Assembly: GCF_946892675.1 (NCBI RefSeq)
Contig: NZ_CAMPOV010000001.1
Location: forward strand, 1,710,033-1,774,032
DNA length: 64,000 nucleotides
Direction of reading: 5' to 3'
Source: Arthrobacter sp. Marseille-P9274
GTDB lineage: Bacteria > Actinomycetota > Actinomycetes > Actinomycetales > Micrococcaceae
Within the stretch, counting starts at the first letter, position 1, and every line of letters begins with the position of its first letter. The notes under the pieces are model-generated. The model did no database searches. It was not told the DNA's origin and saw nothing but the letters and a program-made list of their open reading frames with translations. Below are positions 1 to 64,000 of this stretch, piece by piece. A program made the translations under genes and the position numbers.

Positions 1-1192
1 CGGCCATCGCGTCCTCGGCAAGGTCCTCGGCGGAGATGGCGCGCGGCGAGTCGGACGCGGTGACGCAGATCTGGTCCACCCAGTCCCCAAGCTGTTCACG
101 CAGCTGCTCCAGCACGCCCACGGAGTCCTTCTCGTGCAGCACCCCGACGATGGGCACGAGCCGGGTGAAGTTGAACGCCTCCTTCAGCGCGATGGCGGAC
201 GCCTTCATGCCGTCCGGATTGTGCGCGGCGTCCACGATGATGGTCGGCGCGGTGCGGACCACCTCCAGCCGGCCGGGCGACGTCACCTGGCGGAAGCCCT
301 CGCGGAGCACGTCCGCGTTGAGCTCCTTGCTCCCGCCGCCCAGGAACGCCTCCAGGGCGGCAACGGCGACGGCGGCGTTCTGCGCCTGGTGGGCGCCGTG
401 CAACGGCAGCAGGATGTCCTCGTAGCGGCCGGCCAGGCCTGAGATGACCAGCTGCTGTCCGCCGACCGCCAGCACGCGCGACTCCACCCCGAACTCGACG
501 CCTTCGAAGCGGTACGGCACCCCGGCCTCCTGGGCCTTCTCCAGCAGGATCTGCGCCGCCTCTGCCGGCTGCGCGGCGCTGACCAGGAAACCGCCGTGCT
601 TGATGATCCCGGCCTTCTCCGCCGCGATCTCCTCGACGCTGTCGCCCAGCAGGTCGGTGTGGTCCAGGGAAATGGGGGTGACGACGGCAACCTGGCCGTC
701 CACGACGTTGGTCGCATCGGTGATGCCGCCCAGTCCGACCTCGATCACGGCAACTTCCACCGGCTCATCGGCGAAAACCGCGATGGCCAGGATGGTGACG
801 CATTCGAAGTACGTCAGCCGGGGCTCGCCGGCTCCGGCCAGCTCGGCATCCACGATCTCCAGATAGGGCCGGATTTCGTCCCAGATCCGCACGAAGGTCT
901 CATCGGCGACGGGCTCGCCGTCGATGCTGATCCGTTCCGTCACCTTGCTCAGGTGCGGGCTGGTGTAGCGGCCGGTGCGCAGGCCGTGGGCGCGCAGGCC
1001 GGCCTCGATCATCCGCGCGGTGGATGTCTTGCCGTTCGTGCCGGTGAGGTGGATGCTGGCGAACGATCTCTGCGGCTCGCCGAGGATCTCCATGGCGCGG
1101 AACAGCGGGTCCATCCGCGGCTCCATCTTGTTCTCGGGCGCCCTGCTCAGCAGTTCCGCGTAGACGCTTTCGACGCCGAATTCGTCGCTCAT
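1..1192 (-). CDS. folC: Folylpolyglutamate synthase / dihydrofolate synthase, partial at left edge
   Basis: Mur-ligase-family enzyme that adds glutamate to folates (and probably joins glutamate to dihydropteroate) in the cytoplasm. The frame is open from an ATG at 1192 to the window edge, giving about 397 N-terminal residues; the C-terminus lies outside. The start region reads [15 protein letters not shown] and is followed by the ATP-binding loop [13 protein letters not shown], typical of FolC. Its ATG overlaps the ileS stop codon (ATGA, 1189-1192), so the two genes are probably translationally coupled and share a transcript under the ileS T-box. MurC-F are related, but the early placement of the P-loop and the pairing with ileS favour FolC. 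Confidence 0.88.
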
Positions 1193-4100
1193 GCCTGTGC
1201 CTCCACCTTCTCAACGGTGACCTGCTGGCCGTCGCCGGGCAGCAGGACCAGCTCCACGGTCAGGGTTTCCTCCGACACCAGGTCCTGGTGCCGGCCAAGC
1301 GCCGCGAGCACGTCCGGCCCGGCGGCCACGGTGGTGCGGATCCGGTCGCTGACCACGAGTTCGGCGTCCTTGCGGGCCTGCTGGATGGTGCGGACAAAGT
1401 CGCGGGCCAGTCCCTCGGCTTCGAGCTCCGGAGTGACCTCGGTGTTCAGGACCACGAAGCCTCCGCCGGGCAACATGGCCACGGATGCGGACGCCCCGCC
1501 AGCCTGCTCCGAGACGACGGTCTCCAGGGTGTACTCCTGCGGCTCGAGCGCGAGCCCGCCGGCCGTGACCTTGCCGTCGGCGTCCACCGACCAGTCCCCC
1601 GACTTGGAGGCCTTGATGGCCGCCTGGACGTTCTTGCCCAGCCGCGGACCGGCCGCGCGGGCATTGACCACCAGCTTCTGCTCGACCCCGAACTCCTCCG
1701 GCGAGGCGCTGCCGGCGTCGACCAGGCGGACCGACTTGATGTTCAGTTCGTCCTTGATGATCTCCTCGTAGCCGCCGGCCAGCTCCGCCGCTCCGGCAGT
1801 GACCACGGTCAGCTCGGACAGCGGCAGGCGCACGCGCAGGTTCGCGGCCTTGCGCAGGCTGGAGCCGGCCGAACAGATGCCCCGCGTGCTCTCCATCCGG
1901 GCGACCAGGCCGGCCTGCTCCGGGAACAGCCCGGCGTCCGGCCAATCGGTCAGGTGCACCGAACGGCCGCCGGTCAGTCCGCGCCAGATCTCCTCGGTCA
2001 CCAGCGGCAGCAGCGAGGCGGCGCTGCGGCAGACGGTCTCCAGGCAGGTGTAGAGCACGTCGAATGCGTCGGCGTCCTCGTCGAAGAAGCGCTGGCGGCT
2101 GCGGCGGACATACCAGTTGGTGAGGGTGTCCAGGTACTCGCGCAGCGCGTCGCAGGCGCCGCTGACGTCGTACTCGTCGAGGCTGGTGGTGATGTCCCGG
2201 ACCAGCTGCCCGGTGTGCGCCAGGATGTACTGGTCCAGCGAATTTAGGCCAGCCATGCGGGCAGTGTCCCCGGCCACCGGGACCGCCTCATAGCCGGCGC
2301 CGTTGTTCGCCGTGTTCGTGTACAGCTTGAAGAAGTGCCAGACGTTCCACAGCGGCAGGATGACCTGGCGGACGCCGTCGCGGATGCCCTGTTCGGTGAC
2401 GATCAGGTTGCCGCCGCGCAGGATCGGCGAGGACATCAGGAACCAGCGCATGGCGTCGGAGCCGTCGCGGTCCAGCACCTCGGAAACGTCCGGGTAGTTG
2501 CGCAGGCTCTTGGACATCTTCTGCCCGTCGGAGCCGAGCACGATGCCGTGGCTGATCACGTTCCGGAACGCCGGGCGGTCGAACAGCGCGGTGGCCAGGA
2601 TGTGCAGCGTATAGAACCAGCCGCGGGTCTGCCCGATGTACTCCACGATGAAGTCGCCGGGATTGTGGTGCTCGAACCAGTCCTGGTTCTCGTGCGGGTA
2701 GTGCACCTGGGCGTAGGGCATCGATCCGGAATCGAACCAGACATCCAGCACGTCCGGCACGCGGCGCATGGTGGACTGGCCCGTGGGGTCGTCCGGGTTG
2801 GGCCGGGTCAGCTCGTCGATGTAGGGCCGGTGCAGGTCCGGCTGGCCCTCCGCGTTGAGCGGCAGCCGGCCGAAGTCAGCCTCCAGTTCGGCCAGCGAGC
2901 CGTAGACGTCCTGGCGCGGATAGTCCGGGTTGTCGGATTCCCAGACCGGGATCGGGCTGCCCCAGTAGCGGTTGCGGCTGATCGACCAGTCGCGGGCGTT
3001 CTCCAGCCACCTGCCGAACTGGCCGTCCTTGACGTTCTCCGGGATCCAGTTGATCTGCTGGTTCAGCTCGACCATCCGGTCCTTGATCTTCGTGACCTCC
3101 ACGTACCAGGACGAGATGGCGCGGTAGATCAGCGGGTTGCGGCAGCGCCAGCAGTGCGGGTAGGAGTGCTCGTAGCTGGCCTGGCGGAGCAGCCGCCCGT
3201 CCGCCTTGAGCACCTTCGTGATCGGTTTGTTCGCCTCGAAGACCTGCAGTCCGGCAATCTCGGCAAGCGGGCCCTCGCCGAAGTAGGACAGGAACTTCGC
3301 GCCCTCGTCGACCGAGACGATCACGGGGATGCCGTTGGCCTCGCAGACCCTCTGGTCGTCCTCGCCGTAGGCGGGCGCCTGGTGGACCAGGCCGGTGCCG
3401 TCGGTGGTGGTGACGTAGTCCGCGACGACGATCTGCCAGGCGTTGCCGGTGCCCCACTTCTCCGCGTCCGTGTAGTAGTCCCAGAGCGGCTCGTAGCGCA
3501 GGCCCTCCAGCTCGGCGCCCGCGAAGGTGGCCGTGACCGCGTCCGCCGCGGCAGCGCCGTCGTCGTACCCCAGGTCCTTGGCGTAGGTGTGCAGCAGGTC
3601 CTGCGCCAGCAGGAACCGCTCCCCCGCGGCCGTGGTGCCGTTGGGGCCCGCCGGCAGCACCGCGTAGGCGATTGAGGGTCCGACGGCGAGGGCCGCGTTG
3701 GTGGGCAGGGTCCAGGGTGTGGTGGTCCAGGCCACGGCGTTCACGCCGGCGAGCTCGCGGCTGATGGCCGAGTCTCCGGCCAGCAGCGGGAACGTCACCG
3801 TCACCGTCTGGTCCTGGCGGTTCTTGTAGACGTCGTCGTCCATCCGCAGCTCGTGGTTGGACAGCGGCGTCTCGTCCTTCCAGCAGTATGGCAGGACGCG
3901 GTAGCCGTTGTAGGTCAGCCCCTTGCTGTGCAGCTGCTTGAACGCCCAGATGACCGACTCCATGTACTCGACGTTGAGCGTCTTGTAGTCGTTGTCGAAG
4001 TCCACCCAGCGCGCCTGCCGGGTGACGTACTCCTGCCACTCCCGGGTGTACTGGAGCACCGAGGACCGGCAGGCGTCGTTGAACTTGTCGATGCCCATGG

Positions 4101-4473
4101 CCTCGATCTGGGCTTTGTCCGTCATGCCCAGCTGCTTCATGGCCTCCAGCTCGGCGGGCAGCCCGTGGGTGTCCCAGCCGAAGCGGCGCTCTACGCGCTT
4201 GCCGCGCTGCGTCTGGTAGCGGCCGACGATGTCCTTGACGTAGCCGGTCAGGAGGTGCCCGTAGTGCGGCAGGCCGTTGGCGAAGGGCGGGCCGTCGTAG
4301 AAGACAAACTCGTTGGAGCCGTTGCTGCCGGCATCGCGCGCGTCGATCGAGGCCTGGAAGGTACCGTCCTGCTGCCAGTACTTCAGTACCAGCTCTTCGA
4401 CTTCGGGAAACTTCGGGGAGCTCTGGGCTGCGGCTGCACCGGCGGCAGCGGCCTTGGGATAGGTCTGTGGCAT
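1189..4473 (-). CDS. ileS: Isoleucyl-tRNA synthetase
   Basis: Charges tRNA-Ile. The protein is about 1094 residues, normal for the long actinobacterial IleS. The class I signatures are present: HYGH inside GLPHYGHLL near residue 75 and KMSKS in [12 protein letters not shown] near residue 645, with the editing (CP1) domain between them. The open frame extends upstream to 4641, but that stretch is the T-box leader. The ATG at 4473 (MPQTYPK) follows an AGGA-type ribosome site and matches where IleS homology begins. The gene is followed by folC with a 4-base stop/start overlap. The leader indicates control by uncharged tRNA-Ile. Confidence 0.96.
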
Positions 4474-4745
4474 TTCATCATCCTGGGCGGCTGGGAGCGT
4501 GGACACTTTATGCGAGGACGTGCCCTCCCCTGGCCGCCGGGCCGGGGTTCCGGCCTGGCCGCCCGGACGAGAAGCCCGCGGTACCACCTCACTTGCCGCC
4601 GCCGCCGCACCAGTTTCCGTGCGCCTTCGGCTGCCACTCATTCGCTGCTGTGACGGGCTTACCCGTCCGGTTCTACTGGGCTTGCGCCGTTCTTCCGGAA
4701 GCTCGCCGGTGATGGCCGGGTCAACGCTGGTACTCCCCAGTTTAG
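4474..4745 (-). promoter_or_regulatory. T-box riboswitch leader of ileS
   Basis: On the minus strand the leader carries the T-box core GGTGGTACCGCGG (plus positions 4576-4588), whose UGGU would pair with the ACCA end of uncharged tRNA-Ile. Upstream is a short stem-I region containing CCGGCCATCACCGGCGAGC. Its ATC at 4711-4713, followed by a purine, is the likely isoleucine specifier codon. A GGAAGAAC stretch lies between the two, as in other actinobacterial ileS leaders. GC-rich hairpins separate the T-box from the ATG, and no U-run terminator is seen, which fits the translational (Shine-Dalgarno sequestering) type known from actinobacteria. A TAAACT near 4740 could be the -10 element. Confidence 0.9.
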
Positions 4746-4799
4746 GCCAGCCTGAGGCAATGGCGAAAACCCCGGCAATCCCCCGGCCACCACGCAGTG

Positions 4800-6305
4800 C
4801 TACCCCACGCCGTCGGCGGCGAGCGCGCCGGTCCGGGCAGGGCGCGACGCGGCGACCATCTGCTCCCGCGGGACCACCTTGATCCGCTCCCGCGGCACCG
4901 GACCGCGGGACGTCTCCACCAGGCCGGCCGCGGCGCCGAGTTCCTGCTCGCGGGCATCCAGCCTCAGCCAGCCCTCCCAGGTTGTGTATTCGATGCCGCG
5001 GGCCTCCAGCAGCCGGACTACTTCTTCCTCCTCCGGCCGCGGCGCCGACTGCAGCCCGTCCCGGTCCGCGAGGAGATGGGTGATCGTCTCCAGCGCGTCG
5101 CCCTTCGTGTGCCCGATCAGCCCCACGGGACCGCGCTTGATCCAGCCGGTGGCATAGACCCCGGGCACGGGCCGGCCGCCGGCATCGAGCACCCGGCCCT
5201 CCTCGTTAGGGATGACGCCGCGCCGGCCGTCGTATTCGACCCCCGGCAGCGCCGAACCGAAGTAGCCGATGGCACGGTAGACGGCCTGCACCGGGTAGTC
5301 GACGGTCCCGCCCGTGCCGCGGACGTTTCCGGTGCCGTCCAGCTCGTTGCGTTCGAACCTGATGGCCGCCACGGTGCCGGGGGCGGCGTCGCTGCCGAGG
5401 ATCTCCACCGGAGTGTGCAGGAAGTGCAGGTGGAGCCGGCGGGACGCGCCCCGGGTCCCCTGCTGTTCCTGCCGTTCTTCGCGGTCCTCCTGCTCCACGA
5501 GCCAGTTGGTCAGCGTGGCCACCATGGTCTTGGTCTGGTTATTGCCGCGGATGGCCTCGTCGGAGGCCTCGTCGAACTCGAAGTCCTCGGGGTACAGCAC
5601 GATGTCGACATCGTGGCTGTGCGAGAGTTCGCGCAACTCCAGCGGCGTGAACTTCACCTGGGCCGGTCCGCGCCGGCCGAACACGTGCACGTCGGTGACG
5701 GGCGATGCCTTGAGCCCCTCGTAGACGTTGTCCGGAATCTCAGTGGGGAGCAGTTCACCGGCGTGCTTCGAGAGGATGCGGGCGACGTCGAGCGCCACGT
5801 TGCCGTTGCCGATCACGGCAACCTCCTTCGCGGACAGCGGCCATTCCCGCGGCACGTCGGGATGCCCGTCGTACCAGGAGACGAAGTCCGCGGCGCCGAA
5901 CGATCCCTCCAGCTCCACGCCGGGGATGTTCAGGTCGGCGTCCTTGACCGCGCCGGTAGCGAAAACCACGGCATCGTAGTGCCGGCGAAGATCGTCCAGG
6001 TCGAGGTCGGTGCCGTAGTCCACGTTCCCAAAGAAGCGGATGTCCCCGCGGTCCAGCACCTTGTGCAGCGCGGTGACGATGCCCTTGATCCGCGGGTGGT
6101 CCGGCGCCACCCCGTAGCGGATGAGTCCGTAGGGCGCCGGGTACCGATCGAACAGGTCGATGCTCAGGCCGAGCCCGCCGGACGCGGCGGGCTCGCTCTT
6201 GGTCAGCAGGTCGGCGGCGTAGACGCCGGCCGGGCCGGCGCCGACGATGGCGACGCGCAGGCCGCGTCCGGGGACGTTGTTGTTGCCGGTGGTGCCTTCA
6301 CTCAT
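4800..6305 (-). CDS. fprA: Ferredoxin/flavodoxin-NADP+ reductase, FprA type
   Basis: FAD- and NADP-binding oxidoreductase of 501 residues, of the adrenodoxin-reductase/FprA family. It has an N-terminal FAD dinucleotide fold ([14 protein letters not shown] near residue 18), the family block [13 protein letters not shown] near 58, and a second nucleotide-binding [12 protein letters not shown] near 165. It most likely passes electrons from NADPH to ferredoxin for sulfite reductase. It lies 66 bases after the siroheme synthase gene at the end of the sulfur operon, an arrangement like fpr2 beside the cys genes in Corynebacterium glutamicum. The sulfite-reductase role is inferred from context. Confidence 0.9.
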
Positions 6306-6371
6306 GCGGGTACTCCTTGTGCCTTCTGTGGCTGATGGTGGAAAAGTGCGGTCCGGGGGACGCCGGCAGGA

Positions 6372-7637
6372 TCAGGGCGCAGCCGCCCCCACCGGGGGCT
6401 TGGCCGGTTGTCCGGACAGCTGTCCGGCCAGCTCCGCGGGCGCGTACGGACTCAGCCGGACGACGTCCCCGACGACGATTACGGCGGGATTTTCCACGCC
6501 GATGCGCGCCGCCTGTGCGGCGATGGTATCCAGAGTGCCGATGGTCACGCGCTGGTCCGGCAGCCAGCCGCGCTCGACGATGGCGACCGGGGTCCCGCCG
6601 CCCAGCCCCCGCGAGCGCAGCAGGGCCGCGGTTTCGGGCAGGCGGCGCACTCCCATCAGCAGGACGAGGGTATGGTCCGCCCGTGCCGGCAGCTCGGCCA
6701 GCTCCTCGTGGCCGGTGGCGACGCTGAACCCGGCCGCCATACCCCGGTGCGTGACCGGGATCCCGGCGGCCGCGGGGACGGAGATGGCGCTGGTGACCCC
6801 GGGCACCACTTCGACGTCGACGCCGTGCTCCCGGCAGAAGCGGGCCTCCTCGCCGCCCCTACCGAGGACGTACGGATCGCCGCCCTTGAGCCGGACGACC
6901 AGCCGGCCCGCCCGGGCCTCGCGGACCAGGATCGTGTTGATCTCGTCCTGGCCGGCCAGATGGTTGCCCGGAGCCTTTCCGACTTCGATGACGCGGACGC
7001 CCTCTTCCAGTTCGGCGAGCAGGTCCCGGGGACCCAGCCGGTCCGCGACGACCACATCCGCCTCGGCGAGCAGCTGGCGGCCGCGCAGCGTGATCAGGCC
7101 CGCGTCCCCGGGGCCGCCGCCGACCAGCGCCACGCGGCCCGGGCGGGCGTCCGCCTGCCGGCGCCGCCGCAGCGGCAGCCGACCGGTCCGGAGCGCAAGC
7201 ATGATCGCGTCCTTGAGCGCCTTGGCCCGCCGCGGATCGCCCCCGGCGTTCACTGCTACGGTGATGCCATCCGCGCGGCCCACCGCGGGCGTCCACGCGG
7301 CGGAGGCCTCGGCATCGGCGGCGTTGACGCACCAGATCCGGCGTTCCTCCGCATCGGCAGCCACCTGCCGGTCCAGCCCGGGATTCCCGGTGGCGGTCTG
7401 GGCGAGCCACACGCCGTCGAGGTCTCCCGGCGCATAGCCGCGGCGCACCCAGGTGAGCAGTCCCGCCTCCGCCAGGCGTCCGACGTCGTTCCCCGCTTCC
7501 GGGGCGACGACGGTGACCGCGGCGCCGGCGTCCAGCAGCGCCCGGGCCCGCCGTCCCGCGACCCGGCCGCCGCCCACCAGCAGCACCGGCTTGCCGAGCA
7601 GCCGCAGCGATGCCGGGTACAGGTCCTGCGCGTTCAT
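6372..7637 (-). CDS. cysG: Siroheme synthase: precorrin-2 dehydrogenase fused to uroporphyrinogen-III methyltransferase
   Basis: Makes siroheme for sulfite reductase. The 421-residue protein has an N-terminal NAD-binding dehydrogenase/chelatase part (VLLVGGGRVAGRRA near residue 18) and a C-terminal SUMT methyltransferase (VALVGGGPGDAGLITLRG near 168, then the RLKGGDPYVLGRGGEE block and the VPGVTSAI block). Its ATG overlaps the stop of the upstream permease gene (ATGA, 7634-7637). A separate chelatase-like gene lies at the front of the operon (15394-16095), so iron insertion may be done by that protein rather than by the N-terminal domain here. Confidence 0.93.
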   Translation of the reverse strand: MNAQDLYPASLRLLGKPVLLVGGGRVAGRRARALLDAGAAVTVVAPEAGNDVGRLAEAGLLTWVRRGYAPGDLDGVWLAQTATGNPGLDRQVAADAEERRIWCVNAADAEASAAWTPAVGRADGITVAVNAGGDPRRAKALKDAIMLALRTGRLPLRRRRQADARPGRVALVGGGPGDAGLITLRGRQLLAEADVVVADRLGPRDLLAELEEGVRVIEVGKAPGNHLAGQDEINTILVREARAGRLVVRLKGGDPYVLGRGGEEARFCREHGVDVEVVPGVTSAISVPAAAGIPVTHRGMAAGFSVATGHEELAELPARADHTLVLLMGVRRLPETAALLRSRGLGGGTPVAIVERGWLPDQRVTIGTLDTIAAQAARIGVENPAVIVVGDVVRLSPYAPAELAGQLSGQPAKPPVGAAAP

Positions 7638-8605
7638 CGTGTGCTCCCCGCCAGCAGGCCCCGGCGCCGCAGGAGCCGCCGCTCGACGGGTCCGAAGACC
7701 AGCAGCTCGACCAGAATGCCGACGGCCAGGATGATCAGGACCGCGCTCATCACGATCCCCATGTCAGAGAGGGTCCGTCCCTGGTCGAGCAGGGAGCCCA
7801 GGCCGTAGCCCATGGTCCCGCCGACGGCGATGATCTCCGCCGCCATCAGCGAGCGCCAGGAGAAGGCCCAGCCCTGCTTCAGGCCGGCGACATAGCCTGG
7901 CAGCGCGGCCGGCAGGACCACCTGCAGCGCCGTTTCCAGCCGCGAGGCCCCCAGCACCCGCGCCACGCTGCGGTACTGGGGCGGGACCTGGTCCATCCCC
8001 GCCACCAAACCGTTCACGATCGAGGGGATCGCGCCCATCAGCACCACGAAATAGGCCGTGGCGTCGGTCAGGCCGAACCAGACGATGGCCGCCGGCACCC
8101 ACGCCACCGAGGGAAGGACCTGCAGGCCGGAGACCAGCGGTCCGAAGGCGCGGCGCAGCACGGCGACCTGGCCGAGCAGCAGGCCCAGCGGCGTGCCGAC
8201 GGCGACCGAGACCAGGAAACCGGCCAATCCGCGCTGCAGCGACGTGCCCACGGACTCCTGCACCAGTCCCTCGGTCCACAGCCGGCTGAGGGACGCGAAG
8301 ACGTCCAGCGGGCCGGGCACCAGGTCGCGGCGCTTGAGGTCCATCGAGACCAGGAACTGCCACACCAGGAGCACCACAACGACGGCGGCGAGCGGCAGCA
8401 GGATCCGGCTCCAGTCCCTGCGCGGGGACATTCCCGCGGACTGCAGCGTGTCCAGCCCGGCCTCGACGGCGCGGAGCTCGTCTCCTGCCGGTACCGACGG
8501 CAGCCCCAGGCCCGCGCCGGTGACCCCCGGTGCTGCCGGCGGGGCGAGCCCGGCAGCCGCCGAGGGCAGCGGGCGCGGTTCGAGGTTGGTTGCGTTATGC
8601 GGCAT
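7634..8605 (-). CDS. ABC transporter permease, SsuC/TauC family
   Basis: Membrane subunit of an importer in the sulfonate/taurine/nitrate class. The 323-residue protein starts with about 75 residues of Ala/Pro-rich, probably disordered sequence, then a membrane segment and a BPD_transp_1 domain with the EAA-loop region ALPGYVAGLKQGWAFSWR. It sits between the ATPase gene (11-base overlap at 8595-8605) and cysG (ATGA overlap), inside the sulfate-reduction operon. Import of a sulfur source is therefore likely, but sequence alone does not separate sulfonate from sulfate or another anion. Confidence 0.88.
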   Translation of the reverse strand: MPHNATNLEPRPLPSAAAGLAPPAAPGVTGAGLGLPSVPAGDELRAVEAGLDTLQSAGMSPRRDWSRILLPLAAVVVVLLVWQFLVSMDLKRRDLVPGPLDVFASLSRLWTEGLVQESVGTSLQRGLAGFLVSVAVGTPLGLLLGQVAVLRRAFGPLVSGLQVLPSVAWVPAAIVWFGLTDATAYFVVLMGAIPSIVNGLVAGMDQVPPQYRSVARVLGASRLETALQVVLPAALPGYVAGLKQGWAFSWRSLMAAEIIAVGGTMGYGLGSLLDQGRTLSDMGIVMSAVLIILAVGILVELLVFGPVERRLLRRRGLLAGSTR

Positions 8606-9320
8606 GGCGGCGGATCTCTTCCCTCAGGCGTGCGGTGATCTCTGCGGCGAGGGCCGCCGCAGAGGCGGATTGGCTCCGCGCCTCCGCCGGCACTGCCCAT
8701 TCCCGGACCACTCGGCCGGGACGGGAGGACAGCAGCAGGACGCGCTGGCCCAGCCGGACGGCCTCCCGTACGTTGTGCGTGACGAAGACGATGGTCCGGC
8801 CGGTCTCCCGCCAGATCCGTTCCAGCTCCTCGTGGAGCAGGTCCCGGGTGATGGCGTCGAGGGCGGCGAACGGCTCGTCCATGAGCAGCAGTTGCCGGTC
8901 CTGGCTCAGTGCCCGGGCGAGGGCAACGCGCTGGCGCATCCCGCCGGACAGCTCGTGCGGCCGCTTTCCGACGGCCTCGCCCAGGTGGACCAGTTCCAGC
9001 AGTTCCGTTGCGCGCCGGCGCCGGGCCGCCTTGCCCACGCCGCGCAGCTTGAGCGCCAGCTCCACGTTGCCGCGGGCGGTGAGCCAGGGAAACAGTGCGG
9101 GATCCTGGAACATAAAGGCCGCGCCCTCCGCGGGAACCTCCAGGGCACCTGAACTGGGAGGCTCCAGGCCCGCGATGATGTTGAGCAGCGTCGACTTGCC
9201 GCAGCCCGAGGCACCAAGCAGGGCGACGAATTCCCCCTGCCCTAGCCGCGCGTCCACGCCGTCGAGCACGGCCGGCCCGCCGCCGAAGCTCTTGCCGAGG
9301 TTTTCCAGCACTACCGTCAT
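8595..9320 (-). CDS. ABC transporter ATP-binding protein, SsuB/TauB family
   Basis: Cytoplasmic ATPase of the importer, 241 residues. Visible are Walker A (GASGCGKST near residue 36), the Q-loop FMFQDPALFPW, the signature LSGGMRQRVALARAL, Walker B LLLMDEPFAALD and the switch histidine in VFVTHNVREAV. The order SBP-ATPase-permease on the minus strand matches ssuABC-type transporters. It starts 13 bases after the binding-protein gene and overlaps the permease gene by 11 bases, so the three subunits are made together. Confidence 0.92.
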   Translation of the reverse strand: MTVVLENLGKSFGGGPAVLDGVDARLGQGEFVALLGASGCGKSTLLNIIAGLEPPSSGALEVPAEGAAFMFQDPALFPWLTARGNVELALKLRGVGKAARRRRATELLELVHLGEAVGKRPHELSGGMRQRVALARALSQDRQLLLMDEPFAALDAITRDLLHEELERIWRETGRTIVFVTHNVREAVRLGQRVLLLSSRPGRVVREWAVPAEARSQSASAAALAAEITARLREEIRRHAA

Positions 9321-9333
9321 TGCGCCGCCCGCC

Positions 9334-10512
9334 TCACTCCGCGCCCAGCTTCGCGGCGCTGACCGGCGAATGCCAGGGCTCCTCCGCGAGCACCTGGTTC
9401 AGCCCTCGCAGGTCGAACAGGTCGGCCAGCTCCGCCGGCCTGGTGAGGCCGGACTCCACTCCGTCCTCGAGCAGCCGGGGGAATGTCCCGGCCAGCGGGT
9501 CGGGCGTGAACTCGATGTTCCGCAGCGCGCGGTCGATGACGTCGCCTTGCAGCTCCGCGCCCGCGGCCTCCTTGAGGCCGGCGTTGACGGCCTCTGCCCT
9601 TTCCGCCGGGGCGGCCGCGTTGAGCCAGTCGATGGCTGCGACGTGGCCCCGCAGCAGCGCCTCAACCGTCCCGGGATGGTCCGCGGCGTACTTCCTGCTG
9701 ACGATCAGCACGGTGGTGGTGAACTGGCCGGGCTTCCCCGCCAGCGATCCGTCCCACAGGTCCGCCTCGTCGACGAGGACCTGGGCCCCGGCCTGGAGCA
9801 CCAGGCGGGAGGCCCATGGTTCGGGCAGCCAGGCGCCGTCCAGCTTCCCGTCCTGGAACAGCTTCAGGGTCTGGGCGTTCTCGGTCGGATTGATGGTCAC
9901 GTCCCCGCCGCCGTCCGGGCCGGCGGCCAGGCCCTGGGATGCCAGGTAGGACCGCAGGGCCACGTCCTGCGTTCCGCCGAGCTGCGGGGTGGCCAGCACC
10001 TTTCCTTTGAGCTGCGCCGCGTTCCTGATCCCGGGCCGGACCACGAGCTGGGCGCCGCCGGAGGTGGCGCCCGCGATGACGGCCACGGACTCGCCGCGGC
10101 TCTGGACGAAGGAGTTGATGGCCGGGTTCGGGCCAAGGTAGGCGGCGTCGATGGCCCCGGCATTGAGGGCCTCGATCGCGGCGGGACCGGCGTTGAACAC
10201 CTGCGTGCTCAGGGTGGTGCCGGTCCCCGTCTCCAGGGCGTCGGCGAGGAAGCCCTGCCGGACGCCGACCAGTGCAGGGGCGTGCGTGACGTTGCCGAAA
10301 TAGCCCAGCCGCAGTTCTGCCGCGGAGGAGGCCGCGCCTTCCCCGCGCTCGCGGGCGCCGTTGCCCGCCGCCGAGAGGGCCGCGGCCCCGGAGCCGGCGA
10401 TGGCCGCGCAGAACAGCAGGGCCACCGCGATGTCCCAGCCGCGCCGCCGCCGGGGTTTCGAGCCGGCGGCCGTGATCCGGACGGTCATCGGGGTCTGCCG
10501 CTCCGGGCTCAC
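9334..10512 (-). CDS. ABC transporter substrate-binding protein, SsuA/NrtA/TauA family
   Basis: Extracellular binding protein of about 392 residues. The GTG at 10512 overlaps the cysN stop (GTGA, 10509-10512). An ATG eight codons later (10488) is an alternative and places the Arg-rich region and hydrophobic segment (AVALLFCAAIAGSG) closer to the N-terminus. The latter acts as signal peptide or anchor; there is no lipobox cysteine. The mature part has the NMT1/THI5-like fold signatures LGYFGNVTHAPALVG, LGPNPAINSF and LPEPWASRL. Placement directly behind cysDN suggests a sulfur ligand such as an alkanesulfonate; the actual ligand is unknown. Confidence 0.88.
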   Translation of the reverse strand: MSPERQTPMTVRITAAGSKPRRRRGWDIAVALLFCAAIAGSGAAALSAAGNGARERGEGAASSAAELRLGYFGNVTHAPALVGVRQGFLADALETGTGTTLSTQVFNAGPAAIEALNAGAIDAAYLGPNPAINSFVQSRGESVAVIAGATSGGAQLVVRPGIRNAAQLKGKVLATPQLGGTQDVALRSYLASQGLAAGPDGGGDVTINPTENAQTLKLFQDGKLDGAWLPEPWASRLVLQAGAQVLVDEADLWDGSLAGKPGQFTTTVLIVSRKYAADHPGTVEALLRGHVAAIDWLNAAAPAERAEAVNAGLKEAAGAELQGDVIDRALRNIEFTPDPLAGTFPRLLEDGVESGLTRPAELADLFDLRGLNQVLAEEPWHSPVSAAKLGAE

Positions 10513-11852
10513 CAGGCACCCCCACTGGTGACCATTCCGGCGGCCAGGGTAGTTCCGTCCTGCGGTTCGATCAGCAGGAAGGCCCCGGTCCGCCGGTGGA
10601 CGGCGTACGGCTCGATCGGCAGCGGGGCGGACAGCCGCAGCGCCACACGTCCGATGTCGTTCAGTTCCAGCTCCTCCGCCGGGACGGCCCGCAGCGTGTC
10701 CAGATCGAGCCGGCCGCCGATGGCCTCGACCCGCGCGCGCACCGTGGCGGTGCCGTGCTTGACCAGGACCTTGGCGCCCTCCCGAAGCGGCTGCGGCGCC
10801 AGCCAGCTCACGGAAGCCGACAGGTCAGCGGAAGCCGCCGGGGCGCCGCCGGCGGCAGCGATCAGGTCCCCGCGGGCGACGTCGAATTCGTCGGCCAGGC
10901 GCAGCGCCACCGACTGCGGGGACGACGCCTCCTGCAGTTCGCTTCCCGCGGCGTCGATTCCGGCGACCGTCGTGGTTCTCGGCGGGTGCCCCGGGGCCAG
11001 GACCGAGACGGTGTCCCCGACCCGCACGGTTCCCGCCACGACCTGGCCGGCGTAGGCGCGGTAATCCCGGAAGGCCTCCGAATCGAGCCCGGGTGCCAGC
11101 GCCCCCTGCGGCCGCAGCACCAGCTGGACCGGAAAACGGAAGGAGGCAACGGCGTCGTCCTCTTCATCGCTGCCCGGAAGGGACTCCAGCAGCTCGAGCA
11201 GCGTGGGCCCGGCGTACCAGGGGGTGCGCTCCGAACGCTCGACCACGTTGTCTCCGGCCAAGGCGGAGACCGGGATACTGACCGCATCCTGCAGGCCGAG
11301 GTCCGCCGCCACCCTGAGGACGTCGGCCTCGATGCGCGCGAAGGCCTGCTCGGAATAGCCGACGAGATCGATCTTGTTCACCGCCACGACGACGTGCGGC
11401 ACGCGCAGCAGGGCGATCACGCCCAGGTGCCGGCGGGTCTGCTCGAGGACCCCCTTGCGGGCGTCCACGAGGACCACCACGGCATCGGCGGTCGACGCAC
11501 CGGTGACGGTGTTCCGCGTGTACTGCACATGGCCCGGGCAGTCCGCCAGGATGAAGGTGCGCCTGTCGGTGGCAAAGTAGCGGTAGGCGACGTCGATGGT
11601 GATGCCCTGTTCGCGTTCGGCCCTCAGGCCGTCCGTCAGCAGCGCCAGGTCGAGTCCTCCTTCGTCTCCGCCGAAACCCCGGTCGGCCGACGTGCGGGCG
11701 ACCGATTCCAGCTGGTCGGCCAGGATCGCCTTCGAGTCGTGCAGCAGCCGTCCCACCAGGGTGGACTTGCCGTCGTCGACGGAGCCTGCGGTGGCGAAGC
11801 GGAAGAGCGTCCCGGACGCCAGCTCCGGCCGTTCCAAAAGTCCCTCGGTCAT
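10509..11852 (-). CDS. cysN: Sulfate adenylyltransferase subunit 1 (GTPase)
   Basis: GTPase subunit of ATP sulfurylase, which with CysD converts sulfate and ATP to adenylyl sulfate. About 447 residues, of EF-Tu type. G1 is GSVDDGKST near residue 23, G3 is DCPGHVQYTRN, G4 is NKID, followed by two beta-barrel domains. The open frame extends upstream to 12095, but the ATG at 11852 (MTEGLLERP) begins the homology and overlaps the cysD stop (ATGA, 11852). There is no fused APS kinase (CysC) domain, which agrees with the downstream reductase acting directly on adenylyl sulfate. Confidence 0.95.
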   Translation of the reverse strand: MTEGLLERPELASGTLFRFATAGSVDDGKSTLVGRLLHDSKAILADQLESVARTSADRGFGGDEGGLDLALLTDGLRAEREQGITIDVAYRYFATDRRTFILADCPGHVQYTRNTVTGASTADAVVVLVDARKGVLEQTRRHLGVIALLRVPHVVVAVNKIDLVGYSEQAFARIEADVLRVAADLGLQDAVSIPVSALAGDNVVERSERTPWYAGPTLLELLESLPGSDEEDDAVASFRFPVQLVLRPQGALAPGLDSEAFRDYRAYAGQVVAGTVRVGDTVSVLAPGHPPRTTTVAGIDAAGSELQEASSPQSVALRLADEFDVARGDLIAAAGGAPAASADLSASVSWLAPQPLREGAKVLVKHGTATVRARVEAIGGRLDLDTLRAVPAEELELNDIGRVALRLSAPLPIEPYAVHRRTGAFLLIEPQDGTTLAAGMVTSGGAW

Positions 11853-12787
11853 CAGAAGTACCCGTCCTTCTTGCGGTCTTCCATGGCCGCCTCGGAGATT
11901 CGGTCGTCGGCGCGGGTGGCCCCGCGCTCGGTCAGGGTGGACGCGGCGACTTCGAGCACCACGTCCTCGGCGGTTGCCGCCTCGGAGAGGACGGCGCCGG
12001 TGCAGGACATGTCTCCGACGGTGCGGTAGCGGACCGTCCGGACGGACACTTCTTCCTCCGGGCCCGGCCGGGAGGATTCCCCGACGGCCCGCCACATCCC
12101 GTCGCGGCGGAAAACCTCACGCGGGTGGGCGTAGTAGATCGGCGGCAGGTCGATGCGCTCGCGGGCGATGTAGCGCCAGATATCCAGTTCGGTCCAGTTG
12201 CTGATCGGGAAGGCCCGGACGTGCTGGCCCGCGGCGTGGCGGCCGTTGTACAGGTTCCACAGCTCAGGACGCTGGTTGCGCGGATCCCACTGGCCGAATT
12301 CGTCGCGCAGGCTCAGGATGCGTTCCTTGGCCCGGGCCTTGTCCTCGTCGCGTCGGCCGCCGCCGAAGACGGCGTCGAAACGGTGTCCGGCGATGCTATC
12401 GAGCAGCGGCGCGGTCTGCAGCGGGTTCCGGGTACCGTCGGCCCGTTCCTTCAACTCCCCCCGGTCGATGTATTCCTGCACGGAAGCGACGACGAGCTTC
12501 AGGCCGAGCCGCTCTACCGTCCGGTCCCGGAAGGCCAGCACCTCGGGGAAGTTGTGCCCGGTGTCCACGTGCAGGACCGGAAACGGCACACGCCCAGGCC
12601 AGAACGCCTTCGCGGCCAGGTGAAGCATGACCACCGAGTCCTTGCCGCCGGAGAACAACATCGCGGGGCGTTCGAATTCCGCCACGACTTCGCGGATGAT
12701 GTGGATTGATTCCGCCTCGAGTGTGTCCAGGACGCCGAGCCGTTCCGGGGCCGGCGCCGGAGCGTCGTATGGATGGGTCAGGGTCAT
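11852..12787 (-). CDS. cysD: Sulfate adenylyltransferase subunit 2
   Basis: Catalytic subunit of ATP sulfurylase, 311 residues, of the PP-loop ATP-pyrophosphatase family. The PP-loop is MLFSGGKDSVVML near residue 43, followed by the HVDTGHNFPEV block and the GGGRRDEDKARAKER block typical of CysD. The C-terminus ends in the conserved RKKDGYF. It follows cysH by about 51 bases and is coupled to cysN by ATGA. It acts in the cytoplasm as a CysDN complex. Confidence 0.96.
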   Translation of the reverse strand: MTLTHPYDAPAPAPERLGVLDTLEAESIHIIREVVAEFERPAMLFSGGKDSVVMLHLAAKAFWPGRVPFPVLHVDTGHNFPEVLAFRDRTVERLGLKLVVASVQEYIDRGELKERADGTRNPLQTAPLLDSIAGHRFDAVFGGGRRDEDKARAKERILSLRDEFGQWDPRNQRPELWNLYNGRHAAGQHVRAFPISNWTELDIWRYIARERIDLPPIYYAHPREVFRRDGMWRAVGESSRPGPEEEVSVRTVRYRTVGDMSCTGAVLSEAATAEDVVLEVAASTLTERGATRADDRISEAAMEDRKKDGYF

Positions 12788-12838
12788 CGTCGGTCCTTGC
12801 TTGTCGGGGAAGGGAAGGCGCAGATGGTTTGATGCGGT

Positions 12839-13570
12839 TCAGGCGTGGATGCCGCACTCGGTTTTGGCCAGGCCCGCCCAGCGCCCGGCCCGCGGATCCT
12901 CACCGGGGGCAACGGGCCGCGTGCACGGGCGGCAGCCAATCGACGGGTAACCGTGCTGCAGCAGCAGGTTCAGCGGCACGGCGTGGCGTGACGCGTAGCC
13001 GGCCAGCTCCTCGAAGCTCCATGCCGCGACCGGGTTGACCTTGACCAGGCCGTGGGCCTCGTCCCAGTCCACCAGCGGCGTGTTGGTGCGGGTCGGCGCC
13101 TCGTCGCGGCGCACGCCGGTGAACCATACCCGGTAGCCTGCGAGCGCCGAAGCGAGGGGATCCATCTTCCGCAGCCGACAGCACAGGCCCGGGTCGCGGG
13201 CGAACAGGTCCGTACCGTGCGTTGCATCCTGCTGGGCGACGGTCTGCTCCGGCAGCACGTCCACCACGTTTACTTCGAGCCTGTGGGCCACCTCTGCCCT
13301 CGTGGCCAGGGTCTCGGCAAAGTGGTAGCCCGTTTCCAGGAACAGGACGTCGACACCGGGAAGCTGCGCCGCCACCAGGTGCGGCAGCACGGCGTCGGCC
13401 ATGGAACACGCGACGGCGGCCTCCCTGGTCGCGAAGTTCCGCCGCACCCAGGCCACGACCTCTTCTGCCGGGGCATCGCCGCCGAGTTCCGCGGCACCCG
13501 AGGCCGCCAAGTGGCCCAGTGCCTCGGTTTCCGCGGGTGTGCGTACCGTTCCGTTGCCGCCGCCGTTCAC
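12839..13570 (-). CDS. cysH: Adenylyl-sulfate (APS) reductase
   Basis: Reduces adenylyl sulfate to sulfite using thioredoxin. About 243 residues from the GTG at 13570, which overlaps the sulfite-reductase stop (GTGA); an upstream GTG/ATG frame to 13603 would lie inside that gene. It carries Cys130-Cys131 and Cys213-x-x-Cys216, the four ligands of the [4Fe-4S] cluster that mark APS reductases rather than cluster-free PAPS reductases. The catalytic cysteine is in KTECGIH near the end (Cys239). This fits the absence of an APS kinase gene in the operon. Confidence 0.94.
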   Translation of the reverse strand: MNGGGNGTVRTPAETEALGHLAASGAAELGGDAPAEEVVAWVRRNFATREAAVACSMADAVLPHLVAAQLPGVDVLFLETGYHFAETLATRAEVAHRLEVNVVDVLPEQTVAQQDATHGTDLFARDPGLCCRLRKMDPLASALAGYRVWFTGVRRDEAPTRTNTPLVDWDEAHGLVKVNPVAAWSFEELAGYASRHAVPLNLLLQHGYPSIGCRPCTRPVAPGEDPRAGRWAGLAKTECGIHA

Positions 13571-15294
13571 TTGAGCAACTCCTCGTCCGCGCGATGTGCC
13601 CACTCGGCGAAGGTTTCGCCCTCGGCATGCTGTTCGTCGTAGCGGCGCACCACGCGGTCCACGTAGCCCACCAGCCCGTCAGCGGTCACCTTCAGCCCAC
13701 GCACGGTGCGGCCCAAGCCGGCCTGTTCCCTGTCGCTGGAAGCGAGCCCCCCGCCGAGGTGCACCTGGAAACCCGGCGTCTGCCCACCGTCCGCGTCCGG
13801 CAGCAGCTGCCCCTTGAGGCCGATGTCCGCCGTCTGGATCCGGGCGCAGGAATTCGGGCAGCCATTGATGTGCAGGCTCAGCTGCCCCGGCAGCCGCTCC
13901 GCAACGTCTGCCAGGCTGTCCTCGAGGCCTGCGACCGTCCGCTCGGCGGTGTCCTTGGTGTCGACGATGGCGAGCTTGCAGAACTCCAGCCCCGTGCAGG
14001 CGATGGTCGAGCGGCGGAACAGCGACGGCGCGCTGCTCAGTCCCAGCGCCTCCAGCCCGTCGACGACGGCGTCCACCTCCTCGGGGGCGACGTCCAGGAC
14101 GACGATCTTCTGGTGCGGCGTCGTGCGCAGCCGCCGGGACCCGTGGCGCTCCAGCAGGTCCGCCAGCGCGGTCAGCACTGTCCCGTTGACGCGCCCGACG
14201 AGGGGCGCGGCGCCGATATAGAAGTTGCCGTCGTTCTGCTCGTGGACCCCGACGTGGTCCCCGGGCGTTGTGGCCCGGGACGGCGCCGGCCCGTCAGGCA
14301 GCTCATATCCCAGGTACTCGTCCTGCAGCACGGCACGGAATTTTGCCGGCCCCCAGTCGTTCATCAGGTACTTCAGCCGCGCCTTGTTCCGCAGCCGGCG
14401 GTAGCCGTAGTCCCGGAAGATCCGCACCACGGCATGCCAGACCTCGGCCGCCTGCTCCTCGGTGACGAAGGTTCCCAGGCGTTCGGCGAGGCGCGCACTG
14501 GTCGACAATCCGCCGCCGACCCACAGGTCGTAGCCCGGGCCCAGCTCGGGATGGACCACGCCCACCAGGGAGATGTCGTTGATCTCGTGCACCACGTCCT
14601 GCGACGGGTGCCCCGTAATGGCGGACTTGAACTTGCGCGGCAGGTTGGCCAGCTCCGGATCGCCGATGAACCGGGCGGAGATCTCGCGGATGACCGGCGT
14701 CGGATCGATGATCTCGTCCTTGGCGATGCCGGCCACCGGCGATCCAAGAATCACGCGCGGGACGTCGCCGCAGGCTTCGGTAGTGGAGAGCCCGACGGAC
14801 TCGAGGCGGCGCCAGATCTCCGGCACGTCGGCGACGTCGATCCAATGCAGCTGGATGTTCTGGCGGTCGGTGACATCGGCCGTGCCGCGGGCGAATTCGA
14901 CGGAGATGCCGCCGATGACCCGCAACTGCTCGGTGGTCAGCGCTCCCCCGTCGATCCGCACCCGCAGCATGAAGTACCGGTCCTCGAGCTCATGCGGCTC
15001 GAGGGTGGCCGTCTTGCCGCCGTCGATGCCCGGCTTCCGCTGCGTGTACAGGCCCCACCAGCGGAACCTGCCGTGGAGGTCGTCCGACGGAATCGAGTCA
15101 AAGCCCTCGACGGCGTAGACCGTCTCGATGCGCTCGCGCACATTCAGGCCGTTGTCCCGCTGCTTGAATTCCTCGTTGTGGTTCAGCGGAGCCGTTCCGT
15201 CCACTTTCCACTGGCCGTGGGGCTTGGCGGACGGGCGCCGCCTGCTTTGCGAGGCCGTTTGCGAGGCCGCCGGTGTCTCGATTGCCTGAGTCAT
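13567..15294 (-). CDS. sir: Ferredoxin-dependent sulfite reductase, siroheme and [4Fe-4S]
   Basis: Six-electron reduction of sulfite to sulfide. About 575 residues from the ATG at 15294; a GTG three codons earlier (15303) is also possible. It has two nitrite/sulfite-reductase ferredoxin-like halves. The siroheme/[4Fe-4S] ligand set is CTGLEFC (near 432-438) and NGCPNSC (near 477-481). The closest known relatives are NirA/Sir of mycobacteria and Corynebacterium CysI, all ferredoxin-dependent. The 99 bases upstream (15295-15393) contain TCATTG repeats and a possible -10 TAAGAA, so a promoter may lie between the chelatase gene and this one. Confidence 0.94.
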   Translation of the reverse strand: MTQAIETPAASQTASQSRRRPSAKPHGQWKVDGTAPLNHNEEFKQRDNGLNVRERIETVYAVEGFDSIPSDDLHGRFRWWGLYTQRKPGIDGGKTATLEPHELEDRYFMLRVRIDGGALTTEQLRVIGGISVEFARGTADVTDRQNIQLHWIDVADVPEIWRRLESVGLSTTEACGDVPRVILGSPVAGIAKDEIIDPTPVIREISARFIGDPELANLPRKFKSAITGHPSQDVVHEINDISLVGVVHPELGPGYDLWVGGGLSTSARLAERLGTFVTEEQAAEVWHAVVRIFRDYGYRRLRNKARLKYLMNDWGPAKFRAVLQDEYLGYELPDGPAPSRATTPGDHVGVHEQNDGNFYIGAAPLVGRVNGTVLTALADLLERHGSRRLRTTPHQKIVVLDVAPEEVDAVVDGLEALGLSSAPSLFRRSTIACTGLEFCKLAIVDTKDTAERTVAGLEDSLADVAERLPGQLSLHINGCPNSCARIQTADIGLKGQLLPDADGGQTPGFQVHLGGGLASSDREQAGLGRTVRGLKVTADGLVGYVDRVVRRYDEQHAEGETFAEWAHRADEELLK

Positions 15295-15393
15295 GGCAGC
15301 CACCGTAGGGGCGGTGTTCCGGGGCCTTCAACTGTGTCCTCATCCGGCGTCGCGCCGCTTCTTACCGCTCAATGAGAGGCAATGAATGACGAC

Positions 15394-16095
15394 TTAGCGC
15401 GTCATGTGAAGCGCCCCGAACAGCCGGTCGACGACACATTCCGCAACGATCGGCGACGGCAGCAGCGGGGCGGTGACGGCGTCCGCGCCGGCGCGGCCCA
15501 GCACCGAGTGGAAATGACCCGGGGCCAGGAGGTAGGAGGCAATCAGCACCCTCCGGCAGCCCGGCACCGCACGGGCGGCCTCGACCGCAGCGCCGATCCG
15601 CGGTTCCGCGGCCGCGCCGAAGCCGAGCGTCACCGGCCTGCCGATCTCCTCGGACAGCCACCCCGCCACCTGCGCTACCTCCTGGATGCCGCGGTCCATG
15701 CGGGTGCCGGCCGAGGCGAGGACGACATGGTCTCCGTCGCCGATGTCCGCGCCGGTGAGGCGCTCGGCCAGCACTGCCGCAAGCCGGCGGTCCGGCCCGA
15801 TGGCCGCGGCGGCCCTTGTACCGGGACGCGAGTCCACGGCCGCGCGGATATCGACCTGGGTGTGGAACCCCGTGGACAGCAGCAACGGGACAACGACGGC
15901 GGGCTCCCCGGCCGGGAGGCCCGCGACGACGCCGTCGAGGGCGGGCTGCTGGACATCGACGTAGGCCTCGTGGACACGGACCTCCAACCCGCGGCGTCCT
16001 GCCTCGGCCGCAGACGCGGCGCGGAGCCCGTCGATGAGCAGCCGGCCGGCCGGATCGTCCGTCCCGTGGGCGCAGGCCACTACGTGCAGCGGCAC
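15394..16095 (-). CDS. Sirohydrochlorin chelatase-like protein (CbiX/SirB family)
   Basis: Probably inserts Fe2+ into sirohydrochlorin to give siroheme. The 233-residue protein starts at GTG 16095 (MPLHVVACAHG). It has the two-lobed CbiX pattern, with metal-binding histidines in ACAHGT, STGFHTQVD and LAPGHFHSVLG. Such proteins can load cobalt or iron; the sulfite-reductase and CysG neighbours favour iron. It starts 13 bases after the SDR gene, so the two are probably cotranscribed. Confidence 0.88.
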   Translation of the reverse strand: MPLHVVACAHGTDDPAGRLLIDGLRAASAAEAGRRGLEVRVHEAYVDVQQPALDGVVAGLPAGEPAVVVPLLLSTGFHTQVDIRAAVDSRPGTRAAAAIGPDRRLAAVLAERLTGADIGDGDHVVLASAGTRMDRGIQEVAQVAGWLSEEIGRPVTLGFGAAAEPRIGAAVEAARAVPGCRRVLIASYLLAPGHFHSVLGRAGADAVTAPLLPSPIVAECVVDRLFGALHMTR

Positions 16096-16108
16096 CTTGC
16101 GGTTCCGC

Positions 16109-16858
16109 CTACCGGGCCGAACGGATCAACTTGTGCGCGGCCGCCTGCGCGACGGGCCGGATCACTATCTGGTCCAGGTTCACGTGGTGCGGCAGGTTCA
16201 GCGAATAGGCCACGACGTCGGCAATGTCCTCGGCGAGCAGAGGCTTCTCCACGCCCGCGTAGATGTCCTCCGCCGCCGCCCGGTCCCCGTCAAGGCGGTT
16301 CAGCGAGAATTCCTCAGTGTGGACCAGGCCCGGGGCGATCTCGATCACGCGCACGTTGTGCTCTGCCTCCTCCAGCCGCAGCGTGTTGGCCATCGAATGT
16401 TCGGCGAACTTGGCCGCGACATAGCCCCCGCCGCCCTCGTAGGCGACGAGTCCGGCGGTCGAGGTCAGCAGCAGGACCGACCCTTCGCCGTTTTCCCGCA
16501 GGGCCGGGAGGAAGGCCCGGATCATCCGCAGCGTGCCGAGCACGTTGACGTTGTACATTTTTTCCCAGTCGGCGAATTGGGCGTCGGCGATCGTGTCCAC
16601 GCCGAAGGCCCCGCCGGCCACGTTGACCAGGGCATCGACCCCGCCGCCGGCCAGCACGTCCCGGGCCAGGCGTTCCACTGCGGCGGCATCGGTGATGTCC
16701 GCGGCCATAACGACGGCGCCGGTCTCCCTGGCCAGTTCGGCCAGCTTCTCCTCGCGGCGCGCCACGGCCACAACGTCCCAGCCGCTCTTGCGCAGGGCGC
16801 GCACCGAGGCCGCACCGATTCCCGAACTTGCTCCTGTTACTACTGCGCGCTTGGTCAT
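16109..16858 (-). CDS. SDR-family NAD(P)-dependent oxidoreductase
   Basis: Classical short-chain dehydrogenase of 249 residues. The nucleotide-binding motif is TGASSGIG near residue 8, the structural motif is NVAGG in place of NNAG near 86, and the catalytic set is Ser in LLLTSTAG with YVAAK near 147. It resembles YdfG/serine 3-dehydrogenase-like enzymes acting on hydroxy acids. Substrate unknown. It is the first gene of the minus-strand run that continues into the sulfur operon, but nothing in the protein ties it to sulfur metabolism. Confidence 0.85.
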   Translation of the reverse strand: MTKRAVVTGASSGIGAASVRALRKSGWDVVAVARREEKLAELARETGAVVMAADITDAAAVERLARDVLAGGGVDALVNVAGGAFGVDTIADAQFADWEKMYNVNVLGTLRMIRAFLPALRENGEGSVLLLTSTAGLVAYEGGGGYVAAKFAEHSMANTLRLEEAEHNVRVIEIAPGLVHTEEFSLNRLDGDRAAAEDIYAGVEKPLLAEDIADVVAYSLNLPHHVNLDQIVIRPVAQAAAHKLIRSAR

Positions 16859-16999
16859 GCCCCTAGCGTAGCGGCCCGGCAGGCTGCCCCGACGGTGCCA
16901 CCGCGGCGCACAGCGCCATGCTCATCGCAGCACCCCGTGCGGTCGCACTCGGCGCCCAACCCGCGGGGCCGCGCCTATCACCGCACCCGGCGCGGCGGG

Positions 17000-17368
17000 T
17001 CAGCGCTGCTTGCCGCCGAGTTCTTCCAGGATCAGCTCGCGCAGCACGACGGCCTGGTTGTGCGTCTCGTCCTTGGCTCCGTACAGCAGGCAAAGCCTCG
17101 GCTGTTCCCGGGCGAGCTCCACCAGCCGTTCCAGCGCCTCCGTCCCCTCGAGCTCCCGGCGGTAGGCCGCCGCAAAGGCCTGGAACTTCTCCGGCCGGTG
17201 GCTGAACTCCTTACGCAATCCTGCGGAGGTGCCGGCTTCCTTCAGCCAGAGGTCCAGGCGGGCGTCGTCCTTCGTGATCCCGCGCGGCCAGATCCGGTCC
17301 ACCAGGACCCGGTAGCCGTCATCGTCGCCGGCCGGTTCGTAGACCCGCTTGATCTGAACGTTCGCCAT
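17000..17368 (-). CDS. DUF488 family protein
   Basis: A 122-residue cytoplasmic protein with the DUF488 hallmarks VLVDRIWPRGITKDDARLD near residue 21, LRKEFSHRPEKF near 50 and LLYGAKDETHNQA near 93. The family is widespread but its biochemical role is not established. It stands alone: 141 bases separate it from the SDR gene, and valS diverges from it across an 86-base gap (17369-17454) that must hold promoters for both. Confidence 0.87.
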   Translation of the reverse strand: MANVQIKRVYEPAGDDDGYRVLVDRIWPRGITKDDARLDLWLKEAGTSAGLRKEFSHRPEKFQAFAAAYRRELEGTEALERLVELAREQPRLCLLYGAKDETHNQAVVLRELILEELGGKQR

Positions 17369-17454
17369 AGCCGCATGCTACGCGAGGCTGCCCGGGGCAG
17401 GTAGGTGCTGCACCGCCGTCGTACGAATCAAGATTCCCCGTCCGGCATGAAACA

Positions 17455-20085
17455 ATGGCCAGCATGGCAGAACATTCCCCGGGCACAGACACGCCCGTTT
17501 CCGTAAACGTCCCCGACAAGCCGGCCCTCGAGGGCCTCGAGGCTGTCCTGTCCCGCCGCTGGCGCGAGGAAGGGACCTACGCGTTCAACCCGGACACGGT
17601 CCGCAGCGACGTCTACTCGATTGACACTCCCCCGCCGACGGCCTCGGGCTCGCTGCACGTGGGGCACATGTTCTCCTATACGCAGACCGACGTGCTCGCC
17701 CGGTACCAGCGCATGCGCGGCAAGAACGTCTTCTACCCGATGGGCTGGGACGACAACGGCCTGCCGACCGAGCGCCGCGTCCAGAACTTCTACGGCGTGC
17801 GCTGCGATCCGGCGATCCCCTACGACGCCGGCTACCAGCCTCCGGCCAAGCCGGCAAAGAACCAGCGGGATTTCGATGTGGTGTCCCGCCGCAACTTCAT
17901 CGAGCTGTGCGAGCAGCTGGCCGTCGAGGACGAGAAGGTCTTCGAGAACCTGTTCAGCACGCTCGGCCTTTCGGTTGACTGGGATCTGACCTACCGGACC
18001 ATCGACGACGTTTCCCGCGCCGTGTCGCAGCGGGCCTTCCTGGCCAACCTGACTGCCGGGGATGCCTACATGGCCGAAGCACCGACGCTTTGGGACGTGA
18101 CCTACCGCACCGCGGTCGCGCAGGCGGAGCTCGAAGACCGCGAGATGCCCGGGGCCTACTACCGCTACGCCTTCAAGACCCACGACGGCGAGGCCGTCCA
18201 CATCGAGACCACCCGCCCCGAGCTGCTGCCGGCCTGCGTGGCCCTGGTGGCGCATCCGGACGATGAGCGCTACCAGAAGCTCTTCGGCACCACTGTGACC
18301 TCCCCGCTCTTCGGCGTCGAGGTTGAAGTAAAGGCGCATCCGCTCGCCAAGCCGGACAAGGGCGCCGGCATCGCCATGGTCTGCACCTTCGGCGACCTGA
18401 CGGACGTTACCTGGTGGCGCGAGCTGCAGCTGCCGACCCGGGCCATCGTGGGCCGTGACGGACGCATCGTCCCGGAGGCTCCGGAGTGGATCACGTCCGA
18501 GGAAGGCAAGGCGAACTACGCCGAGCTGGCGGGCAAGACGGTGTTCTCCGCCAAGGAAAAGGTCGTTGAACTGCTGCAGGCCGCCGGAGAACTGGACGGC
18601 GAACCGAAGAAGATGACCCACCCGGTCAACTTCTACGAAAAGGGCGACAAGCCCCTGGAGGTCGTGACCTCCCGCCAGTGGTACATCCGCAACGGCGGGC
18701 GGGATGCCGACCGCAGGGAACGGCTGATCGGACGCGGCCGGGACATCGATTTCCACCCGGCCTTCATGCGCTCCCGCTACGAGAACTGGATCGAGGGGCT
18801 CAACGGGGACTGGCTCGTTTCCCGCCAGCGGTTCTTCGGTGTGCCGATTCCGGTCTGGTACCCGCTGGATGATGCGGGCAATCCGGACTACGACAACCCG
18901 GTACTGCCCGCCGACGAAATGCTGCCCGTGGACCCGGCCGCGGAAGCGGCCCCCGGCTACCGCGAGGACCAGCGCGATGTCCCCGGAGGCTTCACGGGCG
19001 ACGCCGACGTACTGGACACGTGGGCGACTTCGTCGCTGACCCCGCAGATCGTCGGCCGCTGGAGCCGCGACGAAGAGTTCTTCGGCAAGGTCTTCCCGTT
19101 CGACCTGCGGCCCCAGGGCCATGACATCATCCGGACCTGGCTCTTCTCGACCGTGGTCCGCGGCGATGCCCTGCAGTCCTGCGCCCCGTGGCGGCACGCG
19201 GCGATCTCCGGGTGGATCCTGGACCCGGACCGGAAGAAGATGTCCAAGTCCAAGGGCAACGTGGTGGTTCCCACGGATGTGCTGGAGCAGTTCGGCGCCG
19301 ACGCGGTCCGCTACTGGGCGGCCTCGGCCCGGCTGGGCGCGGACACCGCCTACGAGATCGCGCAGATGAAGATCGGCCGGCGCCTCGCCATCAAGCTGCT
19401 GAATGCCTCAAAGTTCGTCCTGAACCTCGGCGCCACGGAAGCCTCGGTCATCACCGACGACGCAGGCACTGTGACCAACCCGCTGGACAAGTCGCTGCTG
19501 GGCCAGCTGGCCGACGTCATCGATCAGGCCACCGCGGCCTTCGATAACTACGACTACGCACGGGCGCTGCAAATCACCGAGTCGTTCTTCTGGTCCTTCA
19601 CGGACGACTATGTGGAGCTGGTCAAGGACCGGGCCTACGGTGCCGCGGGCGAGGCGGAGCAGGGCTCGGTGCTGGCGACGCTGGCTACCACGCTCGACGC
19701 GTTGCTGCGCCTGTTCGCCCCCTTCCTCCCCTTCGCCACGGAAGAAGTGTGGAGCTGGTGGCGTGCCGGATCGGTGCACCGCGCGGAATGGCCGGCCACC
19801 GGCGCCCTGGCCTCGATTGCCGCCGCGGCGGACAAGGGCCTGCTCGGCACGGTAGGCCAGGCGCTCGGCGGGATCCGAAAGGCGAAGTCGGAGGCCAAGG
19901 TCAAGCAGCGGACTGAGGTCCTGAGCGCGGTCATCAGCGGGTCTGCCCTGCAGGTCGGCCAGCTCGAGGCGGGTCTGGGAGATCTCAAGGCGGCAGGCAA
20001 TGCCCGCGAGCTCAAGATCGTCGAGGCCGACGGCGAGCTCGCGGTGACCGGTGTCGACCTGGCCCCGGCCGAGGCACCCGCCTAG
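17455..20085 (+). CDS. valS: Valyl-tRNA synthetase
   Basis: Charges tRNA-Val. About 876 residues; an ATG at 17464 (MAEHSPG) is an equally good start since neither has a strong ribosome site. The class I signatures are HVGH in SGSLHVGHMFSY near residue 68 and KMSKS in RKKMSKSKGNVV near 600. The editing domain lies between, and a C-terminal arm rich in Lys/Glu follows the anticodon-binding domain. The GLPTERRVQNFYGVRCDP block marks the shorter ValS form found in actinobacteria. A terminator-like hairpin follows at 20104. Confidence 0.95.
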   Translation: MASMAEHSPGTDTPVSVNVPDKPALEGLEAVLSRRWREEGTYAFNPDTVRSDVYSIDTPPPTASGSLHVGHMFSYTQTDVLARYQRMRGKNVFYPMGWDDNGLPTERRVQNFYGVRCDPAIPYDAGYQPPAKPAKNQRDFDVVSRRNFIELCEQLAVEDEKVFENLFSTLGLSVDWDLTYRTIDDVSRAVSQRAFLANLTAGDAYMAEAPTLWDVTYRTAVAQAELEDREMPGAYYRYAFKTHDGEAVHIETTRPELLPACVALVAHPDDERYQKLFGTTVTSPLFGVEVEVKAHPLAKPDKGAGIAMVCTFGDLTDVTWWRELQLPTRAIVGRDGRIVPEAPEWITSEEGKANYAELAGKTVFSAKEKVVELLQAAGELDGEPKKMTHPVNFYEKGDKPLEVVTSRQWYIRNGGRDADRRERLIGRGRDIDFHPAFMRSRYENWIEGLNGDWLVSRQRFFGVPIPVWYPLDDAGNPDYDNPVLPADEMLPVDPAAEAAPGYREDQRDVPGGFTGDADVLDTWATSSLTPQIVGRWSRDEEFFGKVFPFDLRPQGHDIIRTWLFSTVVRGDALQSCAPWRHAAISGWILDPDRKKMSKSKGNVVVPTDVLEQFGADAVRYWAASARLGADTAYEIAQMKIGRRLAIKLLNASKFVLNLGATEASVITDDAGTVTNPLDKSLLGQLADVIDQATAAFDNYDYARALQITESFFWSFTDDYVELVKDRAYGAAGEAEQGSVLATLATTLDALLRLFAPFLPFATEEVWSWWRAGSVHRAEWPATGALASIAAAADKGLLGTVGQALGGIRKAKSEAKVKQRTEVLSAVISGSALQVGQLEAGLGDLKAAGNARELKIVEADGELAVTGVDLAPAEAPA

Positions 20086-20103
20086 GGACCGGGTTAAATA
20101 GGG

Positions 20104-20139
20104 GAAGCCCCATCAGCGTTTAGCCGTTGGTGGGGCTTC
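20104..20139 (+). terminator. Hairpin after valS
   Basis: GAAGCCCCATCA (20104-20115) can pair with TGGTGGGGCTTC (20128-20139) with one G-U pair. It begins 18 bases after the valS stop. No T-run follows, so it could end transcription through another mechanism or just protect the 3' end. Confidence 0.6.
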
Positions 20140-20380
20140 GACTCTATGACTCCTAGTGACGTTTGGAATCTCCCGAACTCCTTGGATTTTCAGGTCTTCC
20201 GAGTCCCGTCACGGACTGGCTGTTAACGGAACTTGGTCCGTATAACTAGTCTCTGAATCTTTGGTGTTCGTTCCCGCATCTTTTGGGGGATGCGTATAGA
20301 TATTTATACTCGCATGCAAGCCGACACGCCAGAGGTTTGCCAACTTTTTCGAGATGTTTTTTTCCGACGTGCCGTCGAGC
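20140..20380. other. Low-GC intergenic stretch
   Basis: About 240 bases noticeably richer in A/T than the rest of the window, between valS and the DsbA-like gene. It contains T-runs (TTTTTCGAGATGTTTTTTT), an inverted repeat ACGGAC/GTCCGT (20211-20216 and 20236-20241) and a small GCATC/GATGC hairpin near 20275-20292. No convincing gene, tRNA or known RNA was recognised. A minus-strand open frame reaching 20451 has no family features. Confidence 0.5.
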
Positions 20381-21001
20381 CTAGTTGAATTCGGGGCTGG
20401 TGGTCCGCGACCGCTTGATCTCGTAGAAGTACGGGAACTCTGCGAGGGCAACGGCGCCGTCGAAGATCCGGCCGGCGTCTTCGCCGCGGGGGATCCTGGT
20501 CAGCACCGGGCCGAAGAAGGCGGTGCCGTTGAATGAAACGACCGGCGTCCCAACCTCGTCGCCCACCAGCGAGATGCCCTCTTCGTGGCTGGCCCGCAGC
20601 TGCTCGTCGTACTCCGTCGACGTGGCGTAGTCGGCAAGATCGGCCGGCAGGCCCGCTTCTTCCAGAGCCGCCGCGATGACCGCCGACGTGTCCTTATTGC
20701 CTTCATTGTGGGTGCGGGTGCCCATCGCGTCGTAGAGCTTCTTGACGTACTCGTTGCCGTGCAGCTCGCGCGCCGCGATAATCACGCGGACGGGGCCCCA
20801 GGCCGACTTAAGGAACTCCTTGTAGTTGTCGGGAAGCTCGTCCCGTCCGTCATTCAGCACGGCCAGGCTCATCACGTGCCACTCGACCTTGATATCGCGT
20901 ACCTGCTCGACCTCCAGGATCCAGCGGGACGTAATCCACGCAAACGGGCAGGCCGGGTCAAACCAGAAGTCAACGGTTGATACGTCAGTGCTTGCGGACA
21001 T
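20381..21001 (-). CDS. DsbA-family oxidoreductase, Rv2466c-like (mycothiol-dependent nitroreductase family)
   Basis: A 206-residue thioredoxin-fold protein with an inserted helical domain. The ATG at 21001 (MSASTDVS) begins the homology; the longer frame to 21088 runs into the clpX 3' region. The active-site region reads [14 protein letters not shown] near residue 15. M. tuberculosis Rv2466c has CPWC there, so the second cysteine is missing and only a one-cysteine (monothiol) mechanism is possible. The TSRW continuation and the [10 protein letters not shown] cis-proline loop are family typical. It is expected to work with mycothiol in the cytoplasm, in redox defence or reduction of nitroaromatics. 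Confidence 0.85.
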
Positions 21002-21050
21002 GGTGGAACTCCTCGGGTGCGGTGAGTGATTTTTGCTGCCTGTTGCCAGG

Positions 21051-22343
21051 CTAGGCGGACTTGTTCCTGCGTTTGGCAACCACGTCATGCGAAATCAAGG
21101 TGGGCGCTCCCTTGCTGGTCACCACGTCCGCGGTGATCACCACGGACGCAATGTCGTCGCGGCTGGGGAGGTCGAACATGACGGGAAGCAAGGCTTCTTC
21201 GATGATGGCGCGCAAGCCGCGGGCACCCGTTCCCCGTTCCAGGGCCAGGTCCGCCACGGCATCGAGGGCATCTGTTTCGAAGGAGAGCTCGACGCCGTCC
21301 AGATGGAACATCTTCTGGTACTGCTTAATCAGCGCGTTCTTCGGTTCCGTCAGGATCTGGATCAGTGCCTGGCGGTCCAGGTTGGAGACCGTCGTGATGA
21401 CGGGAAGCCGGCCGATGAACTCGGGGATCAGCCCGAACTTCAGCAGGTCCTCCGGCATGACCTCGCCGTAGGAGTCTTTGTCCTTGCTGGCGTCGCTCAG
21501 CGGGGCACCGAACCCGATTCCCTTGCGGCCGGCCCGGGACCCGATGATCTCCTCCAGCCCCGCAAAAGCTCCGGCCACGATGAACAGGACATTCGTCGTG
21601 TCGATCTGGATGAACTCCTGGTGCGGATGTTTGCGCCCGCCCTGCGGCGGAACCGATGCAACGGTGCCTTCGAGGATCTTCAGCAGCGCCTGCTGGACAC
21701 CCTCACCGGACACATCGCGGGTGATCGACGGGTTTTCGCTCTTGCGCGAGATCTTGTCGATCTCGTCGATGTAGATGATGCCCTGTTCGGCCTTCTTGAC
21801 GTCGTAGTCGGCCGCCTGGATCAGCTTGAGCAGGATGTTCTCCACATCCTCGCCGACATAGCCGGCTTCCGTCAGTGCCGTCGCATCCGCGACGGCGAAC
21901 GGAACGTTCAGGCGGCGGGCCAGGGTCTGGGCCAGGTAGGTCTTGCCGCAGCCCGTGGGTCCGATCAGCAGGATGTTGGACTTGGCTACCTCGACGTCTT
22001 CCAACGGGCTGGCGTCGGAGAGGTTCGCGGAGCCCTTCGGGGCGTGGCCGGACTGGATGCGCTTGTAGTGGTTGTAGACCGCGACAGCCAGGGCGCGCTT
22101 GGCCGGTTCCTGTCCGATGACGTATTCCTGCAGGAAATCGAAGATCTCCCGAGGCTTCGGAAGCTCGAACGAGCCGAGGTCCGCGACCTCCGACAGTTCT
22201 TCCTCAATGATCTCGTTGCAGAGCTCGATGCATTCGTCGCAGATGTAGACGCCGGGGCCGGCAATCAGTTTCCGGACTTGCTTCTGGCTTTTGCCGCAGA
22301 AAGAGCACTTGAGCAGATCAGCGCTCTCGCCAATGCGAGCCAT
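21051..22343 (-). CDS. clpX: ATP-dependent Clp protease ATPase subunit ClpX
   Basis: AAA+ unfoldase that feeds substrates to ClpP1P2. 430 residues. The N-terminal zinc-binding domain has the ligands CSFC near residue 15 and CDEC near 37. Walker A is GPTGCGKT near 119, Walker B is [10 protein letters not shown], and the sensor/arginine region ends in [10 protein letters not shown] ribosome site (AAAGGGG) precedes the ATG at 22343. A strong hairpin lies between clpP2 and this gene, so it probably also has its own promoter within 22344-22477. Confidence 0.97.
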
Positions 22344-22477
22344 ATTCGGTCCCCTTTACCTGGTCCTACTGGAGATGGTCAACCCCCGGGACATCCTCGA
22401 CGGATACCCGATTCGAGCGGTGGAGGCTGCTGACTAGCTTCCACTCTAAATCACTTCACTGACAGTTTCAGTAACCC

Positions 22478-22515
22478 GATGGCCCGCGGGGCGATGTTAC
22501 GCACCGCGGGCCATC
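22478..22515 (-). terminator. Hairpin between clpP2 and clpX
   Basis: GATGGCCCGCGG (22478-22489) pairs perfectly with CCGCGGGCCATC (22504-22515), 21 bases after the clpP2 stop in the minus direction. No U-run follows it. It may limit read-through from clpP1P2 into clpX. Confidence 0.6.
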
Positions 22516-22535
22516 CGGCTGCCTGCACACAAGAG

Positions 22536-23216
22536 CTAAGCTTTGTTGATCGCCGGCTTGTTGATCTTGCGGGAATCGAGCACCTGGTCGATCAGGCCGT
22601 AGGACAGAGCGTCTTCGGCCGTCAGGATCTTGTCCCGCTCAATGTCCTGGTTGATCTCGGCGGAGGTCTTTCCGCTGTGCAGTGCCAGCGTGTCCTCCAG
22701 CCAGGTGCGCATACGCATGACCTCGGCAGCCTGGATTTCCAGGTCGGAAGCCTGGCCCCGTTCGCCGCCGCCCAGCGCCGGCTGATGGATCAGCACGCGG
22801 GCGTTGGGCAGTGCCAGCCGCTTGCCGGGGGTGCCGGCCGCGAGCAGCACCGCTGCTGCGCTGGCCGCCTGGCCGAGGCAGACCGTCTGGATTTCCGGAC
22901 GGATGTACTGCATCGTGTCGTAGATTGCGGTCATCGCCGTGAAGGAGCCGCCCGGCGAATTGATGTAGAGGGTGATGTCCCTGTCCGGGTCCGTCGACTC
23001 GAGCACCAGCAGCTGGGCCATGATGTCGTCGGCCGAGGCATCGTCCACCTGGACGCCCAGGAAGATGATGCGGTCCTCGAACAGCTTGGTGTACGGATCC
23101 TGGCGCTTGAAGCCGTAGGGCGTCCGCTCCTCGAACTGGGGCAGTACGTAGCGGCTGGTGGGAAGGTTGCCGGCGTAGCCGCCGGCTGCGGCTGCGAAGT
23201 TGGGGGTCATGTTCAT
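22536..23216 (-). CDS. clpP2: ATP-dependent Clp protease proteolytic subunit ClpP2
   Basis: Serine protease subunit of 226 residues that forms mixed ClpP1P2 barrels in actinobacteria. The catalytic serine is in [10 protein letters not shown] near residue 119, the histidine in LIHQPALGG near 144, and the aspartate in [12 protein letters not shown]. The extended N-terminus (about 30 residues before [11 protein letters not shown]) and the lack of a Met after the active serine fit the ClpP2 type. It begins 46 bases after clpP1 and is cotranscribed with it. Confidence 0.95.
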
Positions 23217-23262
23217 GCTCCTGCTTGTGAAGGTCTGGAAGGAAGTCGGCAGCCAGCCGCCG

Positions 23263-23889
23263 TCACGAATCCTGGGACGTCCCGCCGCCGCCGGTCACTC
23301 CGCCGGCGTGGGCCGAGATGTGGTCGAAGAAGCCGTACTCCAGGCCTTCCTCGGCCGTGAACCACTTGTCGCGGTCATTGTCCTTGAGGATCTGGTCGAC
23401 CGACTGCCCGGTCTGCTCTGCCGTCAGTTCAGCCATCACGCGCTTCATGTGGAGGATCAGCTCGGCCTGGATCTTGATGTCCGACGCCGTTCCCCCGATG
23501 CCGCCGGAAGGCTGGTGCATCAGGATGCGGGCATGCGGCGTGGCGTAGCGCTTGCCCTTCGTGCCGGACGAGAGCAGGAACTGTCCCATGGACGCGGCCA
23601 GGCCCGTGGCCACCGTGACGACGTCGTTCGGAATGAACTGCATCGTGTCGTAGATCGCCATGCCCGCCGTGACGGAACCGCCCGGAGAGTTGATGTACAG
23701 GTAGATGTCCTTCTCGGGGTTTTCCGCCGAGAGCAGGAGCAGCTGGGAGCAGATGGCGTTGGCGTTTTCGTCGCGCACCTCGGAGCCCAGCCAGATGATG
23801 CGCTCTTTGAGCAGCCGGTTATAGATGTAGTCTTCGCGGCTGGCCGGATCGACGGTAGCCATCATCGGAGTGGCGGATTCATTCGACAT
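23263..23889 (-). CDS. clpP1: ATP-dependent Clp protease proteolytic subunit ClpP1
   Basis: Serine protease subunit, 208 residues. Catalytic serine in [11 protein letters not shown] near residue 97, histidine in [11 protein letters not shown] near 122, aspartate in [12 protein letters not shown]. The GAGAGG ribosome site lies just upstream of the ATG. The gene has a ClgR-type operator about 120 bases upstream and is separated from tig by a terminator hairpin, so clpP1-clpP2 forms its own regulated unit. Confidence 0.95.
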
Positions 23890-24006
23890 GCTGAAATACC
23901 TCTCGCTTCTTCCCCGGGCAGTTACCGTTGTCCGGCGGCCCTCGGGGCGTTTACTTACTTGGACAGTAACGTGTTCGGCTGCCCGATTCCTCCCTGACGC
24001 CGCACT

Positions 24007-24020
24007 GTTCGCTGACGGCG
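24007..24020 (-). promoter_or_regulatory. ClgR-type operator upstream of clpP1P2
   Basis: GTTCGCTGACGGCG exactly matches the published ClgR box pattern GTTCGC-N5-GCG of Streptomyces and the CGCYNANRGCG core of Corynebacterium. It lies 118-131 bases before the clpP1 ATG. TTACTGT and TAAGTA elements between it and the gene are possible -10 sites. ClgR is a known activator of clpP1P2 in actinobacteria. The regulator gene itself is not in this window. Confidence 0.72.
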
Positions 24021-24103
24021 CATCAGGCCCGTCACAGCGCGGCAGACCGCTTTCGCTTCCAGCAGGATAACGACGCCGGAGCCCGTCTCCGGGGCGTTAA
24101 AGC

Positions 24104-24143
24104 GGCGGACCGCCGGTCCCTCTCGGGAGTCCGGCGGTCCGCC
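24104..24143 (-). terminator. Terminator hairpin after tig
   Basis: GGCGGACCGCCGG (24104-24116) pairs perfectly with CCGGCGGTCCGCC (24131-24143), starting 18 bases past the tig stop. A second, imperfect hairpin (24069-24099) follows in the direction of transcription. Together they separate tig from the clpP1 promoter region. Confidence 0.7.
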
Positions 24144-24160
24144 TGTTCGGCCGTGGGCCG

Positions 24161-25579
24161 CTACTTCTTTTCTTCCTCGGAGGCGGAAACTTCCTCCGCG
24201 GACTCTTCGACACCCTCGGCACCGGCGGCCTGGTCGGCCTCGGCCTCGGCTGCCTGGATCATTTCTTCGACGTTGCTCTCGTCCTCGCCGCCGGCGGGGC
24301 GGACGAAGTCCGACAGGTCGACCTCTGCACCGTTGGTGTCGGTGACCTTCGCCAGTTCCAGCACCTTGGCCAGCGCCTTGCGGCGGCGGACCTCGGAGAC
24401 CATCATCGGAACCTGGCCGCTCTGGTCGATCAACTGGGCGAACTGGTTCGGGTCCATGCCGTACTGGCTGGCGGAGGACACGATGTAGTCGATCAGCTCG
24501 GCCTGGCTGACGCCGACCTCTTCCTTGTCGGCCACGGCATCGAGGATGATTTCGTTGCGGAAGGCGCGCTCGGTGTTCTCGCGGACCTCGGCACGGTGCT
24601 CTTCGGTGTCATGGTCTTCACCGTGGCTGTTCTCCGGGCGGAAGTGCTGTTCCATCTGCTCGTCGATCACGGAATCCGGAACCGGAACCTCGATGAGCTC
24701 GACCAGCTTGTCCAGGACCTTGTCGCGGGCCTCGACGCCCTGCTCCATGACCTTGCTGTCGGCGGCCTGCTTGGCGAGGTCTTCCTTCAGCTCGGCGATG
24801 GTGTCGAATTCGCTGGCAAGCTGCGCAAAGTCGTCGTTGGCCTCGGGAAGCTCGCGCTCCTTGACGGCCTTCAGGACAACCTTGACCTCGGCCTCTGCAC
24901 CGGCGTGCTCGCCGCCGGCCAGCTTGGTCATGAACGTGGCGTCCTCGCCCGTGCTCAGGCCGGTGACGGCCTCGTCCAGCCCGTCCAGCATGGTGCCGGC
25001 TCCGACCTGGTAGGAGAGATCCGCAGCCGAGTCGACCTCTTCGCCGTCGACCTTGGCGCTGAGGTCCATCGTGATGAAGTCATCGGCAGCCGCAGGGCGC
25101 TCAACGGTCTTCAGGGTGCCGAACCGGCCGCGCAGGTCATCCATCGCCTTCTCGACGTCCGCGTCCGACGCTTCGGCGGCTTCGACGGTGACCTCGAGGC
25201 CGGAGTACTCCGGCAGCTCGATTTCGGGGCGGATGTCGACCTCGACGTGGAAGGCCAGCTGGCCCTCGGAGGCGGCGGGATCCGGAACCTCGGTGATTTC
25301 CACCTCGGGGCGGCTCAGCGGGCGGAGTCCGCTTTCCTGCACGGCATCCTGGTAGAAGCCGTTCAGGCCGTCGTTGATGGCCGTTTCGATGACGTAGCCG
25401 CGGCCGACGCGCTGGTCGATCAGGCGGGCAGGGACCTTCCCCTTGCGGAAGCCAGGAACCTGGATCTGGGAGGCAATTGTCTTGTAGGCCTCATCGATGC
25501 TGGGCTTGAGTTCCTCAAAGGGAACCTCAACATTGAGTTTGACCCGGGTCGGGGTGAGGTTTTCGACAGCGCTCTTCAC
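24161..25579 (-). CDS. tig: Trigger factor, ribosome-associated chaperone and prolyl isomerase
   Basis: Binds nascent chains at the ribosome exit. About 472 residues from a GTG at 25579 ([16 protein letters not shown]), which has AGGAG nine bases upstream. The longer frame to 25690 runs through the tRNA-Pro gene and is not used. The ribosome-binding signature [13 protein letters not shown] lies near residue 43, followed by the FKBP-type PPIase domain and the helical C-terminal arms. The C-terminus is a strongly acidic tail, common in actinobacterial Tig. It stands upstream of clpP1P2-clpX in the usual order. Confidence 0.96.
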
Positions 25580-25631
25580 AGCGTTAGAACTCCTGTTGCT
25601 ATTGGATGGGATCTGCACCACACATACAGAG

Positions 25632-25704
25632 TCGGGGCGACAGGACTCGAACCTGCGATCTCCTGCTCCCAAAGCAGGCGCGCTAGCCACTACGCTACGC
25701 CCCG
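25632..25704 (-). tRNA. tRNA-Pro (UGG)
   Basis: Minus-strand cloverleaf with acceptor CGGGGCG/CGCCCCG and discriminator A. The anticodon stem CCTGC/GCAGG encloses loop TTTGGGA, giving anticodon TGG. T-arm is GCAGG-TTCGAGT-CCTGT. CCA is not encoded. It lies 52 bases upstream of the tig start and may share its transcript. Confidence 0.95.
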
Positions 25705-25781
25705 TAGTGCACAGGCAAGTCTACGGCCAAAGCCGTGCCCGTGCACAATTCCATGCGGCCAAAAGCCGCGTACACAAAAAC

Positions 25782-25803
25782 GGCGGGCCCTTGCGGACCC
25801 GCC
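25782..25803 (-). terminator. Terminator between tRNA-Gly and tRNA-Pro
   Basis: GGCGGG (25782-25787) pairs with CCCGCC (25798-25803). On the minus strand it is followed by GTTTTTG, so it can end the tRNA-Gly transcript. On the plus strand TTTT follows as well, so it could work in both directions. Confidence 0.65.
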
Positions 25804-25814
25804 TTTTCGCGCAG

Positions 25815-25885
25815 AGGGGATGACGGGAATCGAACCCGCGTAATCAGTTTGGAAGACTGAGGCTCTACCATTGAGCTACATCCCC
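25815..25885 (-). tRNA. tRNA-Gly (UCC)
   Basis: Minus-strand cloverleaf with acceptor GGGGATG/CATCCCC and discriminator U. The anticodon stem TCAGT/ACTGA encloses loop CTTCCAA, giving anticodon TCC. T-loop is TTCGATT. CCA is not encoded. The total length of 71 is usual for tRNA-Gly. Confidence 0.95.
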
Positions 25886-25922
25886 AGGACGTTGAAAACT
25901 CTAGCACGACGTCCCGCCTGGT

Positions 25923-26834
25923 TCACAAATCAGCTGCGGCTGTCAGCCCTGGCAGCTGGCAGCCCGGACACCAGTAGAGCTTCCGTCCGCCCATGTCCTC
26001 GAGCCGCACCGCGGCGCCGCAGACCCGGCAGGCAAGCCCCTGCCGCTGGTAGACGTAGTGGGCGTCCTCCGGCGATGCGGGGCCCACGGGGTCGGCCCGG
26101 TGGGCCGGCCTGGTCGTCACGATGCGGCCGTCCCGCACGCCGTCCCCCAGGAGCACCACGAGGTCCCGCCACAGGTCGAGCGCCTGCCCTTCGGAGAGGG
26201 ACTTCCCCGCCGCCCAAGGGCTGATGCCCTGCCGGAACAGGCTCTCGGCCCGGTAGATATTGCCGACACCGGCGACCACCGTCTGGTCCATCAGCAGGAT
26301 GCCGGCCGCGCTCCCCTTCGCCGTGAGCCGCCGGACGAACTGCTGCGGGTCGGAGTCCGGGTGCAGCGGGTCCGGTCCCAGCTTCTTAACGACGGCGTCC
26401 CGCTCGGCTTCGGTGATGACCTCGCACGCGGTGGGGCCCCGCAGGTCGGCCCAGCCGTGGTCCGACACCAGCCTCGCCCTGACCTGGCCCACAGGCGCGG
26501 GCGGACCCTCGTACACGGCCGGAGCGCCGCCGTCGTACGTTTCCCGCTCTCCCACGCGGCGCGGCGCACCGATACTCGAGGCACCGCGGAAAGTGCTGTC
26601 CCCGCCGAAATCCCAGGCCCCGTAGAGGCCGAGATGCACTCGCAGGATGAGGGCGTTGGAGAACTGCAGGAACAGCTGCTTGCCGTGCGCCCGTGCCGCC
26701 TCCAGCTTATGCCCGTCGATCAGCGCCGCACCGGCGGCGAAGCGGCCCTGAGGACTGCTCACGGCGAGGGTCCGGCCCGCGAAGACGGAATCGAACTGCG
26801 CGGCGAGCCGGTGGATGGAGTGGCCTTCAGGCAT
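25923..26834 (-). CDS. nei: Fpg/Nei-family DNA glycosylase (endonuclease VIII-like)
   Basis: Base-excision repair glycosylase/AP lyase of 303 residues that removes oxidised bases. It begins MPEGHSIHR, with the catalytic Pro2-Glu3 after Met removal; the MPEGHS form (not MPELPE) points to the Nei group. The helix-two-turn-helix has GNIYRAESLF near residue 190, and the C-terminal zinc finger has CRVC and CPGC. rpiB lies 14 bases upstream on the same strand and is probably cotranscribed. Confidence 0.9.
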   Translation of the reverse strand: MPEGHSIHRLAAQFDSVFAGRTLAVSSPQGRFAAGAALIDGHKLEAARAHGKQLFLQFSNALILRVHLGLYGAWDFGGDSTFRGASSIGAPRRVGERETYDGGAPAVYEGPPAPVGQVRARLVSDHGWADLRGPTACEVITEAERDAVVKKLGPDPLHPDSDPQQFVRRLTAKGSAAGILLMDQTVVAGVGNIYRAESLFRQGISPWAAGKSLSEGQALDLWRDLVVLLGDGVRDGRIVTTRPAHRADPVGPASPEDAHYVYQRQGLACRVCGAAVRLEDMGGRKLYWCPGCQLPGLTAAADL

Positions 26835-26848
26835 GTCGGGCTGCGCCT

Positions 26849-27322
26849 CTAGTCGAGGACCTCGCCGGTCTCTTCGTAATGTGCGATCTTGCCGATGCGG
26901 CGCACATGGCGGTCCGCATTGCTGAACGGCTCCGCGAGGAAAGCCTCGATGATGGCCGTGGCCTCTTCTACGCTGTGCTGCCGGCCGCCGACGGCCACGA
27001 CGTTCGCGTCATTGTGTTCGCGCGCCAGCTTGGCCGTTTCCAGGTTCCAGGCCAGGGCGGCGCGGATGCCCTTGACCTTGTTCGCCGCGATCTGCTCGCC
27101 GTTGCCCGAGCCGCCCAGCACGATGCCGAGGGCCTCGGCCCCCGCGGACTGGTCCGCCACGACGGCGAGCGCGGCGTTGATGCAGAACGAGGGGTAGTCG
27201 TCCTCGGCGTCGTATTCCTTGGGACCGTGGTCGATGACCTCATAGCCCTTCCCGCCCAGGTGCTCGATCAGGTGGTGGCTCAGTTCCAGGCCGGCATGGT
27301 CGGTGGCTATGTGGACGCGCAT
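26849..27322 (-). CDS. rpiB: Ribose-5-phosphate isomerase B
   Basis: Interconverts ribose 5-phosphate and ribulose 5-phosphate. 157 residues from the ATG at 27322 (MRVHIATDHAG). The longer open frame to 27418 has no homology upstream. The LacA/RpiB fold is shown by ATDHAGLELSHHL near residue 5, the GIVLGGSGNGEQIAANK block near 70 and DANVVAVGGRQ near 104. The active base is Glu in GNGEQ, as in mycobacterial RpiB where Glu replaces the Cys of E. coli. Confidence 0.93.
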   Translation of the reverse strand: MRVHIATDHAGLELSHHLIEHLGGKGYEVIDHGPKEYDAEDDYPSFCINAALAVVADQSAGAEALGIVLGGSGNGEQIAANKVKGIRAALAWNLETAKLAREHNDANVVAVGGRQHSVEEATAIIEAFLAEPFSNADRHVRRIGKIAHYEETGEVLD

Positions 27323-27540
27323 GGAGATCCTTCGTCGGTCAGGGGGAGAATTCGGCTTCAAGCCTACTAGGTCACCCCTCCGTCGGGCCGACCCCGGGCC
27401 CGCCCGCGGCGGGGACACATTCCATCATCTGGTGGCCTCCGGAGCGGAAAGTGAGAGAATGGCCCTATTATTCAAGGGTTCTTTCACGTATCGGCGTGAA
27501 CAACCCTGTCCCGTCCCAGTCCGACTTTGGAGGCCCCACC

Positions 27541-30102
27541 GTGCCAGGTTTGAATCTCACCCGTGACGAGGCCCGCGAGCGTGCGGGCCTGCTGGACGTC
27601 GAATCCTACGACGTCACCTTGGACCTCACCCGGGGCGCCAAGGTGTTCGGATCGACTACGGTCGTGCGGTTCTCCGCCTCAGCCGGCGCTTCCAGCTTCA
27701 TCGATGCCGTGACCGACACGGTGCACAAGGTGAGGCTCAACGGCGTCGACCTTGATCCTGCCGAGGTCTCCGACGGCGTGCGCATCCAGCTGCCCCGGCT
27801 CGCCGAGTCCAACGAACTGGTGATCGAGGCCGATGCGCTGTATATGAACACCGGCGAGGGGCTGCACCGCTTCGTGGACCCGGTGGACAACGAGGTCTAC
27901 CTGTACTCCCAGTTCGAGGTGCCGGACTCGCGGCGCATGTTCGCCGTGTTCGAGCAGCCGGACCTGAAGGCGGCCTTCCGGTTCACCGTGACCGCCCCGT
28001 CGCACTGGGATGTCGTCTCGAACTCCCCCACGCCGGCCTCCGTGCCCGCCGGCACTGCCCCGGACGGGATCGAGCGGTCAACCTGGTCGTTCGAACCGAC
28101 CCCGCCCATCTCTTCCTACGTCACCGCGCTCATCGCCGGCCCGTACCAGTCCGTGCGCAGCGAACTCACGAGCTCGGACGGCCGGACGATCCCGCTCGGC
28201 GTCTTCGCGCGCAAGTCCCTCATGCAGTACATGGACGCGGAGAACATCTTCGAGCTCACCCGGCAGGGCTTCGAGTTCTTCGAGAAGCAGTTCGGCAGGC
28301 CCTACCCGTTCACCAAATACGACCAGCTGTTCGTGCCGGAGTTCAACGCGGGCGCCATGGAGAACGCCGGGGCGGTCACCTTCCTGGAGAACTATGTCTT
28401 CCGCTCCCGGCCGACGGACGCCATGGTGGAGCGCCGGGCCATCACGATCCTGCACGAGCTTGCGCACATGTGGTTCGGCGACCTCGTCACCATGCGCTGG
28501 TGGAACGACCTGTGGCTGAACGAGTCCTTCGCCGAGTTCATGTCCACGCTCTGCGCCGCCGAGGCCACCGAGTGGAAGCAGGCCTGGACCACCTTCGCCT
28601 CGATGGAGAAGTCGTGGGCCTACCGCCAGGACCAGCTGCCCTCCACCCATCCGATCGTCGCCGAAATCAAGGACCTGGAGGACGTCCAGGTCAACTTCGA
28701 CGGCATCACCTACGCCAAGGGCGCCTCCGTGCTGCGCCAGCTGGTGGCGTGGGTGGGCCAGGAGGAGTTTATGGCCGGCGTGCGCGAATACTTCCACAAG
28801 CATGCCTGGACCAACACGGAGCTGGCGGACCTGCTCACCGAGCTCGAGGCCTCCAGCGGGCGCGATCTGAAGGAATGGTCGGCCAAGTGGCTGGAGACGG
28901 CCGGGGTCAACACGCTCCGCCCGGAGATTGAAACGGACGACGGCGGCACCATCACCTCGTTCGCGATCCTCCAGTCCGCGGTCCCGGACTTCCCCACCAT
29001 CCGCCCGCACCGCCTTGCCGTCGGTTTCTACACCTCCGACACGGAGGGCAAGCTGGTGCGCACCCACCGCGAGGAGCTCGACGTCGACGGCGAGCGGACC
29101 AAGGTCCCGGCGCTGGAGGGGCTGCCCCGGCCCGACCTGGTGCTGCTCAACGACGACGACCTCGCCTACGCCAAAATCAGGCTGGACGAGAAGTCGCTGG
29201 CCACATCCACCGCGAGGTTGAAGGACATCAGCCAGTCCCTGCCCCGGACCCTGGTGATGGCCTCGGCGTGGGATGCGACCCGCGACGGCGAGAGCCCGGC
29301 CCGGGAGTACGTCGAGCTGGTGCTGAACAACATCGCGCACGAGACGGACTCCTCCGTGGTGATGGTGCTGCTGCGCCAGCTCGCCACCACTCTGGCCTTC
29401 TACGTCAACCCGGACCACCGCGACGAGCTGACCGGCCGCACGGCGCAGCGGCTCTGGGAACTGAGCGACGGCGCCGAGGCCGGTTCCGACAACCAGCTCC
29501 AGTTCGTCAAGGCCTTCGCCGCCCACGCCCGCTCGTCCGCCCACCTGGAGACCGTCGCCGCCCTGCTTTCGGGCGAGCGCACGCTTCCGGGGCTGACCGT
29601 GGATGCGGACCTGCGCTGGGAACTGCTCACGTCGCTCGTCGCCGGCGGCGAATTCGGCCAGGCCGAGATCGACGCCGAACTGGCCCGCGACTCCACGGCA
29701 ACCGGAGCCCGCGCCGCTGCCCTCGCGAAGGCCGCCATTCCCACGGCGAGCGCCAAGGCGGAGGCCTGGAATGCCGTCGTCGTGAAAACGGACCTGCCCA
29801 ACGCGACGCAGCAGTCCATCATCGCCGGCTTCAACCGCGTCCATGACCGGACGCTGCTCGAGCCGTACGCGGCCGCTTACTTCGCCGCGGTCAAGGACGT
29901 GTGGAACACCCGGACGCACGAGATCGCCCAGCAGATCGCCGTCGGCCTTTACCCCTCCCTCCTGACGAGTGAGGAGACTATCGGGCTGACCGATGAGTTC
30001 CTCGGCCAGCTTGGCTCCGAATCGCCGTCGTTGCGCCGCCTGGTCCTGGAGAACAGGGACGGCATCGTCCGCGCCCTGCGCGCGCAGGCCGCGGACCGCT
30101 AG
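27541..30102 (+). CDS. pepN: Aminopeptidase N (M1 family)
   Basis: Zinc aminopeptidase of about 853 residues. The GTG at 27541 (MPGLNLTRDEARERAG) has GGAGG eight bases upstream; an upstream in-frame ATG (27451) has no such site. The exopeptidase motif is GAMENAGAVTF near residue 271, and the zinc site is HELAH near 305 with the second Glu in NESFAE 18 residues on. The long C-terminal helical domain closes the pocket. It is cytoplasmic (no signal peptide), acting in peptide turnover. A perfect 16-base-pair hairpin follows the gene. Confidence 0.96.
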   Translation: MPGLNLTRDEARERAGLLDVESYDVTLDLTRGAKVFGSTTVVRFSASAGASSFIDAVTDTVHKVRLNGVDLDPAEVSDGVRIQLPRLAESNELVIEADALYMNTGEGLHRFVDPVDNEVYLYSQFEVPDSRRMFAVFEQPDLKAAFRFTVTAPSHWDVVSNSPTPASVPAGTAPDGIERSTWSFEPTPPISSYVTALIAGPYQSVRSELTSSDGRTIPLGVFARKSLMQYMDAENIFELTRQGFEFFEKQFGRPYPFTKYDQLFVPEFNAGAMENAGAVTFLENYVFRSRPTDAMVERRAITILHELAHMWFGDLVTMRWWNDLWLNESFAEFMSTLCAAEATEWKQAWTTFASMEKSWAYRQDQLPSTHPIVAEIKDLEDVQVNFDGITYAKGASVLRQLVAWVGQEEFMAGVREYFHKHAWTNTELADLLTELEASSGRDLKEWSAKWLETAGVNTLRPEIETDDGGTITSFAILQSAVPDFPTIRPHRLAVGFYTSDTEGKLVRTHREELDVDGERTKVPALEGLPRPDLVLLNDDDLAYAKIRLDEKSLATSTARLKDISQSLPRTLVMASAWDATRDGESPAREYVELVLNNIAHETDSSVVMVLLRQLATTLAFYVNPDHRDELTGRTAQRLWELSDGAEAGSDNQLQFVKAFAAHARSSAHLETVAALLSGERTLPGLTVDADLRWELLTSLVAGGEFGQAEIDAELARDSTATGARAAALAKAAIPTASAKAEAWNAVVVKTDLPNATQQSIIAGFNRVHDRTLLEPYAAAYFAAVKDVWNTRTHEIAQQIAVGLYPSLLTSEETIGLTDEFLGQLGSESPSLRRLVLENRDGIVRALRAQAADR

Positions 30103-30118
30103 CCCCCCGGGGGCCGGC

Positions 30119-30155
30119 AACATGCCTGCCGCGGATGAGCCGCGGCAGGCATGTT
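30119..30155 (+). terminator. Terminator hairpin after pepN
   Basis: AACATGCCTGCCGCGG (30119-30134) pairs perfectly with CCGCGGCAGGCATGTT (30140-30155) around a 5-base loop, followed by CTGTCT. It starts 17 bases after the pepN stop. Confidence 0.75.
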
Positions 30156-30248
30156 CTGTCTAGACTGGCCCATTGTGAAACCCCTTCAATTTCGGCACGA
30201 TTTGCCGTGTGTGCGGTCATGTCCGGATGAACCGAAGGGACTTAATCA

Positions 30249-32228
30249 GTGACCTGGCTTGATGCGCTGCTTCCCGCACTGGCCCTCCTGGCGGCCTTCT
30301 ATCTGCCTGGATTCCTGGTCCTCCGGGGGCTGCGGCTTGCAACGTACCAATCCCTCGCCCTCGCGCCTGCCGCGTCGGCTGCCGTCGCGGCGCTGGGGAC
30401 CATGGCCTGCCTCTTCACCGGCATCCGCTGGACGCCGGCCAGCGCGGCGGCGGCCGCCCTCGTCTCGGTCGCCGCGGCCTTCCTCGTGGGCCGGTTGGTC
30501 CGACCTCCTGCTCCGGAGCAGGAGAATCCCCTGCCGCGACCGGTCAAGGTGCTGGCCGGCTGCACCCTGGCTGCCGCCGCCGTCATCATCGCCTCCACCA
30601 TGATGGCCGGGATGGGTGCGCCCGGCTTGGTGTCGCAGGGTTGGGATCCCACCTACCATGTCAACGTCCTCGAATGGATCAAGGAGAACGGGCAGGCCAG
30701 TCCCTGGAGCGTGCTCCCGATCTTCGGCGGCGGAACGCCGTCGTTCTACCCGACGGGATGGCATGCCCTGGTGTCGCTGGCTCCGGGGGATGTCGTCGTC
30801 GCGGGCAACGTCGCCTGCATCATCATCGCCGCCGTCATTTGGCCGGTCTCGCTGGCATACCTCGGCAAGGCGCTGTTCCCGATGCTTCCGGCCGTCATGG
30901 TGCTCTCCCCGCTGGTCGGCTCGGCACTGCTCGCCTTCCCGTACCTGCAGATCGGAACGAAGGGCCAATGGCCGGCCGCCTTCGCGACAGCGCTCGTGCC
31001 CGCGGTCCTGGCCCTCGGCATCCAGATGCAGTTCCGCGCTCCCCAGGCCGGGAGGCGGCGCCGAATCGTGATCGAGTTGCTGGCGCTGCTGCTGGTGACA
31101 GCCGGGACCATTTGGATCCATCCCTCGGCCCTGTTTGCGCTGCTCGTGCTGGCCGGCGTTTATATGCTCCGATTCGTCGTCCTGGCCATCTGGCGCGAAT
31201 GGCAGCGCGACCGGCGCAGCGGCCTGGGCTGGGCCGCTGTTACGGTCCTCCTTCTCGTCGGGATGTCCCTGTTCCTGGCGCGTTCGAACGTGCTCGAGGG
31301 CGTCATCAACTACCCGCGCAATCCGTATGCGCCATGGCAGGAGGCAGTCCTTTGGGCCGTCTTCGACCTGCCGAACCAGCCGGACCATCGGTTCTCTGTA
31401 CCGGGCTCCTATAACTACCCGATCGCGGTCCTCATGGTGGCCGGCACCATCATCGCCCTGTGGAGCAAACGGGCCAGGCCTGCGGTCGCCGGCATGGCCT
31501 TCGCCGGCATCATCTTCGTGCTGGCCGCCGGGGACGAGAAGCCGTTCCGCTGGCTGGCGGGATTCTGGTACAAGGAACCGGCCAGGATCCTGCCGCTCGT
31601 GCTGATGCTGGGAGCGGTGTTTGCCGCCCTCGCCCTGGCGGTGGCCGGAAGGTTCCTGGTCAAGCCTGTTGCGGCCCTTAACAGCACGCCGGGCCGCCAG
31701 CACCTGGCGGCCGGGCTCGTGGGAGTCGCCGTCCTCGCCGTGATTTATCCAGCCACCGGAGACTTCCGCTACCTGCAGCGCTACAACGCCAGCGAAGCCC
31801 CCTACTCCGTGGAACCTCGTCCGCAGGGCCGATCCCTGTCCGCCGGCGAAGAGGACTTCATGCGGTCGCTCAGGGACGATCTGCCGGCCGATGCCGTCGT
31901 CATCGGCGACCCGTTCAACGGCCTCCCCTACCTGTACGCGCTGACCGGACGGCACGTCGTCTTCCCGCAGATGGTGGCCAACAAGGGAACCAAGGACGAG
32001 GAATACCTGCGGCACCACTTCCAGGACATCCTGACCGATCCCCAGGTCTGCGACGCACTGGAGCGGATCGGGGCGGAGTACGTGTACGCGGACAGCGCCG
32101 CCCCCGCACATCGGAAGATCGAGGGCCGCCAGTGGACCGGATTCCGCCAGGTCGACTACACGCAGGGGTTCCAGCTTCTCGATGCCAGCGGAACCGCAGC
32201 ACTGTACCGCATCACGGCCTGCCGCTGA
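30249..32228 (+). CDS. Polytopic membrane protein, DUF6541-like
   Basis: About 659 residues from GTG 30249, which is preceded by GAAGGGAC. There are some 12 or more hydrophobic segments in the first 500 residues, then a soluble C-terminal part of about 130 residues (from SVEPRPQGRSLS). An extracytoplasmic loop contains GWDPTYHVNVLEWI and PSFYPTGWHALV. The layout resembles GT-C-type membrane glycosyltransferases and the DUF6541 family seen in actinobacteria. No DD/DE catalytic pair is obvious other than the Asp of GWDPTYH. Function unknown; a role in cell-envelope sugar transfer is an inference. A single gene, with pepN's terminator upstream. Confidence 0.75.
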   Translation: MTWLDALLPALALLAAFYLPGFLVLRGLRLATYQSLALAPAASAAVAALGTMACLFTGIRWTPASAAAAALVSVAAAFLVGRLVRPPAPEQENPLPRPVKVLAGCTLAAAAVIIASTMMAGMGAPGLVSQGWDPTYHVNVLEWIKENGQASPWSVLPIFGGGTPSFYPTGWHALVSLAPGDVVVAGNVACIIIAAVIWPVSLAYLGKALFPMLPAVMVLSPLVGSALLAFPYLQIGTKGQWPAAFATALVPAVLALGIQMQFRAPQAGRRRRIVIELLALLLVTAGTIWIHPSALFALLVLAGVYMLRFVVLAIWREWQRDRRSGLGWAAVTVLLLVGMSLFLARSNVLEGVINYPRNPYAPWQEAVLWAVFDLPNQPDHRFSVPGSYNYPIAVLMVAGTIIALWSKRARPAVAGMAFAGIIFVLAAGDEKPFRWLAGFWYKEPARILPLVLMLGAVFAALALAVAGRFLVKPVAALNSTPGRQHLAAGLVGVAVLAVIYPATGDFRYLQRYNASEAPYSVEPRPQGRSLSAGEEDFMRSLRDDLPADAVVIGDPFNGLPYLYALTGRHVVFPQMVANKGTKDEEYLRHHFQDILTDPQVCDALERIGAEYVYADSAAPAHRKIEGRQWTGFRQVDYTQGFQLLDASGTAALYRITACR

Positions 32229-32254
32229 TCGCCGCGGGCTGGTTGAATGGAGGC

Positions 32255-32740
32255 ATGGACCTCAGCAATCATCGCTACCACGTGTCCCTTCAATGGACCG
32301 GCAACCGGGGCACCGGCACGTCGAGCTACCGCGGCTACGGCAGGGACCACATCGTCCGGGCGGCCGGCCTGCCGGACCTTCCCGGGACGGCCGACCCGGT
32401 ATTCCACGGCGACAAGGACCGCTGGAACCCTGAACAGCTGCTGCTGACCGCGCTGATGCAATGCCACATGCTGTCCTACCTCCACGTTGCCGTGAACCAC
32501 GGGCTCCTGGTTACCGAATACACGGACGACGCCGAGGCGATCCTGCATGTGAACCGCGACGGCAGCGGGGAAATGACGTCCGCCACGCTCCGCCCGACCG
32601 TGACTATCAGCGATCCGGACCAAAGCGAGTTGGCGCGGCGGTTGCATGCGGACGCCAACAAGCTCTGCTTCATAGCCCGCTCGGTCAACTTCCCCGTCCA
32701 CCATCAGCCCAGCGTCCGTACAGCACAGGGAACCCGCTGA
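32255..32740 (+). CDS. OsmC-family peroxiredoxin-like protein
   Basis: 161 residues from the ATG at 32255 ([12 protein letters not shown]), preceded by TGGAGGC. The OsmC/Ohr fold is indicated by [20 protein letters not shown] near residue 65, containing the first cysteine, and by [15 protein letters not shown] near 135, with the second. These two cysteines reduce organic peroxides in the family, so a cytoplasmic oxidative-stress role is likely. It starts 27 bases after the DUF6541-like gene. Confidence 0.88.
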
Positions 32741-32751
32741 CCGGGAGGCCT

Positions 32752-32793
32752 ACCGGTTGCGGGGTCCGGGAATTCGCGGACCCCGCAACCGGT
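32752..32793 (+). terminator. Perfect 17-bp inverted repeat between osmC-like gene and glbO
   Basis: ACCGGTTGCGGGGTCCG (32752-32768) pairs exactly with 32777-32793 around an 8-base loop GGAATTCG. It begins 12 bases past the OsmC-family stop and lies about 40 bases before glbO. Probably a terminator, although no T-run follows. Confidence 0.65.
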
Positions 32794-32835
32794 TGGAAGA
32801 ATGGAAGCACGCACCCCGACCGCGCTAGGAGCACG

Positions 32836-33357
32836 ATGACCGAACAGCAGCACGGCGTTGAACCCACCCCTGTTCCCTCCGGGACGACCTCCCCTGCCGC
32901 ACCGGGGCAGATCGGGCTCGGCCGGCCGCTCGCCACGCTCACTCCGACACCGGCCGCTGCCAAGGCCTTCACGCAGCCTGAATACACGGACAACTTTTAT
33001 GACGCCGTCGGCGGCCACGAAACGTTCGTGAAGCTCGTGGACGTCTTCTACGAAGGCATCGCCGAGGACGAGGTCCTGCGGCCGATGTATCCGGAGGAAG
33101 ACCTCGGTCCCGCCGCAGAGCGGATGCGAATGTTCCTCGAGCAGTACTGGGGCGGCCCGGGTACCTACAGCCAGCTGCGCGGCCACCCCCGGCTGCGCAT
33201 GCGGCACAACCCGTTCAAGGTGGATTTCGAGGCGCGCGACCGCTGGCTGCACCACATGCGCAAAGCCGTGGATTCGCTCGAGCTGCCGCCGCTGTACGAG
33301 CAGACGCTCTGGGACTACTTCGAACGCGCCGCCCACTCCATGGTCAACAGCGCCTAG
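32836..33357 (+). CDS. glbO: Group II truncated haemoglobin
   Basis: 173 residues from the ATG at 32836, which has AGGAG directly upstream. A disordered Pro/Thr-rich N-terminus of about 40 residues precedes the globin core. The core has [21 protein letters not shown] near residue 55, the [21 protein letters not shown] block that carries the haem-binding (proximal) His, and the WLHHM helix G Trp. This matches trHbO (GlbO) of mycobacteria, thought to handle oxygen or reactive nitrogen/oxygen chemistry. Confidence 0.93.
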
Positions 33358-33438
33358 CCAGGCCGAACCCGACCCGCCCGTCCTGGCCAACCCCTGCGGG
33401 ACGGAGCCGTCAGTCCGGGATCAGCCTCCTGCGCCGGC

Positions 33439-34128
33439 TCAGTCCTGCAGCGACACCGCCCGGCGCGCCAGAACGTGCCCCCGTGATGTGCTGAGCCGCA
33501 GCCAGCGTCCGTTACCGAACAGCATGGCGGGTTCCGGGCCCAGGAAGCCGAGCGAGAACGCAGCGAATGCAGCCCCGGCGGGAATGCCGCCCGCGATCCC
33601 TGTCCCCGTCGGCAGTTCGAGATCCCGGCCCCAGACCGCGTTCCGGGCCGTGTTGACCATCAGTTGTCCAGGGTTCGCCGGCACCGTCCGGGACACCTCG
33701 GCAATCCCCGCCGTCGCCGCGTCGCCGAGGATATCCGCCGCGACCGATCCAGCCGGTTCCCAGCCCGAACGCGGCGGCAGCACGCCGGTCCACGACTCGC
33801 GGACCTCCATCGGCGGCACGGGCAGCACCACTTCACTGCCGTCCATCCGCGCCAGCCGGTCCGCCACCGCCGCGAGCGACACCGTAGCCTCGGCATCCGC
33901 CGGCACCCCGAGGCCCATGGTGCGCAGGCCCAGGATGGTGGGTGTCGCCTCCCCCAGCGTCGACGGCTTCATGATGCACACGTAGGCCGCCAGCACCTGG
34001 CCCCACGCTTGCAGATGGACCGCGCCATCATTGATGCGACGTGCCCGGCTGGTGAACGTGCGGAAATCGGCGGCAACCTGCGGGTCCGCCATGGTAAGGC
34101 TTGCGGTCCGGACCACGCCGTCACGCAC
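33439..34128 (-). CDS. Conserved protein of unknown function, coupled to a thioesterase
   Basis: 229 residues from GTG 34128, with an ATG at 34092 as alternative. It overlaps the stop region of the upstream thioesterase gene by 8 bases, so the two are probably translated together. The sequence is soluble, Ala/Gly-rich, with no transmembrane helix or recognised motif. The best conserved-looking blocks are AWGQVLAAYVCIMKP near residue 41 and NTARNAVWGRDLELPTGTGIAGG near 163. I do not recognise the family. A role beside acyl-CoA thioester turnover is only suggested by position. Confidence 0.7.
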   Translation of the reverse strand: MRDGVVRTASLTMADPQVAADFRTFTSRARRINDGAVHLQAWGQVLAAYVCIMKPSTLGEATPTILGLRTMGLGVPADAEATVSLAAVADRLARMDGSEVVLPVPPMEVRESWTGVLPPRSGWEPAGSVAADILGDAATAGIAEVSRTVPANPGQLMVNTARNAVWGRDLELPTGTGIAGGIPAGAAFAAFSLGFLGPEPAMLFGNGRWLRLSTSRGHVLARRAVSLQD

Positions 34129-34666
34129 CTGCGGACTGCCGCAAACGACGCCGGAAGGCTACTTCGGCGCCCCTGTACTGTTCCAGCGACTGCCGGTACG
34201 CCTCCGGCAGGGCCACCGGGCGGCCGGTCTCGCGGCTGGCGAGGATCATGGTCGTGGCCGCGACCGCGTAGACCGTCGACTCGTCTTGCTCGGCCACCGT
34301 GTAGCCCAGCTCGAAGCTGGAACGTCCGATATCGGTCACCCGGACGCCGACGTGTATGGGCTCCGGACGGTACAGCAGCGGCGCCAGGTACTCGATCTCC
34401 TGCCGGCCCACCAGCGTGTAGTTGCCGGCCCCGGCCAGATCCCGCAATGATGCGCTTCCGGCCGCATTGCCCTCAGCGCCCGACGGGAGGCTGCCGCCTG
34501 TCCCGGAGTCCTCGCCGTCGTACCCGGCCGCGCCCGCCGGAGGCAGATTGTGCAACTGCACCCGCGCGGTCTCCAGCAGGCTCAGGAACGTCACGTTGTT
34601 CACGTGCCCGTAGGAATCGATGTCACTGAAGCGAAGCTGGATGGGGAACCGTGTTTCGTGGGCCAT
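34121..34666 (-). CDS. Acyl-CoA thioesterase, 4HBT (hot-dog) family
   Basis: 181 residues. The hot-dog signature RFSDIDSYGHVNNVTFLSLLETAR lies near residue 12, with the Asp of DIDSYGHVN as likely catalytic residue, as in 4-hydroxybenzoyl-CoA thioesterase-like proteins. A Gly/Ser-rich insertion (about residues 45-75) interrupts the usual short loop. It probably hydrolyses acyl-CoA in the cytoplasm; substrate unknown. Confidence 0.85.
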   Translation of the reverse strand: MAHETRFPIQLRFSDIDSYGHVNNVTFLSLLETARVQLHNLPPAGAAGYDGEDSGTGGSLPSGAEGNAAGSASLRDLAGAGNYTLVGRQEIEYLAPLLYRPEPIHVGVRVTDIGRSSFELGYTVAEQDESTVYAVAATTMILASRETGRPVALPEAYRQSLEQYRGAEVAFRRRLRQSAGA

Positions 34667-34792
34667 GGTCCCATCTTCTCAGGTTCGCTTTCCGCGGCGC
34701 GAACCGCGGCGGTCGGTTGAGCAGTGCCCGGGGAGTAACTAGGCTCGAAGCCAGCCCGTTACTACCGCGGGGTAACACCGCAAGGAGACTTG

Positions 34793-35695
34793 ATGACTGC
34801 TTCTGAGCAACGCACCAATCCAGTAGCAGGACTGCTGAAGCTGTTGGACCTGTCCGAGGCGGAAGGCGCCCGCACCGACGAGGAGATCTTCGTCGGCATC
34901 TCCGAACCGCAGCCCCATGGGCGCGTCTTTGGCGGCCAAGTCCTGGCGCAGTCGATTCTTGCCGCCGTCCGCACCGTCAGCGCTGACCGGGAAATCCACT
35001 CCATGCACGGTTACTTCCTCCGGCCGGGCGACGCGAACGAGCCGATCACGTTCGGCGTGCAGCGGCTGCGGGACGGACGCTCCTTCTCCGCGCGGAGGAC
35101 GCATGCCTACCAGAACGGCGTGCCGATCCTGTCCATGATCGCCTCCTTCCAGACACCCGCGCCCGGGCTCGACCACCAGGAGCCGTTCCCCGAAGGCGTT
35201 CCCGATCCGGAGTCGCTCCCGAGCACCGCGGACCTGCTGGGCGAGTTCGACCACCCCATCGCGCAGCAATGGGCCTTCCAGCGGCCATTCGACATCCGTC
35301 ATGTCCAAAGCCCGCTGTACATCAGCGCCAAAGGGGAACACACACCCACGAATTCGGTCTGGATGAAGGCCAAGGGGCCGCTGCCGGACAATCCTGACCT
35401 GCACCGGGCTGCCCTCGCCTACGCGAGCGACTACACGTTGCTCGAGCCGATCCTCCGGGCGCACGGCATCGCGTGGATCAGCCCCGGGATGAAGTTCGCC
35501 AGCCTGGACCATGCGATGTGGTGGCACCGGCCGTTCCGGACCGACGAATGGCTGCTGTACGTGCAGAACTCGCCCAGTGCCTCCGGCGCCCGCGGGCTCG
35601 GGGTGGGCCGCGTCTTCAGCCGATCGGGAGAACTGGTCGCGACGGTAGCGCAGGAGGGCATGATGCGCGTCCCCACGGACGCGCTGGATGCCTGA
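34793..35695 (+). CDS. tesB: Acyl-CoA thioesterase II
   Basis: 300 residues from the ATG at 34793, six bases after AAGGAG; a TTG one codon earlier is less likely. The double hot-dog fold of TesB is shown by FVGISEPQPHGRVFGGQVLAQSI near residue 26, HSMHGYFLRPGD near 68, and the C-terminal half with the YASDYTLL block and SLDHAMWWHRPF. It hydrolyses medium- and long-chain acyl-CoA. It diverges from the other thioesterase gene, with about 126 bases between. Confidence 0.93.
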   Translation: MTASEQRTNPVAGLLKLLDLSEAEGARTDEEIFVGISEPQPHGRVFGGQVLAQSILAAVRTVSADREIHSMHGYFLRPGDANEPITFGVQRLRDGRSFSARRTHAYQNGVPILSMIASFQTPAPGLDHQEPFPEGVPDPESLPSTADLLGEFDHPIAQQWAFQRPFDIRHVQSPLYISAKGEHTPTNSVWMKAKGPLPDNPDLHRAALAYASDYTLLEPILRAHGIAWISPGMKFASLDHAMWWHRPFRTDEWLLYVQNSPSASGARGLGVGRVFSRSGELVATVAQEGMMRVPTDALDA

Positions 35696-35762
35696 CTCCC
35701 CCGCCGAAGCCAACGCCTGGCTCACTGCCGGGAGGAATTAACGGGTGAGGGGCCGGCTTAAC

Positions 35763-35810
35763 GAAGGAGGGGACAGCCGGCGCTGTCCAGCGCCGGCTGT
35801 CCCCTCCTTC
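35763..35810. terminator. Bidirectional terminator between tesB and ettA
   Basis: A perfect 22-base-pair stem: GAAGGAGGGGACAGCCGGCG onward (35763-35784) pairs with 35789-35810 around a GTCC loop. It lies between the converging 3' ends of tesB (+) and ettA (-), 67 and 21 bases away, and is symmetric enough to serve both. Confidence 0.8.
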
Positions 35811-35831
35811 TTCAGCGAACCTGGCGGTCCG

Positions 35832-37514
35832 TCAGTCGCGGGTCAGTTTCCGGTGGGTCACCCGGTGCGGCTTGGCGGCGTCGGCTCCAAGCCGGTCGAT
35901 CTTGTTCTGTTCGTAGGACTCGAAGTTGCCCTCGAACCAGTACCAGCTGGCCGGCTCCTCTTCGGTGCCTTCGTAGGCGAGGATGTGGGTGGCCACCCGG
36001 TCAAGGAACCAGCGGTCGTGGGAGATCACCACGGCGCAGCCGGCGAATTCCAGCAGCGCGTTTTCGAGGCTGGAGAGCGTTTCGACGTCGAGGTCGTTGG
36101 TAGGCTCATCGAGCAGCAGCAGATTGCCGCCCTGCTTCAGGGTCAGCGCCAGGTTCAAGCGGTTCCGCTCACCGCCGGAGAGCACGCCCGCCTTCTTCTG
36201 CTGGTCCGGGCCCTTGAACCCGAAGGCCGAGACGTAGGCGCGCGAGGGCATTTCAACCTGGCCGACCTGGATGTGGTCGAGGCCGTCGGAAACGACCTCC
36301 CACAGGGTCTTGTTCGGGTCGATGCCGCCGCGGCTCTGGTCCACGTACGAGATCTTGACCGAGTCGCCGATCCGCAGCTCGCCGCCGTCGAGTTCCTCGA
36401 GGCCGACGATCGTCTTGAACAGCGTCGTCTTACCCACACCGTTGGGCCCGATAACACCGACGATGCCGTTGCGCGGCAGGGAGAAAGACAGCCCGTCGAT
36501 CAGCTGGCGGTCGTCGAAGCCCTTCTGCAGGTTCTTTCCCTCGACAACCAGCGAGCCCAGGCGCGGTCCCGGTGGAATCTGGATCTCTTCGAAATCCAGC
36601 TTCCGGGTCCGGTCCGCCTCGGCGGCCATTTCCTCATACCGGGCCAGGCGGGCCTTCGACTTGGTCTGGCGGCCCTTGGCGTTGGAACGGACCCACTCCA
36701 GTTCCTCGGAGAGACGCTTGGCCATCTTGGCGTCCTTCTTGCCCTGGACTTCCAGTCGGGCGCGCTTCTTCTCCAGGTACGTGGAGTAGTTGCCTTCATA
36801 GGGGTACAGATGGCCGCGGTCCACTTCAGCGATCCATTCCGCAACGTGGTCCAGGAAGTACCGGTCGTGGGTGACCGCGAGGACTGCACCGGCGTAGGAC
36901 TTCAGGTGCTGCTCCAGCCAGAGGACGCTTTCGGCGTCAAGGTGGTTGGTGGGCTCGTCGAGCAGGAGCAGGTCCGGCTTCTGGAGCAGGAGCTTGCACA
37001 GCGCCACGCGGCGCCGCTCACCACCGGAGAGCACGGTGACGTCAGCATCCGGCGGCGGGCAGCGCAAGGCGTCCATGGCCTGCTCCAGCTGGGAATCAAG
37101 GTCCCAGGCGTCGGCAGCGTCGATGGCTTCCTGCAGCTTGCCCATCTCTTCCAGCAGGGCATCGTAATCCGCATCCGGCGCGGCCATCTCTTCCGAGATC
37201 TGGTTGAACCGCTGGATCTTGGCGTAGATTTCGCCGACGCCTTCCTGGACGTTGCCCAGTACGGTCTTCTCTTCGTTCAGCGGCGGTTCCTGGAGCAGGA
37301 TCCCGACGCTGTAGCCCGGGCTCAGCCGCGCTTCGCCGTTGGACGGCGTGTCGAGTCCGGCCATGATTTTCAGGATCGTGGACTTGCCCGCGCCGTTCGG
37401 GCCCACGACGCCGATCTTGGCGCCCGGGAAAAAGGACATACTCACGTCATCGAGGATGACCTTGTCACCAACGGCCTTGCGGGCCTTGGTCATTGTGTAA
37501 ATGAATTCCGCCAT
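35832..37514 (-). CDS. ettA: ABC-F protein EttA, energy-dependent translational throttle
   Basis: 560 residues from the ATG at 37514 (MAEFIYTMTKARKAVG); the open frame reaching 38096 upstream belongs to the neighbouring lipoprotein's other strand reading. Two ATPase domains without membrane segments: Walker A GPNGAGKST near residue 39 and GPNGVGKTT near 357, signatures LSGGERRRV and LSGGERNRL, Walker B LLLLDEPTNHLD and LLLLDEPTNDLD. The linker and arm between them are Lys/Arg/Glu-rich. EttA binds the ribosomal E site and gates early elongation according to ATP/ADP. Confidence 0.95.
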   Translation of the reverse strand: MAEFIYTMTKARKAVGDKVILDDVSMSFFPGAKIGVVGPNGAGKSTILKIMAGLDTPSNGEARLSPGYSVGILLQEPPLNEEKTVLGNVQEGVGEIYAKIQRFNQISEEMAAPDADYDALLEEMGKLQEAIDAADAWDLDSQLEQAMDALRCPPPDADVTVLSGGERRRVALCKLLLQKPDLLLLDEPTNHLDAESVLWLEQHLKSYAGAVLAVTHDRYFLDHVAEWIAEVDRGHLYPYEGNYSTYLEKKRARLEVQGKKDAKMAKRLSEELEWVRSNAKGRQTKSKARLARYEEMAAEADRTRKLDFEEIQIPPGPRLGSLVVEGKNLQKGFDDRQLIDGLSFSLPRNGIVGVIGPNGVGKTTLFKTIVGLEELDGGELRIGDSVKISYVDQSRGGIDPNKTLWEVVSDGLDHIQVGQVEMPSRAYVSAFGFKGPDQQKKAGVLSGGERNRLNLALTLKQGGNLLLLDEPTNDLDVETLSSLENALLEFAGCAVVISHDRWFLDRVATHILAYEGTEEEPASWYWFEGNFESYEQNKIDRLGADAAKPHRVTHRKLTRD

Positions 37515-37585
37515 GCCCACAAGGCTAGTGGGTGCGCCGCCAGAACACATATTCGCGGCCGTCGGCATGATGGCGGGCGCTGCTG

Positions 37586-38080
37586 CTAGGCGGCGCCTCC
37601 GACGAAGCACTTGCCGCTGTCGAGGACCGGCAGAACCGAGATTGCCACCTTGCCGTCCCGTACCTGGCCCACGATGCAGTCGCCGTCGACCGGGGCGGCA
37701 GCTTCGATGGCGTCGACCGCCAGGCCGGTAGGGGTGATATCGGCGGACACCTCCACCGCGGACTTCTTGAACCCGGCCTTGGTAAGGGCGGCAACCATCT
37801 GCTCCCTGGTGGGCTTGGGTGTTGCGCCCGCCAGGTCTTCGAGCTCGGCACGGACTTTGCGTTCGGACACCTTCACAGCGGACTCCGCTTCGGCTGTATC
37901 CGTGCCCGCGTCCTGCCCCGATTCCGACGTTGGGGCAGGACCCGGCCCGGGGTCGCCGGACGCCGCCGGTCCAGGCAACTCCGAGCCGGTCGAACAGGCA
38001 GCAAGAGCGAGGCAGACTGCCGCCGCACCCGCTAGACGGCCAAGACGAACGGATGCTGGGAGAGATCGCTGATGGGTCAC
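37586..38080 (-). CDS. Secreted lipoprotein, DUF6993-like
   Basis: 164 residues. The N-terminus has a positively charged start, a hydrophobic segment and the lipobox LALAAC near residue 29, so it should be lipid-anchored on the outer face of the membrane. A disordered Pro/Gly/Glu linker (about 32-70) precedes a compact domain with two cysteines (VDGDCIVGQ and SGKCFVGG), which could form a disulfide. It resembles the small Arthrobacter lipoproteins grouped as DUF6993. Function unknown. It is 31 bases past ssb on the same strand. Confidence 0.82.
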   Translation of the reverse strand: MTHQRSLPASVRLGRLAGAAAVCLALAACSTGSELPGPAASGDPGPGPAPTSESGQDAGTDTAEAESAVKVSERKVRAELEDLAGATPKPTREQMVAALTKAGFKKSAVEVSADITPTGLAVDAIEAAAPVDGDCIVGQVRDGKVAISVLPVLDSGKCFVGGAA

Positions 38081-38110
38081 GCCGCCATTGTTTCATGCCA
38101 AGTAGATGCG

Positions 38111-38662
38111 TTAACCGGCGGCCCGCATGGGGCTCTCAGCCTCCTCCGTGATGTACTCGTCGTCCTGCGGCTCCTCCTCCGGCGGCTCCCCCGCACCCAG
38201 GTCCCAGGAGTGGGCAGCGGAGGCGTGCGCCTCTTGGGGCGACTGCCCGTCCCCGGCGAAGACCGGCCGGGCAGCAGTATCGCCGTCGCCCTGGGCACCG
38301 GAACCGCGGGCAACGTTGCGCGCATATTTTGCCGTTCCCCACTTGAGGTCGTGGCCGATCGACTCCGCATCGATTTCCGGTGACGTGACCTGATGGCCAT
38401 CCTCCCTGACCCACTGGCGTAGCCTCAGTTTGCCGGTGACGATCACCCGGTCGCCTTTCTTCAGGCTGTGGGCAATGTTCTGCGCCAGGTAGCGGTAAGC
38501 CTCCACGCGGTACCAGTTGGTCGATTTGTCCACCCATTGGTCCTTCTCCAAACGGCGCTCCGAGGACGCCAGCCTGAAGTTGGCGGTCTGTGTCCCGCCG
38601 TTGGTCAGTCCTGCTTCCACTTCTGTTCCGACAACACCGCGGACCGTAATGTACTCGGTCAT
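38111..38662 (-). CDS. ssb: Single-stranded DNA-binding protein
   Basis: 183 residues from the ATG at 38662 (MTEYITVRGVVGTE). The longer frame to 39271 reads through tRNA-Arg and is not coding. The OB-fold includes ANFRLASSERR, NWYRVEAYRYLAQNI and GDRVIVTGKLRLRQW. The C-terminal tail is long and acidic but ends SPMRAAG rather than the usual DDDIPF, so this is probably an accessory Ssb rather than the main replication one. Confidence 0.9.
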   Translation of the reverse strand: MTEYITVRGVVGTEVEAGLTNGGTQTANFRLASSERRLEKDQWVDKSTNWYRVEAYRYLAQNIAHSLKKGDRVIVTGKLRLRQWVREDGHQVTSPEIDAESIGHDLKWGTAKYARNVARGSGAQGDGDTAARPVFAGDGQSPQEAHASAAHSWDLGAGEPPEEEPQDDEYITEEAESPMRAAG

Positions 38663-38857
38663 CGTCCAGCCCTCTTCCGTTCCTGCCGGCCCTGTTGCCG
38701 GCAAGATCAGTCTGTTCGCGGCGACGCCGGCAGACCATGCTGCCCCCAGCGTCTGTGGACTATTCGCACATCGCCCGCCCTGTGGAGGAAGAGCCGTGCC
38801 GCTTTCGGGATCGCGGCAGGATCGGGATAAACTTGCTGACTGGCGGAGCTTCGCCAA

Positions 38858-38930
38858 GCCTCGGTAGCTCAGCGGATAGAGCAGGAGCCTTCTAATCTCT
38901 TGGTCGCAGGTTCGATTCCTGTCCGGGGCG
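38858..38930 (+). tRNA. tRNA-Arg (UCU)
   Basis: Acceptor GCCTCGG/CCGGGGC with one T-G pair and discriminator G. The anticodon loop CTTCTAA gives anticodon TCT. The anticodon stem GGAGC/TCTCT has a G-U pair at 27-43 and a C-U mismatch at 31-39. T-arm is GCAGG-TTCGATT-CCTGT. CCA is not encoded. The fold is otherwise normal, so it is probably functional. Confidence 0.9.
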
Positions 38931-38989
38931 CTTGTGATCATGATCCGCGCAGTTGACGGTTCCACCCACGTCGGCGGGATAATCGTCGC

Positions 38990-39454
38990 GTGGGCGTCTA
39001 CTTCGAGTGCGTGACCCGGACGACGGTCGAAAGGTCCGTACTCTTCGACTTGTCGCGCAGCATTGACGCGCACGCCGCCTCCCTTGCCCGGTCCAGGGAA
39101 CGGGCTGTGGCCGGAGTGACGACCGGACTTATCTCGCTGGACCAGCAGGTCACCTGGCGGGCGTGGCATCTTGGGCTGCCGATCAGGATGACGAGCCGGA
39201 TTACGCACATGTCGGCGCCGGACCTGTTTGTTGTCTAGCAGGTCCGCGGACCTTTCCGCAGCTTCCGTCACGCGTATGAATTCGAGGAGGACGGCGGGCA
39301 GACTGTGATGACCGAAAGGGTCGAGTTCGCAGCGCCGTTCGGCGTGCTGGGCCGCGCGGTGGAGCGGCTGGTGCTAGCCAGGTATATGTCCGGGCTGGTA
39401 CGCATCCGGAACGAGTACCTTCTCGGCGACGCGCTCGTCTCCTTCGATGGGTAG
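38990..39454 (+). pseudogene. SRPBCC-family (START-like) protein, interrupted by an in-frame amber codon
   Basis: The frame from GTG 38990 (VGVYFECVTRTTVE) runs to a TAG at 39236-39238, then continues in the same frame without shift to a second TAG at 39452-39454. The part after the first stop (QVRGPFRSFRHAYEF ... RYMSGLVRIRNEYL) completes the domain. Together they give about 154 residues, the size of SRPBCC/polyketide-cyclase-like proteins often annotated as 'cell division inhibitor' or coenzyme Q-binding. One nonsense mutation or a sequencing error explains the break. It lies just after tRNA-Arg. Confidence 0.78.
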
Positions 39455-39632
39455 CAAAACCATCCGTGCCATGACGGCAGTTCCAGCGCGCGGAAAACCG
39501 CAGCGCCGGTGCCGAGTGTGGCATCCACGATTCGGCCTATGATCCCGAACAGAAATTTTCCGCACGCTGCCGCCATGTCCATCGCGAGGTAGCCGCCGGT
39601 GATGCGCCTGACCGGCAGGAACACAGCACCGG

Positions 39633-39664
39633 GGATCCCGGGAAGCGAGAGGCTCCCGGGATCC
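39633..39664 (-). terminator. Hairpin after the TagF-like polymerase gene
   Basis: GGATCCCGGGA (39633-39643) pairs perfectly with TCCCGGGATCC (39654-39664), 15 bases past the stop of the tandem TagF-like gene on the minus strand. Between 39455 and 39632 I see no supported gene; a minus-strand open frame (39268-39624) overlaps the pseudogene and shows no family. Confidence 0.65.
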
Positions 39665-39678
39665 GCGAGCCGCTCGTG

Positions 39679-42600
39679 CTAGAACAGCTCGTCGACTACG
39701 CGTTCCGTCGCGTGGCCGTCGTCGTGCGGCGCGAATTTCGCCACGAACGCCGCCAGCTGCTGATCGCGGTCCGCATCTGCATGGAAAGCCTTCTCCAGCT
39801 CGGCGTAAAGGCCGGCCTCGGAATCAACGACGGGTCCCGGCAATTCGGTGCTGTAGTCCAGATAGAACCCGCGCAGCGTGTCCCGGTAGAGCTCCAGGTC
39901 GTAGGCGTAGAAGACGACGGGGCGACGGAGGATGGCAAAATCGAAGAAGACCGACGAATAATCGGTAATCAGGACGTCGCTGGCCAGGTACAGCTCCTGG
40001 ATCTCCGGGTACCCGGAAACGTCCTGGACCGATTCCCGTGCGCTATCCGGAATCTCGATGTTGCCGCTGACCAGGACGTGCATGCGCAGCAGCAGCACCG
40101 CGTCCGAGCCAAGCCGTTTGTGGAAGGTCTCCATATCGAAGGGCATCTCGAAATGGAACCGGCCCTTGCCGTTGCTTTGCGAGTCGCGGAAGGTCGGCGC
40201 ATAGAGGACCACGCGTTTGCCTTCCGGAATGCCCAGCTTCCGCTTGATTTCGGCACCCTGCTTCGTTGCGGACTCGTCGGCGAGGATATCATTGCGCGGA
40301 TAGCCGGTTTCCAGCACCCGGCCGCCGAATTTGAAGGCGCTGCGGAAAGCCGAGGTGGCGTATGGGCTGGGCGAAAGCAGGACGCTCCATTGCCGGACGG
40401 CCTGGCTGACGCGGTCCAGGTACCCCTCGTCCCGGCCGTGGACTTCGTCCAGATCGTGCAGCATCCGCTTCAATGGTGTGCCGTGCCAGGTCTGGATCAT
40501 GACGCCGTCCTTGCGGCGGCGGATGTAATACGGGAAATTCTGGTTGTTGACCCAGTACTTGGCCCGGGCGAGGTACCAGTAATACTGGGGCGACAGCCGT
40601 TTGATGACCTTGGTGTGTTCGTCCTTTACGGGCAGCTTGCCGCGGTAGACCCACACCTTGGTCCGCGGGTCATTCCTCCGGACCAGTTCCTCGTAGATGT
40701 ACCGCGGGCTGTCCGCATACTGCTTGCCGATCCCGCTCTCGAAGACGATCAGGTCCTCGTCCATCGGCAGGCGCAGCGCGGCTGCGTAGAACCGCCGCAT
40801 CGTGGGGAAATAGAAGCGGCTGCGGCGGAACCGGCCGAAGGCCCGTTCGCCGAACTCGGGGTCGACCAGCTTACGGATCCGCGATTCGGCCGGCTTGGCA
40901 TGGAGAACGGCTTCGAAGATGCGCGCTGAGTTGTCGCGGTCCTTGAATTTCAGGAACCTGCGGGAGCGGCGGACGTACTCCTCGGTCATGACGCAGCCCG
41001 ATGCCAGCGACCGTTCGAGGTCTCCGAGCAAGGTATCCGCGTCGAAGGCGATCTTGCCGGGAAGTTCCGCGTCCAGGTCCAGGTGCGATCCCTTGCGTCC
41101 GAGGAACCGCTCCCGGTCGAACTGGAAGTAGTGGACGGGCTTTTCGAGGAAGCTGAAATCGAATCCGACGCTGGAGTAGTCGGTCACCATGACGGCGCTT
41201 TCCTTCAGCAGGTGCTGCACGTCGACCTCGCCTTGCGAGATCACGCGGGCGGGAGCATCGGCAAAGTAGCCGCGGTACTGCTGCATGTTCGGGTGCAGGC
41301 AGAAAATGATCTCGGCGTCGTGCTTGGCCGCCATGCCGCGCAGCCGCTGGTCATGCAGCAGATCGTTCCACTGCTGGAAGTACTCGGACTCGGTGAACAG
41401 TTCCGGGCGCGTCAACCAGTCCCGCCAGGTAGGAATGATGAGGACCTGGTTCTTCTTCACGGCGACGTCGCCGGCGAACAGGGCGTCAAACCGCGACAGG
41501 CCCGTAACGGCGACGTCTTTGGCCGGGTACTCGAAGTCATCGACGATGTACTCCTTTTCCCGGTCCGAACTGACGATGAACACGTCGGTATCGAACCCCG
41601 CGGACTTCTTGCCGTAATTCGGCACCATCCATTTGGTGCCCATGACCCCGTGCTGCAGGAATACCTTGACACCGCCGACCGTCCGCCGGAACTGCGGCAT
41701 TCGTGTCGGATACAGGAAATCCGGGTGATGGGAACCGATGAACCGCTCGGCCCGCAGGGCGAGGTCGAAATGCTGCTTGGAGCGGAAGGGCACCACGTTC
41801 CCCAAGCCATCCAGATTGCGCCGCTCCGGCGACTCCGGATCGATCACATAGTAGGCGTCGATCTCCGGATGCTCCGCCCGCATGTAGCGGAAGAAGTGCA
41901 GGCCCGTGTCCTGGGCCTTGTAGGGCCGCTCCCCGATCAGCCAGACGGGTTTGCTCCCCGGACGCCGCTGCGGCTGGAGGGGAATCCGCGTACGGCGACG
42001 CAGATGTTCGAAGGCCCCGGAATCCAGCAGCTCCACATGGAACGAGGTCTTCTTGGCCTTGAACGTGTAGTAGGGCGTCAGCAGCAGGGTCTTCTTGCCG
42101 CGCCGCTGCCACCCGGCGCGCGACATCTTGCGGGTCAGGTACTTTGTCTTGCCGATCCGGGTCCGGACCGGCTCGGTGCCAGGGTCTTCTTGGACCTCGA
42201 GCCAGGCGTCGAGGATGGTCTCCCCCGCCAGCTGCTCGTCCTGGTACGGCCCGAGGTCCAGCTTCGCTTCGAACCCGTACTCGCGCAGCCCGAACCGCCT
42301 CGCGGTGGCCTTCTCGTCCAGCCGGAGGGTAGCCGCCGTCGAATAGCGCGATCCGCTGTCCCGCCCGACCAGCACCAGGTCGGCGCCGGACGCCGTCCCG
42401 TGCCGGGTCACCAGCCGTCCGGTGAAGCTCACGACTCCGCGGTCAACGGACAATTTGTGGACATACACCGCGTTGTAGGGTTTCAACACCCGGTTCAGGG
42501 CCAACGCCAGATAGCCGTTGCGGTTGATGTAGAGCTGGGCCCGATTGCTCCCGGTGTCCACCGCCTCGAGCCGGCCGGCATGTGTCGCCATAAAGCGGCC

Positions 42601-43155
42601 GAGCCCGATCATGGCACGCCATTCGGCGGGGAACTCCGGCCCGTCCTCGTCGCGAAGCTGCCGGAATTCCGCGAACTTCAGCGGCTCCCCTGCCTCGTCG
42701 GAGCGGATATCGCGGCCATAGCGCGGGATGTCGGCGGCGGCCGCGGCAACCTCGATGTACAGCGCGACGGCGGTGCCTTCCGGTTCGGCGGCAGTGCCGG
42801 ATTCCGCGGGAGCGGGCGCGTCAGCCCAATCGGGACCGAGTTTGTCCGGCAGCTCCTGCGCCAGACGCTCCAGGTCAAGTTCGGCCTGGTAAGTCATGCC
42901 GTCCGTGGACGCGCGGCTTCCCGGCGCCTGGGCGGCGCGGGCAACGTCGGCCAGGCGGACCCAGCCCGCGTCCCTGTGGAGGGCCCAGATGGCCAACGGT
43001 GCCACGCCGGGCGCCAGAGTGAACACCACTGTAGCCGCGGTCCCGGACTGGACGACCCTGAGCTCATGAAGTTCGCGCCGTGCGGAATTGGACCTCGGAT
43101 CGAGCGCCTGCTCGGCCCTCGCCTTGACCTTCGATATCAGTGAGGGGGTGTTCAT
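39679..43155 (-). CDS. Tandem CDP-glycerol glycerophosphotransferase (TagB/TagF family), with N-terminal beta domains
   Basis: A 1158-residue protein that probably builds a phosphodiester polymer at the inner membrane face. It has two full TagF-type GT-B units. Unit one (about 403-760) has QHG near 502, LHPN near 621 and TDYSS at 659. Unit two (about 800-1158) has WHGT near 891, RMH near 1025 and TDYSS at 1065. These are the histidine and phosphate-binding elements of the family, and both units keep them. Residues 1-380 are beta-rich; 241-376 resemble the small protein at 50088-50468. Its ATG overlaps the Stealth gene stop (ATGA) and follows GGAGAAGA. The exact polymer unit is unknown. Confidence 0.88.
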   Translation of the reverse strand: MNTPSLISKVKARAEQALDPRSNSARRELHELRVVQSGTAATVVFTLAPGVAPLAIWALHRDAGWVRLADVARAAQAPGSRASTDGMTYQAELDLERLAQELPDKLGPDWADAPAPAESGTAAEPEGTAVALYIEVAAAAADIPRYGRDIRSDEAGEPLKFAEFRQLRDEDGPEFPAEWRAMIGLGRFMATHAGRLEAVDTGSNRAQLYINRNGYLALALNRVLKPYNAVYVHKLSVDRGVVSFTGRLVTRHGTASGADLVLVGRDSGSRYSTAATLRLDEKATARRFGLREYGFEAKLDLGPYQDEQLAGETILDAWLEVQEDPGTEPVRTRIGKTKYLTRKMSRAGWQRRGKKTLLLTPYYTFKAKKTSFHVELLDSGAFEHLRRRTRIPLQPQRRPGSKPVWLIGERPYKAQDTGLHFFRYMRAEHPEIDAYYVIDPESPERRNLDGLGNVVPFRSKQHFDLALRAERFIGSHHPDFLYPTRMPQFRRTVGGVKVFLQHGVMGTKWMVPNYGKKSAGFDTDVFIVSSDREKEYIVDDFEYPAKDVAVTGLSRFDALFAGDVAVKKNQVLIIPTWRDWLTRPELFTESEYFQQWNDLLHDQRLRGMAAKHDAEIIFCLHPNMQQYRGYFADAPARVISQGEVDVQHLLKESAVMVTDYSSVGFDFSFLEKPVHYFQFDRERFLGRKGSHLDLDAELPGKIAFDADTLLGDLERSLASGCVMTEEYVRRSRRFLKFKDRDNSARIFEAVLHAKPAESRIRKLVDPEFGERAFGRFRRSRFYFPTMRRFYAAALRLPMDEDLIVFESGIGKQYADSPRYIYEELVRRNDPRTKVWVYRGKLPVKDEHTKVIKRLSPQYYWYLARAKYWVNNQNFPYYIRRRKDGVMIQTWHGTPLKRMLHDLDEVHGRDEGYLDRVSQAVRQWSVLLSPSPYATSAFRSAFKFGGRVLETGYPRNDILADESATKQGAEIKRKLGIPEGKRVVLYAPTFRDSQSNGKGRFHFEMPFDMETFHKRLGSDAVLLLRMHVLVSGNIEIPDSARESVQDVSGYPEIQELYLASDVLITDYSSVFFDFAILRRPVVFYAYDLELYRDTLRGFYLDYSTELPGPVVDSEAGLYAELEKAFHADADRDQQLAAFVAKFAPHDDGHATERVVDELF

Positions 43156-44681
43156 TCTTCTCCTAGTTCAAACGAACCGGGCACCGGAAAATAGGCGTCC
43201 AGGAAGTCGTTCAGCATCGCGTCCTGCCGTTCGGGAGCGACGCGGGCCGGACCGGTCTCGTTGAGGCAAAATACATCGGCATCCCGGTTGCGCAGCAGAC
43301 GCAGCAGCTTCGCCGGGGCCGAGGCCTCCGAGATGTCGCAGAATCGGTAGTCGATGGTCCCGGGAACTGCGGCGCCGATCCCGTAACCGTAGTAGTGGGC
43401 CAGCGACGACGGAATGGAAATGTCCTCCGGACTCCGGAACGGGGAACGGGTCGTCCGGGCATGGTCGGCGGGGAAGTCCTGCTCGATCCGCTGCAGCGTG
43501 CTCACGCGCTGCGCGTGGGCCGCGTGCTTGAACTTGTAGGACACTGTCCTGCCGAACCGTTCCTCCAGCAGTGCGCGGTTCCGCTTGGCCGCGCTGTCCA
43601 CCGGCAAGTCGGCCGCCGAAATTCCGCCGGCGGGGATCGTCTGTTCGGAGAGGAAGAACTTGGCCAGGCCGTTGCCATGGAAGAACCGTTCCGGGCCCAC
43701 CCGGCGCCCGAAGAATACGTCGTCGTTCAGGTAGAGGAAATGCTCGCTCAGTCCCGGAACCCGATGCAACCTGGCCTCGATCGCGTGCGAGTTGAAGGTC
43801 GGCAGCGCCTCTGCCGGGAAGATTTCCCGGTGGTCGACGACGGTGATCCGCGGGTTGCCGGTGTCCAGCCAGTGCGGCACTTGGCCTGCCGTCACCAGGA
43901 AGATCCGGTTGGCCCAGGGGGCGTAGTAGTCGACCGAGCGCAGGGAGTACCGCAGTTCGTCATGGGAGCGGTAGCGCTCAGGGTTGGCCGCGTGCGGGTT
44001 CACGGTTCCCGGATGGATCCGCGCCCAGGAGGCCTCCCGCTCCCGCGCCCAGCGGGGGTCCTCCCCGTCGACCCAGGTGTAGACGATGTCGACCGGATCG
44101 GTGACCTCGTCCATCCCTGCCGGAGGAAGCGTGTCGCCGGTGGGGCCGATGTGGCAGGCCAGCTCGCTGCCGGACAGGACCAGGCCGTCCGCGCAGCGGT
44201 ACTCGAAGACTTCCAGCGGCCACGAATCAGTGCCCACGCTGCCGATGAGCCCGGCTGGTGACCCGCCCCTCCCGCCGGCATAGACGGCCCGCGTTTCTGC
44301 CAGATGCCGCAGTTCACGAGCAATCAAAGGAAGTTCCTCGGCGGCAGCGACCAGCCGGAGTCCGCGGCCCGGCGCTCCGGGCTCCAGCCGATACGCGACT
44401 CCGGCGGACTCGGCCGCGGCGGCCGCTAGCGCCGCATTCTCCTGGGCCGCGCCGACCGCCGAAAACTGCCGGACCGTCCTGGCCAGGACGGTTCCGCCTG
44501 CTGTCCTTAGGGGGACGTAGCCCGGCTCCAGGCCGGCCCGGACGCTGTGCGTGCGCGCCTTGTCGATGCGTCCGGCCACAGCGCGTTGGGCCGCGGTGCG
44601 CCCCTCGATCACATCGAAAGCCGTCTGCAGGACTGGCTGAGGCAGAAGGCGCGCGACCTTCCCCTTCATTCCTGCGATCAT
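43152..44681 (-). CDS. Stealth-family sugar-phosphate transferase
   Basis: 509 residues. The four conserved Stealth regions are visible: CR1 DIVYTWVDGEDPRW near residue 198; CR2 from SHDELRYSLRSVDYYAPW to YLNDDVFFGR near 239-325; CR3 around FRSPEDISIPSSLAHYYGYGIG; CR4 with FCLNETG near the end. Known members transfer hexose-1-phosphate (for example GlcNAc-1-P) from UDP-sugars to build phosphodiester-linked capsules. The first 190 residues are a separate Ala/Arg-rich region. It starts after AAAGGA and is coupled to the TagF-like polymerase by ATGA, so the two probably act on one polymer. Confidence 0.9.
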   Translation of the reverse strand: MIAGMKGKVARLLPQPVLQTAFDVIEGRTAAQRAVAGRIDKARTHSVRAGLEPGYVPLRTAGGTVLARTVRQFSAVGAAQENAALAAAAAESAGVAYRLEPGAPGRGLRLVAAAEELPLIARELRHLAETRAVYAGGRGGSPAGLIGSVGTDSWPLEVFEYRCADGLVLSGSELACHIGPTGDTLPPAGMDEVTDPVDIVYTWVDGEDPRWAREREASWARIHPGTVNPHAANPERYRSHDELRYSLRSVDYYAPWANRIFLVTAGQVPHWLDTGNPRITVVDHREIFPAEALPTFNSHAIEARLHRVPGLSEHFLYLNDDVFFGRRVGPERFFHGNGLAKFFLSEQTIPAGGISAADLPVDSAAKRNRALLEERFGRTVSYKFKHAAHAQRVSTLQRIEQDFPADHARTTRSPFRSPEDISIPSSLAHYYGYGIGAAVPGTIDYRFCDISEASAPAKLLRLLRNRDADVFCLNETGPARVAPERQDAMLNDFLDAYFPVPGSFELGEE

Positions 44682-44838
44682 AGAATCCTTTCAGCACCGC
44701 GGGAGCCCCTCCTGCCCGGAAGAGCCGTTACAGTCTAGCAATGCCCCTGACCGCCGGCGCGGAAGCCAAAGGCCACGGCGGCGCCGTCACGGTTCGTTAG
44801 GCTGTAAGGCACCGCTAGCCCTGCCGACAGGAGTTCCC

Positions 44839-46062
44839 GTGCCGCGCATCGAGCAGTTCCGACGTGCTCTGAAAGTCCTTTCCGACCATGCCTCCAATCT
44901 CCTGCTAGAACGCAGGGTGCGCCAGCAGCTGGCATCGGCCGCGCCTGCTACCGCTCAGGGGTACGACGCCGTGATCTACTTCGCGGACGACGTTGCCAGC
45001 GCGTATCAAGTGCGGCAGTGGTTCGGTCCGATGTCCAGGCTCGCGAGGACGCACCCCGTGGCCGTGCTCTGCCACCGACCGTCCACGGCCGCCGCGCTCC
45101 TCAAGGACGCCCCGCTGCCCGTCTACCTGGCCACCGGTATCACGCAGGTCGAGGATTTCGTCCGGACCCGCGGTACCAGGGTTGTCTTCTACGTCAACAA
45201 CAACCAGGCGAATTTCACCGTCCTGCGGCTCACCTCGCCGATCCATATCCATCTGAGCCACGGTGAGAGCGACAAGATCTCCATGGCCTCCAACCAGCTG
45301 AAGGCCTACGACCACTGCTTCATCGCCGGCGAAGCTTCGCGGCGCAGGATCGAGGCCGCGGTCAGGCATCTGCGGCCCGGGAGCCTGGTCGAAATCGGCC
45401 GGCCGCAGCTGGACGATTTCGTCGAGGGCACCGATGGCGACGTCCTGAAGGGAAGGACTGGCACGACGCGGCGCGCTACCGTCCTGTACGCCCCCACGTG
45501 GGAAGGCGACCGCCCGGCCATGGCCTACGGCTCCCTCGTGTCGCACGGACCGGCGCTGGTCGAAGCCATTCTGGCGAGCAGCGAATACCGCCTGGTCTTC
45601 CGCCCCCATCCCCGGAGCGGAACCCGGCTCGCGGCGCACGGCCAGGCCGTCGACCGGATCGCAGCGATGATCAGGGCGGCCGCCAAGGCGCAGCCCGATG
45701 CGGGGCACTACGTCGACGACCGCCCGGATTTTGCCGAGTCCTTCACGGAAGCCGACGTCTGCATCTGCGATATCTCCGCGATGGCGATGGACTGGCTGCC
45801 GCGGGGCAAGCCGCTGCTGGTCACCCTGCCGGCCGATGCCGGGGCCGCGGTCGACCGGAACGGAATCGCCGGCGTCGTACCCCTGCTCGACGCCGGCGAC
45901 AGCGGCAACATTGTGCAGGTCCTGCACGATCTCGAGGCCGCTCCGGTCAGCCAGGAACAGCTGGACCTGGTCCACCGGATCTTCGGCGACACCGCCCCCT
46001 ACGCCAGCACGCGGCGCTTTATCAGCGCCTTCGAAAGGGCCTTGGCGGAGGCCGGCCTGTAG
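44839..46062 (+). CDS. TagF-like CDP-glycerol glycerophosphotransferase family protein, divergent
   Basis: 407 residues from GTG 44839, with CAGGAG seven bases upstream. The GT-B-like core has HLSHGESDK near residue 137, VFRPHPRSG near 254 and CDISAMAMDW near 310. These correspond to the HG, LHP and TDYSS elements of TagF, the last being altered (CDISA). It may add a first glycerol phosphate or be a specialised transferase; activity cannot be assumed. It diverges from the Stealth gene across a 157-base gap (44682-44838) that must hold promoters for both directions. Confidence 0.78.
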   Translation: MPRIEQFRRALKVLSDHASNLLLERRVRQQLASAAPATAQGYDAVIYFADDVASAYQVRQWFGPMSRLARTHPVAVLCHRPSTAAALLKDAPLPVYLATGITQVEDFVRTRGTRVVFYVNNNQANFTVLRLTSPIHIHLSHGESDKISMASNQLKAYDHCFIAGEASRRRIEAAVRHLRPGSLVEIGRPQLDDFVEGTDGDVLKGRTGTTRRATVLYAPTWEGDRPAMAYGSLVSHGPALVEAILASSEYRLVFRPHPRSGTRLAAHGQAVDRIAAMIRAAAKAQPDAGHYVDDRPDFAESFTEADVCICDISAMAMDWLPRGKPLLVTLPADAGAAVDRNGIAGVVPLLDAGDSGNIVQVLHDLEAAPVSQEQLDLVHRIFGDTAPYASTRRFISAFERALAEAGL

Positions 46063-46104
46063 AATAGCGGGCACTGCGAAGTTGGGGTCCCAAAAAACGC
46101 CGAC

Positions 46105-46110
46105 AGGAGG
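46105..46110 (+). promoter_or_regulatory. Shine-Dalgarno site deciding a non-canonical start
   Basis: AGGAGG, a perfect ribosome-binding site. Six bases on is ATT (46117) and three bases on is CTG (46114). No ATG, GTG or TTG follows it in the acyltransferase frame until GTG 46195. Confidence 0.75.
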
Positions 46111-46116
46111 CTTCTG

Positions 46117-48192
46117 ATTTCAGCCGAACAGTCAAAAGCGGACGGCCGGAAAACCGGTTTCCGCGCCGATATCCAGGGCCTCCGCGCCATCGCGGTGGGT
46201 CTGGTCGTTGTCTATCATTTGTGGCCCGAACGGCTCACCGGTGGCTACGTGGGCGTGGACGTCTTCTTCGTGATTTCGGGCTTCCTGATCACGTCCCACC
46301 TCATCAAGAAACCGCCGCGGACGCCCAAGGACCTGGCGCAGTTCTACGGCCGGCGGATCCGGCGCCTGCTGCCGGCGGCCTTCGTGGTGCTGGCGGCGAC
46401 CGCTGCAGCCGCCCGCCTGGTCGCACCGCCGACCCTGTGGGAAGGCATCGCCAAAGAAGTCATCGCTTCCGCCCTCTATGTGCAGAACTGGGTCCTGGCC
46501 GGCAGTTCGGTTGACTATCTGGCCGTGGAAAACGAACCGACCCCCACCCAGCACTTCTGGTCCCTGTCGGTGGAAGAACAGTTCTACTTCTTGTGGCCCG
46601 TCCTCATCCTGGCGGTATTTTGGGCCGCCGGCAGGGCGCGCCTGAAACCCATGGCGCTGGTGCGCCCAGCGGTCGCGATGGTGTTCGCCGCCTCGCTGGC
46701 CTTCTCCGTCTATGCCACGGCCACCGAGCCGGGCAGCGCCTACTTCATTACCCCAACGCGCATGTGGGAACTGGCGGCCGGCGGGATGATCGCCACCTTG
46801 ACTCCGCTCGCCGCAACCAGGCTCAACCCGGCCGCCAACGCGATCCTCGCCTGGATCGGTGTAGCCGCGATCGTCATTGCCGGACTGACCTTTACGGATG
46901 CGACGCCGTTCCCGGGCTATGCGGCCGCGCTGCCGGTACTTGGTACGGCCCTAGTGATCCTCGCCGCGTCCGGGCACAGGCTGTCACCGGCGACCATGTT
47001 CGCGGCCCGTCCAATTCAATGGCTAGGCGGTGTATCGTACTCCGTCTATCTCTGGCATTGGCCCCTGATCGTGCTGCTCCCCTACATCAGCGGCGGGAAC
47101 CTGGGCTGGCTGGACAAGCTGGTCATCCTCGCCGCGACCTTGGTACTGGCCGCGCTCAGCAAGACGTTTATCGAGGACCGCTTCAGCTTCACGCGGGCGG
47201 CCCAGAGCCTGGTCCCAACCTACAGATTCGCCGCCGCCGGAATGGCAGTCCTGGTCGCCGCCGGCGGCCTGCAACTGGCTGAAGTCGGTTTCCGCACTCA
47301 ACAGGCGCAGCAGCAGTTGGCCGCTGCGGAAAACAGCAATGATCCGTGCCTGGGGGCCGCGGCAGTCGCCAATGGGGCCGAGGAATGCCAGCCGGACCCC
47401 GATGTCCCGCTGGTCCCTGATCCGGCCTTGGCCAAGGAGGATCGTCCAGCCGCCTACGCGGACCAGTGCTGGTCCAACTCTCCGTTTACTGATCGTCCCG
47501 TCTGCGAATACGGCGACGGCGAGACACAGGTTGCACTGGTGGGCAATTCGCACGCTGGCCACTGGCTGCCCGCGCTGCAGGTCCTGGCGGAGAAGAACGA
47601 CTGGACCATCTCGACTTACCTGGTGTCACGCTGCAACCCGACGGACGTTCCCCTGCAGTTCGACACCCAGGAGAAGACCGACAATTGCCGGGAGTACGGC
47701 GACTGGGTCCTCGATCAAACAACGGGCGGCCAGTACGACCTGGTGGTCACCTCCGAACGGCAGTCGGTTCCGGTGCAGGGCGAGTCCTGGAAGACGACGG
47801 AAGAGCCCGCCGTCGAAGGCTACCTGTCCTATCTGGCCGAATGGGACAAGGCCGGCACCAACGTCCTCGTCATTAAGGATCCGCCCTATCCGGGCAACGA
47901 GATCAGCTCGATTCCCGACTGCCTGGCCGAGAACGACGGCGATGCTGCCGCCTGCAGCGGTACCCCGAGTGAGTGGCACTGGATAGATCCCCTGTATACC
48001 GCGGCCCGCGAGCTCGGTTCCCGGCACATCGGAACGGTGAACCTGGACGGCTATTTCTGCCCCAAGGGATCCTGCGAGGGCGCTATCGGGTCCGTCGTCA
48101 CATACTCCGACGGCTCGCACATCACGGCAACCTACGCCAAGACGCTCGCGCCCTACCTCGAGCAACCCATCAGGGACGCGCTGAGGGGCTAG
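46117..48192 (+). CDS. Membrane O-acyltransferase with C-terminal SGNH domain (OafA type)
   Basis: Acylates cell-surface sugars. About 691 residues if translation begins at ATT 46117. The N-terminal acyltransferase-3 domain starts with the conserved FRADIQGLRAIAVG and continues GVDVFFVISGFLIT, then about ten membrane helices to residue 400. The extracytoplasmic SGNH hydrolase-like domain has GNSHAGHW near 495 and SDGSHIT near 665. The only canonical in-frame start (GTG 46195) would cut inside the conserved first motif, so a rare start codon served by AGGAGG at 46105-46110 is likely. It lies 54 bases after the TagF-like gene in the same direction and probably in one operon. Confidence 0.88.
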   Translation: MSAEQSKADGRKTGFRADIQGLRAIAVGLVVVYHLWPERLTGGYVGVDVFFVISGFLITSHLIKKPPRTPKDLAQFYGRRIRRLLPAAFVVLAATAAAARLVAPPTLWEGIAKEVIASALYVQNWVLAGSSVDYLAVENEPTPTQHFWSLSVEEQFYFLWPVLILAVFWAAGRARLKPMALVRPAVAMVFAASLAFSVYATATEPGSAYFITPTRMWELAAGGMIATLTPLAATRLNPAANAILAWIGVAAIVIAGLTFTDATPFPGYAAALPVLGTALVILAASGHRLSPATMFAARPIQWLGGVSYSVYLWHWPLIVLLPYISGGNLGWLDKLVILAATLVLAALSKTFIEDRFSFTRAAQSLVPTYRFAAAGMAVLVAAGGLQLAEVGFRTQQAQQQLAAAENSNDPCLGAAAVANGAEECQPDPDVPLVPDPALAKEDRPAAYADQCWSNSPFTDRPVCEYGDGETQVALVGNSHAGHWLPALQVLAEKNDWTISTYLVSRCNPTDVPLQFDTQEKTDNCREYGDWVLDQTTGGQYDLVVTSERQSVPVQGESWKTTEEPAVEGYLSYLAEWDKAGTNVLVIKDPPYPGNEISSIPDCLAENDGDAAACSGTPSEWHWIDPLYTAARELGSRHIGTVNLDGYFCPKGSCEGAIGSVVTYSDGSHITATYAKTLAPYLEQPIRDALRG

Positions 48193-48240
48193 GGTTTGGG
48201 CGCCCGGAGCCGATTCCCCGGCTCCGGGCGGGCCGCTGCC

Positions 48241-50091
48241 CTATACGAGTTTCAGGCTCAGGGAGGCGTGGGCCGTGGCGTACGGCCTCCAGGACGGTCC
48301 GGGCCCGGGAAACCCGACGCGGAATGACTTCAGTACGTTGTTCCCCTGCACTTGCAGGAAAATATCCAGCTCGTTGTTGTCCTGGGGCACATCGCGCGCG
48401 ATTTCGTCCGGAGCCACCTCCGCCCTGATGCCGAGGCGGCCCGGTCCCCGTGCCTCGACCTCGGCGGGAAAGAATGCCGGCGCCCCGCCGGACCGTCGCC
48501 CGATCACCAGGTTCGCCCGGAGAATCTCCTCCGCGGCCGGCCCGGACTGCTGCGCCCAGAGAATGTCGCCGGCGATGCCAAAGCCGCCCGCGGCGGTGTA
48601 AAAGAGTTCCTCGAGCCGGAAGTCCAGATGGGTCAGGATCAGCCGCTCCAGGCGCTGGCGCCACGCCGTGCGGATCGTCCGGGCCCAGTGCTCCAGGACT
48701 GCTTCGTTGGAGAATCTCTCACTCCGCTCCCAGGCGGCGGCGCCCAGCCGGCGGGCAAGATCGTCGTCGTCGCAGAGCCGGATGACGCGTTCAGCTGCGG
48801 CTGCCACGTCCCGTGCAGGAACGAGGAACCCGTTGACGCCGTCCTCGATAACGTCGCTGGGGCCGTAGCGGATGTCGTAGGAAACCGGTGGGCAGCCGCG
48901 GCCCAGGCTTTCCATCAGGGAGAGCGGCTGGCCTTCGTTGCGGCTGGTCAGCAGCGAAAACCGCGCGGTCTCGAACTGGGCCGCCGCGTTGGGTGTGTGG
49001 CCGTGCAGGCGCACGGAGTCCTGCAGCCCGAGCGCGTCAATCTTTGCCTGCAGCTCGTCACGGAGCGAACCCGTCCCGTAAATGTCCAGGCGGACCAGCG
49101 GCCGCTGCTGATGCACTCGGGCCATGACCTCGACGGCGTGCGGAACGTTTTTCTGTGCCTCCAGCCGGCACACCATGACTCCCCGGTTCGGAACCCGCGC
49201 GGCGAAATCCGGGAGCACCTCGCTCCGCGGTTTGGGGTTGGACACCGTGAAGAGGTTCGTAGACTTTCCGAAGCGGGCCTCGTAGTCCTGGCGCTGCTTC
49301 CGAGTCAAAAAGACCAGTCCGTCCCAGGCCAGGCTGTTCTCATGGATCGGCTTCTGGCCCGTGGCCAGCTTGCCGAGGAAAGGATCTCCGCCACCACCGA
49401 TGTGGCTGTTGTGGAGCACCATGAGCTTGATGATGTTGGGCTCGTCGAGAGGTGCCACGACCGGGCCGGCGAAGGAGCTGTCGACGATGAAGGCGGCCGG
49501 TTGTCCCCCGGCCAGTTGCCTCATCCAGAATCGATAGAAGTCCCCCGCCCGTCGCCACTGGGCCCTTGCAGTACCTGTTTCGTCGGTCAGTGTCAGGAAG
49601 CGCCCCTTGCTCGCGCCGTCCCGTGTCTGAGGTGTCTCATCGCGCAGGAACTCGGTTCCATCGGGGCGATAGAAGTGCCGTGCGGCCACTGTGGTGCCGT
49701 CGGGCCGGAGGAATGCCCGGGAGTAAATGTTCCCCTCCGGATCGAGCACTACTTCCGGAAGGCCCCGCTCGCCGTCATCGACGGGGACGGCGACAGGCTT
49801 GGGGCCGTCGACCTCACTGGCAGCTGCTGCACGGTAATACTGGAAGACGTTGAGGACCTCGGTGTCGTGGGCAAGTTTGCCCTGGGCGCGCAGCCGCTCG
49901 ACCGTGGAGGCGTAACTGGATTTCACGTCAAACGTCAGGATCGTGGCCCGGTGCCCCGCCTGGCCAAAAGCACCGGCCCGGTGCAGGCTCATGGTGGTCA
50001 TGCCCCCGAAGTTGTCGGCAATGCCCCACAGCACCATGAAATACTTCATGTCCGGAAGGCGCGCCTCCCCGGTTTCCTGCACGCCGCTCAC
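48241..50091 (-). CDS. Glycosyltransferase family 4, TagE-like
   Basis: Probably decorates the polymer with a sugar from a UDP-sugar. About 616 residues from GTG 50091, which overlaps the upstream stop (GTGA); ATG 50049 (MKYFMVLWG) is an alternative. The GT4 core has MVCRLEAQKNVPHAVEV, IYGTGSLRDEL and the donor-site run EGQPLSLMESLGRGCPPVSYD, as in TagE poly(glycerol-phosphate) glucosyltransferases. The last 90 residues (LVIGRRSGG ... LSLKLV) are a separate beta-rich domain that matches the neighbouring 126-residue protein. It converges on the acyltransferase gene. Confidence 0.85.
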   Translation of the reverse strand: MSGVQETGEARLPDMKYFMVLWGIADNFGGMTTMSLHRAGAFGQAGHRATILTFDVKSSYASTVERLRAQGKLAHDTEVLNVFQYYRAAAASEVDGPKPVAVPVDDGERGLPEVVLDPEGNIYSRAFLRPDGTTVAARHFYRPDGTEFLRDETPQTRDGASKGRFLTLTDETGTARAQWRRAGDFYRFWMRQLAGGQPAAFIVDSSFAGPVVAPLDEPNIIKLMVLHNSHIGGGGDPFLGKLATGQKPIHENSLAWDGLVFLTRKQRQDYEARFGKSTNLFTVSNPKPRSEVLPDFAARVPNRGVMVCRLEAQKNVPHAVEVMARVHQQRPLVRLDIYGTGSLRDELQAKIDALGLQDSVRLHGHTPNAAAQFETARFSLLTSRNEGQPLSLMESLGRGCPPVSYDIRYGPSDVIEDGVNGFLVPARDVAAAAERVIRLCDDDDLARRLGAAAWERSERFSNEAVLEHWARTIRTAWRQRLERLILTHLDFRLEELFYTAAGGFGIAGDILWAQQSGPAAEEILRANLVIGRRSGGAPAFFPAEVEARGPGRLGIRAEVAPDEIARDVPQDNNELDIFLQVQGNNVLKSFRVGFPGPGPSWRPYATAHASLSLKLV

Positions 50092-50468
50092 GAGTCCTTC
50101 CTCTTCAGGCTCAAGTTGCCCAGCTTGGTCGGGTAAGGAAGCCAGTGCGCCACGCTCCGGTCCCATGCGACGCGGGTCCGCGTCTCCTGGCCGGAACCAC
50201 GGCCGATGAAATACACGTCGGCCAGATTGTCGCCGGCGATGTCGAGCGCAGTGAGCGGAATCCGGCCGGAAACCTCCAGCTGCTGGCCCTTCCCTGTCCA
50301 TTGAGCCGGGTATTCAGTCTCCGACTTCGTCTTCCTGCCGACAACGACGAACGCCGCCGCTTCCAAATCGACGTTGGCCAGCCAAGCCATACCTCGCAAG
50401 GTCAGCTCACCCGCGGCACTGATGCCGGTCTTCGTCAATTCGAACCCTCCAGACGATGCAGTAGGCAA
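50088..50468 (-). CDS. Free-standing small beta-domain protein of the glycopolymer locus
   Basis: 126 residues with no signal peptide or membrane helix and a strand-rich pattern. Its core reads FVVVGRKTKSETEYPAQW, then VYFIGRGSGQETRTRV and WLPYPTKLGNLSLKRK. The same arrangement is seen at the C-terminus of the next gene's glycosyltransferase and inside the N-terminus of the tandem TagF-like protein. It is translationally coupled to the glycosyltransferase by GTGA (50088-50091), so the two probably work together. I do not recognise a named family. A polymer-binding or assembly role is an inference. Confidence 0.78.
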   Translation of the reverse strand: MPTASSGGFELTKTGISAAGELTLRGMAWLANVDLEAAAFVVVGRKTKSETEYPAQWTGKGQQLEVSGRIPLTALDIAGDNLADVYFIGRGSGQETRTRVAWDRSVAHWLPYPTKLGNLSLKRKDS

Positions 50469-50594
50469 AGGTACTCCCCAAAGGTCAATCAGATGATGTT
50501 ACGCACGCGCAGTTCGGCACCAACCCTATCGTCACCATCGAATCCTCGCGCCGTTCGAACCGCAGCCATCGCGAATTCAGTAAGATGTCACCTG

Positions 50595-53192
50595 ATGTTT
50601 CCCCCAAACCGTCGCAAGGACCACGACTTGACTGATCTTTTTGCACTGCCCGGCCGTACGTTGCGAGAGGGGAAGCGCAACCTACGGAAATCCCTCAAGC
50701 CGGTGGCGAAGGCCCTCCTGCCCACCGTGGCCAGCATCGCCGGCGAAACCATAGCGCGGCGCAAGCCAGCGCGCGTAGCTGCGGCCCGCGTCCCTGCAGT
50801 GGCCACCGAACCGGCCCCGGTGGCACCGTCAATCATCGATACCGTCGCAGGCGGCGGCTCACTGGCCCCGACGATCATCCGGGAAGCACGCTCCAGCATT
50901 GCAGCAGGGGAGGCACAAACCGTGCTCTCCGCGGGCCACAGCCTGCGTGCATCCGGCTCTCCGGCCAATGTCGTACGGAGCCTGCGGGGCATGGCCCTGC
51001 TGGTGATCTCCGGCACCGACCTGGCCTGGCGCGAGTTCCGCGGCATCGACGATGACCGCATCGTCAATCTGTGCCCGGCGGAATACTTCGCCGCAGCGTT
51101 CGGCCAGGCGCCTGACGAGGCCGCCAAAATCCTCGAGCGGCTCCTGGCCAATCAGGGGCACGAAGACTGGTCGCCGGCCGACCTGCTATCCGTCGCACGG
51201 ATGGCGTTCGCCAGGAACCAGTTGGACGCGGCGCGGCTCCTGGCCGTCCACGGCCTGCACAGGCCGCCGCATGCCCTGACGCGTCTCCAACACCGTGAAC
51301 TGGAACGCCTGCAGACCTGGTTTCCGGAAGGCTCGCGACGGAGACCCTTGGAGAAGCCGCAGGCTGCGGTGAACTTTGGCCTGCTCAGTTACCAGCAGCC
51401 GGATGCATGGTCACGGAATGTCGGTGACTACATCCAGACCCTGTCTTCTATCGGACACCTGGTCCGGCACAGCAACCTCGAATTCGTCGGCGATCCGGAC
51501 CTCGTGCAGTTCCTGGAGAACGCACGTTCCCGCGTCAAGGATGAGCGTCGGCTCGATACTGCGGGGGCAACTGTGGGCGTCGTCGAGACATTCCGGGACG
51601 CCAGCACGCTGCAGGACATACCCGAAATCACTTGGGCCTTCGCCTTCGGGTGGTACATGCACCACACCTTCGGCCAGACGTTCAACTTCCCGTTCCACCC
51701 CAACATCCGCCCGATCTTTGTCTCGTTCCACGTCAACAAGCCGGACATGCTGACGCCGGAAGCGATCAAGTACCTGAAAAAATACGGCCCGGTCGGTTGC
51801 CGGGACTGGCAAACCGTGGCGCTGCTGCGGGCAGCACGTGTTCCTGCCTTCTTCTCGGGCTGCATGACGACCACGGTAGACACCGTCTTCCGCCGCGACG
51901 GCAGCGACGACCGCACGGCAACGGCGTTCGTGGATGCGCCCAAGACGGGTGAGGGGGACGTCCTGCTGCAGACGCAGCGAAGCATGCGCGAGATGCCGTT
52001 CGCGGCCAAGCTTGGCACCGCCGTCGAGTGGGTCGGCAATTACCACGAGCGCTACCGCTACATTTCGACCTCCCGGCTGCATTGCTTCCTTCCTGCCCGG
52101 TCTGTCGGCTGCGAAGTCGAGTTCCATCCAAAAAACCCGTCCGATGTCCGCTTCGGCGGGCTCATCGGTACTACCCCGCAGGACTTCGACAAGATCCGGC
52201 AGGGCATCCTGGACAAGCTCGCCGCGGTCGTTCCCCTGATCGCGGGCGGCGCCTCCGAGGACGTTGTGTATGCAAAGTGGGCGGAGGTTTGCGCGCCCGC
52301 GATGGCTGAAGCCGACCGCTTCCTGGCCATGAAGCCTGCGGCCGAGCCGACCACTGAAGACATCAGCCTCATGGCCCGGAGCGCCGCTTCCTCGGTCGCC
52401 TCGGACGGCGGGGCCGTCGACGTCGTCATTGATTTGCGGCCCGGAAGGGCCGAATACCTGCAGCGGCTGGTTAACTCCATCGCAGCCTCGACCACGGCCG
52501 AAGTCAGGCTCTGGGTTCCGGATCATGACATCCCGGAGGAAGTGAAAAGCGGCTTAAGGCTGCCCTCCCCCTCGTTCAGCGTGCATTGGCTATCCGGGGC
52601 GGCGCTCAGCGGCGGGTTCGGCTCGGTGTCCGCGCAGCAGCGCCGGAACGTGCTGCTGGCCCTGGTCCCGGAGATCCTCACCGGAAGCAGGCGCGCCGTC
52701 TATATTAACGACGCCGTGATGCTGCGGGCCGACATCGCCGACCTACTGCGGGCGGAGCTCAACGGACAGGTCGTCGCCGCACGCGATGAGCACCGCAAGG
52801 GCTATCAGAGCGGCTTCCGGCTGCTCCGGTCCATTTCCATCCGGCACCGCAACGACCACGCGAAGGCGATGGAAATGGTGGCGGTGAGCCACGCCCTCCA
52901 CCCGTTCGATTTCCGCGTCTTCGACGCCTCGGTCCTGGTCATGGATCTGGAAGCCGCACGTTCGTCCGGCGTCGCCCGGAGCGTCGTCAGCCTCCTGGTG
53001 AACTACAAGATGGACTTCGGCGAGGCGTTGAACGCCGTCCTCGGAGCAGCACGGACCCCACTGGATCCGAAGTGGAATTATTCGCCGCTGCTCGGTGACG
53101 GGCACGACGCCAGGCTCGTCAACTGGCGGGACGGACGGAAACCGTGGAGCTCCGGCTACGCCCCGTTCGCCGAAGAGTGGCGCCGCCTATGA
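50595..53192 (+). CDS. Polysaccharide pyruvyltransferase-like protein fused to a GT8-like domain
   Basis: About 865 residues from ATG 50595; TTG 50628 (MTDLFALPGRTLRE), which has AAGGA upstream, is an alternative. After a basic, partly disordered N-terminus (1-260), residues about 262-560 resemble CsaB/WcaK-type pyruvyltransferases: VGDYIQTLSSIGHL near 275, VGCRDWQTVALLRAARVPAFFSGC and a STSRLHCFLPA block. Residues about 605-865 resemble GT8: RRAVYINDAVMLRADI, FDASVLVMDLEAAR, KWNYSPLLGDG and RKPWSSGYA. The GT8 DxD position reads NDA. It probably adds a pyruvyl ketal and perhaps a sugar. It overlaps the next gene by ATGA and diverges from the 126-residue protein gene over a 126-base gap. Confidence 0.78.
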   Translation: MFPPNRRKDHDLTDLFALPGRTLREGKRNLRKSLKPVAKALLPTVASIAGETIARRKPARVAAARVPAVATEPAPVAPSIIDTVAGGGSLAPTIIREARSSIAAGEAQTVLSAGHSLRASGSPANVVRSLRGMALLVISGTDLAWREFRGIDDDRIVNLCPAEYFAAAFGQAPDEAAKILERLLANQGHEDWSPADLLSVARMAFARNQLDAARLLAVHGLHRPPHALTRLQHRELERLQTWFPEGSRRRPLEKPQAAVNFGLLSYQQPDAWSRNVGDYIQTLSSIGHLVRHSNLEFVGDPDLVQFLENARSRVKDERRLDTAGATVGVVETFRDASTLQDIPEITWAFAFGWYMHHTFGQTFNFPFHPNIRPIFVSFHVNKPDMLTPEAIKYLKKYGPVGCRDWQTVALLRAARVPAFFSGCMTTTVDTVFRRDGSDDRTATAFVDAPKTGEGDVLLQTQRSMREMPFAAKLGTAVEWVGNYHERYRYISTSRLHCFLPARSVGCEVEFHPKNPSDVRFGGLIGTTPQDFDKIRQGILDKLAAVVPLIAGGASEDVVYAKWAEVCAPAMAEADRFLAMKPAAEPTTEDISLMARSAASSVASDGGAVDVVIDLRPGRAEYLQRLVNSIAASTTAEVRLWVPDHDIPEEVKSGLRLPSPSFSVHWLSGAALSGGFGSVSAQQRRNVLLALVPEILTGSRRAVYINDAVMLRADIADLLRAELNGQVVAARDEHRKGYQSGFRLLRSISIRHRNDHAKAMEMVAVSHALHPFDFRVFDASVLVMDLEAARSSGVARSVVSLLVNYKMDFGEALNAVLGAARTPLDPKWNYSPLLGDGHDARLVNWRDGRKPWSSGYAPFAEEWRRL

Positions 53193-54259
53193 CGGCCAAG
53201 GTGCAGCCCGACAGCGGAGCGCCGGCCCAGGCCCGCGTCCGCCAGACCTGGATCGACCAGGCCCGCTGGGCCGCGATCGTCCTGGTCGTGGCCGGGCACG
53301 CGGTCGGCTTGCTGCGCGGCAGCAGCGGCCTTGCCCTGGTGATGTCCAATTACGTCTACATCTTCCACATTCCGGTCTTCGTGCTGCTCGCCGGCTGGGG
53401 CGCCCGCCGCGCCCAGGCCGATGGCGCCGGGCTGGCCAAGATCTTCTGGCAGCTGCTCGTGCCGTACGTCCTTTTCCAGCTGATCGCCTTCGGCTTCAAC
53501 TACCGCTTCGAGGATGACAACCCGAGCTGGTCCTTCACCTCCCAGACCTTCGGGTTGTGGTTCCTGGTGGCACTGGCCGGCTGGCGCCTGATGGCGCCGT
53601 GGTTCCGGGGACTGCGCTTTGCCGTTCCGATCGCGGTCCTGCTGGCCCTGGCGGCGGGCCTCAGCTCCGACTTCGACGGGTTCCTGTCGCTGTCCCGCGT
53701 CCTGTATTTCCTGCCGATGTTCCTGCTCGGGCCCTGGCTGGTGGACAGGATTTCGGAGTGGCGCGGGGATGTCCGGTTCCGCATTGGCGGCGTCGCCGTG
53801 CTCGCGGCAGGCGCCTTGCTGACGTTGCTGCTGGGTGGAAACTTTAACCGCGAGCCGTTCCTGGGGAACGTCGGCTATGAAGCGATGAACATGTCCGCCC
53901 TCGAGGGGACCGGCTGGCGCCTGCTGGCGCTCGCCGCCGGCACCGTCATGGCGGCGGCGTTCATGCTGGCCCTACCGGGCCGGCCCAACGCCCCGTCCCG
54001 GCTGGGATCGTGGATTGCCGAAGCGGGCCGGCACACGATGTACCCGTACCTGCTGCATCTCCCGCTGCTGACCGTGGTGGGTTCCACCGGCCTGGTCGAC
54101 GCCGGTCAGCCGACGCTGCGCACGGTGGCCTTTATGGCAGCCTCGCTCGCATTCTGCATAGTGGCCAGCTCGAAGCCGGTCAGGATGGTGACGGCGGTCG
54201 TCGTCGAGCCGCGGACATTGTTCCCGCCGGCACCCAGGACGGTCAGCTCAGCTCCTTGA
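53189..54259 (+). CDS. Membrane acyltransferase (fucose 4-O-acetylase-like)
   Basis: About 356 residues from ATG 53189, which overlaps the upstream stop (ATGA). An acyltransferase-3 family protein with about ten membrane helices and no SGNH domain. The family's entry motif is IDQARWAAIVLVVAGHAVGLL near residue 22, with the catalytic-type His in GHAV, followed by IFHIPVFVLLAGWG. It resembles NolL/fucose 4-O-acetylases that acetylate extracellular polysaccharide units. Its 3' end overlaps the convergent tagD gene by 17 bases (54243-54259). Confidence 0.87.
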   Translation: MTAKVQPDSGAPAQARVRQTWIDQARWAAIVLVVAGHAVGLLRGSSGLALVMSNYVYIFHIPVFVLLAGWGARRAQADGAGLAKIFWQLLVPYVLFQLIAFGFNYRFEDDNPSWSFTSQTFGLWFLVALAGWRLMAPWFRGLRFAVPIAVLLALAAGLSSDFDGFLSLSRVLYFLPMFLLGPWLVDRISEWRGDVRFRIGGVAVLAAGALLTLLLGGNFNREPFLGNVGYEAMNMSALEGTGWRLLALAAGTVMAAAFMLALPGRPNAPSRLGSWIAEAGRHTMYPYLLHLPLLTVVGSTGLVDAGQPTLRTVAFMAASLAFCIVASSKPVRMVTAVVVEPRTLFPPAPRTVSSAP

Positions 54260-54704
54260 CGATCTGGCTGATGCTGTCCAGAGTCCGCTTGAGTTCCTCC
54301 ACGTGCCGCTCGTCGAACGCGCTGAGCACGCGCTTCATTTCCGTCGTGGAGATGCCGGAGGTACGGGGCAGGTAGACCACCTCGACACTGTCGCCCAGAT
54401 CGTCGAACTTCCCCTTCCAGTCCTCGCCGATCCCGAAGACATCCACGCCGTACTTGGCGATGTCTTCGCGCTTTTGTTCCCACCGGTCTTCGGGAATGGC
54501 TTCGTCGACGTAGCGGATGGACCGCACGATCTCGATCCGCTGGTCGAAGGGCACAACGGGCTTCTTGCCCTTGAGCGCGTTGAACTCGTCCGTGGATACT
54601 CCGACAATCAGCCGGTCCCCCAGGGCGCCAAGCCGCTTCAGGATGTTCAGGTGTCCGATGTGGAACAGGTCGAATGTTCCATAAGTGAGGACCGTCTTGC
54701 CCAC
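54243..54704 (-). CDS. tagD: Glycerol-3-phosphate cytidylyltransferase
   Basis: Makes CDP-glycerol from CTP and glycerol 3-phosphate. 153 residues from GTG 54704. The cytidylyltransferase motif is GTFDLFHIGHLNIL near residue 9 (HxGH) and the second is RTSGISTTEMK near 113, equivalent to the RTEGISTT of TagD. Size and motifs fit TagD/TarD closely. This is the only donor-making enzyme in the locus and supplies the TagF-like proteins. Upstream, 54705-54797 holds its promoter. Confidence 0.94.
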   Translation of the reverse strand: MGKTVLTYGTFDLFHIGHLNILKRLGALGDRLIVGVSTDEFNALKGKKPVVPFDQRIEIVRSIRYVDEAIPEDRWEQKREDIAKYGVDVFGIGEDWKGKFDDLGDSVEVVYLPRTSGISTTEMKRVLSAFDERHVEELKRTLDSISQIVKELS

Positions 54705-54797
54705 GTGCTACCACAGACCTTTTCTTCAGCTGGAATTTACCTTTTGTTCAGTCTAGGGCAGTTCGGCTGGAGGCCTGTGCAGGACGGGCGGGCGCGC

Positions 54798-55721
54798 TCA
54801 GATCACCGGCCAGCGGCCGGCAGCGCCCATCCTGAAGATGGTCGACCATTTGAGTTTGCGCCTGGCTTCCCCGGGGGCCCAGGGGTCCTGGGTCCAGCCC
54901 GAGCGCCAGCCGGCGAACCAGGGCTTGAGCTGCTGCGGCTGGCGGCGCGAACGCGCGAGCTGGACGAGCGTCCAGGAGCCGACGTAGGCCCAGCTGAACG
55001 GCCAGTGCAGGTTGCGGCGGGCCAGCCAGACACGGTTGCGGGCGTTGAGCCGGAAGAACTCCTCGTGCCGGCGCGGGTCGATCACCGGATGCCCGGCCCG
55101 CAGCCCGCCGTCGTACCAGGTCCGGAAGCCCGTGTCCCAGACACGCCAGGCGAATTCGATGCCCTCGTGCGCGTACCAGAAGCTCGACGGCCAGCCGCCC
55201 GTCTTCTCGAAGACATCGCGGCGCATGGCGATGGCCATTTCGACCACCGAGAAGACGTTGCTCGAGTCGTGGTTGCCGCCCTTGCGCAGCCGGGGAATCC
55301 AGCGCTGCGGCGCGGCCGGGTCCGCCGGGTCCTCGATCCGGGGCTGGATCATGCCGATGTCAGGGTGCTCGCGGAACAGTCGTGCACACGAGGCGAGGAA
55401 GTCGTCCTCCGGCAGCCACGCGTCGTCGTCCAGGAAGAACAGGAACTCTCCGGAGACCACGGGTACGCCGGCGTTGCGGCCGGCGGGGATGCCGAGATTC
55501 TCCTCGAGATGCAGTGCCTTGAAGCCGTCCGGCAGGCCCTCCGGCCGCCAGCCGTTGCCGACAACGACGACGTCGAGGTCAACGTCCCGCTGGGCCTGCA
55601 GCGACCGGAACCCCCGCTTTAGGTCCTCCGGGCGCGTTCCCTGCGTGAGGATCACGACGCCGAACGTCGCCTTCGTCCGCGACGTGCCCTCCGCCGTCGT
55701 GCTTTCCGCTGTGTCAGCCAT
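54798..55721 (-). CDS. Glycosyltransferase family 2
   Basis: 307 residues, soluble, GT-A fold. Donor-site features: VVILTQGTRPEDLKRGF near residue 22, ENLGIPAGRNAGV near 74, and the metal-binding FFLDDDAWLPEDDF near 95. The acceptor-side EGIEFAWRVWDTG lies near 185. It resembles rhamnosyl- or galactofuranosyl-type GT2 enzymes. Donor and acceptor are unknown. It follows the CDP-alcohol phosphotransferase gene by 12 bases. Confidence 0.87.
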   Translation of the reverse strand: MADTAESTTAEGTSRTKATFGVVILTQGTRPEDLKRGFRSLQAQRDVDLDVVVVGNGWRPEGLPDGFKALHLEENLGIPAGRNAGVPVVSGEFLFFLDDDAWLPEDDFLASCARLFREHPDIGMIQPRIEDPADPAAPQRWIPRLRKGGNHDSSNVFSVVEMAIAMRRDVFEKTGGWPSSFWYAHEGIEFAWRVWDTGFRTWYDGGLRAGHPVIDPRRHEEFFRLNARNRVWLARRNLHWPFSWAYVGSWTLVQLARSRRQPQQLKPWFAGWRSGWTQDPWAPGEARRKLKWSTIFRMGAAGRWPVI

Positions 55722-55733
55722 GATGCAGCCGCC

Positions 55734-56558
55734 TCACTTCCGCAGCCTGGGCGAGGCCATAATGGCCACGAAGTGGCCGAGGTTTACGAACAGGACACCG
55801 GGCACGAGGACGTACAGCAGCCACTGCTCGCCGAGTTCCGCCCGGCCCGCCACCAGCGACACGATGGCCGCGGCGAGGATCAGCAGGCTCATTTCGACGG
55901 AGTGCAGGACGCGGTGGAACGGCAGGAAGCGGGCCAGGCGGCGCAGCCTGCCCACCACGGAGGCGGACGGAACCGCCTTGGCCTCGGCCGTGTCCGGCAG
56001 TTTGTCCATCCCCGCCAGGGCGCGCGACGCGTGGACCATCTCGTTCTGTGCCTTGTTGAGCACGATCAGCAGCGCCAGCACGGCGCCGAGGAACAGGTGC
56101 AGGTACGCGGACGCCGAGTCCGCGTCGAGCAGGCCGAGGTCCAGGACGATCCGCAGGGCCAGTGCCAGCGGAATCAGTCCCTCCGTGGTGTAGTGGCCGA
56201 TCTTGTCGAGGAAGATCCCTTTCGGGCTCTGGGTCCCGCGCCACCGCGCCACCTCGCCGTCGCTGCAGTCGAAGTAGAGCTGCAGCTGGGAGAAGAACAC
56301 CGCCAGCAGCGGGCCCCAGATGCCGGGGATCAGCAGGGCGGCCGAGATAGCCCAGCCGGAAAGGATCATCAGGCCGGTGACGCCGTTGGCCGAAATGCCG
56401 GTGCGGACCAGGACGCTGGTCAGGTAGATCGAGATGTGCCGCAGGTACAGCTCCGCGGTCCAGTGCTCGGCGTTCTTGCGGCTGCGCACTTCCGGCGGCT
56501 GCGCCACTTCGCGCAGCTGCTCCAGCGTGGGGCGGGCCGGACGGATCGGGCCGGTCAT
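55734..56558 (-). CDS. CDP-alcohol phosphatidyltransferase family membrane protein
   Basis: 274 residues from ATG 56558, with AGGAGG upstream. About six membrane helices. The family motif D-x2-DG-x2-AR-x8-G-x3-D-x3-D reads D97-CS-D100-GEVAR ... G-IFL-D118-KIG-H122, so the fourth acidic residue is a histidine. The family transfers a phospho-alcohol from a CDP-alcohol to a hydroxyl acceptor in the membrane. Near tagD, a CDP-glycerol or similar donor and a polymer-priming role are possible, but this is an inference. It overlaps the upstream GT2 gene by ATGA. Confidence 0.87.
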   Translation of the reverse strand: MTGPIRPARPTLEQLREVAQPPEVRSRKNAEHWTAELYLRHISIYLTSVLVRTGISANGVTGLMILSGWAISAALLIPGIWGPLLAVFFSQLQLYFDCSDGEVARWRGTQSPKGIFLDKIGHYTTEGLIPLALALRIVLDLGLLDADSASAYLHLFLGAVLALLIVLNKAQNEMVHASRALAGMDKLPDTAEAKAVPSASVVGRLRRLARFLPFHRVLHSVEMSLLILAAAIVSLVAGRAELGEQWLLYVLVPGVLFVNLGHFVAIMASPRLRK

Positions 56559-57628
56559 GATTTCCTCCTGCTCGTGTCCACCGTGCCGTGCGCGCCGAAG
56601 ATCCGTCCCCGCAGGTAGCCCAGCCCCCAGCTGACGTGGATCCCGGGCAGGACGGCCAGCAACCGGAGCCGCTCGGAAAGGGTCAGGTCCGCCTTGATCG
56701 TCACGGCGGCATAGACGATCCCGAGCACATACAGCACGGGAACCAGGCCCGCCAGCAGGACCAGCACGGCGAGCCAGGCAGGCCAGGCAGCGGTGGCACC
56801 GGCGGCCAGCAGGACGTCCGCCGCCAGTCCTACGGCCAGCGCGATGACGAGCACCGGTGGCAGGAAGTGGCGGACGGACTTGCCTTCCTTGTGGCGCCGT
56901 GCCAGCTCGGCGCGCCAGATCCCGGCGGCGTAGAACTGCCGGACCATCTTGGTCCAGGTGGCGCGCGGCCAGTACGTGACCTTCAGCTCCGGATCGAACC
57001 ACACTGCGTAGCCCGCCTGCCGGAGCCTGAGGCACATGTCCCAGTCCTGGCCGCGCCAGAGGGTCTCCTCGAAGTGGCCGACCGCGTCGAGGGCCTCGCG
57101 CCGGAAAATGCCAAGGTAGGCCGATTCCGCCGGGCCCTCCGGCGCGCCGCTGTGGTAGGCGGCGCCGCCCAGGCCCAGCGGCGAGACGTACGCCGTGGCG
57201 ACGGCCCGCTGGAACGGCGTCTTGCCCTGGGCGTCCATCAGCCCGCCCACATCCGCCGCCCCGGTGCGCAGCAGGGTGGCGACTCCCCGCTCCGTGTAGC
57301 CGGGCTCCAGTTCGGTGTGCGCATCGACGCGGACCACCACGGGATACTGCGAGGCGCGGATGGCCAGGTTCAGCCCGGCCGGTGTGCGGCCCGTGGGGTT
57401 CTCAACCGTGTGCAGCCGTGGTTCTTCCGCCGCCATCCTGGCGACTACCTCATTCGTGGCGTCGGTGGACGGCCCGAGGGCGAGCACGATTTCCTTCTGC
57501 CCGGCGTAGTCCTGGTCGAGGATGCTGCGCACGGCGGCTTCAATGTGCTCGGCCTCATTGAGGATCGGCATGACATAGGAGACACCGGGGTGCTGGATGA
57601 TGCGCGACAGGGTGGGTGAGTCGGGCAC
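56555..57628 (-). CDS. Glycosyltransferase family 2 with C-terminal membrane helices (ExoA-like)
   Basis: 357 residues from GTG 57628. GT-A domain with SYVMPILNEAEHIEAAVRSIL near residue 17, the metal site VVRVDAHTELEPGY near 98, and the acceptor block RGQDWDMCLRLRQAG near 190. Three or four hydrophobic segments (about 254-310) anchor it in the membrane. The layout is that of succinoglycan ExoA-type transferases. Donor unknown. Its GTG shares one base with the TAG stop of the TagH gene. Confidence 0.86.
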   Translation of the reverse strand: MPDSPTLSRIIQHPGVSYVMPILNEAEHIEAAVRSILDQDYAGQKEIVLALGPSTDATNEVVARMAAEEPRLHTVENPTGRTPAGLNLAIRASQYPVVVRVDAHTELEPGYTERGVATLLRTGAADVGGLMDAQGKTPFQRAVATAYVSPLGLGGAAYHSGAPEGPAESAYLGIFRREALDAVGHFEETLWRGQDWDMCLRLRQAGYAVWFDPELKVTYWPRATWTKMVRQFYAAGIWRAELARRHKEGKSVRHFLPPVLVIALAVGLAADVLLAAGATAAWPAWLAVLVLLAGLVPVLYVLGIVYAAVTIKADLTLSERLRLLAVLPGIHVSWGLGYLRGRIFGAHGTVDTSRRKS

Positions 57629-58416
57629 TACTTCTTGGTTTCCTTGTACGCCGAGACGACTTCCTTCGGATCGCCGTCCATCATGAGTTCGCCCTTGTTG
57701 ATCCAGATCACCCGGCTGCAGGTGTCGAGGACGGACTTCATGGAGTGCGAGACGAGGAAGACGGTGCCCGCATTCTCGCGGATCTCGCGGATCCTGGCCT
57801 CGCTGCGCTGGCGGAACCGCTGGTCACCTACTGCCAAGGCTTCGTCCACGATGAGGATCTCGTGCTGCTTGGCGGCAGCGATGGCGAACTTCAGCCGCGC
57901 CTGCATGCCGGAAGAATAGGTCCGCATCGGAAGGTCGATGAAGTCCTCGAGCTCGGCGAACCCGACTATATCGTCCCGCAGATGGCCGATCTCCTGCTTG
58001 GAAAACCCCAGGGCAAGCCCGCCCAGCTGGATGTTCTTCTCCCCCGACAGGTCGGGGATCAGGGCCGCGCCCACGCCCAGCAGGTTGGGCCGGGACGAAG
58101 CGTAGACGGCCCCGTCGCTCGGCGGAGTCAGCCCCACCAAGGCGCGCATCAGCGTGGACTTGCCGGAGCCGTTGGAGCCGATGACGCCGATCGATTCGTT
58201 TTCGTAGGCCGTGAAGGACACGCCCTTCAGCGCGTGCACCGTCTTGATGCCGCGGCCCGAACGCTTGAGCAGCGAGCGGCCGGCGCCCTTGACCGGGCGT
58301 CCGCCCGCGTGCACCTGGTATTTCACATGCAGGTTGTCGACGACGACAACCGGCTTCCGCCCGTCCGCTGCGGTTTCGTTGAGCACTTCTTCTCCGGTTT
58401 TAGTCGACTCGGCCAT
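57628..58416 (-). CDS. tagH: ABC exporter ATPase, teichoic acid / polysaccharide type (TagH)
   Basis: 262 residues from ATG 58416 (MAESTKTGEE), overlapping the permease gene by 17 bases. Walker A is GSNGSGKST near residue 80, the signature is YSSGMQARL, Walker B is ILIVDEALAVGD and the switch is VSHSM. The basic insert before Walker A (RPVKGAGRSLLKR) is typical of polysaccharide and teichoic acid exporters. The protein ends soon after the ATPase fold, so it lacks the long extracellular C-terminal domain of Bacillus TagH. It powers export of the completed polymer. Confidence 0.9.
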   Translation of the reverse strand: MAESTKTGEEVLNETAADGRKPVVVVDNLHVKYQVHAGGRPVKGAGRSLLKRSGRGIKTVHALKGVSFTAYENESIGVIGSNGSGKSTLMRALVGLTPPSDGAVYASSRPNLLGVGAALIPDLSGEKNIQLGGLALGFSKQEIGHLRDDIVGFAELEDFIDLPMRTYSSGMQARLKFAIAAAKQHEILIVDEALAVGDQRFRQRSEARIREIRENAGTVFLVSHSMKSVLDTCSRVIWINKGELMMDGDPKEVVSAYKETKK

Positions 58417-59248
58417 AGCGCTCCTCGGCTGCCCAGAAGAACAGGACCCCGGCGACGAAGACCACGAGGGCCCACACCGAGAAATACAGCCAGTAGATCG
58501 GATTGAATTCGACACCCGGCATCAGCAGCCCCCGCGCGATCGACAGCACTTCGTGCAGCGGGTGGAAATCGAAGAGGGCCACCGCCCAAGGGTAGGGCGC
58601 CAGGATACGGTCAATGGCGAAGAGCACCCCCGAGGTGTAGAAGAGGATCCTCGTGACGAGCGGCAGCAGCTGCGTCAGGTCGCGGATATGCACGGTGAGC
58701 CGCGCCCCGACCAGGGCCACGCCGAGGTTGAACACGGTGAAGATCGCCACCAGCGGGATCATCAGCAGCCATTCCGCCCGGATCGGAGCGCCCAGGACAA
58801 GGATGTAGACCACCATGACGCCGAGCATCGGCACCAGGGTCATCAGCTGCTGGATCACGGTGGACAGCGGCAGGGTGATCCTCGGGAAGGCCAGGGACTG
58901 CACGAGCGCCCCGTTGCCGGTGATCGACTTGGCACCGTTGTTCATCGAGGTCGAAAAGTACTCGAACAGGAATACCCCGATCACCACGTACATCGGGAAG
59001 TTCTCCGGACGGTTCGATCCCTGCAGGACGCCGAAGATCAAGCCGTACATCACGGCATTGAGTGTGGGCTTGATGAAGATCCACAGCATGCCCAGCCGAT
59101 TGCGCTGGTTCGCTGCTTCGATCTTGTACTTGGCCATGGCGATGGCGAAGTCGCGGCGGCTCCAGGCATCGGCTAGATAGCGGTGCAGCGACGGCCGGGC
59201 ACCGACTCGGTGGAGTCGGTTCCGGTTCGCATAGTCGGCAAGGCTCAT
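58400..59248 (-). CDS. tagG: ABC exporter permease, teichoic acid / polysaccharide type (TagG)
   Basis: 282 residues with about six membrane helices of the ABC-2 type. The N-terminal cytoplasmic part includes RRDFAIAMAKYKIEAANQRNRLG, the usual lead-in to the first helix, followed by LWIFIKPTLNAVMYGLIFG. It pairs with the ATPase gene that overlaps it and should form the channel for the lipid-linked polymer. It is the first gene of the run tagG-tagH-GT2-CDP-OH-P-GT2. Confidence 0.9.
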   Translation of the reverse strand: MSLADYANRNRLHRVGARPSLHRYLADAWSRRDFAIAMAKYKIEAANQRNRLGMLWIFIKPTLNAVMYGLIFGVLQGSNRPENFPMYVVIGVFLFEYFSTSMNNGAKSITGNGALVQSLAFPRITLPLSTVIQQLMTLVPMLGVMVVYILVLGAPIRAEWLLMIPLVAIFTVFNLGVALVGARLTVHIRDLTQLLPLVTRILFYTSGVLFAIDRILAPYPWAVALFDFHPLHEVLSIARGLLMPGVEFNPIYWLYFSVWALVVFVAGVLFFWAAEERYGRVD

Positions 59249-59301
59249 GCCAGGTGTGTTTCCTTACAGCAATCGGTTCGTAACGTACTGAGTTTAGAGG
59301 A

Positions 59302-59736
59302 TCAGCCGGGTAGCTCGGTCGGCGTCTCGGTCCGGAAGTAGATGCGCAGCTGGAGGCTGTGCTGCCCGGCCGCGTCCTGCGAGTACGTCGCCTTGCCAAC
59401 AATTCCCTTCAGCTCGCCGGTGCCGGACCCGGGGATGATGTGTCCGTCGCTGACCGCCACTTCTCCCTCGGCAAGGCCCCAGTGCTGGATGATCATCGAA
59501 CCTGACCTGCCGTCGACGGTACCGGTGAAAACCTCCGAGCCCACGTAGCCGGCTCCCCGGCTATTGCCTGCCATCAGCAGTTCGGCGCGGCTGGTGCCTG
59601 TGATCAAACCGTCAAAAAGCTTGGTCACCCGGACCCTGCTTAGTTCCGAATTCGAGCCCTCCATCTCGTAGGGCTCGGGGTCCCACTCGGTGACGTCGAA
59701 ATCGGCGGCGATTACTTCTTCGGGTTCGGTCGTCAT
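59302..59736 (-). CDS. DUF3224 family protein
   Basis: 144 residues, soluble, strand-rich, of the DUF3224 (lipocalin-like barrel) group. Recognisable blocks are FDVTEWDPEPYE near residue 13, the SRVRVTKLFDGLITGTSRAELL stretch near 33, and GSGTGELKGIVGKATY near 103. Function unknown; substrate binding in a barrel is suggested for relatives. It lies 53 bases upstream of tagG, without an obvious link to the glycopolymer genes. Confidence 0.85.
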   Translation of the reverse strand: MTTEPEEVIAADFDVTEWDPEPYEMEGSNSELSRVRVTKLFDGLITGTSRAELLMAGNSRGAGYVGSEVFTGTVDGRSGSMIIQHWGLAEGEVAVSDGHIIPGSGTGELKGIVGKATYSQDAAGQHSLQLRIYFRTETPTELPG

Positions 59737-59806
59737 TGCTCCAGTATCTCCACTCTCTGCTGCCGTTGCCTTCGGGCGGCCGCCTCGCGGCCCGCCCTAT
59801 CGTGGC

Positions 59807-61336
59807 TCAGAACAGCCTGTCGTCGGCCGCGTCCCTGTATTCCTTCCGGAACAGCTTGCGCGTCCTGGGGTCGAAAAAGATCAGGTAGACCGCGAAAGCT
59901 ACGGCCACGAACGCGGCCAGCAGCCGCGCCGCGTTCAGGTCGATCGCGATGTACGGGAAGATGTCCAGCTGGTCTGCGATGGCATAGACCATCAGGAACG
60001 ATGTGACGGAGTACACGGTCCGCACCTGCCAGTCGTTGCGGATGCCTGTCGCCGCGAACAGCGGCAGCAACCAGACCACGTACCAGGCCTGGATGATCGG
60101 CGCCAGCAGCACCACAGCTGCCATGGCCAGTGCCAGGCGGCGCACGATCAGTTCGTGCCGGCCGCGGAACATCATCCACAGTACGACGGCGATGGACAGT
60201 GCCGTACCCATCTTGTGTACCAGCCAGGTCACCGTCTCCCCGTCCAGGGAGAAGGCATCGAACATTCCGCCCAGGGCCGCGCCGAGAAGGCCGATCGGGG
60301 CGTACCAGATCCAGATGCTCCCGGGGGTGCTCAGGGCCGAGACCCAGCCGAACCCGAACCCGTTGATCAGGCCGAGGATGCCAAGGAGCCCCAGCGACAG
60401 GGCCGCGGTCACGGCCCAGTAGAAGAACTTGCGCGGCCAGCTGGCGCCCTTGCCGGCCCAGAGGAGCCCAAGGAACGGCAGGAAGATCAGCGTGATCGGC
60501 TTGATGCCGACGGACAGCGTGACGAGCAGGATGCCCGGCAGCGGCTTCCCGACTGCGGCCAGGTACAGGCCTCCGAGGGCCAGCCCCAGCATCAGGGCGT
60601 CATTGTGCACGCTGGCGATGAAGGTGGTCAGGAAGAGCGGATTGGCACAGGCCAGCCAGAGCGCGCGGTTCGGATTGATGCCGTGCAGTTCTGCCAGCTT
60701 CGGCCCGTAGTAGACGCACATGGCGGCCCCGGCCAGGGCGATGATGCGGAACAGGATGATGGAGAACTCGGGGTGGCCGCCGGTCAGCCAGACGACGAAC
60801 TCTTCCATCCACAGGAAGACCGGACCGTAGGGCGTGGGGCTCTGGGCCCAGAGGTCGTCGGCCCCGGTCTGCAGGTAATTGGAGAGCTGGTCGTACCCGT
60901 CGACGTAGGGATTCAGGTTATTGACCATCACCTTGCCCTGGGCGATGTAGGCATACACGTCCCGGCTGAACAGCGGGATGCTGAACGCCAGCGGAGTGCC
61001 CCAGGCGATGATCGCGGTGTAGGTCGCCCTGCGGGACTCCTTCCCCCAGACCGTGAAGCGCTGGCCGAGGCGCAGCCACGAACGGACCAGGAGCATGCCG
61101 CCGAGCGCCAGCAGGACCACGGAGAGAACGACGCCCGCCGGCTCCACCCGAAGCCAGATCAGCAGCGGCCAGCGGCGCAGTTCCGAAATCGAGGCCAGCC
61201 AGCCGACCCCGAGGGAGCCGAAGAACATTAGGAAGGAGCCGATGGTGCCTTCGATAATGCTTCGCGCTGACTGCCCGCCTCCTTCGCGCTCCTTGGCGGA
61301 GCCGGTCGCTTCAGCAGCGGGCATGCTGGCTGTCAT
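59807..61336 (-). CDS. Polyprenol-phosphate-mannose-dependent mannosyltransferase, MptB-like
   Basis: 509 residues with about 12 membrane helices, GT-C fold. The conserved first periplasmic loop is IPLFSRDVYAYIAQGKVM near residue 117, holding the acidic catalytic Asp, followed by NPYVDGYDQL and the PTPYGPVFLW block. This is the pattern of MptA/MptB alpha-1,6-mannosyltransferases of Corynebacteriales. Here it may build a mannan or lipomannan-like glycolipid. It lies next to, but is not clearly part of, the glycopolymer locus. It diverges from orn over 241 bases (61337-61577) in which I see no gene. Confidence 0.85.
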   Translation of the reverse strand: MTASMPAAEATGSAKEREGGGQSARSIIEGTIGSFLMFFGSLGVGWLASISELRRWPLLIWLRVEPAGVVLSVVLLALGGMLLVRSWLRLGQRFTVWGKESRRATYTAIIAWGTPLAFSIPLFSRDVYAYIAQGKVMVNNLNPYVDGYDQLSNYLQTGADDLWAQSPTPYGPVFLWMEEFVVWLTGGHPEFSIILFRIIALAGAAMCVYYGPKLAELHGINPNRALWLACANPLFLTTFIASVHNDALMLGLALGGLYLAAVGKPLPGILLVTLSVGIKPITLIFLPFLGLLWAGKGASWPRKFFYWAVTAALSLGLLGILGLINGFGFGWVSALSTPGSIWIWYAPIGLLGAALGGMFDAFSLDGETVTWLVHKMGTALSIAVVLWMMFRGRHELIVRRLALAMAAVVLLAPIIQAWYVVWLLPLFAATGIRNDWQVRTVYSVTSFLMVYAIADQLDIFPYIAIDLNAARLLAAFVAVAFAVYLIFFDPRTRKLFRKEYRDAADDRLF

Positions 61337-61577
61337 GGTCTCGGCATATCCAATCCATCCGGGCGGTCAGGTCAGTCGCGGCACACTGCTGGGCCGGTTG
61401 CCACGCCGCTCGGCGGCTTTCCCGGGAACGGCGGGCAAGGAGGCTGCCGCGGGCTCATGCCGCGGGGGGTGCCTAACAGCGAATTCTAGCATTCGGACCC
61501 GTCGCCGCCCGGGCAGCACGCACCGGGCGGCCGGTCCAAGCCGTCTGGCCCGGGGGCCGACGCGGTACATTGGAGCG

Positions 61578-62186
61578 GTGCCTATCTCTAATGAACATAT
61601 TGTCTGGATAGATTGCGAAATGACCGGGCTCGACCTGGAAAAGGACGCCCTGATCGAGGTAGCCGTCCTGGTCACCGACTCGGAGCTCAATGTCCTCGGC
61701 GAAGGCGTCGACGTCATCGTCAAGCCGACCGAAGAGGCCTTGGAGCAAATGGGCGATTTCGTCCGCCAGATGCACACCACCTCGAAACTGCTGGACGAGC
61801 TCCCGTCGGGCGTTTCGATGAGCGAGGCGGAGGACCGCGTGATGGAATACATCACCCAATGGGTCCCCGAACCGCGCAAGGCCCAGCTCGCCGGCAACTC
61901 CGTAGGCACCGACCGCAACTTCCTGGCCCGCGACATGCCCCGGGTCATCGAGCACCTGCACTACCGCATCATCGATGTCTCCACGATCAAGGAACTCTCC
62001 CGCCGCTGGTTCACGCGGGCCTACTTCCAGGCCCCGGCCAAGAGCGGCGGCCACCGGGCCTTGGGCGACATCAAGGATTCGATCAACGAACTGCGCTACT
62101 ACCGGCAGGCCGTCTTCGTCCCCTCCCCCGGTCCCGACTCGGCGGCGGCCAAGCAGATCGCCTCGACCGTCTCCGCCGTGGAGTAG
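61578..62186 (+). CDS. orn: Oligoribonuclease
   Basis: Degrades 2- to 5-nucleotide RNA fragments and linear pGpG. 202 residues from GTG 61578 (VPISNEHIVWID), the point where family homology begins; GGAG lies two bases before it. DEDDh exonuclease residues: WIDCEMTGLDLEKD near residue 10 (Asp, Glu), the Asp of GTDRNFLARD near 112, and the His-Asp pair in GGHRALGDIKDSI near 156. The open frame extends to 61053, but that part overlaps mptB's 5' end and lacks homology. Confidence 0.95.
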   Translation: MPISNEHIVWIDCEMTGLDLEKDALIEVAVLVTDSELNVLGEGVDVIVKPTEEALEQMGDFVRQMHTTSKLLDELPSGVSMSEAEDRVMEYITQWVPEPRKAQLAGNSVGTDRNFLARDMPRVIEHLHYRIIDVSTIKELSRRWFTRAYFQAPAKSGGHRALGDIKDSINELRYYRQAVFVPSPGPDSAAAKQIASTVSAVE

Positions 62187-62217
62187 CGCCGAATGTTAGG
62201 TGGGACACATTTGGCGG

Positions 62218-62242
62218 AATTCGGGCCGAAAGCGCCCGAATT
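62218..62242 (+). terminator. Hairpin after orn
   Basis: AATTCGGGC (62218-62226) pairs with GCCCGAATT (62234-62242) around 7 bases, 31 bases past the orn stop, followed by an A/C-rich stretch. The region 62243-62352 probably carries the tRNA-His promoter. Confidence 0.6.
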
Positions 62243-62352
62243 GGCCAAAACCACCCCGCCGGGCATGTAGACTATTCTGCGTTGCCTTTTGTGGTTGAAG
62301 ACCGGCAGGAACCGCTAGAGTGGAGTCTGCCGGGAGGAACAAAGAGGCATAT

Positions 62353-62429
62353 GGTGGGTATAGCTCAGCTGGCAGAGCGCCTGGTTGTGGTCCAGGAGGT
62401 CGCGGGTTCAATCCCCGTTACTCACCCCA
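62353..62429 (+). tRNA. tRNA-His (GUG), with encoded CCA
   Basis: Acceptor GTGGGTA/TACTCAC, with the extra G at position -1 (62353) facing discriminator C73, the identity mark of tRNA-His. Anticodon stem CCTGG/CCAGG encloses loop TTGTGGT, giving anticodon GTG. T-loop is TTCAATC. Unlike the other three tRNA genes here, the 3' CCA is encoded (62427-62429). Confidence 0.96.
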
Positions 62430-62524
62430 TTTAGTGTTGGCGTCCACGCCTACCCAGCAAGAGCCGCATGGAACATCTCCAGGCGGCTCTTCGCTTTTTC
62501 CGGCCGTGCCACATGAGGAGAAGC

Positions 62525-63097
62525 ATGACGATCCGTCCCGTCACCATCACCGGGGAGCCGGTCCTGCACCGCCGCGCAGCCGTCGTGGAAGATTTCAACG
62601 ACGAACTGCGCGAACTCGTCCGGGACATGTACGAGACGATGGACGAGGCCCACGGCGTCGGCCTCGCCGCGCCGCAGATCGGCGTCGGTCTCCGCCTCTA
62701 CACCTACCACTACGCCAACGACGACGGCGTTCCCGAACGCGGCGTCGTCGTCAACCCTTCGCTCACGCTGGGCAAGGTGTCCGGCGCCGAGCCGGATCCG
62801 GACGACGAGGTCGAAGGCTGCCTGTCGGTGCCCGGGCTGTCCTATCCGCTCAAGCGGGCGGAATGGATACGCGTCCGCGGCTTCGACGAGCACGGGAACC
62901 CGCTGGACTTCGAGGCCACCGGCTGGTTCGCGCGGGTCATGCAGCACGAATACGACCATCTGGACGGCAAGCTCTATATCGACCGCCTCGACGGGCGCTG
63001 GGGCAAGCGGGCCCGCAAGCACATCAAGAATGCCGGCTGGGGCATCCCCGGGCAGACCTGGATGCCCGGCGTGGACCCGGACCCGTTCGGGCACTGA
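62525..63097 (+). CDS. def: Peptide deformylase
   Basis: Removes the N-formyl group from new proteins. 190 residues from ATG 62525 (MTIRPVTITG), with GAGGAG upstream. All three metal motifs are intact: GVGLAAPQIG near residue 46, EGCLSVPG near 98 with the metal-binding Cys, and QHEYDHLDG near 140 with two His ligands and the catalytic Glu. A typical actinobacterial type I enzyme with a short C-terminal tail. It lies 95 bases after tRNA-His. Confidence 0.96.
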   Translation: MTIRPVTITGEPVLHRRAAVVEDFNDELRELVRDMYETMDEAHGVGLAAPQIGVGLRLYTYHYANDDGVPERGVVVNPSLTLGKVSGAEPDPDDEVEGCLSVPGLSYPLKRAEWIRVRGFDEHGNPLDFEATGWFARVMQHEYDHLDGKLYIDRLDGRWGKRARKHIKNAGWGIPGQTWMPGVDPDPFGH

Positions 63098-63133
63098 GCA
63101 TCATGCGGCGCTAGGCACCAGGCCAGGCCGCCG

Positions 63134-63340
63134 TCAGTAGTCGGTGAAGCCGGAGCGGTGTTCCTTTTCGCACCGGAGATAGTCCTCCGTGGCGATCTCC
63201 TTGAGCCTGGTGAGCTCGTCCACGCGCTTCTGCGGGACTTCCCCCCGGGCAAACGCCGCCTTGGCATCCTCCAGCAGGCGGACGGCTTCCTTGTGGTTGG
63301 CCTGCGCCTTTTCCCAACGCGTGAGCTGTGTCTCAGTCAT
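63134..63340 (-). CDS. Small conserved protein, probably helical
   Basis: 68 residues from ATG 63340, rich in Glu, Lys, Arg and Ala, with heptad-like spacing (WEKAQANHKEAVRLLEDAKAAF). Two helices, perhaps a coiled coil, and a single Cys in YLRCEKEH. No membrane segment or known motif. It lies between def and gap, converging on def. I do not recognise a function. Confidence 0.65.
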   Translation of the reverse strand: MTETQLTRWEKAQANHKEAVRLLEDAKAAFARGEVPQKRVDELTRLKEIATEDYLRCEKEHRSGFTDY

Positions 63341-63386
63341 GGGGACATTCTAGGAACACGGCTGCGGCAAAGCCATAGCCACATAC

Positions 63387-63427
63387 GAAAGTGCCGGCCG
63401 CGCCACAGGGGCGCGGCCGGCACTTTC
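63387..63427 (-). terminator. Terminator after gap
   Basis: A perfect 18-base-pair stem: GAAAGTGCCGGCCGCGCC (63387-63404) with 63410-63427, loop ACAGG. It lies 22 bases past the gap stop in the minus direction. A smaller hairpin CTGACC/GGTCAG (63431-63448) stands right after the stop. Confidence 0.8.
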
Positions 63428-63449
63428 AGCCTGACCTGCGAGGGTCAGG

Positions 63450-64000
63450 TCAGCCGATAGCCTCGGCGAGCGGCTCGTTGGCGACCACGGGGAACTGCTG
63501 CGGGTGGACGCCCGCAATTTCCTCGAGGACGCGGATGACCTGGCAGCTGTAGCCGAACTCGTTGTCGTACCAGACGTAGAGCACGGCGTTCTTGCCGTTG
63601 GCGATTGTCGCCAGGCCGTCCACGATGCCGGCGCGGCGCGATCCGACGAAGTCCGTGGAGACGACCTCCGGAGAAGCGATGTAGTCGATCTGCTTGTGCA
63701 GGTCGGAATCGAGCGACACCGCGCGGAGGTAGCTGTTGAGCTCGTCCTTGGTTGCTTCCTGCTCCAGGTTGAGGTTCAGGATGGCCATGGAGACGTCCGG
63801 GGTGGGAACACGGATGGCGTTGCCGGTCAGCTTGCCCTCCAGCTCGGGCAGCGCCTTGGCCACGGCCTTGGCGGCGCCGGTCTCGGTCAGCACCATGTTC
63901 AGCGCTGCCGAACGGCCGCGGCGGGAACCCTTGTGGAAGTTGTCGATCAGGTTCTGGTCATTGGTGTACGAGTGCACGGTTTCGACGTGGCCGTGGATAA
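63450..64000 (-). CDS. gap: Glyceraldehyde-3-phosphate dehydrogenase, partial at right edge
   Basis: The C-terminal 183 residues; the N-terminal NAD(P)-binding part and catalytic Cys lie outside the window. The visible part includes the phosphate-site run HKGSRRGRSAALNMVLTETGAAKA, then LTGNAIRVPTPDVS, and the end-block VWYDNEFGYSCQVIRVLE. The HSYTNDQNLIDNFHKG spacing and the KELDSYL-like catalytic-domain layout resemble the longer GapB-type enzyme of Corynebacterium glutamicum (about 480 residues, gluconeogenic direction) more than the standard glycolytic one. Cofactor use cannot be judged here. Confidence 0.9.
   Translation of the reverse strand, partial: IHGHVETVHSYTNDQNLIDNFHKGSRRGRSAALNMVLTETGAAKAVAKALPELEGKLTGNAIRVPTPDVSMAILNLNLEQEATKDELNSYLRAVSLDSDLHKQIDYIASPEVVSTDFVGSRRAGIVDGLATIANGKNAVLYVWYDNEFGYSCQVIRVLEEIAGVHPQQFPVVANEPLAEAIG

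Follow-up and report, generated by a model that had tools for sequence, protein, structure and literature searches.

A probable TarS C1-related domain in a GT4 transferase, a TagF-like enzyme and a free-standing small protein of an Arthrobacter teichoic-acid-type locus

Introduction

The closest described counterpart of the domain analysed here is found in TarS from Staphylococcus aureus. According to the available text of the report on this enzyme (PMC5156392), the domains C1 and C2 come, in this order, after a GT2 catalytic part and its linker. Both are Ig-like, trimerise the enzyme and are proposed to hold the polymer, and they have basic grooves and a fold resembling CBM48, CBM68 and the N-terminal domains of amylases. 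In the same text, removal of C1/C2 from the construct lowers the calculated processivity from 2400 to 133 and raises the Km for polyRboP from 1240 to 2840 uM. The TarM trimer is described there as forming through a different domain, and TarM-type GT4 enzymes may hence not need a TarS_C1-like domain.

Here we examine three segments encoded on the minus strand of a 64,000-nucleotide stretch of DNA from Arthrobacter sp. Marseille-P9274 (the window). A preliminary description had located the three segments correctly and viewed them as one domain that exists alone, as a C-terminal tail and as an N-terminal module. All three arrangements are present in a single teichoic-acid-type locus, although the copy in the TagF-like protein follows another region within the N-terminal half rather than forming the N-terminus itself.

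Results

Three proteins of one locus

The free-standing protein (50088..50468, minus strand) is a single-domain protein of 126 residues with a TTG start at 50468, five bases upstream of which a ribosome-binding-like site, GGGGAG (50474..50479, minus strand), can be read directly. Its TGA stop is shared with a possible GTG start (50091) of the following GT4 frame in a GTGA overlap (50088..50091, minus strand). The GT4 transferase (48241..50049, minus strand) comprises 602 residues from ATG, or 616 if the GTG at 50091 is the start, and is of the TarM/SdgA type in its catalytic part, as judged from matches to PF00534 (group-1 glycosyltransferases; E 3.1e-29), to TarM structures (E 1.7e-41) and to the SdgA model (E 4.3e-40, with 137.7 bits below the model cut-off of 800). 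The TarM matches stop at residue 440 or 457, near the ends of the TarM chains, leaving the C-terminal tail (approximately residues 467-602; 48244..48651, minus strand) unmatched. The TagF-like protein (1158 residues; 39679..43155, minus strand) contains two Glyphos_transf stretches (PF04464, E 3.4e-157) and matches the TagF structure 3l7i (E 2.1e-81). Glycerol-3-phosphate cytidylyltransferase-like and TagH-like proteins are encoded in the same locus, both scoring below their model cut-offs, and the polymer made is presumably a teichoic acid. A Pfam scan detected neither GT2 nor TarS_linker in the GT4 or the TagF-like protein.

The small protein and the GT4 tail are homologous

Comparison of the two window segments alone using blastp yields 26% identity over 130 columns, with an E-value of 1.4e-4 that applies to a search among only a handful of short sequences. 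An HMM of the small proteins (n=8) identifies 17 of 20 GT4 tails at E <= 0.04 and 16 at E <= 0.01, including the tail of the window at E 3.1e-11, and misses three (L022, L028 and L029). Conversely, the HMM of the GT4 tails (n=20) recovers all eight small proteins, that of the window at E 3.1e-9. The effective database was set to 5000 for these E-values, and none of 1080 shuffled decoy proteins was reported at E <= 10. The small protein and the GT4 tail are homologous, each family's HMM detecting the other. The homologous stretch measures about 125 residues, as opposed to the collinearity with the last 90 residues of the GT4 enzyme that had been proposed.

The alignment of this family (A1) holds 24 of 28 rows, namely eight small proteins and 16 of the 20 tails (L022, L025, L027 and L029 omitted). 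In a tree of 27 rows, i.e. nine small proteins and 18 tails (from 14 of the 20 GT4 loci and from four of the 14 GT4 matches found outside in the order survey described below), a single branch parts small proteins from tails (support 84/61; none of 500 label shuffles as low). The ending of the small proteins, WLPYPTKFGNLSLKRK-like, is strongly conserved within the genus and still recognisable outside it.

The TagF copy belongs to TarS_C1

It had been suggested that no described family covers the three segments. This does not hold for the TagF copy (residues 230-374; 42034..42468, minus strand), which belongs to the Pfam family TarS_C1 (PF18674; E 6.6e-37, 127.3 bits against a curated cut-off of 26.3, positions 2-147 of 147), whose namesake TarS has solved structures. 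The small protein and the GT4 tail give no PF18674 row and no Pfam match even at E 10, and a scan of the small protein against Pfam and NCBIfam returned nothing.

The link between the TagF copy and the other two segments is consequently one of profiles. The small protein and the TagF segment show no signal in a single-sequence comparison, and the small-protein HMM, which finds the GT4 tail, places the TagF copy of the window correctly but at an E-value of 3, reaching E <= 0.02 in only three of 26 TarS_C1-carrying proteins (25 TagF-like as judged by eye and one GT2 enzyme, L059). In the other direction, the HMM of TarS_C1 copies detects two of eight small proteins, among them that of the window at E 6e-4. 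The alignment of the TarS_C1 copies (A2) contains the window, which is L035, and 21 of the 26 loci, keeping the GT2 L059 and omitting L040, L049, L055 and L057. Profile-to-profile comparison using hhalign aligns small proteins and tails with the TagF copies over 85 columns (Prob 96.1, P 3e-9), with a score of 56.6 as compared to at most 22.5 for 200 column-shuffled profiles. The scored alignment ends before the last strands, at the site of an insertion in TagF, and a PYxT...S ending is seen in both alignments outside the scored part. For the check proposed in the preliminary description, whether an HMM of one segment recovers the other two, the outcome is mixed. Overall, these comparisons show a profile-level relation of all three segments, in which the TagF link is weaker than that between small protein and tail.

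Likeness to known structures

Searching 177,635 PDB sequences with the profile of small proteins and tails ranks TarS first and second (5u02 and 5tz8; E 0.075 and 0.19, not significant alone). This weak match falls on TarS C1 and is in register up to the PYFT ending (PYFTK). Using phmmer, the small protein alone matches nothing in the PDB. Its AlphaFold2 model is all-beta (pLDDT 70, pTM 0.65; last 24 residues unreliable), and a Foldseek search of 350,542 chains returns as best matches the N-terminal domains of S. aureus TarK/TarL (8v34 and 8v33, known here from the PDB titles alone; E 7.1e-4 to 9.8e-4), a modest likeness of fold with TM 0.44-0.45; no sequence match to these domains was found. 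The next matches, with E-values in the same range, are antibody chains and further Ig-like ones, amylase chains, which belong to different enzymes, are present among the matches listed, and TarS is not among the best 50 listed. The GT4 tail and the TagF copy would share the fold of the small protein.

Enzymes carrying the domain

In a survey of the order with a profile made from small proteins and tails only, 24 of 26 outside matches comprise enzymes of the GT4, TarS-type GT2, TagF-like and RgpF kinds and a single small protein; the remaining two, counted among the 26, are the unrelated proteins LpqB (E 6e-4) and ribosomal bL25 (E 7.5e-3). The profile falls 12-53 residues behind TarS_linker in four GT2 enzymes (L070, L071, L075 and L086), and overlaps TarS_C1 in three of four TagF-like enzymes, with one TarS_C1 match lying just below the cut-off. 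An enzyme combining GT2, TarS_linker and TarS_C1 is present in a related genome (L059). Searches with PF18674 found the window's genome only among 296 genomes of the phylum and 25 among 197 of the family, and a search of 396 phylum genomes with the A1 profile found two; both kinds of search begin with a permissive prescreen, and with A1 no more than 10 or 14 candidates per genome were scored, so that all survey counts are lower bounds.

These placements bear on whether the segments are unrelated beta-sandwiches that are alike by chance, at least as regards the TagF segment. The missing single-sequence signal, the E-value of 3, the many Ig-like chains matching the small-protein model at comparable E-values and the hits to LpqB and bL25 would all be compatible with such a coincidence. 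However, we regard it as very improbable, considering the hhalign result with its far lower shuffled controls, and the independent placement of the profile, which follows TarS_linker in four GT2 enzymes and coincides with TarS_C1 in three enzymes of the TagF-like kind.

The N-terminal region of the TagF-like protein

The region in front of the TarS_C1 domain (approximately residues 26-226; 42478..43080, minus strand), which ends in YINRNGYLALAL, has several predicted strands in a low-confidence model, and was considered as a possibly diverged further copy. Comparisons with the family profile, which align 14-17 columns, give P 0.28 and 0.011 and hence nothing significant, the latter value reflecting a resemblance of its last strand to that of the family, and a PDB comparison yielded no useful match; the candidate was dropped on these grounds. 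The AlphaFold2 model of the N-terminal half, built from two sequences, has a pLDDT of 47 and antibody-like matches of low TM-score, and was therefore not used as evidence.

Charge of the copies

The net charges in the window are +2 for the small protein, 0 for the GT4 tail and +8 for the TagF copy, with family medians of +1.5, -2 and +2.5, respectively. Polymer binding through a basic groove is hence not indicated for the near-neutral small protein and GT4 tail. This is relevant for the possibility that each copy is simply a carbohydrate-binding module for the teichoic-acid chain, the small protein being a free polymer binder without contact to the GT4 enzyme. The fold and basic grooves of TarS C1/C2 in the available text (PMC5156392), the amylase structures among the Foldseek matches and the charge of the TagF copy agree with such a role, yet the two near-neutral segments, and a small gene that overlaps one particular enzyme gene in a manner suggestive of an enzyme subunit, render it rather unlikely.

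A free-standing copy in front of the GT4 gene

The less known part of the system is the free-standing copy located directly in front of a GT4 enzyme carrying another copy. In the literature searched, which took in little subscription-only work, no free-standing TarS_C1-like protein is named. In all nine genomes where the small gene was found, the window's included, the gene that comes next is a tailed GT4, and seven of the nine gene pairs have a 4-nucleotide stop/start overlap in frame with the GT4; the exceptions are L019, where an ATG follows two bases past the stop, and L033, with a longer gap. Reading the upstream frames of all 20 GT4 loci, the small protein is missing from the 1.5 kb upstream in 12, where it is consequently dispensable or absent.

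This patchy distribution, together with its presence in just eight of 197 family genomes in a single-sequence search, and with the GT4 enzyme already possessing its own copy, raises the question of whether the small protein is a relic of fission or duplication, i.e. a split-off tail that does little by itself and is retained because of where it lies in the operon. We consider this improbable: the strongly kept ending, recognisable beyond the genus, the single branch that separates small proteins from tails and the recurrence of the gene pair in another family (G845) suggest that the arrangement is old or transferred, and not recent debris.

Discussion

Based on the profile comparisons, the gene arrangement and what is described for TarS, we favour, with reasonable though limited confidence, a model in which the three segments are one TarS C1-related domain that clusters enzymes and holds polymer where fused, and of which the small protein is a detached subunit. 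The segments would be copies of one Ig/CBM48-like beta-sandwich, comprising PF18674 and close relatives missed by Pfam, each non-catalytic in itself. Where TarS has C1 behind a GT2 domain and linker, followed by C2, one copy here sits within a TagF-like enzyme, one follows a GT4 and one forms a protein by itself. The fused copies most likely gather molecules of a teichoic-acid enzyme and hold the nascent polymer close to the catalytic site, in line with the earlier guess that the domain binds the polymer or holds the enzymes together, which is also what the available text reports or proposes for TarS (PMC5156392).

The small protein is best read as a probable detached oligomerisation or acceptor-holding subunit. 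It is probably produced through translational coupling with the GT4 enzyme and most likely docks on it, pairing with the single-copy tail in a manner resembling C1-C2 of TarS. We further propose, more tentatively and as a possibility that is somewhat less than even, that the tail of a TarM-type GT4 and a translationally coupled subunit together reconstitute in trans what TarS contains in cis, a module of two domains for trimerisation and polymer holding; the processivity of teichoic-acid glycosylation could then depend on how much of a small, detachable protein is present.

In conclusion, one domain family would unite the accessory domains of TarS-type GT2, TarM-type GT4 and TagF-type enzymes with a small unannotated protein. 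Structural and kinetic knowledge on TarS may thereby be transferable to enzymes with unannotated tails, and the free-standing copy would offer a simple test of the role of the domain, since a reaction can be run with or without it.

Results

The small protein P0001 (126 residues; window 50088-50468, minus strand) and the C-terminal tail (about residues 467-602) of the TarM-type GT4 enzyme (48241-50049, minus strand) are homologous, as HMMs of either group find the other. At E <= 0.04, an HMM of eight small proteins detected 17 GT4 tails out of 20, among them that of the window (3.1e-11); in the other direction, an HMM of the 20 tails recovered 8/8 small proteins, with none of 1080 decoys reported in these reciprocal tests. 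Even as a single-sequence query, P0001 matched the GT4 tails of two relatives (E 4e-4 and 0.0057). R45, R99, T114 and S120 (small-protein numbering) are invariant over the 24 rows of small proteins and tails. Candidates for the same four residues are readable in the copy in the TagF-like protein at VGR, RTRIG, PYYT and TSF; across 22 TagF-type rows the first arginine is invariant, and the threonine and serine of the ending are kept in at least 90%.

By sequence comparison, the TagF copy (residues 230-374 of the protein at 39679-43155, minus strand) is more weakly linked to the other two segments. Among 26 TarS_C1-carrying proteins, the small-protein HMM matched three at E <= 0.02, the window's own copy scoring E 3 only, and a combined HMM matched seven at E <= 0.01, always on the same segment, with the window's copy outside these seven at E 1.3. 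Profile-profile comparison of TagF copies with small proteins and tails gave P 3e-9, scoring 56.6 versus never above 22.5 in 200 column-shuffled controls; the alignment spans about 85-90 columns, the last strands, past the TagF insertion, lying outside it. Pfam assigns the TagF copy outright to TarS_C1 (PF18674, E 6.6e-37), and a described family therefore covers it. The preliminary description was thus correct and useful in recognizing the recurrent domain, but wrong in calling it undescribed.

In a low-confidence model, the preceding part of the TagF-like protein (about residues 26-226; 42478-43080, minus strand) shows successive strands, a short helix preceding one later strand as in the small protein's model; the region ends YINRNGYLALAL. 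This may possibly be a further, diverged domain copy, of which the profiles give no proof.

A TarS-free profile of small proteins and tails, run against 177,635 PDB sequences, placed the S. aureus glycosyltransferase TarS at ranks 1 and 2 (E 0.075 and 0.19), on C1 and in register, i.e. at the right position in a match that alone is non-significant; the TagF profile reached TarS at E 0.0018. The small protein was modelled with AlphaFold2 from 6 sequences (pLDDT 70, pTM 0.65; last 24 residues unreliable); the model best matches the N-terminal domains of TarK and TarL (E 7e-4, TM 0.44), followed by amylase and antibody domains, and TarS is not among the best 50 structural matches listed. The model of the TagF N-terminal half is unreliable (pLDDT 47). 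At the level of profiles, all three segments belong to a wider TarS_C1-like family.

A survey of 297 genomes of the order matched at least 22 genomes at E <= 0.01, in at least 28 places, two being the window's own; these are lower bounds, as at most 14 candidates were scored per genome. Sorted by Pfam content, the remaining 26 places comprise 14 GT4 enzymes, four GT2 enzymes with TarS_linker (match 12-53 residues C-terminal to the linker), four TagF-like enzymes (three also matching TarS_C1, one of these just under the cut-off), one RgpF-type enzyme, one small protein without any Pfam family adjoining a GT4, and two unrelated proteins. Given this mix of carriers, the domain is not confined to one glycopolymer enzyme class but serves several as an accessory. 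TarS_C1 itself has 26 places, spread over 25 of the family's 197 genomes; 25 of these places are TagF-like by eye and one is a GT2. The latter (L059:3-2777, minus strand; genome G085) carries a polysaccharide pyruvyl transferase domain in the same frame as GT2, TarS_linker and TarS_C1, and so represents a fusion of a TarS-like enzyme with a pyruvyl transferase. In L082:1-2253 (minus strand; E 0.0066), whose product contains the rhamnan synthesis domain RgpF, the stretch marked by the profile closes with a YTTIEGNVSVRR-like motif.

The free-standing copy was found in nine genomes, eight of the family's 197 (the window's included) and G845 from another family, directly upstream of a tailed GT4 in 9/9. 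In seven pairs its stop overlaps a possible in-frame GT4 start by four bases (GTGA, ATGA or TTGA); the others are L019, with ATG two bases past the stop, and L033, with a longer gap. Such overlap coupling often marks proteins made together, and from it we infer that the small protein and the GT4 are too. The small protein is absent from the 1.5 kb upstream in 12 of 20 GT4 loci. At L021:180-1415 and L023:185-1393 the gene directly 5' of the tailed GT4 by eye resembles instead the single-Glyphos_transf protein at window 44839-46062. One branch of modest support (84/61; label shuffles as low, 0/500) separates small proteins from tails in a tree with several long branches.

Within this 4.8 Mb genome, the locus has, judging from its predicted products, teichoic-acid character: besides the GT4 and the TagF-like protein with its two Glyphos_transf stretches, it encodes a Stealth protein (43152-44681), a glycerol-3-phosphate cytidylyltransferase-like protein (54243-54704; 155.1 bits, cut-off 165.4) and a TagH-like ABC ATPase (57628-58515; 174 bits, cut-off 320).

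Discussion

According to the TarS study (PMC5156392), C1 and C2 form the trimer, and TarS truncated to lack both has a similar kcat/Km but a calculated processivity of 133 versus 2400, by a method its authors call "simplistic"; its Km for polyRboP rises from 1240 to 2840 uM. By analogy, the fused copies would serve the GT4 and the TagF-like enzyme as C1/C2 serve TarS. Net charges in the window are +2 (small protein), 0 (GT4 tail) and +8 (TagF copy), and family medians are +1.5, -2 and +2.5, respectively. Since the window's small protein and tail are close to neutral, protein contacts are weakly favoured over polymer binding for these two. Less well known is the free-standing copy, whose gene overlaps that of the TarM-type GT4, and which would pair with the single domain copy on that enzyme.
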